The notes under the pieces are model-generated. The model was not told where the DNA came from. It saw only the letters and a list, made by a program, of their open reading frames with translations, and ran no database searches. A stretch of DNA of 48,561 nt. Source: Deltaproteobacteria bacterium. GTDB lineage: Bacteria > Desulfobacterota > Desulfobaccia > Desulfobaccales > 0-14-0-80-60-11. The stretch lies in the NCBI GenBank assembly GCA_016874975.1, contig VGSQ01000010.1:1-48561 (forward strand), read 5' to 3'. Shown here in pieces: positions 1-48,561 of the stretch (positions within the stretch are counted from its first letter, which is position 1; each line of letters begins with the position of its first letter). The translations under genes and the position numbers were made by a program.

Positions 1-1
1 C

Positions 2-73
2 GGTTCGAAATTCCTCCTGAAAGACCAGGAGATTCATGTCCTCGTAAACCGGCTTGTTTAAAAGCTTTGGCAT
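2..73 (-). CDS. possible 5' end of an unidentified ORF running off the window (MPKLLNKPVYEDMNLLVFQEEFRT...)
   Basis: Open reading frame from ATG (complement 71-73) to the window edge; AT-rich context differs from the flanking genes. Confidence 0.25.
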   Translation of the reverse strand, partial: MPKLLNKPVYEDMNLLVFQEEFRT

Positions 74-87
74 TCAACATAGTTACA

Positions 88-1074
88 TTATTTGCTGAGC
101 AGAGTCAATAGGCCATTGAGAATTTTTACCGGCATACCCTTGGAGATGGGCCGGGCCACCACCCCCACGTCGGCCGCGGCCAGGTAATCCGGCAGCTCGC
201 CGAAGGGGGCCTCCGCGAAGATGACGTCTTCGATGATCCCCAGCTCCCGTGCCTGCGCCTCCAGGGAGCGGCGGTGCTCCGGCATCACCGTGCTGCCCAG
301 GAGCAGCAGGGCCGCGTCGGGGATCCGCCCCTTGACCTCCCCGAAGGCCTGGAGCAGCAATTCCAGTCCCTGGAAGAAGTCGAAGGTGCCGGTATAGATG
401 ACCACGGGACGGTCCCCCAGGTGATAGCGCCGCCGCACCCGCCCGCGGTCGCCCTGGGCGAAGAACGAGGCGTCGATGGCCGTGGGCACCGGCGTGATGC
501 GCTCCGGGGCGACCCCCTGCTTTACCAAAAAATCTTTTAATTCAAGGGTGTTGGCAATGACGTGGTCCGCCGCCCGGGGAGGGAAGCGGTCGAGCAACCG
601 GGCCAGTCCCACCGCCAGGAATTGGGGCCGGATGACCCCGTAGCTGGGCAGTTCGTCGCCCATGGTATTGATGGCGTTGTAGATGAGCGGTTTCCCGGTG
701 AACATCTTGCCCAGGATGCCCACCATCAGACCTTCGTAGTTGTGCACGTGGATGACCTGGCAACGGTAACGACGCACCACCTGGAGGAGGGTCCAGGGCA
801 GCAGCAGGTCATAGCCCACCCGCCTCAGGGAGGGCCCCACGGGAATAATGTCGCACCTGGCCGGCAGGGGGCGGTGCAGGCGCACCCGGGGATCCAGGGG
901 GATGTGGTCCTCAAAGAGGGGATAGGTGATGATGTGGATTTCGTGGCCCATCTGGACCAGGGTCTCGCAGATCTCCCGGATAGCCGCCGGCGTACCGTGG
1001 TTGGCCGGAAAAGCGCAGGCCACCACCATGGCGATGCGGAAGCGGCGTTCTTCGGGATTGGCAGTCATGAGCAC
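88..1074 (-). CDS. GT4-family glycosyltransferase, apparently C-terminally truncated
   Basis: GT4-like features (ANHGTPAAIREI, YTGTFDFFQGLELLLQAF, GMPVKILN) but the protein stops just after KILN, where GT4 enzymes normally continue. Confidence 0.8.
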   Translation of the reverse strand: MLMTANPEERRFRIAMVVACAFPANHGTPAAIREICETLVQMGHEIHIITYPLFEDHIPLDPRVRLHRPLPARCDIIPVGPSLRRVGYDLLLPWTLLQVVRRYRCQVIHVHNYEGLMVGILGKMFTGKPLIYNAINTMGDELPSYGVIRPQFLAVGLARLLDRFPPRAADHVIANTLELKDFLVKQGVAPERITPVPTAIDASFFAQGDRGRVRRRYHLGDRPVVIYTGTFDFFQGLELLLQAFGEVKGRIPDAALLLLGSTVMPEHRRSLEAQARELGIIEDVIFAEAPFGELPDYLAAADVGVVARPISKGMPVKILNGLLTLLSK

Positions 1075-1121
1075 CTCGGCGGCATGGTCCGGCGCCCCGG
1101 ACCGGGGTGGCGATACTGTGG

Positions 1122-2792
1122 TTACAGGTATCCCAAGGCCTTGAGCCTGGCCTTGACCTCCTCCTCGTCCTCGGGCGACAACTCCTCCGTGGCCTGGACC
1201 GGCGCCTCTTCCCCCCGGCGCAGGCCGCCCCCCAGTTCCGGGAAGACGTTGGCCAGCACCCGGCCGTCCATGGGTGGGGCCTCGTCGAGGGCCTGGAGCA
1301 GCAGCACCGTGGGGGCGATGTCCTCCAGGCCGGGCAGAGGCGTCAGGTGGGAGGACGGGGCCACCCCCTCCCCGGCGGCCACAAAAATGCCCAGGTCCCG
1401 GTGGCAGGCGCTGCGGTTCACCAGCCAGGTCTCGTCGGGGTCGACAATGGTCTCCAGGGCCGGTGAGCCGGAGGTGGAGCGCAGGAACTGGGGATGGCCC
1501 CCGGATTCGTCCGATTCCCAGGCCAGCAGGAGGTCCGGAGCCCGCTCCACCGCCGGCCCCTGGTACAGCTCTTCCTTCCGCCAGACCCGCCGGACCAGGG
1601 GCCGCCCCCCCGGGGTGCGCCAGGCCAGGAGCGCCTGCCGCACCTGTTCGGCCAGATTCTCATAATCTTCAGGAGGGATAATGCCCTCCGGGTCCCGTCC
1701 TTTCAGGTTCAGGTAAATGGCGGGGAATTGGGGCGGCTCCAGGGAGTAGGCCCGGGTCTGCCGCCAATCCAGGTGGCTGAAGCGGAATTTCCCCTCCAGG
1801 GCGGCCACCAGTCCGGTGTGCCGGAAGATGAGCCGCTTGAGGCGGGGCGGCAACAGGCGCACTCCCCAGTCCCGGGCCAGGGCCAGGGCCCGGTGAGTCG
1901 GACTCGGCGGCAGGAAATGCAAAAACCCGGCTTCGGCCAGGAAGGCGTTGAGGCGCACCCCCAGGTTGCCGGCCGGGCCCATGCCGTGGTCGGAAACCAG
2001 CATGAGCACTGCGTCCGCGGGCATTTCTTCCAGGAGTTTGCCCAGAAAAACGTCGGTGCGGCGGTAGACCTCCGCCACTACCTCCCCCAGATGCGCCTGG
2101 GCAGCCGGGAAAAAGGGGGAGGCGGGGTCGTAGAAACGCCAGAAATAGTGGCAGACCGCGTCCGTTTCCCCCACCACGCCCACGAAGCAGTCCCAGGGCT
2201 CCCGGCGGTAGGCCCACAGGAAGGCCTCCAGGCGGGCGTCCAGGACCTTGAGCAGGCGCTGGGTGAGCTGCTCGTAATCGACGCCCAGGCCCTGGAGGTT
2301 GGCGCCCAGCCAGTAATCCGGGGCGGCTTCCAGCAGCCGCGCCAGAAATTCGGGAGGATGGACCGAAGCCGCGTCCACCGCGCCGCCGCCCACGCCGGGG
2401 GCGTCGAAGCCGCAGACCATCACCCCGTTGACGGCCTCGGGCGGGTAGGTGACCGGGACGCCCAGGACGGCCACCCGCCGCCCGGCCTGGCTCAGCAGCC
2501 GCCAGAAGGCCGGGGCCCGCCGCCAACTGGCGTTGACGAAACGGATGGCGTAAGAGCCGACCATCTTTTCGGAAAAATCAAAGATGCCGTGGCGCCCGGG
2601 GTTGACCCCGGTGGCGAAGGTGGTCCAGGCGGGAAAGGTGAGCGGCGGCGTGGTGGTGCGCAGCGGCGCCCGGACGCCCCGCTCCAGCAGTCCCCGCAAA
2701 ACGGGGAGCCTGCCCCGGGCCATTTCCCGGTCCAGAATGGCGAAGTCGGCCCCATCCAGTCCGATGAGCACCACAGGCCGGCGCTTTTTCAT
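1122..2792 (-). CDS. alkaline phosphatase superfamily (type I phosphodiesterase/nucleotide pyrophosphatase-like) protein
   Basis: N-terminal VVLIGLDGADFAILDREM, TPPLTFPAWTTFATGVNPGRHGIFDF, VSDHGMGP; C-terminal LKALGYL. Confidence 0.85.
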   Translation of the reverse strand: MKKRRPVVLIGLDGADFAILDREMARGRLPVLRGLLERGVRAPLRTTTPPLTFPAWTTFATGVNPGRHGIFDFSEKMVGSYAIRFVNASWRRAPAFWRLLSQAGRRVAVLGVPVTYPPEAVNGVMVCGFDAPGVGGGAVDAASVHPPEFLARLLEAAPDYWLGANLQGLGVDYEQLTQRLLKVLDARLEAFLWAYRREPWDCFVGVVGETDAVCHYFWRFYDPASPFFPAAQAHLGEVVAEVYRRTDVFLGKLLEEMPADAVLMLVSDHGMGPAGNLGVRLNAFLAEAGFLHFLPPSPTHRALALARDWGVRLLPPRLKRLIFRHTGLVAALEGKFRFSHLDWRQTRAYSLEPPQFPAIYLNLKGRDPEGIIPPEDYENLAEQVRQALLAWRTPGGRPLVRRVWRKEELYQGPAVERAPDLLLAWESDESGGHPQFLRSTSGSPALETIVDPDETWLVNRSACHRDLGIFVAAGEGVAPSSHLTPLPGLEDIAPTVLLLQALDEAPPMDGRVLANVFPELGGGLRRGEEAPVQATEELSPEDEEEVKARLKALGYL

Positions 2793-4441
2793 AAGTACCC
2801 TAATGCTTTCAACTTCTTGGCGATGCTGTCCGCCTCTTCGTCGGAATAGGTCTCTTCCGGCTCGTCGGCAGGTGTGAGGACGTCGACGGGGGCGGCCTCA
2901 GCGGGGCGGATGCCCCCGCCCTCCTTCAGGGTGTCAGCAGGCGCCCGCCCCTCAAAATGCGCCGGCGCGGGCTGGCCCAGCAGGTGAAAGGCCAGGGGCG
3001 CCAGGTCGATGAGGCTCACCCGGGCCGCACTGCGGCCGGCCTGGAACGGTTCGCCCGCAAAGATAAAGACGCCGTCCATCTGGTGGGTGCCGGTCCAGGC
3101 CGCGGTCCGGTCGTCGGCGGGGGCGTCCATCAGGACGGGGGCGTCGGCCGGGGCCGGGAAGCTGCGCTGCATGACCAGGCCGTCGCTCCACCAGTCGATG
3201 AGGATGTCCGGGGCCAGGTGCACGAAAGGCCCCTGGTAGACCTCCGAGCGGTGGAGTCCCCTGAGACGCAACTGCCGCAGGGCGTCCAGGATCTGCCTTA
3301 CCACGGCCTCATATTCCAGCGGGTCGGCCACCACCCCCTGGGGGAAGCGCTCCCGGGTGTGGATCCAGTAGCCCAGGGGAATGGCCAGCAATTCCAGGCA
3401 GAAGGCCCGGGTCCGGTCCCAGCGGAAGTCGCCCAGGGAGGCGGCCTGAAACTCCCAGCGAGCCCGCAGGCCCGGGAACAGGGCGGCCAGTTTGCCCTTG
3501 AGGCGGGGGGGCAGCAGGCGCTTCATCAGTTCGTCCAGCCGCGCCAGGCAGGCGCTGCCCTCGCCGGCCAGGTCCAGGAGACCCAGACGCCGCAGCAGCC
3601 GGTTGGGGAAAAAGCGGCGGCGCGAGGTGGCCTGGTGGCCGTGGTCGCTCATCACCAGGACCGGCGTCTCCCCGGGCGCGGACAGGGCCTGGCAGATGCG
3701 CCCCACGGCCGCGTCCACGGCGCGGTAAACGTCCGTCAGGGCCTCGGCAAAGGGATGGCCCCCCGGGCCGTGCCGGTGATGCTTCGGGTCGGCGTAATGC
3801 CAGAAAAAATGCTGAGCCGTGTCCGTGGCGGTGAAGACCACCATGGCCACGTCCACCGGATGACGCTCCAGCAGATACAGAAAGATTTCCGCCCGCCGGA
3901 CTTCAATCTCCTTGATTTCCTGCAACACCCTGGCCCGCAGGGCGTCGGTGCGCATGTAGCCCAGATGGCGGGGGTCCAGGGGCACGGACCCGAAGCGCCG
4001 GAGGATTTCCTGCTTGATCGCGGGGGGATGGGCGAAGTCGCTGGTTTCGTCGGGGGTGTCCAGACCGCTCACCAGAAAGCCTTCCACCTCCTCCGGCGGA
4101 AAGCTCATGGGCAGGTTGTAGAGGCCCACCCTCAGGCCCCGGTCGTTGAGGAGGCGCCACATGGTGGCCTGCCGCCGGGAGCGGGCGTTGGTGAAGCGCA
4201 CCCGGTATTCGGACGGGACCAGCTCGATAAAGTCCATGAGGCCGTGGCTGCCCGGCCCCACGCCGGTGGCGAAGCTGGTCCAGGCCGTGGGCGTCAGGGG
4301 TGGATAGGTGGAGCGCAGCTCACCCCAGGCGCCCGCCGCGGCCAGCCGGCCCAGATGGGGGACCTTCCCCTCCTCCAGCAGGGGCCAGAGGACCTGGGGC
4401 GTGGCCCCGTCCAGACCGATGAGGAGCAGTCGGGGCTTCAT
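2789..4441 (-). CDS. alkaline phosphatase superfamily protein, tandem paralogue of the downstream gene
   Basis: LLLIGLDGATPQVLWPLL, YPPLTPTAWTSFATGVGPGSHGLMDF, VMSDHGHQ; C-terminal LKALGYL; ATGA overlap with the next gene. Confidence 0.85.
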   Translation of the reverse strand: MKPRLLLIGLDGATPQVLWPLLEEGKVPHLGRLAAAGAWGELRSTYPPLTPTAWTSFATGVGPGSHGLMDFIELVPSEYRVRFTNARSRRQATMWRLLNDRGLRVGLYNLPMSFPPEEVEGFLVSGLDTPDETSDFAHPPAIKQEILRRFGSVPLDPRHLGYMRTDALRARVLQEIKEIEVRRAEIFLYLLERHPVDVAMVVFTATDTAQHFFWHYADPKHHRHGPGGHPFAEALTDVYRAVDAAVGRICQALSAPGETPVLVMSDHGHQATSRRRFFPNRLLRRLGLLDLAGEGSACLARLDELMKRLLPPRLKGKLAALFPGLRARWEFQAASLGDFRWDRTRAFCLELLAIPLGYWIHTRERFPQGVVADPLEYEAVVRQILDALRQLRLRGLHRSEVYQGPFVHLAPDILIDWWSDGLVMQRSFPAPADAPVLMDAPADDRTAAWTGTHQMDGVFIFAGEPFQAGRSAARVSLIDLAPLAFHLLGQPAPAHFEGRAPADTLKEGGGIRPAEAAPVDVLTPADEPEETYSDEEADSIAKKLKALGYL

Positions 4442-5298
4442 GACACCTGCAGGATCTTCAGGTAGCGCCAGCGCAGCCACTGGTCGGGATGCCGGGCCAC
4501 ATACCGCTCCAGCCTCGACACCGCTTCCCGGACCAGGGCGGGGACGTAGTCGGGATCGGCAAAAGACTGTTCCGGCTCCAGGGGGGTCAGGTCGAACAGC
4601 ACGCGGCCGTCAGGAAGGCGCGGGGTAAGTCCTAAAATGCACAAGGCTTGCGCCATTTTGGCCAGCCGGGCGAAGCCGGTGGGCCACCGCAACGTTCTCC
4701 CCAAAAACTGAATATTGACGGTATGCCTCAGTAAGTCCGGGGTAAACTCGTCCGCCACCAGGGAAGCCTTGCTCCCGGCCCGCAGCTGCTGCAGCAGCAA
4801 ACGCGTGTCCCTGCCCGGGATGATGATGGGGTCGGGCTGCGCCACCGGGTTGAACCATTCGGTGCGGCTCTCGGCCCGAACGGTGTAGAGGGGGGAATTT
4901 CCCAGCAGCCGATGAACCGAGGAATACCAGCTCTGATTGCCCAGGTGGAAGCCCAGGTACAGGATGGGACCTTCAGAGAGCCTGGAAACCTCCCGAGTCA
5001 GAGGGGTTACACAGGTCATCCGTCGCACCGTATCCGGGGTGAGCGAGGGGTAGAGCCAAAAGTCCAGTTGTTTGAGGGCCCGGTGATAGAAGATGCCCTT
5101 GAGGGTGCGCTCCAGGGCGGAGCCGCTCAGGCCCAGGAATTCCTGGAGCATTTCGCCCGTTTCCCGATATTCTGACCGGTAATAGTGGACGTTGAGCAGA
5201 GACAGCGTCCGGCCCAGGAAACGGAAGGCCCGCAGGGGCAGGGGCTGCATCATCCGGGAAGCGAAACGCACCAGGGAAACATAAGAGGGCAGACTCAT
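4438..5298 (-). CDS. LpxL/HtrB-like lysophospholipid (lipid A) acyltransferase family protein
   Basis: LYLGFHLGNQSW motif, ADEFTPD and typical C-terminal HPDQWLRWRY. Confidence 0.75.
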   Translation of the reverse strand: MSLPSYVSLVRFASRMMQPLPLRAFRFLGRTLSLLNVHYYRSEYRETGEMLQEFLGLSGSALERTLKGIFYHRALKQLDFWLYPSLTPDTVRRMTCVTPLTREVSRLSEGPILYLGFHLGNQSWYSSVHRLLGNSPLYTVRAESRTEWFNPVAQPDPIIIPGRDTRLLLQQLRAGSKASLVADEFTPDLLRHTVNIQFLGRTLRWPTGFARLAKMAQALCILGLTPRLPDGRVLFDLTPLEPEQSFADPDYVPALVREAVSRLERYVARHPDQWLRWRYLKILQVS

Positions 5299-5677
5299 GA
5301 CGGAGATTCGGGCGCCGATAACCAGGCCTGGCTTTTTGGGGAGGCAGGGGGTGTGTGGTCCCACCCACCCCGTAATCATTTCCCGGCTTCAATATAGCAA
5401 ACGGCCAGCCGGCCTGCAAACGATTTGCCCGGTGCTCCGGGCGAAAACCGCTGAGGCTTCCTCCGACATCTCCGCTCCCCGGGAGCTCGACGGCGGGCCT
5501 GCACCTTCGGGGAGGCAATTCTAGGGCAACCCGATTCAGAAGCCGGGGCGGCCATGAGCTCCTGAAAACGAGGTCGAAGGAACGGGGCTGATTTGCAAGC
5601 CGCCCCCAGGCAATCATCCCGGGTTGGACGCACGATTGCTTTCTGTCCCCCGGGAAACCGGCGTGATTCGGTTCATC

Positions 5678-6442
5678 TTAACCAGCATCGGGTACGGCGC
5701 CCTCCCCCTTCCATGAAAAACCGTCCGCTTCATCCAGGAGGAAACGTACCGGGGCCAGGTCGCTGAGGAGGCCGGCCAGGCCCCCGCCGTCCCTGCGGGC
5801 CGCCAGGTGTTCCCAGCCGCCCAGATGGACCACCCGTTGATAGCGGCCGACCAGACGCCGCAAGCGCTTCGCCATGAGCTGCTCCCGGCGCCGGTCGTCC
5901 TTTCGGGGCGCCGGCAAGGCCGCCCGGGGGGGATGCTTCAGGAGGCGCCGGGCCCGGGCATATTCCCCGGCCACCCAGGCGGGGAAAGAGCCGTCAGGGG
6001 TGGTGAGCAAGGCCTCCAGGTTGGCCGGAGTGATCAGTTCCAGCGCATAGCGGGGCAGGTGGCGGCGGGCCGCGGCCGCGAGGTCCACCGGCTCCCAGGC
6101 TCGGGCCGCGTCCCGGCTGTAATCCCGGGCCGCCTCATACTCAAAGGGCAGGGCCAGTTGCGCCGCCACCCGTTGCAGGGCCAGGTGCTGCTCGGCCCCG
6201 GGCGGCAGTCGGGCCAGGGATTGTTGGAAGAGACGCCGCCACTGCGCCTGGCGCCGCTCCCGATAGCGCACCGAAAAGGCGCTGATTTCCACCGCGACGA
6301 CGTCCGGGGCCAGGGCCGTCAGCAGCTTCAGGGCCCGCCCGTATCCCCGGGGGTCGCCGTGCACCGTGCCCACCAGCGCCAGGCGGGGAAAGGGAAGACA
6401 AACCGTTTCCCGGATCCGGCTCAAAAATGCATCGTTCGGCAT
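5678..6442 (-). CDS. TraB/GumN/ChaN-like fold protein
   Basis: LALVGTVHGDPRGYGRALKLLTALAPDVVAVEIS near the N-terminus and VVHLGGWEHLA near the C-terminus. Confidence 0.5.
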   Translation of the reverse strand: MPNDAFLSRIRETVCLPFPRLALVGTVHGDPRGYGRALKLLTALAPDVVAVEISAFSVRYRERRQAQWRRLFQQSLARLPPGAEQHLALQRVAAQLALPFEYEAARDYSRDAARAWEPVDLAAAARRHLPRYALELITPANLEALLTTPDGSFPAWVAGEYARARRLLKHPPRAALPAPRKDDRRREQLMAKRLRRLVGRYQRVVHLGGWEHLAARRDGGGLAGLLSDLAPVRFLLDEADGFSWKGEGAVPDAG

Positions 6443-6492
6443 AATCAAATAACTTACTGATATTGCGAATATATAATCAACCAACTGTAGTA

Positions 6493-6513
6493 ATGGTGCG
6501 CACCGCGCACCAT
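6493..6513. repeat. perfect hairpin ATGGTGCGC-ACC-GCGCACCAT
   Basis: 9-bp inverted repeat with 3-nt loop, read directly. Confidence 0.85.
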
Positions 6514-6604
6514 CACCCACCAACAGTTCCCTCTTTATGGGGAAATCCCCACAGGTCAAGCAAGGAAATGGGCGCGAATCCAGCCGGACCTCACCCCCGT
6601 CCCT

Positions 6605-8146
6605 TCAATCCTGCACAAATTCCTTGCCTTCCTTCAGGGCCGACTCGGCCCGGGCCAGTTGCCGGCCCAGGTACATGGCGTGATTGACATCGGAGAGGGC
6701 CAGGTCCCGGGCGATCTGGTGCTGCAGGGCCACCGCGCTCCGGCCCCGGTATTCGGCCAGGGTCACATCCTCATAGCGGTGCTCCACGAAGATTTCCCCG
6801 CCGTCCAGGGAGACCCGGAAATAGCCCATGGGGTCGAGATGCATGCGCCATTTACGCTTTCCGACCACGATGAGAGCCCGGTCCAGCTCCCGGGGGTCGA
6901 TGCTGATGGAGTGGCTGATGACGGTGATGGGCCCCTGGGGAAGGTTCACCCGGTTCGACACCCATTTTTGTATGGCCATCAGTCCGTAAAAATTTCGGAG
7001 CCAGCCGTCCAGGGCGTTATGGGTGCGAAACGTGGCGGTCATGGTTAGCTTGTCTTGAAATTTCCGAAAGAATAATGAAACAAAACACGGATTGCCGGAC
7101 CTGCTTTTCAGATCCTTGCGATTATCCCATAGGGTAAAATAAGCTTTCCGATCCTCGGGATCATTTTTCAGGCGGGTCACAAAGGTTTGCAGGCTGTCAA
7201 TCTTAAAATGTTCCCTCAGACGGTCGCCATAATTATAAGCCTCATCCGGTCTTAATTCTATTTCACTCAGAATGTCAATCTGACCTTTCAGAGATGACTT
7301 TGTTGGTCGCCGTTTTAGTTCGCGGCTGATTTTCGATCTGATAATTTCCGCTTGATATTTTCTCAACCTTTCAATGTCGAACGTAAAGTCCTTCAGTTTA
7401 TTGCTCCAGTCGCCGGTAGGTTTTTCCACTACCGCCTTTACATTTTGCAATTCAATCCGCTCACCTTTCTTCAGAGTTACTCTGCGTCCGAATCTGGTCA
7501 GCAGGAAAATTATCTCCACCCACGCTTTTAACGGAGTATCCTGAATCACTTGATGGGACCGGGGATTGCTGGGAAAATACTGTAATTCCACTTCAGGAAG
7601 GGGCATTTCCAGCCGATCTGTTCCCCGAAAAGGCGCCGGCTGATAACTTGCAAAGAAGTTATGGATGCCCTTCAGAGTGTTGTCTTCTTTGGGGTCCCCC
7701 AGGGTGATCAGTCGGGGCGGCGCCTTGAAGTCCGTCGATTGAACTAGGCTGTCGATCAAGCGGCCGGTGCCCCGGATGCGACAGGTGAAGATCTCAGCAA
7801 TTCCCGAAAGGTGCCGATAACGGGTCGGCCCCGCCTCCACCCGTTCCAAGCCCTCCCCAAAGAAAGCGGACAGTTCATTGGCCGACCCGGACCGGTCGTG
7901 CCCGCAGATGAGCAGGGTGTCGAGCTGGGGATTGTAGAGGAGATTGCGCAGCAGTTCCCGCAGGCCGTTGCCGTAGAGGGTGCCGAAGACGGCAATAGGG
8001 CTGGTGGCCGGGTCCAGGTCCACACCGGCCTCCCGGAAGCGTTCGACGACGTACTCCGGCTTGGACCACAGGGTGACGACGCCCACGGTGCCCTGGGGGT
8101 TGATGATGGTCAGACGGTCGCCGAAATGCAGGGGAATGAACTCCAT
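6605..8146 (-). CDS. fusion: MtrA-like (tetrahydromethanopterin S-methyltransferase subunit A-like) N-terminal domain plus thymidylate synthase-like C-terminal domain
   Basis: N-terminal NLLYNPQLDTLLICGHDRSGSANELSAFF is MtrA-like; C-terminal NPCFVSLFFRKFQDKLTMTATFRTHNALDGWLRNFYGLMAIQKWVSNRVNLPQGPITVISHSISID resembles archaeal-type ThyA. Confidence 0.65.
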   Translation of the reverse strand: MEFIPLHFGDRLTIINPQGTVGVVTLWSKPEYVVERFREAGVDLDPATSPIAVFGTLYGNGLRELLRNLLYNPQLDTLLICGHDRSGSANELSAFFGEGLERVEAGPTRYRHLSGIAEIFTCRIRGTGRLIDSLVQSTDFKAPPRLITLGDPKEDNTLKGIHNFFASYQPAPFRGTDRLEMPLPEVELQYFPSNPRSHQVIQDTPLKAWVEIIFLLTRFGRRVTLKKGERIELQNVKAVVEKPTGDWSNKLKDFTFDIERLRKYQAEIIRSKISRELKRRPTKSSLKGQIDILSEIELRPDEAYNYGDRLREHFKIDSLQTFVTRLKNDPEDRKAYFTLWDNRKDLKSRSGNPCFVSLFFRKFQDKLTMTATFRTHNALDGWLRNFYGLMAIQKWVSNRVNLPQGPITVISHSISIDPRELDRALIVVGKRKWRMHLDPMGYFRVSLDGGEIFVEHRYEDVTLAEYRGRSAVALQHQIARDLALSDVNHAMYLGRQLARAESALKEGKEFVQD

Positions 8147-8270
8147 ACTTCGAACCCGAGAAAAAATAATGAAAATTTTACCCGTTTTCCGGTATCGTAG
8201 GGAAAGAAAAAGCGCCGGCGAGGCCAAGATTTCCGGGGTGGGGGCGCAGGGGGCGCCTCTGACCCTCCCA

Positions 8271-8358
8271 CTCGTTCCCAAGCTCCTGCTTGGGAACGCA
8301 CTTGCCCCCGAAGCTCCTGCTTCGGGGAAGGGCGGTTCGGCCGTATGGCCTCGTTTTT
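8271..8358 (+). repeat. twin-hairpin dispersed repeat, copy 1
   Basis: GTTCCCAAGC-TCCT-GCTTGGGAAC (8274-8297) then CCCCGAAGC-TCCT-GCTTCGGGG (8306-8327); homologous to 10605-10692. Confidence 0.9.
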
Positions 8359-8392
8359 ATTCAAAGAACCTTTGGGGGCCTGACAAGACCAA

Positions 8393-8420
8393 CGGCGGGA
8401 GGCGCTTCGCTTTCCCGCCC
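8393..8420. repeat. dispersed hairpin CGGCGGGAGGCGCTTCGCTTTCCCGCCC
   Basis: Near-identical copy at 41857-41884. Confidence 0.8.
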
Positions 8421-8437
8421 TGCACCTAATCCGGTGG

Positions 8438-8457
8438 GGCGGGCCTCCGCGCCCGCC
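8438..8457. repeat. hairpin GGCGGGC-CTCCGC-GCCCGCC
   Basis: 7-bp perfect inverted repeat. Confidence 0.6.
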
Positions 8458-9008
8458 GCCATGAGGCGGCTCGGGAAGGGCCGCGCGGCCGCGCCGGGGT
8501 CGGCATGAGGGTGCTCCTCCTGTATCTGGTCCACCCCTGGGACCGGCTGCCGGGCTTCTGCCTGAGGGGGCAGTGGCGTCTGCGGGGCTATGACGCGTTT
8601 GCGGAGGAATGGCGCCCGCGGCCGGGCCGATATGTGACGGCAAAGGCCGCCCGCCGGGCCGGCCTCTTGGCTTTGCGCGGGTTGGAACGGACGCAGCCTG
8701 CCGCCACCTCCGGCGGTCAAGGTCCCGACGGCATCCAGGACCGGTTTTTTGCCGGCTCCCGACGGGGCTCTACAGCGGCTGCTTCCCGCTGATTGAGGGC
8801 TGCCGGCGACAGGACAGGAAGGCCCTCTTTCCGGTTGCCAACCGCAGCCGTTTCCCGGATAATCGCGGCAGGCAGTTGCCCTTGCACCTCGAAGGCATTT
8901 AGGTAAAAATAGAAAGATGTTCATGAGGGGAGGGCCGGGTGGCCCCCGGCCCCGTCACCCGGGCCGCCGACTTTTGGAATAGCCGAGACACAGGGAGGGG
9001 TATTGACG

Positions 9009-10073
9009 ATGTCTTTCAAGGAACGCATGTATCTCCGCAGTTTCATGGAAATCAGCAAGGCCCTGGCCTCCACCCTGGCGGTGGACGAGGTCCTGGACCA
9101 GGTGGTCCGCCAGGTCACCGAAGCCATGAACCTCAAGGGGGCCACCATCCGCCTGGTCAATCCCAAGACCAACACCCTGGAGCTGGTGGCGGCCGTGGGG
9201 TTGACCGAGAAGTACCTGCAAAAGGGGCCGGTGGACATGGACCGGTCCATCGCCGACGCCCTGAGCGGCCGGCCCGTGGCCATCACCGACACGGCCTCCG
9301 ATCCCCGCCTGCAGTATCCCCAGGAGGCCCGGGAGGAGGGCATCGCCAGCCTGGTGGCCATCCCCATGCTCTCCAAGGGCAAGGTCATCGGCGTCATGCG
9401 CCTGGTTTCCGGGGAGCCCCGGGAATTCACCATGGACGAAGTGGATTTCGCCTGCTCCGTGGCGGAACTGGGAGCCCAGGCCATCAGCAATGCCAAGATG
9501 TATGAAGAGCGCATCCGGGAGCTCAACCTTCTCAAGGGCATGCTGGAGGTCTCCAAGGCCATCAATTCCGCCCTGGAAGTGAAGAAGGTCCTGCAACTTC
9601 TGGTGAAAACCGCGACCACCGCTCTGGATATCAAGGCCGCCGCGGTGCGCCTGCTGGATGAAAAGCGGCAGATGATGGAACTGGTGGCCTCCTACGGCTT
9701 GAGCGATCGCTACATCACCAAGGGGCCGGTGGGCCCGGATAAATCCATCACCGAAGCCATGATGGGCAAGGCCGTGTCCATTTACGACGTGGCCAGCGAC
9801 ACCCGAGCCACTTATCCCAAGGAAGCGGCCGAGGAAGGCATCAGGTCCATTCTCTCCGTGCCCATCGCCCTCAAAGGCAAGGTCATCGGCGTCATGCGCA
9901 TCTATTCCGCCGAATTGCGGGACTTTTCCGACGAGGAGATCACCTTCCTCTCCTCCCTGGCCGAACAGGCGGCCCTGGCCATGGAAAACGCCCGCCTCTA
10001 TCAGAAGCTCAAGGGGGAATACGAGGCGTTGATGAGCGACCTCTACCGCTTCACCGGCTTCACCCGCTTTTAG
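9009..10073 (+). CDS. tandem GAF domain protein without an output domain
   Basis: Two homologous GAF units (SLVAIPMLSKGKVIGVMRLVSGEPREFT / SILSVPIALKGKVIGVMRIYSAELRDFS). Confidence 0.85.
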   Translation: MSFKERMYLRSFMEISKALASTLAVDEVLDQVVRQVTEAMNLKGATIRLVNPKTNTLELVAAVGLTEKYLQKGPVDMDRSIADALSGRPVAITDTASDPRLQYPQEAREEGIASLVAIPMLSKGKVIGVMRLVSGEPREFTMDEVDFACSVAELGAQAISNAKMYEERIRELNLLKGMLEVSKAINSALEVKKVLQLLVKTATTALDIKAAAVRLLDEKRQMMELVASYGLSDRYITKGPVGPDKSITEAMMGKAVSIYDVASDTRATYPKEAAEEGIRSILSVPIALKGKVIGVMRIYSAELRDFSDEEITFLSSLAEQAALAMENARLYQKLKGEYEALMSDLYRFTGFTRF

Positions 10074-10127
10074 GCCTGAGCCCCGGCCGGGGTCCCATCC
10101 CCCGGCCGCGCCCCTCCGGGAGGAACC

Positions 10128-10460
10128 ATGTCCTCGTACTACGACGATCAGGACCTGGACCGCTTTGGCGAGATGGGGGCCCATCGCCCCGAACTCTTCG
10201 AGCTGTTCATGAAATATTACCAGCAAACCATGGCCGCCGGCGTCCTGACGGTGCGGGAAAAGGCCCTCATCGCCCTGGCCGTGGCCCACGCCCTGCAATG
10301 CCCCTACTGCATCGACGCCTACACCCGGGTGCTGCTGGAGGCGGGCTCCAATATGGAGGAAATGACCGAGGCCATCCACGTGGCCGCGGCCATCCGGGGC
10401 GGCGCCGCCCTGATCCACGGCCTCCAGGCCCGGAACACCGCGGCCAGGCTGAGCATCTGA
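10128..10460 (+). CDS. AhpD-like carboxymuconolactone decarboxylase family protein, arsenosugar-biosynthesis-associated type
   Basis: ALQCPYCIDAYTRVLLEAG (CxxC) with ArsS encoded immediately downstream. Confidence 0.8.
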   Translation: MSSYYDDQDLDRFGEMGAHRPELFELFMKYYQQTMAAGVLTVREKALIALAVAHALQCPYCIDAYTRVLLEAGSNMEEMTEAIHVAAAIRGGAALIHGLQARNTAARLSI

Positions 10461-10469
10461 GGGGGCTTT

Positions 10470-10595
10470 GGGTTCCGGGTTCCGGGTTCTGGGTTTTGGG
10501 TTCCGGGTTCTGGGTTTTGGGTTCCGGGTTCTGGGTTTTGGGTTTTGGGTTCCGGGTTCTGGGTTTTGGGTTTTGGGTTCTGGGTTTTGGGTTTT
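10470..10595 (+). repeat. tandem heptamer array (GGGTTYY)18
   Basis: Eighteen consecutive 7-bp units GGGTTCC/GGGTTCT/GGGTTTT. Confidence 0.95.
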
Positions 10596-10604
10596 GGGGG
10601 TCCC

Positions 10605-10692
10605 TCGTTCCCAAGCTCCCGCTTGGGAACGCACTTGCCCCCGAAGCTCCTGCTTCGGAGAAGGGCGGTTCGGACGGATGACCTCGTTTTTA
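10605..10692 (+). repeat. twin-hairpin dispersed repeat, copy 2
   Basis: GTTCCCAAGC-TCCC-GCTTGGGAAC (10607-10630) and CCCCGAAGC-TCCT-GCTTCGGAG (10639-10660). Confidence 0.9.
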
Positions 10693-10720
10693 GATATTCT
10701 CAGCCTCACGGCCTGCCGCC

Positions 10721-11689
10721 ATGCCTATGCTCAACTTCGCCCGTAAACTGGAAAATCTGGGCTACGACGCCCTCCACGCCGAGGCGGTGGACACCCTCCA
10801 GGTGAACCTGGGGTGGCGCTGCAATCAGTCCTGCAAACACTGCCACTTCCAGGCCGGACCGGACCGGACCGAAGAAATGGACCGGGACACGGTGGAGGCC
10901 GTCATCGCCGCGGTGCAGCGCAGCCGCATCGGCACCGTGGACCTCACCGGCGGGGCGCCGGAGTTCAATCCCCATTTCCCCCATCTGGTGGAGAGTCTGG
11001 CCGGGTTGGGCCTGCGCCTCATCGACCGCTGCAACCTCACCATCCTGCTGGAGCCGGGCCTGGAGGGCCTGCCCCAGTTCCTGGCCCGGCACCGGGTGGA
11101 GCTGGTCTGCTCCCTCCCTTACTTCCAGGAGGACCTGGTGGACCGGCTGCGGGGGCCCGGCGTGTTTCAGAAAAGCCTGGAGGCCCTGCGCCGGCTCAAC
11201 GAAGCGGGTTACGGCCGGGAGGGGTCGGAGTTGATCCTCAACCTCATGGTCAACCCCGCCGGGGCCTATTTCCCGGGGCCCCAGGAGGAGTTGGAGCCGC
11301 GCTTCCGCCAGGAACTGGAGCGCCGCCACGGCATCCGCTTCCACCGCCTGTTGACCCTCATCAACATGCCCATCGGCCGCTTCCGGGATTTTCTGGTGCG
11401 CTCGGGCAATTACCAGCGGTATCTCGACCGCCTGGCCGGCAGCTTCAACCCGGCCACCGTGCCCGGCCTCATGTGCCGCCATCTGCTGAGCGTGGCCTGG
11501 GACGGCCGCCTCTTCGACTGCGATTTCAACCAGGCCCTGGACCTGCCCCTGCTGCCCGGTCTGCCCCAGACCATCCGGGAGTTCGACCTGGAGGCCCTGA
11601 GCCGCCGCCCCATCCACCTGGGCGACCACTGCTACGGCTGCACCGCGGGATGCGGCTCCTCCTGCGGCGGAAGTTTAGCAGAGGGATGA
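10721..11689 (+). CDS. arsS: arsenosugar biosynthesis radical SAM protein ArsS
   Basis: LGWRCNQSCKHCHFQAGP (CxxxCxxC) and C-terminal CYGCTAGCGSSCGG typical of ArsS. Confidence 0.85.
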   Translation: MPMLNFARKLENLGYDALHAEAVDTLQVNLGWRCNQSCKHCHFQAGPDRTEEMDRDTVEAVIAAVQRSRIGTVDLTGGAPEFNPHFPHLVESLAGLGLRLIDRCNLTILLEPGLEGLPQFLARHRVELVCSLPYFQEDLVDRLRGPGVFQKSLEALRRLNEAGYGREGSELILNLMVNPAGAYFPGPQEELEPRFRQELERRHGIRFHRLLTLINMPIGRFRDFLVRSGNYQRYLDRLAGSFNPATVPGLMCRHLLSVAWDGRLFDCDFNQALDLPLLPGLPQTIREFDLEALSRRPIHLGDHCYGCTAGCGSSCGGSLAEG

Positions 11690-11729
11690 TAGGGAGGGGA
11701 GGGCCGGGGGAGCGTTGGCTCCTGTGGCA

Positions 11730-11748
11730 CGGGCATCTTGCCCGTGAT
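11730..11748. repeat. hairpin repeat CACGGGC-ATCTT-GCCCGTG
   Basis: 7-bp perfect inverted repeat in the intergenic region. Confidence 0.75.
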
Positions 11749-11792
11749 TACCCTCCCTCACCCCCCTCCCAATCCCCTTTATTGGGGGCCCT

Positions 11793-11826
11793 ACCACCTC
11801 CAAGTTCAACTTGGGAACCAGGTGGT
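11793..11826. repeat. nested palindrome ACCACCT...CCAAGTTCAACTTGG...AGGTGGT
   Basis: Outer 7-bp and inner 7-bp inverted repeats. Confidence 0.85.
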
Positions 11827-11828
11827 GG

Positions 11829-12584
11829 CTAAGGGGTTGGGGGAGGTTGTGTGTGGGAGGGGGCAGGGGCTGTTGGTCCCTGGCCCCCTCCCCGTCCGAT
11901 CCTCTCCAACTCCCCCCGCCGCGGCCAGCGCCGGGTGAGGGCCCGTTCGGCCAGGTGGCGGGTTAGGAAGAGCCAGTTGTTGAGGGTGGTGTTGAGATAC
12001 CCCCCTTCCAGCCAGCGGCGGCCGGAGCTGGATACGGCCGGCTCCAGCAGTCTGAGGCGCGTGTGCCGGCGCAGGCGCAGCACCAGGTCCAGGTCTTCGG
12101 GGCGGCGGTGGGCGTAGCCCCCCAGGGCGAAGAACAGGCCCCGGCGCACGCAGATGACCTGGTCCCCGTAAGGGAGGCCGAAGAGCCGGGAGCGGCGGTT
12201 GGCCCCCCAGGCGATGAATTTAAGGGCCCGCCGGGGCGGCGTGAGGGCCAGCTCAAAAGCCCCGGCCTCAAAGCGGGGGTCGGCCGCGGCCCGGCGCAGG
12301 ACGGCCAGGTGCGCCGGAGTTAGAATCGTGTCGGCGTGCAGGAAGACCAGGAGCTCCCCCCGGGAGGCCAGGGCGCCCAGGTTCATCTGCACGCCCCGGC
12401 CCCGGGGGCTGGTCAGGCAGAGCACGCCGCTCATTGAGCCCGCCACCTCCCGGGTCCCGTCGGCGCTGCCGCCGTCCACCACGATGACCTCCAGGTCCGG
12501 CGCCGGCGGCAGGCTGGCCAGAGTGGCGCCCAGGTTGCCCGCTTCGTTCAACACCGGCATAATGATGGAGAGCCGCGGCCGCAT
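11829..12584 (-). CDS. TIGR04283-type arsenosugar biosynthesis glycosyltransferase (GT2 fold)
   Basis: LSIIMPVLNEAGNLGATLASL, VIVVDGGSADGT, FLHADTILTP, YGDQVICVRRGLFFALGGY. Confidence 0.8.
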   Translation of the reverse strand: MRPRLSIIMPVLNEAGNLGATLASLPPAPDLEVIVVDGGSADGTREVAGSMSGVLCLTSPRGRGVQMNLGALASRGELLVFLHADTILTPAHLAVLRRAAADPRFEAGAFELALTPPRRALKFIAWGANRRSRLFGLPYGDQVICVRRGLFFALGGYAHRRPEDLDLVLRLRRHTRLRLLEPAVSSSGRRWLEGGYLNTTLNNWLFLTRHLAERALTRRWPRRGELERIGRGGGQGPTAPAPSHTQPPPTP

Positions 12585-13302
12585 GTCCGACGCACCTCCC
12601 GCCCTGCTCGTCATTTTCGCCAAGGAACCGGCTCCCGGCCGGGTGAAGACCCGGCTCTGCCCGCCCCTGACCCCCGAGCAGGCGGCAATACTCTATGAAC
12701 AGTTTCTCGCCGACGTCCTCGCCGAGATGGCACCTCTGCCCGGCCTGACCCTGGCCCTGGCCTACACCGCGGACACCGCCACCGCCTATTTTGCGCGGCT
12801 GGCCCCGATGGCGCAACTGGTCGCCCAACAGGGCCGGAACCTGGGAGAGCGTTTACAAAACGCCTTTGCCTGGGGCTTCCAGGGGGGCTTCTCTCCCATT
12901 CTCATCCGCAACAGCGACAGTCCCGACCTGCCCGGAGCCCTGGTGTCGGCCGCCCGGGAAGCGCTGGCCGCCGGCGGGGCGGACGTGGCCCTGGGTCCCT
13001 GTCCGGACGGGGGCTATTACCTGGTGGGGCTGAATCGCTTCCAACCCCACCTGTTCCAGGGGATTGCCTGGTCCACGGAGCAGGTGTTGGCCCAGACACT
13101 GGAGGGCGCCCGGCGCACCGGCCTGGCCGTGCACCTGCTGCCCCCCTGGCCCGACCTGGACACCTGGGCCGACCTCACCGCCTTCGCCCGCCGCGCCCCG
13201 GCCTGGGATGATCCGGGTGCGGCCAGCCGCCGCCTGGCCCGGAAGTTGATCGGGGACCATGGCGCAGATTTTCCGGACAGGGCGCCCCCCGACCTTACCT
13301 GA
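12583..13302 (+). CDS. TIGR04282-type arsenosugar biosynthesis glycosyltransferase
   Basis: LLVIFAKEPAPGRVKTRLCPPLTPEQAA, RNSDSPDLPGAL, LGPCPDGGYYLVGL. Confidence 0.8.
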   Translation: MSDAPPALLVIFAKEPAPGRVKTRLCPPLTPEQAAILYEQFLADVLAEMAPLPGLTLALAYTADTATAYFARLAPMAQLVAQQGRNLGERLQNAFAWGFQGGFSPILIRNSDSPDLPGALVSAAREALAAGGADVALGPCPDGGYYLVGLNRFQPHLFQGIAWSTEQVLAQTLEGARRTGLAVHLLPPWPDLDTWADLTAFARRAPAWDDPGAASRRLARKLIGDHGADFPDRAPPDLT

Positions 13303-13363
13303 GTTGTGGCGATGCCGGAGCAGCACCTTTGCCTGATTGGCCGGAGGGTTTCATGTTCGGGGG

Positions 13364-14419
13364 TCAGTTCAGCAAATGGTGGAAAAAGACTTGCACAAAT
13401 TTGCCGGAGACCACTTCCCATAAGCTGAAATGCAGCGGAAACTCCCTGGGGAACTGGGACGTGAAGGCAAAGAACAGCTCCTGCGAGGTCTTGGATAATT
13501 TCGGCGTTAAGCCCTGGATAACCCCCTGGCGCTCCGGCCCGTGCACATCAAACAGGCGGCAGGCCAGCGGCCGGTCAGGGAACAGCAGACATTCGCCCAA
13601 TTCGCTCAAAGGGCATAAGATTTGGGCTTGCCGGTAAATCTGCGCCAAATCCTCGGCCGCGTCATTCCCCCGGTTCTGGTTGGACAGCTCCTTGAAAGCC
13701 CGCCCCGCTTCCAGGGCGCGTTGAATAACGGCCAGGCGCGTTCTCTGGTCCAAGGTGGCGTTCATCGTATGGCTGATGTAGGTCGCCTCAAGGAAGGACA
13801 GGTCCACCGGTTCCCGGCAACACTCCAGGTGCTCCCGTCCGCAGAGAGATGTTTTCCCCTGGACGGCCAGGTGGGCGTCCACTTCCTGGCGCAAGCCGAG
13901 ATAATCCCGGAAAAAGGGAAATAGATCAACCAGATGTCTGGTCTCCAGGGAGGGTTCCCGGATGGTCAAGGTCCCTTCCTTTTTGCCGTATTTCCGCAAA
14001 AACCACCATTGATCAAAATTGGTCGGCTGCGACCTCAGTCCTTTGAGTTTCTTGCCGGCCAGCTTGTGCCCCAGTCCTTTGCGGAGGAGATAGGCAGTGA
14101 CCACCGTGCCCGTCCTGCCGATGCCGTGACGGCAGTGCACCAGCACCTTTTTCCCCAGATAGAGACGCTCGTCCAGCCAATCCAGGGCCTTCTCCAGCTC
14201 TTGCAGATCCGGGGCCGCTTCGTCGGGAATGGGGAAAAAATAGACTTCAAAGCCGGCGTCTGCTTCTATCCAGTGCAAATCACAAAACTCGGCGCAGAGA
14301 TTCATCACCGCCTGGATGCCCTGTCGTCTCAGAGAATCCAGATCAGCATAAGACATGGGCGCTTGCCCCACCGCCAGATTGTCCGTCACCCAACTCAACT
14401 GATAGCGTTCCTGACCCAT
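13364..14419 (-). CDS. dual-specificity protein phosphatase fused to a YkgJ-like Cys-rich domain
   Basis: VHCRHGIGRTGTV (CxxGxGRTG) then CGREHLECCREPVDLSFLEA...CPLSELGECLLFPDRPLACRLFD. Confidence 0.7.
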   Translation of the reverse strand: MGQERYQLSWVTDNLAVGQAPMSYADLDSLRRQGIQAVMNLCAEFCDLHWIEADAGFEVYFFPIPDEAAPDLQELEKALDWLDERLYLGKKVLVHCRHGIGRTGTVVTAYLLRKGLGHKLAGKKLKGLRSQPTNFDQWWFLRKYGKKEGTLTIREPSLETRHLVDLFPFFRDYLGLRQEVDAHLAVQGKTSLCGREHLECCREPVDLSFLEATYISHTMNATLDQRTRLAVIQRALEAGRAFKELSNQNRGNDAAEDLAQIYRQAQILCPLSELGECLLFPDRPLACRLFDVHGPERQGVIQGLTPKLSKTSQELFFAFTSQFPREFPLHFSLWEVVSGKFVQVFFHHLLN

Positions 14420-14455
14420 GAACCGCGGCTCTCCGATATCAGAGGAAGCAGGTCC

Positions 14456-16972
14456 TCACTGGGGTTCCACATAGCCGGCATAACGTTCCTGAAAGTCCCT
14501 GACGAACTGGGAAACCTGCTCTTCGCCGGTCAGAGAGATATCCAGCAGGCAGGTCTGGCCCTGGAGGATCCCCAGAAGAGTGAGGCGGGGCAGGAGCAGA
14601 CCGGCCGCCTGCCGGGCCAACCGGGCATCCAGGAGATCGCCCCGGGTTTTTACGGTAAAGCCGGCCCATTCCAGCACCATCTGGATCAATTGGACCCGCC
14701 GGAGCCGTTGTGGGAAATTGCCGCCGCCTCCTTTGAAACGGAAAGCGAGATAATTGGCTTCCGGATTGTCGCTGCACAGGGTGTCCAACACCGCAAAATG
14801 GTAACCGAAGCGCAGCACCAAATGGAGGTAATCCTGGGCAAGTATGGCATAGCTGGCCAATCTGGCGCTTTTCAGGCTCATGAGGCCGGCGCTGATGCGG
14901 TCCAGTTCCTCCCAGTCCAGGTGCAGCAAACCCTGGCGCCAGACTACGTCGGGGTGGCTCAGGCCGGCCCAGCAGGCCCGCATGGGTTCGGAGGTGATGA
15001 ACTGTGGCGCAATTGTCCTGGCTTTCCGGGACTGTTGGTCCAGGCCGCCGTCCAGGTCCAGGACATACATCACCAGGGGCAACTCCGTTTCCAAACGCCG
15101 GGCCTTGGCCAGGCCGCGGCCCTGTCGTCCCACCAGGGAGAACATCTCCGCCATGCCTTTTTCGTGGGCGAAGCGCACCAGGTCATTCAGGCTGCGGCAG
15201 TTCCGGGGGGTGAACTCAGGCGACGCCGGGTCCAGCAGATGCAGGGGCGAGATGAATCGCATCAACGCTTTCAGCCGGGTGGCAAAGGGGGTTTCAGGCC
15301 TGGCCTGCTCTTGCCTGGCCTTTTGTTTCAGGCTCTCCACCTCTCCCTGATAAATCCGACCGTGGCCGGCGTCCACCGTCACCACCTGGCCGGGGGTCAG
15401 GCGCCGGGTGGCGTCCCCGGCGCCCACCAAGACCGGCAGGCCGTATTCCCGGGCCACCGCGGCAAAGTGACTGGCCCGGCTGCCCCCGTCGCTCACTACA
15501 CCACGCAGGCGTTGGATAACCGCGGCGAAGGCCGGAGGCAAGGTGGGAGCCACCAACACTGCGCCTTCGGGGACCTCTCCCAGGTCCGCCTCCTGCCGGA
15601 GCAGCCACACCGTTCCTGTTCCCACCCCGGGGCTGGCGGTCACCCCTCCTTGCAGCAGCACGGGCGGGGCAACCTCAGGGACATCCTTAACTTCCTGAAG
15701 GTCTTGGGCGTCCGCGGTTCCCGGTTTTAAAGGGCGGGCTTGCAGCAGGAACAATCTTCCCTGACGATCCTGGCACCATTCCAGATCCTGGGGGCGTCCG
15801 GTCAGCTCTTCCAGAGTCAGGCCCCAGCCGGCCAGTGAAACCGCGGTCGCCGGCGCCAGGCAAACCCCTCCCGGGACCCCGGGTCTCAACGCACATTCGG
15901 GGCCGGCAATTTCAGCCAGCAGACGGGGCGGCCTCTCCCGGCTCAGATAATGGACTTCCGGCGCCTTGCTGCCGTCCACCAGAGACGCCCCCAGACCGGG
16001 GACCGCGTAAACCGCCAGGCAGGGGGCCGGGCCCGCCGGAGACTGCGGTTCCCGGGTGTAAACCACGCCGCTCACCACCGCATCAATGATCGGCAGGACC
16101 AGAACCGCCATGGGGGTTTCCTGATCAGCCAGACCGCAGCGGAGGCGGTAAGCCACTGCCCGGGGGGTATATTTGCCGGCCAGAACTTCCTTATAAGAAG
16201 GCAAGAATTGGGGATCGGGGACCTGCAGCAGACTGCGGTACTGGCCGGCAAAGGACGCCTCTCCATCTTCAAAACAGGCGCTGCTGCGCAAGACCCAGGG
16301 GCCCGTCAAACCCTGACGCCGGCTATCGTCCAGGCGGCGGTGGATTTCGCCTTGCACCTCCAGCGGTATCTCCCCCTCCCGGACCATGTCCCGCATTTCC
16401 TTGCAAAGACCTATCAGCCGCTCCCAGTCGTCCAACTGCACCTGGGCCAGCAGCTCATCCAGGCGGTGGCGCAGGTGATTGTGCTCCAGGAAAAGGGAAA
16501 AGGCGCGACTGGTGATCACAAACCCGGGGGGAACGGGAAGCGCGGTTTCCCTGAGGATGCGGCCCAGGGTATGGGCCTTGCCCCCGGCCAGAACCGGGGC
16601 CGCTCCTGCTTCTGCCAGGGTCAACGTGTAAGGGGGCCGACAATCCATCTCCGGCAAAGAAACCGCAGCCGGCAAAGATGATTCGAGCTGTCGGAATCGT
16701 TCTTCTAAATCTTGGTAAGCCGTCGGCTGAAGGGCGGTCAAGGCGCGGAGCAGCGACTCCACTGACCAGAGCAGGGCCCGCAGCAGGCTCTCCACTCGGG
16801 CCCAATCCACCGTCGCGTTCCGGTGCAGGAGTTCTTCCAGGTCCGTGATGAGTTCCAGGCTCTTTTTGTCGTGGCGCAGGAGATCCTTGAAGGCCAGATA
16901 TTTCAGGCGCAAAAGTTTCCCCGGGGCGAAGACCTGAAGGGTCCAGTACGTGAAGAGTTGACGAAGATTCAT
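14456..16972 (-). CDS. PEP synthase/PPDK-like protein: ATP-grasp and phosphohistidine domains with an atypical C-terminal domain
   Basis: GGKAHTLGRILRETALPVPPGFVITSRAF, LRSSACFEDGEASFAGQYRSLL, QDLEWCQDRQGRLFLLQARPL, GGSRASHFAAVAREYGLPVLVG; no recognisable PEP-binding barrel. Confidence 0.8.
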   Translation of the reverse strand: MNLRQLFTYWTLQVFAPGKLLRLKYLAFKDLLRHDKKSLELITDLEELLHRNATVDWARVESLLRALLWSVESLLRALTALQPTAYQDLEERFRQLESSLPAAVSLPEMDCRPPYTLTLAEAGAAPVLAGGKAHTLGRILRETALPVPPGFVITSRAFSLFLEHNHLRHRLDELLAQVQLDDWERLIGLCKEMRDMVREGEIPLEVQGEIHRRLDDSRRQGLTGPWVLRSSACFEDGEASFAGQYRSLLQVPDPQFLPSYKEVLAGKYTPRAVAYRLRCGLADQETPMAVLVLPIIDAVVSGVVYTREPQSPAGPAPCLAVYAVPGLGASLVDGSKAPEVHYLSRERPPRLLAEIAGPECALRPGVPGGVCLAPATAVSLAGWGLTLEELTGRPQDLEWCQDRQGRLFLLQARPLKPGTADAQDLQEVKDVPEVAPPVLLQGGVTASPGVGTGTVWLLRQEADLGEVPEGAVLVAPTLPPAFAAVIQRLRGVVSDGGSRASHFAAVAREYGLPVLVGAGDATRRLTPGQVVTVDAGHGRIYQGEVESLKQKARQEQARPETPFATRLKALMRFISPLHLLDPASPEFTPRNCRSLNDLVRFAHEKGMAEMFSLVGRQGRGLAKARRLETELPLVMYVLDLDGGLDQQSRKARTIAPQFITSEPMRACWAGLSHPDVVWRQGLLHLDWEELDRISAGLMSLKSARLASYAILAQDYLHLVLRFGYHFAVLDTLCSDNPEANYLAFRFKGGGGNFPQRLRRVQLIQMVLEWAGFTVKTRGDLLDARLARQAAGLLLPRLTLLGILQGQTCLLDISLTGEEQVSQFVRDFQERYAGYVEPQ

Positions 16973-17059
16973 GGCAAATGGAGGGATGGGATTTTCAAAA
17001 GGAGGACGGCGGAGATGGACCCGCCGGCCGCCGCCGCCAAGGCGCTTCCAGGGTTTATC

Positions 17060-17437
17060 TCATTGAGCTGCAACCTTGCCCGCAGCCAGGGCGCCGGCCA
17101 CTTTCTCTTCCAGTTCTTCTTTGTCGATGGGTTTGATGCAATAATCGAAGGCCCCCAGCTCCTTGGACTGGCGCGCCGTTTCCAGGGTGGGATAGCCGGT
17201 CAGCATGATTACCTGGGTGAGGGGCGACGCCTTTTTCAATTCCTCCAGCATATCCACCCCACTCATTTTTTTAAGCCTGATGTCCAGGATCGCCACCTCC
17301 ACCGGGTGAGTCCGAACATGCTCCAGAGCTTCCAATTCGTCGGTGAACACCGTCACCTGATGGCCTTTCCGTTCCAGGATGCGCTTAATCATGATGCCGG
17401 CGTCCAGAACGTCGTCCAACACCATAATGTCACCCAT
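17060..17437 (-). CDS. receiver-only response regulator
   Basis: VAILDIRLKKMSGVDML phosphoacceptor Asp, MLTGYPT, IKPID. Confidence 0.9.
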   Translation of the reverse strand: MGDIMVLDDVLDAGIMIKRILERKGHQVTVFTDELEALEHVRTHPVEVAILDIRLKKMSGVDMLEELKKASPLTQVIMLTGYPTLETARQSKELGAFDYCIKPIDKEELEEKVAGALAAGKVAAQ

Positions 17438-17454
17438 ACTCCCTCCTCAGAGGC

Positions 17455-19566
17455 TTACCGGTAAGTGGTCAGCCTCAAATGCTTTTCCAAGTCTTCACAG
17501 GAGTCGGTTCCGGATTCATCGGGTGATATCGGCAATTCCACCAGAAACACCGAACCCGGCCCCGGAGGTCTTCGGCCCGGACCGGTTTCGCCCTGAAAGG
17601 CCGGCGGGGTGGGGCTCAGGGCGGAGATGGCGCCGTGATGGTCCTGGATGATGCCGAAGGAGACCGACAGCCCCAGGCCGGTGCCGGCGCCGGGGGCCTT
17701 GGTGGTGAAAAACGGCTCGAACACCCTCTTCAGGTCTTCCGGCTCGATGCCCGAACCGCTGTCGGCTATGGTTACCAGCACCCGCCGTCCCTGGGGGCAG
17801 ACACCGGTTTTCACCCAGATGGCGCCGTCCTGGCCGATGGAATCGAAGGCATTATTCAAAAGATTGATCCAGACCTGCTTGAGTTTCTCATAATCGCCGG
17901 TGATGCGCGGCAGATGGGGGTCGAATGAAGTGACAATGTCAATCCAGTTTTGTTTAAAGGTGTGCCGGACCAGGTGCAAGACCTCCTCGATGGACTGGTG
18001 GAGGTCCATTTCCTCCATTTTGCTCTCAATGTGCCGGGAAAAGCTGAGCAAATCTGCGACGATGCGGCGGCAGATCTGGGCCTGTTTTTCAATAATCCCC
18101 AAATACTCGAAACTTTCCGTGCCCGGGGGCATATCTTCCAGCAGCATTTGAGCATAACCCAGGATAATACAGAGCGGCGTGTTGATTTCGTGGGCCATGC
18201 CTCCGGCCAACTTGCCCAATTGTTCCATTTTCACCGACTGCACCAATTTCTCCTGGTATTGCTTCAACTCGGTAATATCCCGGGCCGTAAGCAGCAGACC
18301 GGCAATCCGGTCCTCATCATAAACCGGCACCTTGACTATGTGCAGCCAATGGCGGCGGTGGTTGCGCCATAAGGCGAGTTCCTTGCTCATGGGAGTGCCC
18401 GTGCTGGAGATCTGCAAATCTTCCGCCTGATAGCGTTCGGCCTCCCGGGGGAAGATCTGGGCATCCGTCCTGCCCAGGATATCCTGCTCCGCCAGGCCGA
18501 AGAACCGGCAAAAAGCCGGATTAACCGCCCGGTAAACGAGATTTTCATCCTGCAGACTTACCAGGTCCGGGGTTACGTCCAGGATGGTTTTCAGCAGTTG
18601 CTGTTGTCTGGTCAGGGTCCGTTCGGCCTCCTTGAGATTGGCGATATATTTATCCAGGTTGAGGGCCATAAAGTCGAACGCTTCGGCCAGGCTCTGGATT
18701 TCATCGCCACGCAATGCCTGGTAAACCGAGCACCCCCGGCAAGCTTCGATCTTCTGTTCGAAACCACCGGAAGCGCATTCGGGGCACATGGTGCCCACCA
18801 GATACCAGCAGCGCCGGCGGGTGTCTCCATAGGCCGGACATTGGGGCTGCCGGCAGTCTTTGATATCCCAGCAATTGCGCCTCAGCTGGGGGCCGGTCTG
18901 AAGATCCAGGTTTCCTTTGACGATATCTTCCGCGGATTGCCTTAAGATATTTAAGCGCCGGGTGACGGTGTCGGCAAACAGGGTGCCCAGCACCACTGCC
19001 ACCAGGCCGGCCCCGGCCGAGACGCTGAAAATAATCAAGAGGAGTCGTTGGACCGCAGCCTGGGCCTTGATCTGGGACAGACCAACCCGCACCGTTCCCA
19101 AACGTTCTTTGCTGATGGTGACTGGTAGGGCGAAATCGTAAATCCGCTCCTGCTTGCTGCTTTTCTTTTCCTTATCCCTGACCTCCAATAGCTGGATATG
19201 TTGCGGCGAACCCGGGGGCACCTGGTTGGCCTCCTTGAGTTGCACCGGAAAACCGAACCTGAAGGTGTGGGATAAGATCTGCCCGTATTTATCCTGAACA
19301 AAGACATAGATAATGTCATCACTGGATTCCTTTAATTCATCCACCATGTTCTTCAGGCGGAGAAAATCCAGGGCCAGCATGGGGTCGGCGCTGCGGGCCG
19401 CCAGGGAGATCCCCAGACTCAAGCCCCGCTTTTTGATTTCCCCCAGCATGGCCCGGGTGGCGATGCGGCTCACAAAAATGGCGGAGAGCAGGCCCGAAAC
19501 CAGGACTACGGCTGTGATCCCCACAATTATTTTGCTGCGAAAAGAAAACCTGGTTAAAAACTGCAT
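17455..19566 (-). CDS. membrane sensor histidine kinase (HAMP split by Cys-rich insert, PAS, HisKA, HATPase)
   Basis: CW-type insert [76 protein letters not shown] box, GTGLGLS. Confidence 0.9.
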
Positions 19567-19610
19567 CTGGCGTTCACCCTCGGCGGCTTCGCATCTTGAC
19601 ACGGCAGCAG

Positions 19611-20552
19611 TTAGCGCCGTCCTCCGGATTCGACGATCTCACCCAACCGCCGCACCTGATTGAAATCCGAATCCTGGGCCGGGATCACCGCCACAAAGCC
19701 GGCCTTTTCCAAAATGGCTTTATCTTCAGGTTTATTGAAATTCAAAGCCAACAGGGCCTGCTTGATCTTTTCCACCACCGCCGGGTCCAGCCCGCGGCGG
19801 GCGGAATACACCCAGCCAGGATACCAGGGAGAGTGGGCCAGCACCCGGATCTTGGCAAGATCAATCTTATCCCTCAGAATATGAAGGGTTCCCTCGCGGA
19901 TCAGGCCCACATCATACTTCCCCGAATACACCGCCATCACCACCTTTTCCTGTTTGCCCCCCGGCCCCGGAGCAAAGGTGATTTCGGCGAAATCCTCCTT
20001 GCGCAGGCCGTTTTCCAAAATCCAGCCCCAGGGATAGAGATAGCCCCCCGCGGAAGTGGGGTCCACGGCTATCAGGCGCTTGCCTTTCAGATCCGCCAGG
20101 GTTTTGATATGGGGGTTATCGGCGCGGCAGATAATCTGGCCGCGAAAATTTTCTTGGCCCTGGGGCTCCACAATCCGGGCAAAGGCCCGGGCCCCGTAGC
20201 GATCGGCGATTTTGACGTAAATGAAAGGATTGCTGAAGGTGAGGTCAATCAGATTGCGGCCCACCATGTGCATGTGTTCGTCAAAGGTGTCCGGAAAAAC
20301 CTGGCGGATGGTGAGGCCGGTGACCCGACTCAGGTATTCTATCACCAGGTGGTGACGTTCGTAGGAGACGGTATGAGCGTACTGGGGAAGATAAGCATAA
20401 GTGATGGCGTTTTCCGGGCGATCCACCATGACCTCCCCCCGCTCGGAGAGATCAATGGTTTTCACCGGTTCATCATCCCCGCAGCCGCCTAAAAAAAAGC
20501 CGACCACCAACAAGAGCGCCGCCATGCCCCTGCGCATCATTCTAACCCCCAA
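19611..20552 (-). CDS. PhnD-like periplasmic substrate-binding lipoprotein
   Basis: Lipobox-like LLLVVGFFLGGC; LADLKGKRLIAVDPTSAGGYLYPWGWILENGL; RVLAHSPWYPGWVYSARRGLDP. Confidence 0.8.
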   Translation of the reverse strand: MGVRMMRRGMAALLLVVGFFLGGCGDDEPVKTIDLSERGEVMVDRPENAITYAYLPQYAHTVSYERHHLVIEYLSRVTGLTIRQVFPDTFDEHMHMVGRNLIDLTFSNPFIYVKIADRYGARAFARIVEPQGQENFRGQIICRADNPHIKTLADLKGKRLIAVDPTSAGGYLYPWGWILENGLRKEDFAEITFAPGPGGKQEKVVMAVYSGKYDVGLIREGTLHILRDKIDLAKIRVLAHSPWYPGWVYSARRGLDPAVVEKIKQALLALNFNKPEDKAILEKAGFVAVIPAQDSDFNQVRRLGEIVESGGRR

Positions 20553-20591
20553 AGGTCTCCATCCGAATGCGGCCGCACCCCGGAGGGTGCA

Positions 20592-21971
20592 TCACAGCAC
20601 CTCTTTAACATTTATTTTATGATATTTTAACCACTTCCACAAGGTAACCCGGCTTATCCCCAAACTCTTGGCGGCCTCGTTCATTTTGCCCCCGGATTCC
20701 CTTAAAGCTCTGATCAGCGACTCTCGGTCTCGGGCCCGACTGCTATCCCGATCTTTGGCGGCCCCCCGGAAGCGGGGCTGGGTTTTTTCGATGAGATGAA
20801 CCGGCAAATGTTCCGGGAGGATATCCCCCCCCGGGCACAACATACAGGCATACTCCACGTCGTTCACCAGTTCCCGCACGTTGCCGGGCCAATCATACCT
20901 CAGCAGACGTTCCAGGGCCTCTTTGCTGAAACCGGTGACGGCCTTGCGGGTCTTGAGCCGGGTCCGCTCCAGAAAGGCCTCGGCCAGCAAGGGGATATCC
21001 TCTCGCCGCTCCCGCAAAGGAGGCACCTGAATGGGGATGACCTTGAGGCGATAAAGCAGGTCTTCCCGGAAACGGCCCTCAGCCACCAGCTGCTGCAGAT
21101 CCTGGTTCGTCGCCGTGATGATCCGCACATCAACCGCGACGGGCTTCCGGCCCCCCTCCCGTTCGATGACGTTCTCACACAAAACCCGCAGCAGCTTGGT
21201 CTGGAGATTGAGGGAGAGGTCGGCCACCTCATCCAGAAAGAGGTCGCCCCCGTGGGCGGCTTCAAAATGGCCCAGGCGGGTCGAATCCGCGCGGTTGATG
21301 CCTCCATGACCGGGGCCAAAGAGCTCGGCTTCGAGCAGCGATTCCTGCAGGGCCTTGCAGTTCACCCTGATATGAGGCCCTTGCCGACGCGGACTCAGGT
21401 TATGGATCGCTCGGGCTACCAATTCCTTGCCGGCGCCGCTCTCGCCGAAAATGAGAACCGGCGCCTCGGTCGGCGCCGCCGAGGAGATCAGGGAGAAGAG
21501 GTGCAGCATTACGGCGGACTTGCCCAGCATCCCCTGAAAACCGTCCTCCTGGGTCAGTTCCCGGCGCAACCGGCTGATGAGCCGTTCCTGAGCCGCCAAC
21601 TCGCTGATGTCCATAAACACTTCCACCCCGCCCAGAATCTGCCCGTCGTCGTCGAGGATGAGAGCGGCGCTTTTCCTGACATGCTTCAGGGTGCCGTCCT
21701 TTTTGGCCAGGACGCATTTGGCAGGGGCGACTTCCCCATGCTGGAACAGCTCGCATTGCTTCCGGGTCTCGGCTTGGTTCGCGCCGAAGCAGGCGCTGCA
21801 CCTGATCAGGGCGCAGCTCTGACCGATGAGTTCCTGACGGCTATAGCCGGTAATCTCCTCCATGGCTTGGTTGACCGTCTGGATGATCCCCTTGGGGTCC
21901 ACCACCACCACACCTTCCATCATGGCGGCGCTCAACTTTTCCCAGAGTCTCTGCCAATTCCTTTGGACCAT
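20592..21971 (-). CDS. PAS-AAA+-Fis HTH regulator of the sigma54-activator family lacking a canonical GAFTGA motif
   Basis: Walker A GESGAGKELVARAIH; ELFGPGHGGINRADSTRLGHFE where GAFTGA is expected; LFLDEV; REDLLYRLKVIPIQVPPLRERREDIPLL; Fis-type HTH. Confidence 0.9.
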   Translation of the reverse strand: MVQRNWQRLWEKLSAAMMEGVVVVDPKGIIQTVNQAMEEITGYSRQELIGQSCALIRCSACFGANQAETRKQCELFQHGEVAPAKCVLAKKDGTLKHVRKSAALILDDDGQILGGVEVFMDISELAAQERLISRLRRELTQEDGFQGMLGKSAVMLHLFSLISSAAPTEAPVLIFGESGAGKELVARAIHNLSPRRQGPHIRVNCKALQESLLEAELFGPGHGGINRADSTRLGHFEAAHGGDLFLDEVADLSLNLQTKLLRVLCENVIEREGGRKPVAVDVRIITATNQDLQQLVAEGRFREDLLYRLKVIPIQVPPLRERREDIPLLAEAFLERTRLKTRKAVTGFSKEALERLLRYDWPGNVRELVNDVEYACMLCPGGDILPEHLPVHLIEKTQPRFRGAAKDRDSSRARDRESLIRALRESGGKMNEAAKSLGISRVTLWKWLKYHKINVKEVL

Positions 21972-22001
21972 GCGCCTCCTCCCGGCGGCCCGACAATCCT
22001 G

Positions 22002-22112
22002 TATGTTAACCTTGAGACGTTAACGTTAATATATATTATAAACATTATAAGCTTCAACATAAAACTAAAAAAATTATTGACAAGTGATATTCGCATGTTT
22101 TATATGTTAACC
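22002..22112 (+). promoter_or_regulatory. divergent intergenic control region: sigma70-like promoter and two TATGTTAACC boxes
   Basis: TATGTTAACC at 22002-22011 and 22103-22112; TTGACA at 22077-22082 with TTATAT/TATATG 17/18 nt downstream; AT-rich. Confidence 0.5.
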
Positions 22113-22170
22113 AGTCAACCTAAACATGCTTTCGCGGGCAACGGCCCCGCCCTTTGTTAGGGAGAAACCG

Positions 22171-22260
22171 CTTAACAGCAGGCCTGACCAATGAACCAAG
22201 GCTGCCCGGCAACCCCGCCCAGAGCCTGCGGATGTGGGAGTCAGGTTAATCTCATCACCT
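22171..22260 (+). ncRNA. candidate structured leader RNA upstream of TauE/SafE
   Basis: CCTGAC (22183-22188) pairs with GTCAGG (22240-22245); AGGCT/AGCCT and CCGC/GCGG pairings; S-box-like GCCCGGCAACC at 22204-22214. Confidence 0.35.
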
Positions 22261-22318
22261 CGGGATAAGCAAGCTCAAAATGAGGCAATTATTAAACATC
22301 TCACACGGAGGCCGTTTT

Positions 22319-23488
22319 ATGAAGAAGAACACCTGGATCATCGTTAGCCTGGCGGTCCTGCTGGTCGCCGGGGCCGCCTTGCTCCTGACCGAACCGGCGG
22401 AGGCCGGCAAGTTGGCCGAGGCCATTGCCAAGACTCCCACCGGCACCGGACCGGGGCAGATCAACCCTGATGCGCCCAAAGGCTTCTTGGGCATTCCCGG
22501 CGCTCCCAAACCCTTCTGGTTCTTTGGCATCTTATGGGGCATCTGGGTGGGCTGGATCTTCTCCACCGTGGGGGCCTTCGGCGGCATCATGGCGGGCGTG
22601 GGCCACATCACGGTTTTCGGTCTGGCCGATTACGGTCGCACCTTCCGGACCACCAGTCCGACGCTGAACAAGCTTTTCACCGACTCCATCCGCACCTCCA
22701 ACCAGTATTTGGTGGGCCTGTCGTCGTTAATCTCATCCGTCACCTATTACCGCATGGGGCGCCTGGTCCTGCCCCTGGGCCTTGCTCTGGCCATCGGCGG
22801 CATTGCCGGGGCCTATCTTGTTCCGGTGCTGACGGCCGGTAAAATCTCCCTCAGCGCCTATATCGGCTATTTCGGCATCATCGTCCTGGTGATCGGCTGC
22901 TTCCTGTTCTATGAAACCACCCCCCATGGCCAGGAAAAGAAAAAGGCTGCCAGGGCCGCGGCCAGGGCCTTTGAAGACTCACTCAAGAAAAAAGCTGCGG
23001 GGGAGAGCAGCGCGGCCGCCGAGGTGACCGGCGTCCGGGTAGCGGAGTGGGGCGTGAGCAGGATTCGGTTCACCTTCTTCGGGGTGGAATTCTCCTTCAA
23101 TCCCATCTGGCCCATAGTGGGCGGCTTTTTTATCGCCGCCATCTCCGCCTTCATCGGGGTGGGGGGCGGCTTCCTCTACGTGCCCTTTCTCACTTCCGTG
23201 ACCGGGCTGCCCATGTATATCGTGGCCGGCACCTCGGCCCTGGCGGTGTTCGTCAGCATGGTCACCGCCATCTTCTCCTTCATGTTCATCAAGGGCACGC
23301 CCATCGACTTTTTTTTCATCGGCGCCGAATTGATCGGCATCGCCATCGGCTCCGTCGTGGGGCCCATGACTTCCAAGTACATCCCCGACGTCTGGCTGAA
23401 GCGCCTGTTCGTCATCCTGGCGCTTTATGTGGGCATAGGCTATACCACCAAAGGCTTCCTGGGGTACTCGGTATTTCCCGGCATGTAA
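22319..23488 (+). CDS. TauE/SafE family anion (sulfite/sulfonate) exporter-like membrane protein
   Basis: FIGVGGGFLYVPFLTSVTGLPMYIVAGTSALAVFVSM, multi-TM; good RBS. Confidence 0.85.
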   Translation: MKKNTWIIVSLAVLLVAGAALLLTEPAEAGKLAEAIAKTPTGTGPGQINPDAPKGFLGIPGAPKPFWFFGILWGIWVGWIFSTVGAFGGIMAGVGHITVFGLADYGRTFRTTSPTLNKLFTDSIRTSNQYLVGLSSLISSVTYYRMGRLVLPLGLALAIGGIAGAYLVPVLTAGKISLSAYIGYFGIIVLVIGCFLFYETTPHGQEKKKAARAAARAFEDSLKKKAAGESSAAAEVTGVRVAEWGVSRIRFTFFGVEFSFNPIWPIVGGFFIAAISAFIGVGGGFLYVPFLTSVTGLPMYIVAGTSALAVFVSMVTAIFSFMFIKGTPIDFFFIGAELIGIAIGSVVGPMTSKYIPDVWLKRLFVILALYVGIGYTTKGFLGYSVFPGM

Positions 23489-23555
23489 GGCCCTTTCCAC
23501 CTTAATTTCCCGGCGGGTCCGGTGCTGTCCCGGCCCCGCCCACGTGGGGTAACCC

Positions 23556-24083
23556 ATGGATATGCAATCTTTTTATCAGTGGGCGGACCCATACCTGATC
23601 TGGTTCTACCGGCTCAGCGGCTCGGCTTGGGTGGACTTCGTCCTGGGCACTTTTGTCCTGGCGTGTCTGGCCCTCCTGGTCGGGGAGATTTCCGTTTCCC
23701 TGGCCTTGCGTTACAGCCGTAAGGGACTGGACTACCGGGCCGAGGAAGCCGCCCGCTACCAGCGTCTGGCCATAGAAGCCCTTAGAGCCGGGGATAAGGA
23801 GGCCCATGACGCGGCCAACAAACTGGCCAACGAGGCCTTCGGCCATACCTTTTTTCAGCAGGCCGCCTTGTCCGCGGCTTTCCTGTGGCCGGTCCTTTTC
23901 GCCCTGGCCTGGATGCAGACCCGCTTCCTGGAGGTGGAGTTCCCCATCCCCGGCACCTCCTGGTCCCTGGGTTTCATCGGGGTCTTCATCATCATCTATG
24001 TGGCAGCCTATCTGCTTCATAAGCGGGTCAAAAACCGACTGACCCCTCGCGTCCGGGAGTCAGTCGCACCGGACGCCGGTTAA
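23556..24083 (+). CDS. small membrane protein, apparently 3 TM with charged helix between TM1 and TM2
   Basis: Hydrophobic stretches at about residues 22-48, 100-118 and 130-150 with AEEAARYQRLAIEALRAGDKEAHDAANKLANEAFG between. Confidence 0.7.
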   Translation: MDMQSFYQWADPYLIWFYRLSGSAWVDFVLGTFVLACLALLVGEISVSLALRYSRKGLDYRAEEAARYQRLAIEALRAGDKEAHDAANKLANEAFGHTFFQQAALSAAFLWPVLFALAWMQTRFLEVEFPIPGTSWSLGFIGVFIIIYVAAYLLHKRVKNRLTPRVRESVAPDAG

Positions 24084-24166
24084 CCTGAATTTTTATCCCC
24101 TGACCGGGATGCTTAGGGTTGCCCCTGGGCGCCTTTATGAAGAAGGTTGAACAGGAGGATGAAAAC

Positions 24167-24841
24167 ATGTCTCGGAGAATCACCCTCTACTTATTTTGCT
24201 GTCTTCTGACCTTGACGGTCGCAGTCTCCCTTCTTGCCCAGACGCAGACCCCGGCCGCCGCCGCGCCGACCGCCTCTCCGGAAAAGAAAGCTTCGGAGGC
24301 CGCCACTCCGGAGAAAAAACCGGGGGTTCCCGAGGACCCGAAAAAACATACTTCTTTAGGCCTCTATGCCACCGCCCGAGAGGCTTATGACATGTGGCAA
24401 AAAGACAAAGACAAAATAAAAATTTTGGACTGCCGCACCCCGGAGGAATATGCCTTTGTGGGACATGCCCCCATGGCCGTAAATATTCCCAGCCAGTTCA
24501 TGACGTATCGCTGGAATCCGGAAAAAAAGGATTACGTCATGAAGGACAATGCCAAGTTTGTGGAACAGGTTAAAAAAGTCTTTAAACCCACGGATACTGT
24601 CCTCATCATGTGCCGTTCGGGACACCGCAGCGCCGCCTCCGTGGAGAGACTGGCCAAAGCCGGTTTTAAAAACCTGTATAACATCCATGACGGCTTTGAG
24701 GGCGATAAGGTCAGGGATAAAAATGATCCCAATTACGGCAAACGCATGAAAAACGGCTGGCGCTATACGGGACTGCCGTGGACTTATGATCTCGATCCGA
24801 ATCTCATGTATCTGCCCTATGGCAAGGGAAAAGGCAAATAA
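24167..24841 (+). CDS. secreted rhodanese-like domain protein
   Basis: Signal peptide; ILDCRTPEEYAFVGHAPMAVNIP; active-site loop MCRSGHRSA. Confidence 0.85.
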   Translation: MSRRITLYLFCCLLTLTVAVSLLAQTQTPAAAAPTASPEKKASEAATPEKKPGVPEDPKKHTSLGLYATAREAYDMWQKDKDKIKILDCRTPEEYAFVGHAPMAVNIPSQFMTYRWNPEKKDYVMKDNAKFVEQVKKVFKPTDTVLIMCRSGHRSAASVERLAKAGFKNLYNIHDGFEGDKVRDKNDPNYGKRMKNGWRYTGLPWTYDLDPNLMYLPYGKGKGK

Positions 24842-24920
24842 GCTGAAAGTCGGGGATTCCCAGGGGGAGGACACGGGAGAGGCGACTGCCGGCCTCCCCT
24901 CCCGCAAGCTTAAAGCCCGA

Positions 24921-24944
24921 TCCTGCCTGAGCGCAGGAGTTTTT
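24921..24944 (+). terminator. rho-independent terminator
   Basis: TCCTGC-CTGAGC-GCAGGA followed by GTTTTT. Confidence 0.6.
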
Positions 24945-24992
24945 GCACAACAACGCCTTCACGTAAATTCTTGATTAAGAAAGGGCCTGATT

Positions 24993-27083
24993 ATGTCGAC
25001 CGCCGTCTGGAGCATCTGCTTCATGTGCACCGTGCGCTGTCCCATCCGGGTGGAAGTGGAAAACGACGACGTGGTCTGGATTGAGGGCAACCCCCACGTG
25101 ACCGGCATCGAGGGGGCGCTGTGCGCCAAAGGCTCGGCCGGAGTGGCGCTGCTTCACGACACGGAGCGGCCCCAATACCCCATGCTCCGCACCGGGGCCC
25201 GGGGTGAGGGAAAATGGCGCAAAGCGGGTTGGGAGGAGGCCCTGGACTATGTGGCGGACAAACTCAAGCCCATCCTCCAGGAGCACGGAGGCCACAGCCT
25301 GGTGTTCGGGGAGCGCACCAACCTCAACACCCACATCAGCAAGGCCTTTTTAAAGGCGCTGAGCTGCCCCAACCACTTCACCCACGACGCCCTGTGCAAG
25401 GGCTCGGTGAACACCGCCTTCCGCAGCCTGACGGGCTACACCGACGGCCAGATGGCCATCGACTACGCCAATACCAAGCACATCGTGCTGTATGGCCGCA
25501 ACATCTTTGAGTCCCTGGAGATTGCGCCCATCAACAACCTCCTCAAGGCCATGAGCAAGGGGGCCAAGCTCACCTATATCGACCCCCGGGTGAGCATCAC
25601 CGCCACCAAGGCCCACCGCTACTGGATGATCCGTCCCGGCACGGACCTGGCTCTGAATTACGCCCTGATCCACACCATCCTGAAGGAAAAGCTCTACGAT
25701 AAGGATTATGTGCGCCGCTGGGTGTCCGATTTAAACGAGCTGACGGCTTTCGTGGAGCCCTATACCCCGGCGTGGGCCGAGAAGGAAACGGGCATCCCGG
25801 CGGCAGAGATCGTAACCCTGGCTAAAGAGGCGGCGGAGGTCAAGCCCGCGGTGATCTTTCATTACGGCTACCGGGGCGCGCATCACCCCAATGAAATCTA
25901 TCTCCGGCGCTCCCTCATCATCCTGAACGCCCTGATGGGCAGCATTGAGGCCCAGGGGGGCCTGGTCATCCGGAAGGGCCCCAAGGCCACGGGCCGGGGA
26001 GACATCGGCCGGTATGTGGCGGCCCAGGAGTTCCCCAAAATCACCGCGCCCCGTTTTGACGGCTCGGGTCATGAGGCCTTCCCACTCACCGACGCCAGCC
26101 ACGGCAACCCCCAGATGCTGGCCCACGCCATTTTGAATGAGGCCCCCTACCCCATCAAGGCCCTCATCGCCAACCGCTTTGAGCCGCTGCAGTCGATCCC
26201 GGACGCGGCGGCAGTGCGCCGGGCCCTGGACAAGCTGGACCTCATCGTGGCCATTGACGTCAATTTCAGCGAAATCGCCTGGTACGCCGACGTCATCCTG
26301 CCGGAATCCATGTACCTGGAGCGGGCCGACTCCATCCAGGTGGTGTCCGGGGCCCGGCCCCAGCTGCGCATCCGCCGCCAGGCCGTGTCCCCCCGCTACG
26401 ACACCAGACCGGCCTGGGAGATCCTGAAAGAACTGGCCCAGCGGCTGGACGTGGCCCAATACCTGCCCTATGAAACCATCGAGGACATCTGGAACTTTCA
26501 GTTAAAGGACCTGGGCGTGAAGCTGGAGGACTTCGACGCCAAGGGGGTGGTGGCCCTCTCTGACAAGGCCATCATGATGGATCGCCAGGACGGCCTCAAG
26601 TTTCTCACCCCCTCGGGGAAGATCGAATTGGTGAGCTCCCTTCTGGAGAAAGCCGGCTTTTCCTCGTTTCCGCCCTACGAGCCGGTGGCGCCGCCGCCGG
26701 AGGGCCAATTCCGCCTGATGGTGGGCAGGTGCGCGGCCCACACCCACGTGTCCACCCAGAACAACGTCCTGCTGAACGAGTTGGTCCCGGAGAACGAACT
26801 GTGGATCCACACCAAGTCCGCGACCCGGTTGAACGTCAAAGACGGGGCCTATGTCCAGGTGGGCTCCCCGTTGGGCACCAACGGCAAGATCAGGGCCAAG
26901 GTCACGGATTTCATTCACCCCGAGGCGGTGTTTATGCTGCACGGCTTCGGCAAGACGGTGCCGGTCCAGACCCGCTGTTACCAGAAGGGCGCCAGCGACG
27001 CCCTCTTGCAGGAAAATATCTCTGATAAAATCGGCGGCAGCCCTGCCCTGGACGACACCCTGGTGCAGGTCCGGCCGATGTAA
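24993..27083 (+). CDS. molybdopterin (bis-MGD) oxidoreductase, PhsA/PsrA-like, no Tat signal
   Basis: N-terminal CFMCTVRCPIRVEV...CAKG FeS motif; candidate Mo-ligand Cys in HDALCKGSVNTAF; in-frame stop just upstream excludes a longer N-terminus. Confidence 0.85.
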   Translation: MSTAVWSICFMCTVRCPIRVEVENDDVVWIEGNPHVTGIEGALCAKGSAGVALLHDTERPQYPMLRTGARGEGKWRKAGWEEALDYVADKLKPILQEHGGHSLVFGERTNLNTHISKAFLKALSCPNHFTHDALCKGSVNTAFRSLTGYTDGQMAIDYANTKHIVLYGRNIFESLEIAPINNLLKAMSKGAKLTYIDPRVSITATKAHRYWMIRPGTDLALNYALIHTILKEKLYDKDYVRRWVSDLNELTAFVEPYTPAWAEKETGIPAAEIVTLAKEAAEVKPAVIFHYGYRGAHHPNEIYLRRSLIILNALMGSIEAQGGLVIRKGPKATGRGDIGRYVAAQEFPKITAPRFDGSGHEAFPLTDASHGNPQMLAHAILNEAPYPIKALIANRFEPLQSIPDAAAVRRALDKLDLIVAIDVNFSEIAWYADVILPESMYLERADSIQVVSGARPQLRIRRQAVSPRYDTRPAWEILKELAQRLDVAQYLPYETIEDIWNFQLKDLGVKLEDFDAKGVVALSDKAIMMDRQDGLKFLTPSGKIELVSSLLEKAGFSSFPPYEPVAPPPEGQFRLMVGRCAAHTHVSTQNNVLLNELVPENELWIHTKSATRLNVKDGAYVQVGSPLGTNGKIRAKVTDFIHPEAVFMLHGFGKTVPVQTRCYQKGASDALLQENISDKIGGSPALDDTLVQVRPM

Positions 27084-27095
27084 AGAGGGTAACCC

Positions 27096-27620
27096 ATGAG
27101 CAAATACTATCTTCTCCAGGATCAGAAGAACTGCATCGGCTGCCTGAGTTGCGAGGTGCACTGCAAGAGCAACAAGGGACTACCCTTCGGGCCCCGCCTG
27201 GGACAGATCATGGCGGTGGGTCCCAAAATGGTGGCGGGACTGCCCCGGCAAGCCTTTGTCTTCATGCCCTGCTTCCATTGCGAGGATCCGTGGTGTGTGC
27301 CCGTGTGCCCCACCCACGCCATGCGCAAGCGTCCGGATGATGGCATCGTCTACGTGGAGCCGGCCCTGTGTGTGGGCTGCAAGAGCTGCATCACCGCCTG
27401 CCCCTGGGGCGCGCCCCAGTGGAACCCGGAGACCGGCAAGGTGGTGAAGTGCGATTACTGCATGGACCGGGTGGACCAGGGTTTGAAGCCGGCCTGCGTC
27501 ACCAAATGCGTCACCCACTGCCTGAGCTTCGGCCGGGTGGAGCGGATGGACCTCACCAAGCGGGAGCGCTTCGCCAAAATCGTAGCCTTTGAGCTGGAAA
27601 CCGTGGTCAGCGCCCGCTAA
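27096..27620 (+). CDS. PsrB/PhsB-like multi-[4Fe-4S] ferredoxin subunit
   Basis: CIGCLSCEVHC, CFHCEDPWCVPVCP, CVGCKSCITACPWGAP, CDYCMDRVDQGLKPACVTKC. Confidence 0.9.
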   Translation: MSKYYLLQDQKNCIGCLSCEVHCKSNKGLPFGPRLGQIMAVGPKMVAGLPRQAFVFMPCFHCEDPWCVPVCPTHAMRKRPDDGIVYVEPALCVGCKSCITACPWGAPQWNPETGKVVKCDYCMDRVDQGLKPACVTKCVTHCLSFGRVERMDLTKRERFAKIVAFELETVVSAR

Positions 27621-27663
27621 CCGCTGAACAAGGTTATGATTTATAGTTAATGATTAATTCTGG

Positions 27664-27685
27664 TTCCCAAGCAGGAGCTTGGGAA
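27664..27685 (-). repeat. single-hairpin copy of the TTCCCAAGC-TCCT-GCTTGGGAA repeat, reverse orientation
   Basis: TTCCCAAGC-AGGA-GCTTGGGAA on plus strand. Confidence 0.85.
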
Positions 27686-27764
27686 GGAGATTTCGGGGGC
27701 GGGGCTGACGGCCTCGCCCCTGGCCGCTTCCCTTTGCCAGGGAAATAATAGGAGATTGAATACC

Positions 27765-30700
27765 ATGCCCAATGGGCCATTGCTCCGCGTCAATATTTGC
27801 ACTTTTCCGGGGAAAAGCCTCAAGGCGGCCAAGGCCGTCCAGGAAGCCTTCCTGGCGGCCATGCAAGAGCGCCACCTGGACGATTTGGGTCCCCTGGATG
27901 TCAACCTGGTGGGCTGGCGGGGCATCGAAGGCCGGGATGTGGTGCTGGAGGTGCGGGACGCCGCGGGTTCTCACCTGTATGAGCTCGTCTCCCCGGACAT
28001 GGCGGCCCGCATCGTTCAAAGCCATATCGACGAAAAACGCCCGGTGCAGCGCTGGCTGGTGGGCAAGGATTTTCGCGACTTTGTCGAACCCCAGAAGCGA
28101 TACATTTCCGAACTGGTGGGCCAAATTGACCCGGTGTCCTGGGAGGAATACCAGGACTATGACGGTTATAAGGGCTTGCAAACCTTTCTCAGCCAGGGAT
28201 TTGACTCCTTCCTCCAGAAGGTGGTGGCCGCGGGTTTTTGCGAATTCACCCGCATTACCTCTTCTCCTCTGGGAAGGCGGTGGTGCGAACTGCGGGTGGA
28301 GAAGGAGCAGCCCATTATCGTGGTCAACGCGGCTTCCCCCACTCCCGAGGCCGGCAGTGAGATGTTCTTGCTGGAAGGGTGTCCCCACCAGGTGCTGGAA
28401 GGCATTCTCCTGGCCGCCAAAACCCTGAAGGCCGGGGCCGCCATAGTTTATGTGGCGGAGGAGGATGAGTTGGCTAAGGAGCGGCTGCAGCAGGCCATGG
28501 CTGCTTGTGTGGCCGCCCCCATCTGGCCCAAGAAGGAGCCCCTCATCGAAATCAAGGTGGTCTCCGGCCACGGCCGCTACATGATGGAGGATGAAGACCT
28601 CCTCATCCGCAGCCTCACCGGTCTTTTGCCCAAGAGCTTCTGGGACCGGTACCCCCGGCGGGTTTTCCTGACCCACAGCCTGATAACCATTGCCTCCCTG
28701 CCCTTCATCGCCCAAACGCCGGTGGCCTGGTTCCGCAAATTGGGGGTGGAATGCGCTCCGGGCACCATGATCTTCCGCCTCATGGGCTCGGTGGAACGCC
28801 CCGGTTTTGTGGAGGCGCCCCTGTCCGCCACCCTCCAGGACATCATCCACAACGAGGGCGGGGGCTTCCGCTTTGGCCGCACTCCCAAGGGCGTCCAGGT
28901 GGGCGGCCCCCTGGGGGGGATTTTCCCTTTGTCCTTGCTGAATATGAACCTGGCCCATGAAACCCTCAAAGAAATGGGCGCCACCCTGGCGGTGGGTTCT
29001 ATCCGGGTTCTGGATGAGCGGGACTGCCTGGTCTCCCTGGTGCGGGAACAGCTCGACTTCATTCTTGATCAGCCTGGGGGACAGTGTCCCGCCTGTCAGG
29101 AAGCCTTGTTAAAGATCAGGGACCTGTTGGAGCAAATCTCCGAAGGCATCGGGGGCGAGGCCACTGTGAAGGAACTGCAGAGCCGTGGTCAGGCCTTGAA
29201 GATGAAGGGCTCCTGCCAGCTCAGCCGGCATGCCGTGAACCCTCTGTTGACCGCGCTCCATTACTTTCCGGAAGAATTCCGCCTGCACCTGGAAAACAAA
29301 CATTGTCCGGCCCGGTCCTGCCCCAAGCTGCTACTGGCCCCCTGTCACCAGGCTTGTCCCACCGGCATTGACATTCCCAGCTTTATCGGGTTGATTGCCC
29401 AGGGCAACTACCAGGAAGCCTGGGAGGTGATGCGGGAGGACAACCCCTTTCCCTGGGTCTGCGGCCTGGTCTGCCCCCATCCCTGTGAACGGGCCTGCGT
29501 CCGGAGCAGCCTGGACGAGCCCATCAACATCCGGTATCTCAAGGCCTTCGCGTCTGAGTGGGTCTCCAAGCACGGGAAATTTTTCCCGCCGCAGCCGGCT
29601 CCGGCCAACGGCCATAAGGTGGCGGTGGTGGGCGCCGGCCCCGCCGGGCTGTCCTGCGCCTATTTCCTGGCTTTGCGGGGCTATGAGGTGACCGTGTTTG
29701 AAGCCCTCGAGGAACCAGGCGGCTTGTTAATGGCCGCCATTCCTGACTACCGCCTGGCCCGGACGGTGGTGGGCAAAGAGATCCGCCTCATCAAGTCCCT
29801 GGGCGTGGAAATCAGGACCGGGGTCACGGTGGGCCAGGACATCACCCTGGACGAGCTGCGGGCCCAGGGCTATGAAGCCATTTTCCTGGGCATCGGCGCG
29901 CACCTGGGGTATAAGTTGAAAATCGAGGGGGAAGCTGATTTCCCCCAGGTCTACGACGTCATCTCCTTCCTGCGCAATATCTATCTGGGGAAAAAGGAAA
30001 AGCCCGCGGACAAGGTGGTGATCATCGGCGGCGGCAACGCCGCCATGGACGCGGCCCGCACCTGCGTGCGGCTGGGCTGTTCCGAGGTGCACGTCTCCTA
30101 CCGCCGCACCCGCACCGAAATGCCGGCCCACCCCGAGGAAATCGAACAGGCCCTGGAAGAGGGTGTGCAGATTCATTACCTGACAGTGCCCATCAAGATC
30201 GGGGGAAACGGCCAGGTGGAGTACCTGGAGTGCCTCCAGGCGGAACTGGGGCGCCCCGACGCCAGCGGGCGGCGGCGGCCCATTCCCGTTCCCGAAAGCA
30301 ACTACCGCATCGAGGCGGGCGCGGTGATCACCGCCATCGGCCAGCAGCCGGATTTCTGTCCCTTCCCGGAGCCTCCCGTGGCCACCACGCCCTGGTGCAC
30401 CATCGTTACGGAAACCGGCAGCACCCGCACCAAAACAAAGGACGTCTTCTCGGGTGGCGACGCCGTAACCGGCCCGGCCACCGTCGTGGATGCCATCGCC
30501 GCAGGGAAACAGGCCGCCGCGGAGATCGACCACTACATTACCGGAGCCACCAGTCCGGCCCTGGTGATGAGCGCCCAGAAGCGTCGCAAGGTGGCATTTC
30601 AAACCATTCCGTCCCCGGAAAAAATCGCCAACCACCGCAACCCCGTTCCCATGTTGGACGTGGAACTGCGCAAAACCACCTTCATGCCCGTGGAGTTGGG

Positions 30701-31148
30701 ATATTCCGACACCCAGGCCACAAAAGAGGCCCAGCGCTGCCTGCGTTGCGATATTTGCATCCGGTGCGGCGCTTGTGAGCAGACCTGCCACCGGATGCGG
30801 GTGCATGCCTTGAAATTTTCTCAGATCACCACCACCGAACGGGTCCTCACCGACTACCCCCTGGCGGCCAACACCTGCATCGCCTGCGGCGCCTGCGCCC
30901 TGGCCTGCCCCACCCAGGCCATCGACTACCAGGAGGGGCCCGATTTTCGCGAAGTCCGGCTCTGCGGCACGGTGTTGAACCGTCTGCCCGCGCCCACCTG
31001 CGCCGAATGCGGCGCGGCCATGCCCCCTTCCCGCTATCTTACCTATGTCACCAGCCGCAGCGACGCCACCATGGGCAAGCACGTGCTGCGCCGCCTGTGC
31101 GCCGCCTGCGCCCGGGTCTCCCGGGCCCAAAGCCTGGCAGCCCTGTAA
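27765..31148 (+). CDS. fusion: degenerate NuoF/HydB-like module + GltD-like FAD/NAD(P) oxidoreductase + ferredoxin and C-terminal CxxC motifs
   Basis: NuoF-like IDPVSWEEYQDYDGYKGLQTFL and GGPLGG; GAGPAGLSCAYFLALRGYEVTVFEALEEPGG; IGGGNAAMDAARTC; CDICIRCGACEQTC, CIACGACALACP; CAECG...CAAC. Confidence 0.85.
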   Translation: MPNGPLLRVNICTFPGKSLKAAKAVQEAFLAAMQERHLDDLGPLDVNLVGWRGIEGRDVVLEVRDAAGSHLYELVSPDMAARIVQSHIDEKRPVQRWLVGKDFRDFVEPQKRYISELVGQIDPVSWEEYQDYDGYKGLQTFLSQGFDSFLQKVVAAGFCEFTRITSSPLGRRWCELRVEKEQPIIVVNAASPTPEAGSEMFLLEGCPHQVLEGILLAAKTLKAGAAIVYVAEEDELAKERLQQAMAACVAAPIWPKKEPLIEIKVVSGHGRYMMEDEDLLIRSLTGLLPKSFWDRYPRRVFLTHSLITIASLPFIAQTPVAWFRKLGVECAPGTMIFRLMGSVERPGFVEAPLSATLQDIIHNEGGGFRFGRTPKGVQVGGPLGGIFPLSLLNMNLAHETLKEMGATLAVGSIRVLDERDCLVSLVREQLDFILDQPGGQCPACQEALLKIRDLLEQISEGIGGEATVKELQSRGQALKMKGSCQLSRHAVNPLLTALHYFPEEFRLHLENKHCPARSCPKLLLAPCHQACPTGIDIPSFIGLIAQGNYQEAWEVMREDNPFPWVCGLVCPHPCERACVRSSLDEPINIRYLKAFASEWVSKHGKFFPPQPAPANGHKVAVVGAGPAGLSCAYFLALRGYEVTVFEALEEPGGLLMAAIPDYRLARTVVGKEIRLIKSLGVEIRTGVTVGQDITLDELRAQGYEAIFLGIGAHLGYKLKIEGEADFPQVYDVISFLRNIYLGKKEKPADKVVIIGGGNAAMDAARTCVRLGCSEVHVSYRRTRTEMPAHPEEIEQALEEGVQIHYLTVPIKIGGNGQVEYLECLQAELGRPDASGRRRPIPVPESNYRIEAGAVITAIGQQPDFCPFPEPPVATTPWCTIVTETGSTRTKTKDVFSGGDAVTGPATVVDAIAAGKQAAAEIDHYITGATSPALVMSAQKRRKVAFQTIPSPEKIANHRNPVPMLDVELRKTTFMPVELGYSDTQATKEAQRCLRCDICIRCGACEQTCHRMRVHALKFSQITTTERVLTDYPLAANTCIACGACALACPTQAIDYQEGPDFREVRLCGTVLNRLPAPTCAECGAAMPPSRYLTYVTSRSDATMGKHVLRRLCAACARVSRAQSLAAL

Positions 31149-31381
31149 TTGAGCCCCGGGAGAGGCCGGCCGGCGAAGCCCGCCCCCGCCTCTTTCGGGA
31201 CCGCCCCTTGGTCCTGCGCCTTCCCTCCCCTCAGCTTTTGCCTGGATTCTCCGCCCCTTTGCCGATACACTTAAGGGAAGCAGCGCCGCCGCCGGCCGCT
31301 CTGTCGCAGAGCCGTCGCGGCGGGTCAGAACGGGACCGCCGGCTCCGGCCCCCTCCCCTGCTTCTCTTCCTGTGAGGTGAC

Positions 31382-32092
31382 ATGGCCAAGTCCGCCGCAC
31401 CTCCCGGCCCCGCTGCCGGGAAGCCGTCTTTCCTGCGCCCGCTCATGTTCATCCTGCTCCTGGGCGCGGTCATCGTTTTGGTGCATTCCTTCGAGCTCAA
31501 CCAGTACCTGGAAAAGGAGCGTCTGCGCCGGCTGGTCGCCGCCTATGGTCTTTGGGGACCGGTAATCTTTCTGGTCATCTGGACTGTCGCCCCACCCCTC
31601 TTCATGCCGGGCCTGCCCCTCACCCTGGCCGGCGGCATCCTCTTCGGCCCTTTTTGGGGGGTGGTCTACACCACCTTCGGGGCCACCGCCGGGGCCTCCC
31701 TGGCCTTTCTGGTGGCCCGCTATTTCGCCCGGCAGTGGGTGGCGGCCAAACTGACCGGCACCCGCCTGGAGCGCCTGGACGAAAAGGTGGCTTTCCATGG
31801 CTGGAAGATTGTGGTCTTTACCCGTCTCATTCCTTTTTTTCCGTACGTCCTGTTGAACTACGCCTTCGGCATCACCCGGGTCTCGTTCCCGGGCTTCCTG
31901 CTGGCCACTCTCTTCGGCATGATTCCCGTCACCACCGCCTTTGTCTATTTTTCCGCCAACCTGCTGGACCTGTTCCAGGGCGAGATCTCCCGGGAACTGC
32001 TCCTGGGGCTGCTGCTGGTGGTGGTGGTCTGCCTGGCGCCGTTGCTCTACAAAAGAATCAAGAGGAGGAAGGCGGAGGGCGACAATTTTTGA
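31382..32092 (+). CDS. TVP38/TMEM64 family (DedA-superfamily) membrane protein
   Basis: LTLAGGILFGPFWGVVYTTFGATAGASLAFLVARY; FTRLIPFFPYVLLNYAFGITRVSFPGFLLATLFGMIP. Confidence 0.85.
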   Translation: MAKSAAPPGPAAGKPSFLRPLMFILLLGAVIVLVHSFELNQYLEKERLRRLVAAYGLWGPVIFLVIWTVAPPLFMPGLPLTLAGGILFGPFWGVVYTTFGATAGASLAFLVARYFARQWVAAKLTGTRLERLDEKVAFHGWKIVVFTRLIPFFPYVLLNYAFGITRVSFPGFLLATLFGMIPVTTAFVYFSANLLDLFQGEISRELLLGLLLVVVVCLAPLLYKRIKRRKAEGDNF

Positions 32093-32149
32093 TTTCAGTC
32101 GTTGCGGCGGCCAGGGGCCGCCCCATAATTGGAGGCCTTAGTTCGACCC

Positions 32150-34681
32150 ATGGCCACGGCAACCTGGTGTGAAAAAATTCCCGCCCGATGCATCGGCGAG
32201 GAGCCGCCGCCTTGCCAGGCGGCCTGTCCCCTGGACATCCCCGTGCGGGAAAAGCTGGCCCGCCTGCAGGCCGGGGACTGGTCCGGGGCCTTGACGGCCG
32301 TCCTCAGCCGCTGCCCCTTTCCCGGAATTCTGGGCCGCATCTGCCATCGCCCCTGCGAAGCGGCCTGCACCCGGGCCCCGGTGGACGCGGCCGTCGCCAT
32401 TGCCGCGCTCAAACGCAGTCTGGCCGACCGGGAGCCTAAGGCCGCCCTCGCCGCGCCTTTCGGGACGCCCCGGCCGGAGCCGATGGCCGTGGTGGGAGGC
32501 GGCCCTGCCGGGCTCATGGCCGCCTGCGAACTCGCCCGGCTCGGTTACCCGGTCACCCTGTTCGAAGCGGCAGACGCCCTGGGAGGCGCGCTGCGTCTCT
32601 ATCTTCCTGCCTTTCGGCTGCCCCGGGAGGTGTTGGACCGGGAAGTGGGGTTATTGGCCCGGCTGGGGGTGGAAGTGCGTCTCCGCACCCGCCTGGGCCG
32701 GGACGTGCACCTGGAGGACCTGCGACGGGACTTTGCCGCGGTCTTCCTGGCGTTGGGGGCCCACAAGAGCCTGCCCCTGCGGGCGCCGGGGGCAGAACTG
32801 CCCGGAGTCATGGACGGCCTCAGTTTTCTCAAGGCCTTTAATGCCGGCCGGCCCCCGGCTGTGGTGGGAAAACGGGTGGCGGTCATCGGCGGCGGCAACG
32901 TGGCCGTGGATGCGGCCCGCGTCGCCCGGCGCGGCGGGGCTCAAGACGTCCTGCTCTTTTATCGGCGCACCCGGGAACTCATGCCCGCGCTGCCCGGTGA
33001 AGTGGAGGAGGCCCGGGCCGAAGGGGTGCGGTTTCACTTCCTCACCATGCCGGTGCGCCTCCTGGGAGAAACCTGCGTCCAGGGGCTGGCCCTCCAGAAA
33101 ACCGAGTTGGGCGAACCCGACCCCGACGGCCGTCTCTGCCCCCTGCCCTTGCCTGACTCACATTTCACGGTGGACGTGGACCTGGTCATCCCGGCCCTGG
33201 GCCAGACCGCGGATTTCAGTTGCTTCGGTGAGGTCCCGGCGGTGGAGGACGGCGCCATTTACCGTCTGGAGGCCGACCCCCTCACCCTGCAAACCAGGAT
33301 CCCCGGCGTCTTTGCCGGCGGCGACCTGGTCACCGGCCCCGGCGTTGCGGTGGAGGCCTTCGCCGCGGGTCGCCGGGCCGCTTTTGCCATCCACCATTTT
33401 CTCACCGGGGAGGGGCCCCCTTTTGCCCTCCCCCCACCCGGTCCCCGAGCCACCAGCCTGATAGTTGACACCGCCGGGTTGAGGCCCACCCCGCGCACCG
33501 CCATGCCCACCCTCGCGCCGGCGGCGCGTTTGGATAGCCCCGGGGCCGAAGTGGAACCGGGTCTCACTCCCGCTCAGGCCGCCCTCGAAGCAGGCCGGTG
33601 CCTGCTCTGCGTCTGTTCCCGGTGCGTCAGCAACTGCACCTATCTCCAGGCCGTGGTGGACGACTTCCCGGCCACGGAGCAGGGACTGGTGCGACGCCTG
33701 GCCGACCTGAGCCCGGAGGAGCCCCCCCTCCTCCCCTATCTCTGCCATCTCTGCGGCCTCTGCCAGGCCGTCTGTCCCCAGGACCTTTACGCCGGCGGGG
33801 CCTGCCTGGAGGTGCGCCAGAGCCTGGTGGACCAGGGCCGGGGGCCGCTTCCCCGGCACCGGGGCATCCGGAATTTCGTCCGCTGGGGCACCTCCCCCAC
33901 CTTTACCCTGGCCGCCCCCGACCCGGCCACCGGCACGGCCCAGCGGGTCTTTTTCCCCGGCTGCTCCCTGCCCGGCCACCACCCCCACCTGGTGCAGGCG
34001 GCCTACGGCTATCTGCGCTCCCGCCTGCCCGGCGCCGGCATCGTCCTCAATTGCTGCGGCGCCCCCAGCCACTTCCTGGGGGAGCGCCGGGTCTTCCAGC
34101 AAGTGCTGGATGGGTTGCGCCGGGAACTGGAGCATCTGGGGGCCGGGGAAATCGTCGCCGCCTGCACCCACTGCCTGCAAATCTTCCAGGAATTTCTCCC
34201 CGACCTGCCGGCCCGGTCACTTTATGAAATGCTCCTGGAGGTGGGCCCGCCCTTGCCGGGCCCCGCCGGCGGCGGCCGGGTCTTCAATGTCCACGACGCC
34301 TGCGGGGCCCGCCGGATGCCCCCGGTGCAGGAGGCCGTGCGCCGGTTGCTCCTGAACGCCGGTCACCGCCTGGAGGAGATGCCCCACCACCGGGAGCGCA
34401 CCATCTGCTGCGGCGCCGGAGGCATGGCGCCCGCGGTGGACCCCTCCCTGGCCGCTCGCATGACCGCCTTTCGCCTGTCCGAAGCCAACCACGACCTGGT
34501 CACCTATTGCGCCTCCTGCCGGGCCATGTTCGCCCGCGCCGGTCGGCGGTCGGTGCATGTGTTGGCATTGCTCTTCAACCCCCGCTGGCCTGAGGCGGCC
34601 GGAACCCGCCCCGCGGGTTCGCTCCGGCGCTGGTGGCGCCGCTGGCGCCTCAAGCGCAACCTCCAGGCCCGGAGAGGTTGA
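32150..34681 (+). CDS. fusion: GltD-like FAD oxidoreductase + HdrD/GlpC-like FeS and CCG domains
   Basis: CQAACPLDIPV, VVGGGPAGLMAACELARLGYPVTLFEAADALGG, IGGGNVAVDAARVA; CHLCGLCQAVCP; NCCGAP and ICCGAGG CCG motifs. Confidence 0.85.
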   Translation: MATATWCEKIPARCIGEEPPPCQAACPLDIPVREKLARLQAGDWSGALTAVLSRCPFPGILGRICHRPCEAACTRAPVDAAVAIAALKRSLADREPKAALAAPFGTPRPEPMAVVGGGPAGLMAACELARLGYPVTLFEAADALGGALRLYLPAFRLPREVLDREVGLLARLGVEVRLRTRLGRDVHLEDLRRDFAAVFLALGAHKSLPLRAPGAELPGVMDGLSFLKAFNAGRPPAVVGKRVAVIGGGNVAVDAARVARRGGAQDVLLFYRRTRELMPALPGEVEEARAEGVRFHFLTMPVRLLGETCVQGLALQKTELGEPDPDGRLCPLPLPDSHFTVDVDLVIPALGQTADFSCFGEVPAVEDGAIYRLEADPLTLQTRIPGVFAGGDLVTGPGVAVEAFAAGRRAAFAIHHFLTGEGPPFALPPPGPRATSLIVDTAGLRPTPRTAMPTLAPAARLDSPGAEVEPGLTPAQAALEAGRCLLCVCSRCVSNCTYLQAVVDDFPATEQGLVRRLADLSPEEPPLLPYLCHLCGLCQAVCPQDLYAGGACLEVRQSLVDQGRGPLPRHRGIRNFVRWGTSPTFTLAAPDPATGTAQRVFFPGCSLPGHHPHLVQAAYGYLRSRLPGAGIVLNCCGAPSHFLGERRVFQQVLDGLRRELEHLGAGEIVAACTHCLQIFQEFLPDLPARSLYEMLLEVGPPLPGPAGGGRVFNVHDACGARRMPPVQEAVRRLLLNAGHRLEEMPHHRERTICCGAGGMAPAVDPSLAARMTAFRLSEANHDLVTYCASCRAMFARAGRRSVHVLALLFNPRWPEAAGTRPAGSLRRWWRRWRLKRNLQARRG

Positions 34682-34722
34682 GGGCTTGCGGCCCCTTGGG
34701 CCTTCCTTCAGAAACCCAAAGG

Positions 34723-34746
34723 CGCCTCGGGAGCCACCCCGAGGCG
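34723..34746. repeat. hairpin CGCCTCGGG-AGCCAC-CCCGAGGCG
   Basis: 9-bp perfect inverted repeat just after the fusion gene; no T-run. Confidence 0.6.
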
Positions 34747-34866
34747 GATGATCGTCCGTCGGCTCAAGGAGCGGTTGACCAATCGAGCCGGTCAGGTTTC
34801 CTTTGAGGTCACAGTGAAGTATCATAAGAGCTGTAAAAGCGGTAGGCGGGAGGGCATGCACAGGCC

Positions 34867-35424
34867 ATGAAAAACGGCCCCAAGCTTTTCGGGTTGGCCC
34901 TGGGAGTGGCGCTGCTCTGCGGCCTATCCACAGCCTGGGGACAGTGGCGTCCGCCCAGGTCCAAGCCGCCCTCCCGGGCCGTCATGCGGGAATTCCTCCA
35001 ACTGAAAGAGGTGGAGCAGCTCATCTTCCGCTTCACCAATGAGGCCCGGCGGCAACACGGCCTGCCTTCCCTGGACCAGGACCGGGAACTTTCCCGGGTG
35101 GCCTGGCGGTACAGCGCCGACATGCTGCATCGCCGCTTTTTCAGCCACACCAACCCCGACGGCCTGTCGCCCAGGGACCGGGTGTTGTCGGATTATGTCC
35201 CCCGACCCCTCATGGTGGGGGAAAACCTTTGGAGCGGCAGCGGCGCCGATCCGGGGGAGACGAGGCTGCTGGCCCGCATCATCGTGGACGGCTGGATGGC
35301 CAGCCCCGGCCATCGCCGTAACCTCCTCCACCCCCGCTATACCCACCTGGGGGTGGGAGTGGCTGCCTTCGGCCGGGAGGTGCGGGCCACCCAACTCTTC
35401 GTGACCCTCCCCAGCCGGCCCTGA
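34867..35424 (+). CDS. secreted CAP (SCP-like) domain protein
   Basis: Signal peptide; FTNEARRQHGLPSL, FFSHTNPDG, VGENLW, WMASPGHRRNLLHPRYTHLGVGV. Confidence 0.85.
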   Translation: MKNGPKLFGLALGVALLCGLSTAWGQWRPPRSKPPSRAVMREFLQLKEVEQLIFRFTNEARRQHGLPSLDQDRELSRVAWRYSADMLHRRFFSHTNPDGLSPRDRVLSDYVPRPLMVGENLWSGSGADPGETRLLARIIVDGWMASPGHRRNLLHPRYTHLGVGVAAFGREVRATQLFVTLPSRP

Positions 35425-35609
35425 AGGCCTGCCCGCACGGCCTTGTCTGATGTAGAGTTTACCGGTCTCCCCTTCCCCCAGAGAAATTATCCTGTCTGAA
35501 ACTTCTTCCATCTTGTCAACCGAAGAGGCAAATGCTATTAGATATTTTAAAAAGCCGTTTGTTGCCTGAGGGGACGGTTCGCCGCTGCATTCCAGGGAGG
35601 AGACCACTC

Positions 35610-35759
35610 ATGGATTATTTTTTGATGTTGGCCAACCTGGTTAAAAACGGCCTGTTGATGGGTCTGGATGCTGCCTGCGTCCACCTCTCCAACCCCATCC
35701 TGGCCATTGTGGTCATCGTACTCCTGCTCTTCGGAGGCTGGTATCTTCTGAAAGGCTGA
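35610..35759 (+). CDS. 49-aa single-TM small protein
   Basis: GGGAGGAG RBS before ATG; MDYFLMLANLVKNGLLMGLDAACVHLSNPILAIVVIVLLLFGGWYLLKG. Confidence 0.55.
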   Translation: MDYFLMLANLVKNGLLMGLDAACVHLSNPILAIVVIVLLLFGGWYLLKG

Positions 35760-35769
35760 GTCCCCGCCC

Positions 35770-36810
35770 CTATTCCCCTTCTCCCGTCAGCCGCAGCACC
35801 TTGGCGCCCCGGATCTTCCGTTCCTTGAGTTCCATCAGGGCCTGGTTGGCCTCTGCCAGGGAATACTCCTGTACCTCCGGCCTGATGGGAATCTCCGCCG
35901 CCAGCTCGAGAAATTCGGCCACGTCGGCCCGGGCCACATTGGCCACGCTCTTGATCTCCTTCTCCAGCCAGAGGTGGTCGGCGTAGTCCAGGTTCAGCAG
36001 CGCCTCCTGATCCACCCGCTCCTTGCGGATGGCGTTGATCACCAGCCGCCCGCCCGGCGTCAGCCATCGCAGTCCCGCCACCACGGGCCCCCACGCCGGC
36101 GTGGTGTCGATGGCGCGGTGCAACGCCGCGGGAGGCTCCTCCTCAAAACCGCCGGCCCAGGCGGCCCCCAGCTGCAGGGCGAAGTCCCGTTCCGCCGGGG
36201 TCCGGGAAAAGGCGTAGACGCGGCAGGCCGGGAAGCGGTGGCGCACCATCTTCAAGACCAGGTGGGCCGAGGCCCCGAACCCCAGGAGCCCCAGGTTCTC
36301 CCCGTCCCTCAGACCGGTCAGCCGCAGGGAGCGGTAGCCGATGGCCCCGGCGCACAACAGGGGCGCGGCCTCCAGGTCGCTGAACACCGGGGGAATGTGG
36401 TAGGCAAAGTCCTGCGGCGCCGTGAGGTATTGCGCATAGCCGCCCGGGGCGTCCCGGCCGGTGGCGGCGAACCGGGGGCAGAGGTTTTCCCTGCCGCTCC
36501 GGCACCAGTCGCAGTCGCCGCAGGCGTGGTGAATCCAGGCGACGCCCACCCGGTCCCCTATCCCGAAGTGGGTTGCCCCGGGGCCCAGAGCTGCCACCCG
36601 GCCCACCACCTGGTGGCCCGGAATCATGGGCAGGCGGCTGGGCGGAGTGCGACCTTCGATTTCGTCCAATTCCGTATGACAGACGCCGCAGGCCGCCACC
36701 TCCACCAGCACTTCCTTCGGGCCGGGCACGGGCTCCGGCACCTCCGCCAACCTCAGGGGCGCCGGATTTTCGGCCAGCGGCGCCACCCGTTCCAAGAGCA
36801 TGGCTTTCAT
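35770..36810 (-). CDS. zinc-dependent alcohol dehydrogenase
   Basis: CGVCHTELDEIEG, GHQVVGRVAALGPG, CGDCDWCRSGRENLC. Confidence 0.9.
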   Translation of the reverse strand: MKAMLLERVAPLAENPAPLRLAEVPEPVPGPKEVLVEVAACGVCHTELDEIEGRTPPSRLPMIPGHQVVGRVAALGPGATHFGIGDRVGVAWIHHACGDCDWCRSGRENLCPRFAATGRDAPGGYAQYLTAPQDFAYHIPPVFSDLEAAPLLCAGAIGYRSLRLTGLRDGENLGLLGFGASAHLVLKMVRHRFPACRVYAFSRTPAERDFALQLGAAWAGGFEEEPPAALHRAIDTTPAWGPVVAGLRWLTPGGRLVINAIRKERVDQEALLNLDYADHLWLEKEIKSVANVARADVAEFLELAAEIPIRPEVQEYSLAEANQALMELKERKIRGAKVLRLTGEGE

Positions 36811-36874
36811 CTCGTCACTCCGGAATACCTGAGTTATGTCTTGAAAAGATTTTCGTGTGGGAGGAGGCCAGGGC

Positions 36875-37903
36875 TCATGGTCCCCTGCCCCCATGACAAA
36901 AAATCTCCCCCGGCTCCCCCGCCTTTCCCCGCACCCTGAAAGTGGGACCCCAAAACTGTTCGATGACCCAGATATTGGTGAGAAGGTGGGTGGTGACGGC
37001 CTCCACCGTTACGGTGGAGGGGCCCCGGGCCTGGGCCAGATAGAGGACCAACTGGTCGGCCAGATGCCGGTCCGCCGCGGCGGACGCCTCGATATAGCTC
37101 AGCAGGGCGTCGGCGGCTTCGTCGGCCACCTTTTCGGCGGGTTTGCCCCGGGCCCCCAGAGCCCCGAACCCGGCCCGGGGGGCCCACAGGAAGACGAAGC
37201 TGCCCGGGTCTCTGCTGTCCGCCGCGGCTTCAGCAACCGGCAAACTCTCCCCCAGTCTCTCTCTGAGCCTCCGGGCCTGCCGGGCCGAAACGTGGGCGGG
37301 CACCCCCGAGGCGGCGGAGAGGCCCTGGAACCGAGTCGCGGACATGGGCGTCGCCCATCTCACCGGTTCCAGGAGGCGGCACGGTTGGAGGGAGAGGCGG
37401 ATCTCCCCCCCGCCCCGGGGGTACCACCCCCAGCGGGTCAGAGCCATATCGGCCTGGACCCCCAATTCCTTCAAAGCGGGCAGGAAAACATGCAGCAGGT
37501 AATGGGCCGGAGGGCTCCAGGGCACGTGGGTGCCACCCCGGAGGACCAGGCTGCTGGGGCCGGCGGCGTGCAGCAGCGGCGGCAGCAGGGCCTGGGCGAT
37601 GAGGCTGACGGCGCCGGCGCTGCCCCGCTTCTCCGCCACGTCGAAGCAGTAGTGGCCCCCCTCGACCCGCTGGGGCCGGAAGGTAAGTTCCCTGCTGTCC
37701 AGAGAAGCGCCCTGCACTTCGGCCCGGCTGATGCCCGCCAGGGCATTGACCACGGTGAGGTGTTGCGGCCGCAACCCCGGCTTGGGCCGCCCCCCCCGAA
37801 TATTCGTCAGACGCACCGACCGCCCCGACAGAACGGCAAGAGAAAGGGAGGTCCGGACGATCTGCCCGCCTCCCTCCCCGAACGAGCCGTCCAGGTGCAG
37901 CAT
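36875..37903 (-). CDS. rtcA: RNA 3'-terminal phosphate cyclase
   Basis: LDGSFGEGGGQIVRTSLSLAVLSG, NIRGGRPKPGLRPQHLT, RGGT, RHLADQLVLYLA. Confidence 0.9.
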   Translation of the reverse strand: MLHLDGSFGEGGGQIVRTSLSLAVLSGRSVRLTNIRGGRPKPGLRPQHLTVVNALAGISRAEVQGASLDSRELTFRPQRVEGGHYCFDVAEKRGSAGAVSLIAQALLPPLLHAAGPSSLVLRGGTHVPWSPPAHYLLHVFLPALKELGVQADMALTRWGWYPRGGGEIRLSLQPCRLLEPVRWATPMSATRFQGLSAASGVPAHVSARQARRLRERLGESLPVAEAAADSRDPGSFVFLWAPRAGFGALGARGKPAEKVADEAADALLSYIEASAAADRHLADQLVLYLAQARGPSTVTVEAVTTHLLTNIWVIEQFWGPTFRVRGKAGEPGEIFCHGGRGP

Positions 37904-37955
37904 CCCTCCACCATCCGGCCATGGCCGCCGTGGCAAGGCCGAAGCCCTGCCAGGG

Positions 37956-38168
37956 TTATTCCAGGATGAAAATCACTTCCATTTTCACCCGGTACGTGGC
38001 AATCTTGTTGTCCTTCACGGAAACCCGCATCTCCGCAATGCGCAGACCCGTAATGCCGCGGAGGGTGGCGACGGCGCGGTTGAACCCCACCTGGATGGCG
38101 TCCTCGAAACCCTTGGGGGATTCGGCGATGATGTGCGTAATCCTGGCTACTTGCGTCCCATTCGCCAT
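37956..38168 (-). CDS. dodecin family protein
   Basis: ESPKGFEDAIQVGFNRAVATLRGITGLRIAEMRVSVKDNKIATYRVKMEVIFILE. Confidence 0.9.
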   Translation of the reverse strand: MANGTQVARITHIIAESPKGFEDAIQVGFNRAVATLRGITGLRIAEMRVSVKDNKIATYRVKMEVIFILE

Positions 38169-38318
38169 AGCATGGTCCTCCTTGAGCTGTGATTTCAGGA
38201 GAACCCTGCGCCCCTGGGGGACCCCGGTTTCCCCTGTAACTTTATCATAAGTCGGCTGTGCTTAATTGCAAGGAAACAGGCGCGGACCTGCCCCAGAAAT
38301 GAACCACGGCGGCGCCGG

Positions 38319-39155
38319 TCACCGAGTCCGGAAGCGGTTCGCCAAACGGCGGGGAAATTTCCCTTGCAGCACCTCGGCCATCCCCCGGGCCACCATCTCC
38401 CGGCCCTTTTCGTTCAGATGGACGCCGTCCCGCCGATACACCTCCCCGGTGCAGCCGGTGAGAACGTTTTGCAAATTGACGAATTCTTTGAGCTCCGGCG
38501 CTTCGGCGGACAGCGGGAGGACCACCTGGTGCACCTTGTCCAGCAGTTCCCGGGTGAAGGAGGCGTAGAAAGCGGCGTTCAGGGGTTTGAGCAGACCGAA
38601 GAAGCTGCGGTGATAGCTTTCGATCAGCCCCTGCACCTGCCGGTAGCCGTGGTGCGCCCAGGGCTGCGGTGCTGGGCGAAATAGCTGGCGTCGTTGGCCC
38701 CATCGTAAAAAAATCACCAGGGCCGGGGGCGGGCGCTCGATGAGCAGTTTTTGTAAGTACTTCGTCTCCATGAGCGAATTGAAGGAAATCACCCCTAAGT
38801 TGAGGAAGACCGCCCGGGGACCGGCCGCCGTCCCGTTGAAGAGCACCGCCAGGTAGCTGGGAATAGTGCGCTCGTGGAAATCGGTGCTGCCCCGCATGGT
38901 GGACCCGCCCAGGAGCCAGACCACCGGCAGGCCCCGCTCCTGTCCAGGCGGCGGATTGTGGGCCGTGGGCCAGGTCTCCTGGGGATGCAGGAAGAGGGCG
39001 TAGGGGTCCTAGCGCACGGCGCTTCCCTCCCTGAAATGCCCATGCATCAGGTAGTTGCTGGTGGAAATCAGCAAAAAACTGAAACACTCCACCAACAGCG
39101 CCCCCACCAGCAGCCACTTGAGCAGGCGGACGCCCCACCGCCGCATCTTTGCCAT
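38319..39155 (-). pseudogene. SGNH/GDSL-type hydrolase-like gene interrupted by amber codon and frameshifts
   Basis: ATG at 39155 (MAKMRRWGVRLLKWLLVGALLVECFSFLL), in-frame TAG at 39009-39011, continuing frame DPYALFLHPQE...WLLGGSTMRGST; frameshift near the A7 run at about 38706-38712. Confidence 0.75.
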
Positions 39156-39308
39156 CTCGCTCACCCGCAGATTGAGAAGTTTTTACCACCTTTCCCAGAC
39201 CGGGGCAAGTTGCTGGCCTCACCTTGACAAGACCGCCTCTGCACCGTATGTTGAAAATATCTGCCGGGCCCAGGGCCCATGCAGGATTGATAAGGAAGGT
39301 GCCTGCGG

Positions 39309-40031
39309 ATGGCGGTTCTGGAACGTGTTCACTCAGTCCTTCTCAATGCTGCCGACCACCGCCGCCGTACAGGTCGTCCGCTGGTCACCCTCACCTATGC
39401 CCAGAGTCTGGACGGCAGCATCGCCGTGCGCCCCGGGCGGCCTTTGGCCCTGAGCGGCCCCCAATCCCAGACCCTGACCCACGCCTTGCGGGCCGTGCAT
39501 GACGCCATTCTGGTGGGCATCGGCACCGTCCTGGCCGACAATCCCCGCCTCACCGTGCGCCTGGTGGCGGGCGCCGACCCCCAGCCCGTGGTGTTGGACA
39601 GTCGTCTGCGCTTTCCCCTCTATGCCAATCTGCTGCAGCGCAACGGCCTGGCCCCCTGGATCGCCACCAGCCCCCAAGCCGAGGCGGAGCGCCGGGAGAC
39701 CCTGCGCCGGGCCGGCGCCCGCCTGCTGCTGCTGCCCACCGGGGCCGACGGATGGATCGATCTGGCCGCGCTCCTGAGCCGGCTGGCCGAACTGGACGTG
39801 GACAGCCTCATGGTGGAAGGCGGCGCCCAGATCATCACCAGCTTCCTGGCCTCCCGGCTGGTGGATCAGGTGGTGGTCACCATCGCCCCCCTCCTGGTGG
39901 GGGGCCTGGGAGTGGTGGACAAGTTCTCCCTGCCCCACCCCTGCACTTTCCCCCGGTTGCGCCGCCTTACCTATGAACAGGCGGGGGAAGACCTGATTCT
40001 TATGGGGGAACCGGAGTGGTCGGCGGAGTGA
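39309..40031 (+). CDS. RibD C-terminal (DHFR-like) reductase domain protein
   Basis: VTLTYAQSLDGSIAV, HDAILVGIGTVLADNPRLTVR, VEGGAQIITSFLASRLVDQVVVTIAPLLVGG. Confidence 0.85.
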   Translation: MAVLERVHSVLLNAADHRRRTGRPLVTLTYAQSLDGSIAVRPGRPLALSGPQSQTLTHALRAVHDAILVGIGTVLADNPRLTVRLVAGADPQPVVLDSRLRFPLYANLLQRNGLAPWIATSPQAEAERRETLRRAGARLLLLPTGADGWIDLAALLSRLAELDVDSLMVEGGAQIITSFLASRLVDQVVVTIAPLLVGGLGVVDKFSLPHPCTFPRLRRLTYEQAGEDLILMGEPEWSAE

Positions 40032-41053
40032 AACGCCGCTCCCTTCTCTTTACGGCTCCCCGGCAGCTCGTTCTGGCGGAAGAGAGCCTGGCGCCTCCCG
40101 GCCCCGGCCAGGTTCTGGTGGCCACCCTGGTCTCGGCCATCAGCCCCGGCACCGAACTGTTGATTTACCGGGGCCAGTTCCCCCGGGGACTCAGGGTGGA
40201 CGCCAGCATCGCCGCCCTCAGCGGTGATTTTGCCTATCCCCTGAAATACGGCTACGCCGCCGTGGGCCGGGTGGAGGCCCTGGGGCCCGGGGTGCCCCGG
40301 CCCTGGCAAGGACGGCTGGTCTTCAGCTTTCATCCCCATGAAAGCCATTTTGTAGCCGACGTTGCGGAACTCTTCCCCGTGCCGCCGGAGATCACACCCG
40401 AGGAAGCGGCCTTTCTGCCCACCCTGGAGACCGCCGCCACCCTGGTCCTGGATGGGTCTCCGCTCCTGGGAGAGCAGGTGGCGGTCTTCGGCCAGGGCGT
40501 GGTGGGGCTGCTGACCACGGCGCTGCTGGCCCTGTTTCCTCTGTCCAGCCTGGTGACTCTGGACCACCACCCCCGGCGCCGTCTGGCCTCGGAGAACCTG
40601 GGGGCGCACGCCAGCCTGGACCCGGCCGATCCCCACAGCCTGGCCCGCCTGCCCGGTCTGCTCCAGGGAGATCGCCCCCACGCCGGGGCGGACCTGACCT
40701 TTGAGCTCACCGGCAATCCCGCGGCCCTGGACCTGGCCGTCGCCGCCACCGGCTACCATGGCCGGGTGGTGGTGGGCTCCTGGTACGGGGACAAAACGGC
40801 CCCTCTGAACCTGGGCGGCCGCTTCCACCGCGGCCGCCTGCGCCTTCTCAGCAGCCAGGTGAGCACCATCGCCCCGGAACTGCGAGGTCGTTTCGTCAAA
40901 GCACGGATCCTGGCCTGGGTCTGGGAGATGCTGCCGGAGATCAGCCCGGCCCGCCTCATCACCCACCGCTTCCCCCTCAGGGAAGCGGACCGGGCTTATG
41001 CCCTGCTGGATCGGGAACCCCAGGAGGCCATCCAGGTTCTGCTGACGTATTGA
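40028..41053 (+). CDS. medium-chain zinc-binding dehydrogenase/reductase (MDR)
   Basis: ISPGTELLIYRG, YGYAAVGRVEALGPG, VAVFGQGVVGLLTTALL; start overlaps the RibD stop (GTGA). Confidence 0.8.
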   Translation: MKRRSLLFTAPRQLVLAEESLAPPGPGQVLVATLVSAISPGTELLIYRGQFPRGLRVDASIAALSGDFAYPLKYGYAAVGRVEALGPGVPRPWQGRLVFSFHPHESHFVADVAELFPVPPEITPEEAAFLPTLETAATLVLDGSPLLGEQVAVFGQGVVGLLTTALLALFPLSSLVTLDHHPRRRLASENLGAHASLDPADPHSLARLPGLLQGDRPHAGADLTFELTGNPAALDLAVAATGYHGRVVVGSWYGDKTAPLNLGGRFHRGRLRLLSSQVSTIAPELRGRFVKARILAWVWEMLPEISPARLITHRFPLREADRAYALLDREPQEAIQVLLTY

Positions 41054-41240
41054 AAAGACTTCCGGGGCGCTTGCGCCATTGGTTTTTTCTGTCCTCCTTC
41101 ACAATGCCGCAGAGCGCAACCGCCGGTAAATACAAGCTTCCTGCAAGGGAAAACGGCAGCAGGTTGTTGCCGCAGGGGCCTTCGGGCGGCGGTTTCCCGC
41201 CCTCTACCCATCCCCGCATCTCTTCCATGAGGAGCCCGAC

Positions 41241-41618
41241 ATGTACACCCTGGCCGTGCAACGGGATTTCGTGGCCCAGCACTTCCTGGTCGGCGGCGAC
41301 TGGGGCGACGAAAACCGCCGCCATTCACACCATTACCGGGTGGAGGTGCAGTTGGCCGGCCCCACTCTGGACCGGCACGGCTATCTAGTGGACATCGTTG
41401 AGGTGGAGGCCCGGCTGGACGAGTTGGTGGACTACTACCGGGACCGCACCCTGAACGAACTGCCGGAGTTCGCCGGCCTCAACCCCAGCATTGAGCATTT
41501 TTGCCGCATTCTGGCGGAGCAATTGCGGGAACGGCTTCCCGCTCCCCACCTGGCCTCCCTCACGGTAAAGATTTGGGAGGCGGCAATCGCCTGGGCGGCT
41601 TACCGGCTCAACTATTAG
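41241..41618 (+). CDS. 6-pyruvoyltetrahydropterin synthase/QueD family protein
   Basis: FVAQHFLVGGDWGDENRRHSHHYRVEVQL, GYLVDIVEVEARLDELV, NPSIEHFCRILAEQL, KIWEAAIAWAAY. Confidence 0.85.
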   Translation: MYTLAVQRDFVAQHFLVGGDWGDENRRHSHHYRVEVQLAGPTLDRHGYLVDIVEVEARLDELVDYYRDRTLNELPEFAGLNPSIEHFCRILAEQLRERLPAPHLASLTVKIWEAAIAWAAYRLNY

Positions 41619-41856
41619 GCAGGTCAAGGGGCCGGAGACGGCAGGACCGCTCTCCTCTTCCCCACTGTCCTCCTTTCTCCAGACCATCCCATCCCTTTGC
41701 CGGGTTGGCTGATTCCAGCAAGAGGCCCCACCGAGCTTTGCGGGAAGAGCAAGATCCGGCCTCCGCCCGGCTTTCACCGTTTCGGCTATACGGAATCAGT
41801 CAACTTACTGCACGACCGATGACGCAGTCCGTCGTCGGCAGCAGGAATCCCGGCTA

Positions 41857-41884
41857 CGGCGGGAGGCGCGGCGCTTTCCCGCCC
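41857..41884. repeat. second copy of CGGCGGGAGGCGC..CGCTTTCCCGCCC hairpin
   Basis: Matches 8393-8420 except at two loop positions. Confidence 0.8.
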
Positions 41885-42041
41885 CAGGTTCTGCCGGCGT
41901 TCTTGCCTATGGACCCTCCCCCCGAATATTACGCGCATAGACTGTAAGCCTGCGCGCCGATATTTATATGGTTTGATGAAAGCCGGCGGCTGATGAGGAA
42001 TTGCCTCAATCGCCGCCGACCTCACGTCGCCGGCATCTCCC

Positions 42042-42332
42042 TTAAATGCCGGAGAATCGGCCTTTGACGGCCATCAGGTCGGTGTCGGCGTCCACCTCCT
42101 CTCCCTCCGTCAGGGAGGCAGTGCGCACGATGTCGCGGATATGGGCGATGATGTCCAGAACCCTCTCCAAGCGTTCACTGATGAGATGGAGTTCGTCCTG
42201 AAAGGCGGCATCCATCTTTTGCTCCAGGAGAAGCAGATCGAGGAGGCCGGTGACTGCCGCCAATGGTTGCGCCAGTTCGTGCAGAGAGTGCCGGATGTCC
42301 CTGATTGCGTGCCTTGCTTCCATGTGCGCCAC
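42042..42332 (-). CDS. stand-alone HisKA/DHp-like small protein
   Basis: RHSLHELAQPLAAVTGLLDLLLLEQKM...DELHLISERLERVLDIIAHIRDIVR resembles an H-box helix pair; no ATPase domain. Confidence 0.6.
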   Translation of the reverse strand: MAHMEARHAIRDIRHSLHELAQPLAAVTGLLDLLLLEQKMDAAFQDELHLISERLERVLDIIAHIRDIVRTASLTEGEEVDADTDLMAVKGRFSGI

Positions 42333-42399
42333 CGGGATGCCTGGAAAAGTGATGTTACCGGGGGAGAAGCAAGAACCGGGCCATTATAAAAATAAATAT

Positions 42400-42424
42400 A
42401 ATATCAGGTAGTTATCCTGATATT
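42400..42424. promoter_or_regulatory. palindrome AATATCAGG-TAGTTAT-CCTGATATT, candidate operator
   Basis: 9-bp perfect inverted repeat upstream of the minus-strand HisKA-like gene; TATAAT on minus strand nearby. Confidence 0.5.
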
Positions 42425-42593
42425 GCCTCGCTTCAGCAGTTCAGGGGAAGGGAAAAACCCAAGCTTTTTCGACTGCGGCATGAAAAAACCCAAGCTTTCC
42501 GGAAAGATGCCGGAAAGAACGGCCGGGTCTGGCGGAGGGGGGCCGCTTCTTGCGTCAATTATCTGACACAAGGAAACGGTGCGAACCTGGGCG

Positions 42594-43508
42594 TCAATCC
42601 CGGGGTACGGCCAGCATTCGTTCCACCGCAAGGAGGGCCTTGAGCCGACTCTCTTCCGGGAGGCTGATACGGTAGCGCATCTCTCGCAAGGCGTTGATGA
42701 CATCCTCCAAGGTGATGCGCTTCATATCCGGGCACAAAAGGCCGGCGGCAGGGGAATAGAAGCGTTTGTCAGGATTTTCCTTGGTTAAAGTATGGATAAT
42801 GCCCATTTCCGTGCCGATAATGAATTCCCGGGCCGCATCCTCGCGGACATACTGAAGCATGCCGGTGGTGCTGCGGATGACGTCGGCCAGCTCCAGGACC
42901 TCCGGCCGGCATTCCGGATGGGCGATGAACACGGCCTGAGGATGGGCCGCCCGACAGGCTCTGACCTCCTGGGCGGTGAGAGCGTCATGGATGTCGCAGC
43001 AGCCTTCCCAATAAAGCACCTCCTTGGAGGTGCGGCGGGCGGTATAGAGGGCCAGGTTGCGATCCGGGACCATGAGGACCCGGTCGGCCGTCAAAGAATT
43101 GACAACCTTTACCGCATTGGCGGAGGTGCAGCAGATGTCGCTTTCCGCCTTCACCGCGGCGGTGGAGTTGACGTAGGTGACCACGGGCACCCCGGGGAGC
43201 TCCGCCTTGCGGGCCCGGAGGGCGGCCGCGGAGATGGTGTCGGCCATATAACAGCCCACGTCCAGACGGGGCAGGAGCACGGTCTTGTCGGGGCAGATAA
43301 TGGCGGCGGTTTCCGCCATGAAGTGCACCCCGGCAAAGACGATCACCCGGGCCCGGGTTTGGGAGGCGGTCAGGGAGAGACCCAGGGAGTCGCCGGTAAA
43401 GTCGGCCACATCCTGAATTTCCGGCGGCTGATAGTTGTGGGCCACCAGGATGGCCTGGCGCTGCTGGAGCCAGTCCCGGACCTCTTGCTGCAGGGCGGAA
43501 TACGACAT
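42594..43508 (-). CDS. nadA: quinolinate synthase
   Basis: ILVAHNYQPPEIQDVADFTGDSLGLS, FAGVHFMAETAAIICPDKTVLLP, VTYVNSTAAVKAESDICCTSANA, HPECRPEV, GTEMGIIHTL. Confidence 0.95.
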   Translation of the reverse strand: MSYSALQQEVRDWLQQRQAILVAHNYQPPEIQDVADFTGDSLGLSLTASQTRARVIVFAGVHFMAETAAIICPDKTVLLPRLDVGCYMADTISAAALRARKAELPGVPVVTYVNSTAAVKAESDICCTSANAVKVVNSLTADRVLMVPDRNLALYTARRTSKEVLYWEGCCDIHDALTAQEVRACRAAHPQAVFIAHPECRPEVLELADVIRSTTGMLQYVREDAAREFIIGTEMGIIHTLTKENPDKRFYSPAAGLLCPDMKRITLEDVINALREMRYRISLPEESRLKALLAVERMLAVPRD

Positions 43509-43613
43509 GGATTTCCTCAAAGTATATACTTTGGCCGGCCACCGCCGAGGCCGGCGCAAAAGTATGGGTGTTGGCAGACCGCAGCCCGGTAAGTTAGTGC
43601 CGGCCGGGGGGAA

Positions 43614-44321
43614 TTATCGCCCCCCCTGGCCCTCCCGCACCACCTGGACTCCAGGGGGCGGCACAAAGGTGAAGAAGTCGGCGGCCACCTTGATGTTGAG
43701 CTGAATGCGGGAGAAGGTGAAGCGGGTCTCCTCCCCCAGCTCGTTGGTGAACTCCAGCCTTTCCACCTGATGGGTGGCGGGGTTGACCCCCAGAGTGAGG
43801 CGTTTGAGTTCGGCCTGGGGCTTTTGGGGGACCAGGTCCACCAGATAAGGGCCGGAACCGTGGGGGGCGCGGTGCCAGGAAATCCGGAATTCCTGTCGGA
43901 ATTGGCCCATCCCCGAAAAGAAGCGCATCACCAGATCGGAGCGCAGCACCTGCTTCAAAGGGTAGATCATCACCACCTTGTCCTGGGGGAGATACATCCA
44001 CACCTGGCGTCCGTCGGAGACCACTTCCTTTTTCTGGTCCGGAGGCCGTTCATATTGCCAGCGCATGCGCAGGGGCTTCTGAAAAGTGACCCAGCCCTCG
44101 GCCCGCTCGGCGTGGGTGGCGGTCTTCAGGCGGGATTCCTGCTGGAAATAAGCCTTAAAGCCGCCGGCCTTGTCATACAAGGCCTGGACCTTGGCCACCA
44201 CGTCCACGGCCTCCAGGGCCGGGGCCGGGGCGGGAAGGAGGAGGGCGGTGAGCAGCAGGGCAAGCAGGGGAAGGGTTAGGCGCCGGAACCGGGTGGTTCT
44301 CACCCTAAAACCATTAGTCAT
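43614..44321 (-). CDS. lolA: outer-membrane lipoprotein carrier protein LolA-like
   Basis: Signal peptide; VVAKVQALYDKAGGFKAYFQQESRL, GWVTFQKPLRMRWQYERPPDQKKEVVSDGRQVWMYLP. Confidence 0.8.
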   Translation of the reverse strand: MTNGFRVRTTRFRRLTLPLLALLLTALLLPAPAPALEAVDVVAKVQALYDKAGGFKAYFQQESRLKTATHAERAEGWVTFQKPLRMRWQYERPPDQKKEVVSDGRQVWMYLPQDKVVMIYPLKQVLRSDLVMRFFSGMGQFRQEFRISWHRAPHGSGPYLVDLVPQKPQAELKRLTLGVNPATHQVERLEFTNELGEETRFTFSRIQLNIKVAADFFTFVPPPGVQVVREGQGGR

Positions 44322-44820
44322 GGAATTCTCCTGAAGGGGAAATCGTCCCGGCGGGGGGCCGGGCCGGAATATCCCGGGATTGTCCGGAACCCTGGCGGAG
44401 GGGAGGGCTTATGGTCGCCGGTCGCCGCCCTGGGCCAAGGTTTTGCAGCCATAAATTTTTAATATATCATAGTTCTACCCGAGAGACAGCAGGCACGTCC
44501 GGCAGCAACAGTTACGCGGTATCCCCCTCAGTGGTCCCGGGGCGGCCCTCAGACCCAATACCGGCGCAAAAATTTTTCGGGGACCGGAAAGAATCATTGA
44601 CGTCCAGCCGGGCCTTCCCTATGGTAAAAAAAGCTCGGAATGAACAACTTGTTTGTTTATTTGATAAAAATGCCCGCTGAGGTTTACCGGGGGCGGTTCG
44701 GAACCACCCTGAGGCGGGCCCCTGAGGAAAAGCGGGGGCCGGCCGGGTTGTTTTGATATCATAATAAAGTGGTAATTTTTACCGAACACGGCTTTGTCAT
44801 CTTGAGCGGAACCTCCTGAA

Positions 44821-46209
44821 ATGCACCACGACGCCAAGCCCCTGCGCATCGCCATCCTGCTGGACGAGGACACGGCCGCCCGCCTGGCCGATTTCCTCTC
44901 CCTGTTTCGGGACCACCCCGACGCCATCTCTTTCCACCTTTTCGGGACGGGGGACCGCCCCCAAGTTGCCGGCCTGCCCGTCCAATCGGTGGCAGACTTC
45001 CGCCCCGAGCAATACGATCTTATCCTGGACGAAGAGAACCTGGGGGGGGAGGTCACGGCGCTGCCTGCCGAGCTGCTGAGCCGCCTCATCACCGGCCCGG
45101 CCTCCCAGGTGGTGGAGGCCCTGCTCCTGGAGTTGGCCGAACTGCTGAAGGAACGGGAGATTCACAGCGGCATCCTGGACAGCGCCACCGACGCGGTGGT
45201 CACTATCGATGAGGATCACCTCATTGTGGGCTTCAACCGGGGAGCGGAGCAGATGTTCGGCTTCACCCGGGAAGAGGCCATGGGGCAGGTCCTAAAGATC
45301 ATCATCCCCCCGCCTCACAAGGAGATGCACCGGGAATATGTGCGCCGCTACGTGTCCACCCGCCAGGCCCACGTCATCGGCAAGCACGTGCAGCTCAACG
45401 CCCAGCGCCGGGACGGCGCCGAATTTCCCATGAGCATTTCCTTTTCCGTCACCGACATCCGGGGGAACCTCTATTTCACCGGCATTGTGCGGGACATCAC
45501 CGAATACAAGGAGATGGAGGAGCGTCTGGTCCGGGCGGAGCGGCTGGCCGCGGTGGGCAACACCGTGAGCCATATCGCCCACGAAATCAAAAATCCCCTG
45601 CTCATCATCGGGGGCTTCGCCCGGCAGCTCCTGAAAGCGGAGTGCCTGGACGCCAAGGAGCGGCAGAAGCTGAACATCATCAGCGAGGAGGTTTCCCGCC
45701 TGGAGGCCATGCTGGCGGAGATGCGGGATTTCGTGCGCCGCCCCTCCCCCAGAAAGCAGCGGCACCAACTGGAGCCCCTCATCAATGAGGTGGCGGACCT
45801 CTTCGAAGACGCCCTGCGGGAGCAGCACATCACCCTGCGCCGGGAACAGTCCGGCCCCATTCCGCCCTTCAACTTCGACCGGCAGCAGTTGCACCAGGTG
45901 CTGGTGAATCTTTTCAAGAACGCCATGGAGGCCATGCCCAGCGGCGGGCAGCTCACCCTGGCCAGCCGCCTCAAGGATGACAAAGTGGAAGTGAGCCTCA
46001 CCGACACCGGCCCGGGTATGACTCCCGAGGTGCAGGCCAACATCTTCCAGCCCTACTTCACCACCAAGGAGAAGGGCACGGGCCTGGGACTGGCCATCTG
46101 CCAGAATATCCTGGCGGAGCACGGGGGCTGCATCTGCGCCGACAGCACCCCGGGGCAGGGCTCCACCTTTACCATCCAGATTCCGTTGGAGGAGGGGGAA
46201 AAAGGATAG
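44821..46209 (+). CDS. PAS-domain sensor histidine kinase with atypical N-terminal region
   Basis: PAS (ILDSATDAVVTIDEDHLIVGFNRGAEQMFGFTREE); HIAHEIKNPLLIIGGFA; NLFKNAMEAMP; GTGLGLAICQNI. Confidence 0.9.
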   Translation: MHHDAKPLRIAILLDEDTAARLADFLSLFRDHPDAISFHLFGTGDRPQVAGLPVQSVADFRPEQYDLILDEENLGGEVTALPAELLSRLITGPASQVVEALLLELAELLKEREIHSGILDSATDAVVTIDEDHLIVGFNRGAEQMFGFTREEAMGQVLKIIIPPPHKEMHREYVRRYVSTRQAHVIGKHVQLNAQRRDGAEFPMSISFSVTDIRGNLYFTGIVRDITEYKEMEERLVRAERLAAVGNTVSHIAHEIKNPLLIIGGFARQLLKAECLDAKERQKLNIISEEVSRLEAMLAEMRDFVRRPSPRKQRHQLEPLINEVADLFEDALREQHITLRREQSGPIPPFNFDRQQLHQVLVNLFKNAMEAMPSGGQLTLASRLKDDKVEVSLTDTGPGMTPEVQANIFQPYFTTKEKGTGLGLAICQNILAEHGGCICADSTPGQGSTFTIQIPLEEGEKG

Positions 46210-46357
46210 CACGGGCACCGTCCGGCGTTTATGGTTGCGCAAGTTTCTGGGGGGGGAGGGCTGGGGGCGCGCTGACGCCTCACCACCTCCCCCTCATCAA
46301 ACTTTCGTAACAGAGGCGCCTGGGCCTGCGGCCGACCCCTAAGCTAGGAAAAATGTG

Positions 46358-46404
46358 GCGCCGGCGCCCTCGCCGGTGCAGGAACAGCCGGGGGCGGCTG
46401 TTCC
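46358..46404. repeat. twin-hairpin repeat: GCGCCGGCG-CCCT-CGCCGGTGC and GGAACAGCCG-GGGG-CGGCTGTTCC
   Basis: 9-bp (one wobble) and 10-bp stems read directly. Confidence 0.85.
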
Positions 46405-46457
46405 ACAACAAACGTTTCAAGTCAGGAGTTTGGCAACCGGCAAAGGGAAAGGTGACC

Positions 46458-47684
46458 ATGGGCTCATCCGGAAGAGATGATGGCGGCTGGAGGAAGGATG
46501 GTCGAGTTCTTTCAATCCCGGTCATCCTGGCCTTGCTCTGGGTTCTGGCGTGGCCCCGAGCGGCCCCGGCCGGGGGTGCCTGGACGGAGACCGGCTCCCT
46601 CAACGCCGCCCGGCAGCTGCACACCGCCACCCTGCTGCCCGACGGCCGGGTCCTGGCCATGGGGGGCAAAGGGAATCCCGGCAACGCCACCCTGGACAGC
46701 GTCGAGCTCTATGATGCGGTCGCTGGAACTTGGCAATTTACCTCCCCGCTGCCTGGTCCCCGGGGCGAGCATACGGCTACGCTGCTGCTCAACGGCAAGG
46801 TGCTGGTGGCGGGAGGATGGGGCTATGGCTTCCTTACCAGCACTCTGCTGTATGACCCCGGTGGGGAGACCTGGGATCTGAGCGGCCCCCTGAAATATGG
46901 GCGCGTCGGCCATACCGGCACCCTGCTGGCCGGGGGCCAAGTCCTGGTTGCCGGCGGGCATGGGAATTACCTGTACAATGCCTGGGGGCAGACCGAACTT
47001 TACGATCCGGGCGCGGGGACTTGGGCCGAGGTGGGCCCGCTCAACACCGCCCGCTTCTACCACACCGCCACCCTGCTCCCAGACGGTCAGGTGCTGGTGA
47101 CCGGGGGGATGGGGGACCACCGGGAAACCGTCCTCACCAGCGCTGAACTCTATGACCCGGACACAAGGACCTGGAAATTTACCGCGCCCCTGGCAACCGC
47201 CCGCTATGCCCATACGGCCACCATGCTCACCGACGGCCGGGTGCTGGTGGCCGGTGGTATCGGGAGTCACGGCGAGCCCCTGGACCGCACCGAACTTTAC
47301 AGCCCCTCCTGCGGGACCTGGAGCGAAGCCGGTCTTCTCCCGCGTGGGCGTTATTGGCATCAGGCCGCGGGTCTGCCCAACGGTCAGGTCATGATCGTGG
47401 GCGGCGGCGGGGGGTATGACATTCCTTCCACGTGCGACCTCTTTCTCTCCACCCGGCGGGCCTGGGCTCCTGCCGGATTTCTTTGCCGGGGACGCTCCGG
47501 CGGCCACACGGCCACTCCTTTGCCCGGCGGACGGGTCCTGGTGGCCGGGGGGAGCGGTCCCCTGGATAAAGTCGAGATTTATTACCCGTCGGTTGCGCCC
47601 ACCATGTTGCCCCTCCTGTTGTTGCATCATGAGAGTGGGACCGGGCGGGCCGGAGAGGGAGCAAGCCTCCACAGGGAAAGATAG
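46458..47684 (+). CDS. secreted Kelch-repeat protein
   Basis: Repeated HTATLLPDGRVLVAGG / ELYDPxTxTW units after a signal peptide. Confidence 0.85.
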   Translation: MGSSGRDDGGWRKDGRVLSIPVILALLWVLAWPRAAPAGGAWTETGSLNAARQLHTATLLPDGRVLAMGGKGNPGNATLDSVELYDAVAGTWQFTSPLPGPRGEHTATLLLNGKVLVAGGWGYGFLTSTLLYDPGGETWDLSGPLKYGRVGHTGTLLAGGQVLVAGGHGNYLYNAWGQTELYDPGAGTWAEVGPLNTARFYHTATLLPDGQVLVTGGMGDHRETVLTSAELYDPDTRTWKFTAPLATARYAHTATMLTDGRVLVAGGIGSHGEPLDRTELYSPSCGTWSEAGLLPRGRYWHQAAGLPNGQVMIVGGGGGYDIPSTCDLFLSTRRAWAPAGFLCRGRSGGHTATPLPGGRVLVAGGSGPLDKVEIYYPSVAPTMLPLLLLHHESGTGRAGEGASLHRER

Positions 47685-47782
47685 GGAGACCGCCCCCACC
47701 CTCTGCCATCCGTGATCAGGCAGGAAAAATAATCAGTGAAAAGTGTCCGGAGAACCGAACCGTGGGCGACGCCGCGCAGAGG

Positions 47783-47860
47783 TCACCGCACCCGCCAGGT
47801 GAGGCTGGTGCTGAACAGATTCTCGTCGCACTCCTCCGGGATGCCGCAGGCGCCGGCAAA
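47783..47860 (-). pseudogene. possible C-terminal remnant of an outer-membrane beta-barrel-like protein
   Basis: Minus-strand reading ...GACGIPEECDENLFSTSLTWRVR-stop, cut off upstream. Confidence 0.25.
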
Positions 47861-47865
47861 AAGAG

Positions 47866-48081
47866 GTGAATGAGGAGGTCCTGGCCAAGGCGGGCCGGCG
47901 CCAAATGGTGGCGCCCAACCTGGAGGTCAAGGAAGTCCGGGTGGGAGAGCGGCGTTATGTCGTCTGTCGCAATCCCTTGGAAGCCCGAACGGATGCCGCG
48001 GGGCGTGAGGCGATCTTGGAGAAGCTCAGGCAAAAGCTGGAAAAACAAGGTCTTAATAATACTAGGTTAAGTATATATTGA
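47866..48081 (+). pseudogene. IS1634-like transposase fragment
   Basis: VLAKAGRRQMVAPNLEVKEVRVGERRYVVCRNPLEARTDAAGREAILEKLRQKLEKQG resembles the internal region of IS1634-family transposases; truncated at both ends. Confidence 0.6.
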
Positions 48082-48112
48082 CAAATGCCTTTCATGAGCG
48101 CACCATGGGTTC

Positions 48113-48561
48113 ATGAAAGCGCAAAAACTCAAGGACTTGGAGCGTCGGTTGAGCTGCTTCCTTCAAGAACTTCTGGAGCCCATGGGTCGGAAAGAACGGC
48201 GTCATTGGGCCAGGGTCTACCTTGAGGGATTGCTGCTCGATGGTGAACGGAAATCTATTGAACCCCTGGCGGCGCGCCTGGCGGGGGCGGACGTGCAGGC
48301 CCTGCGCCAGTTCGTGGGACAGAGTCCCTGGGCCGTGGCAGAGGTGGGGCGACGTCTGGCCCTGAAGATGGTGGACCTGCTGGCCGAGGCGTAGGTGTGG
48401 ATGGTGGACGACACCTCTTTCCCCAAGGCCGGCAAGCATTCTGTGGGGGTGGCCCGGCAATATTGCGGCGCCCTGGGGAAAATCGCCAATTGCCAGGTGG
48501 CGGTGACCCTTCATTGGAGCGGTGCGGCGGCCAGTTGCCCCTTGGGGTGGAGATTGTATCT
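48113..48561 (+). mobile_element. IS701-like transposase, interrupted by in-frame TAG and cut by window end
   Basis: RKERRHWARVYLEGLLLDGERKSIEPLAARL; after TAG (48392-48394) same frame gives [41 protein letters not shown]. Confidence 0.8.

Follow-up and report, generated by a model that had tools for sequence, protein, structure and literature searches.

The closest described relatives of the repeat reported here are the G-rich heptamers GGGAATC of Xanthomonas and GGGGA(T/C)T of Nostoc PCC 7120, which lie near stop codons with a bias towards the 5' gene, show a preference for four units, and in the two xanthomonads of that study occupied the same sites with the same repeat type (Rehm et al. 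2015, PMC4692102). Like them, the array described below consists of tandem 7-nt GGG units and belongs to a genome-wide dispersed, mostly non-coding family that is tied to no functional gene class, and such arrays lie closer to the gene on their 5' side, within 50 bp behind its stop on the coding strand or overlapping that stop. It differs from them in its unit (GGGTTYY), in the joining of several unit types within one array, in the company of REP-like palindromes, and in that relatives carry units without G-quadruplex (G4) potential behind orthologous stops. A second comparison is offered by the TAACTGA direct repeats of Beggiatoaceae, cyanobacteria and Bacteroidetes (MacGregor 2015, PMC4679880), which are likewise intergenic heptamer arrays, patchily distributed and situated where genes begin or end. 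On the complementary strand they can be read as AGTTATC, a word similar to the AGTTTTC units of relatives of the present genome; however, the TAACTGA repeats lack GGG, lie mostly just upstream of start codons and were proposed as translational control sites.

Since 2007, prokaryotes have been known to contain an excess of heptanucleotides (Mrazek et al. 2007, cited by both PMC4692102 and PMC4679880), with seven as the dominant long-unit period there as well as here, whereas that statistic, as the citing papers present it, was not connected with anchoring at stops, with polarity or with the replacement of one unit by another at orthologous sites. G4 formation has been offered earlier as the meaning of G-rich heptamers. 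A literature search for the exact unit GGGTTYY found no microbial genomics paper, and in the literature searched no match was found for unit turnover at stop sites, joined unit types, an insertion between ahpD and arsS, or a partnership of REPs with heptamer arrays. To this published picture the present study adds units that turn over at sites behind stop codons, unit types joined in one array, a partnership with REPs, and an insert that has come between two closely spaced genes.

The array between ahpD and arsS

The window analyzed, 48,561 nt long, is one contig of a 3.34-Mb genome assembly in 217 contigs. As assembled, it holds 18 gapless, perfect GGGTTYY units at 10470-10595 on the forward strand, with a closing GGG that extends the array (sequence and TRF) to 10598, and this is the longest perfect run in the genome, the runners-up having 10 and 7 units. 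The units vary only at positions 6-7 (CC, CT or TT), as the first-pass annotation had described, and the CC-CT-TT rhythm that it perceived also stands: with A, B and C for CC, CT and TT, the order AABCABCABCCABCCBCC has a lower conditional entropy than shuffled orders (p=0.0026), running in 21-bp and then 28-bp blocks, and TRF prefers period 28 (score 188) to period 7 (score 169). Judged from the unit order, this looks like repeated copying of three-unit and later four-unit blocks.

Upstream lies an ahpD-like gene for an arsenosugar biosynthesis-associated peroxidase-like protein (10128-10460, forward strand; TIGR04169, 157.6 bits against a cut-off of 120), ending in TGA at 10458-10460. It is followed on the same strand by GGGGGCTTT (10461-10469), an SD-like G run beside the stop that contains an in-register degenerate unit, GGGCTTT (10463-10469), so that the array starts 9 nt past the stop, or 2 nt past it if this unit is counted. 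Downstream, arsS occupies 10721-11689 on the forward strand (TIGR04167, 421 bits against a cut-off of 300), and in alignments with relatives their start codon corresponds to its ATG at 10727. Together with a nearby TIGR04283 glycosyltransferase on the opposite strand, also above its profile cut-off, these matches uphold the arsenosugar setting and the place between the AhpD-like gene and arsS that had been proposed from the sequence; the proposed contact with a twin hairpin is equally real, the hairpin starting at 10606 and the array ending at 10598.

All six frames of GGGTTYY are free of stop codons. Nevertheless, the array lies 3' of a stop codon and outside the called genes, so that a translated repeat was rejected and the suggestion that changes in unit number would shift a reading frame is not supported. 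Phase variation, which would place the repeat in a coding frame or promoter, likewise does not fit a position 3' of a stop. A scan for sigma-70-like promoters found none at 10420-10800, and an Rfam scan of the whole window returned zero matches.

Comparison with ten relatives of the same family revealed that the distance from the ahpD stop to the arsS ATG is 8-13 nt in them and 266 nt here, while the AhpD C-terminus ends at the same residue in all. The junction has thus gained about 255 bp, mainly array and REP-like element, and the junctions of the ten relatives are free of any array. No relative examined carries a shorter array at this place, and for this reason the steps of the insertion were not observed. 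The SD-like G run (TGAGGGGG) persists at the ahpD stop, and no obvious SD was seen in the sequence before arsS. Judging from this spacing, arsS is likely separated from ahpD by a long structured intercistronic RNA, with translational coupling removed. The locus also shows how such inserts can split tightly spaced gene pairs like ahpD-arsS.

Dispersal, period and polarity of heptamer arrays

About 40 GGGTTYY arrays of at least three units were found in the genome, 22 of them with three perfect units and 11 with four, and about half of the three-unit arrays add a terminal GGG, giving four G runs. Arrays of AGGTGYC are about as common (101 three-unit matches genome-wide, against 85 for GGGTTYY), and the two are joined in some arrays, AGGTGYC preceding GGGTTYY on the G-rich strand. 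Among periods 4 to 13, a tandem score of at least 14 was reached in an unbiased 400-kb sample of the genome by 14 runs of period 7, two of period 6 and no other run, and at a score of 16 period 7 alone survived. All 14 tracts were close variants (AGGTGYC, AGGTTYY, GGGTTYY and AGGGGTC). The same sample also held six period-15 runs, possibly coding repeats.

The genes adjoining the other arrays include homoserine dehydrogenase, RlmN, PhoU, MetG, SelA, Lnt, a glutamate-synthase-like protein and a CusB-like protein. Since these neighbors are unrelated housekeeping genes, regulation specific to arsenosugar metabolism was rejected, and the special role in the arsenosugar cluster that the first-pass annotation had in mind gives way to a repeat lying behind some 40 unrelated genes.

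This dispersal also bears on whether the array is an artefact of assembly or collapse. With the genome in 217 contigs, some heptamer arrays do stand at contig ends, such as a long AGGTGYC array at C1:75678-75782, and heptamer arrays may break short-read assemblies; yet similar arrays occur at about 40 places, on many contigs and in many independently assembled genomes, so that an artefact is scarcely credible and doubt is confined to the exact copy number of 18.

With genes called by a codon-usage caller trained on the 400-kb sample, 39 of the 40 GGGTTYY arrays were intergenic, and 36 of these 39 were closer to the gene on the 5' side (p=3.6e-8). A co-directional gene precedes 29 of the 39. 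Moreover, 15 of the 39 start at -2 to +10 bp of a co-directional stop, against 0.7 expected under random intergenic placement (p=1.7e-16), and 24 lie within 55 bp of such a stop (p=1e-17); some share bases with the stop codon (TAG|GGTT) or abut it directly (TGA|GGGTT). The G/T-rich strand of the array class reads away from the upstream gene. A pattern scan of 84,980 species genomes extended the tendency to other phyla, where 7 of 65 GGGTTYY arrays start at -6 to +15 of the stop of a long ORF, against 1.0 expected (p=8e-5).

Unit differences among relatives and the G-quadruplex question

In samples of relatives, period 7 was found again with other words, including AGTTTTC, TGTTTTC, GGTTTTC, AGCAGTC, AGTGGTC, AGTGATC, AAGGTTC and TAAGCTT, and 30 distinct units were counted across the six genomes sampled. 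Period 7 dominates in the five relatives that have heptamers, with units other than those of the present genome, and a further relative (G003) showed no period-7 run in its 140-kb sample; some of the relatives' contigs had been picked through earlier search matches, which may inflate the count of arrays but not their period. When the first 60 bp after each of 554 stop codons in six genomes were examined, 41 tracts had period 7, five had period 8 and one had period 6, while periods 4, 5 and 9-12 were absent. The samples of three relatives (G001, G006 and G008) also contained fewer tracts of period 8, three or four of them behind stop codons in each.

Homoserine dehydrogenase, a TrkA-type channel and RlmN have GGGTTYY or AGGTGTC behind their stops in the present genome, and RGTTTTC, TGTTTTC, TAAGCTT, AGTAGCC and other heptamers of this sort behind the orthologous stops in other genera. 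Different words can thus occupy one kind of place. Strict conservation of sites among relatives is unsupported and is not claimed here, because the rates at orthologous stops (counted in relatives only, about 4/12, 3/13, 3/18 and, for ahpD, 0/11) are near the genome-wide background, the share of stops with a heptamer being 0-19%. The words may share a grammar: RGNNNYY fits 20 of the 30 distinct units against 11.2 in shuffles (p=0.0025), and a CAG/CTG core is enriched (17 of 30 against 6.5). Both are suggestive patterns in the unit sequences, RGNNNYY being no stronger than that because it was formulated after some units had been seen. Inverted heptamer pairs (AGTGATC/TGACCAC and AGTAGCC/GGCTACT) were also noticed in relatives, at L249:13102-13187 (G006, contig C164) and L208 (G006, contig C70), and would make long intergenic hairpins.

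These unit differences weigh heavily on the reading of the array as a G4 regulator under selection, whose G-rich RNA or DNA would fold to control arsS transcription or translation. The motif is compatible with such folding, as the first-pass annotation had recognized: the array has 18 GGG runs with 4-nt spacers, its 129-mer has the highest G4Hunter score (1.16) of all 129-mers in the window, and oligonucleotides of the related GGGAATC and GGGGAYT repeats form G4 in K+ by CD (PMC4692102). However, the further idea that many G-quadruplexes are the point of the array is not supported. In the RNA model, allowing G4 changes the predicted energy of the intergenic RNA from -106.5 to -110.9 kcal/mol, a gain of 4.4, and that of the RNA with gene flanks from -152.3 to -153.2 kcal/mol, a gain of 0.9, the small advantage arising because GGGTTCC units pair with each other. 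Most of the relatives' units lack GGG, and AGTTTTC and AGCAGTC lack even a GG run, so that G4 cannot explain the heptamer family as a whole; such non-G4 heptamers stand at equivalent sites in relatives, AGGTGYC arrays are equally abundant in the present genome, GGGTTYY itself stands behind unrelated housekeeping genes, and the array is missing at ahpD-arsS in the ten relatives. A selected G4 regulator is therefore improbable, and going by these folding models G4 formation is possibly a local by-product of the GGGTTYY unit at most, and not the reason for the class. The occurrence of differing heptamers, many without G4 potential, behind the same stops means that the 7-nt period and the stop anchor are separable from any one sequence.

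The REP-like partner and a proposed origin of the arrays

Downstream of the array, a REP-like dispersed element occupies 10604-10692 on the forward strand, in the same orientation as other array-linked copies and with 94% identity over 89 bp to a second copy in the window (8271-8359, forward strand; DNA search), which has no GGGTTYY array. RNA folding predicts two hairpins in it, both on the forward strand: one at 10606-10631 with an 11-bp stem (CGTTCCCAAGC) and a 4-nt loop, and one at 10641-10658 with a 7-bp stem and a 4-nt loop. The predicted fold of 10599-10726 reaches -50.6 kcal/mol (z -2.55). A DNA search gave 43 scored matches to the element in the genome, and its hairpin occurs at 184 places; in the 400-kb sample, 31 of 32 hairpins lay outside genes, as expected of a high-copy intergenic palindrome.

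The genome also contains a gene for a REP-associated tyrosine transposase at C6:31026-31253 (locus L198; NF047646, 105.7 bits against a cut-off of 80), situated between inverted REP copies with opposite-loop hairpins at 1258 and 1885 of that locus. For this reason the element is regarded as REP-like, and the transposase, from this arrangement of sequences, is likely its own. High-copy intergenic palindromes and a transposase gene between inverted copies are shared with REPtrons. In REP/RAYT systems one foot of the palindrome carries a GTAG or CGTC tag (PMC3733652), whereas inspection of the bases beside hairpin 1 in the window copy at 10604-10692 found neither, so the element is called REP-like and placed in neither superfamily; its partnership with heptamer arrays is a further difference from REPtrons.

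A REP hairpin lies within 150 bp of 14 of the 40 arrays, always downstream and with the same loop strand, against a chance expectation of about 0.3, or about 1.6 if both are limited to intergenic DNA (Poisson p ~1e-8 for 13 independent cases). The array is not part of the REP element, a possibility that was rejected because 26 of 32 sampled REPs lack an array in the 200 bp upstream of them and REPs alone are not anchored to stops, from which they keep at least 38 bp.

The stop anchoring could mirror selection for a 3'-UTR function and not tolerance of insertion. Array and REP would then form a functional module that serves as a mark of the 3' end of the mRNA or as a barrier to 3'-5' exonucleases, so that the upstream gene would have a message stability of its own. 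The strict position and polarity behind stops, the shared orientation of the downstream hairpins, and the report that transcript starts and ends in Xanthomonas fall within or close to such repeats at a higher rate than in controls (PMC4692102) all agree with it. However, REPs by themselves keep their distance from stops, 26 of the 40 arrays lack a REP hairpin within 150 bp downstream, no fold is predicted for weakly structured units such as AGTTTTC, and the sites are mostly unshared among relatives (as for ahpD), which together make the module unlikely.

The account favored here, on balance with somewhat better than even confidence, is that the array is a member of an intergenic heptanucleotide class behind stop codons, produced by 7-nt-specific duplication and later joined by a REP, with arsS separated as a result. 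The dispersal, the period of seven, the stop anchoring, the polarity, the unit differences and the extra ~255 bp at ahpD-arsS are direct observations, and the likely process is a 7-nt expansion whose inserts are tolerated in the 3'-UTR. Duplication, whether by slippage of a polymerase or by some other enzyme that works in 7-nt steps, would start at or beside a stop codon, where an insertion would spare the upstream protein and its start signals; the array would then grow by single units and by three- and four-unit blocks (21 and 28 bp), and REP-like palindromes, probably moved by the REP-associated tyrosine transposase, would settle downstream afterwards.

Plain slippage explains neither why the step is seven and not five, six, eight or nine, nor the fixed polarity. 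The default account of the period is an earlier proposal, to which both PMC4692102 and PMC4679880 refer, of slippage linked to the polymerase footprint. Another reading, rather improbable, is that many bacteria have a dedicated enzyme which advances in fixed 7-nt steps, with a template or in connection with a polymerase, and adds tandem heptamers away from the ends of genes; its word would vary by lineage while period, polarity and stop anchor stay. The question of why seven becomes testable within one bacterial family that holds both heptamer-rich and heptamer-poor members.

Other arrangements that involve REP copies were also noticed. At C23:20062-20565 of this genome (locus L018), a 223-bp unit of REP, spacer and GGGTTYY array is itself repeated in tandem, and its two array copies differ at one unit (CT/TT), which suggests a unit change after duplication. 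In addition, REP copies often have a different dispersed intergenic palindrome (GGCGGGAGGCGCTTCGCTTTCCCGCC) close by, as at 8350-8425 of the window and at loci L011, L020 and L028.
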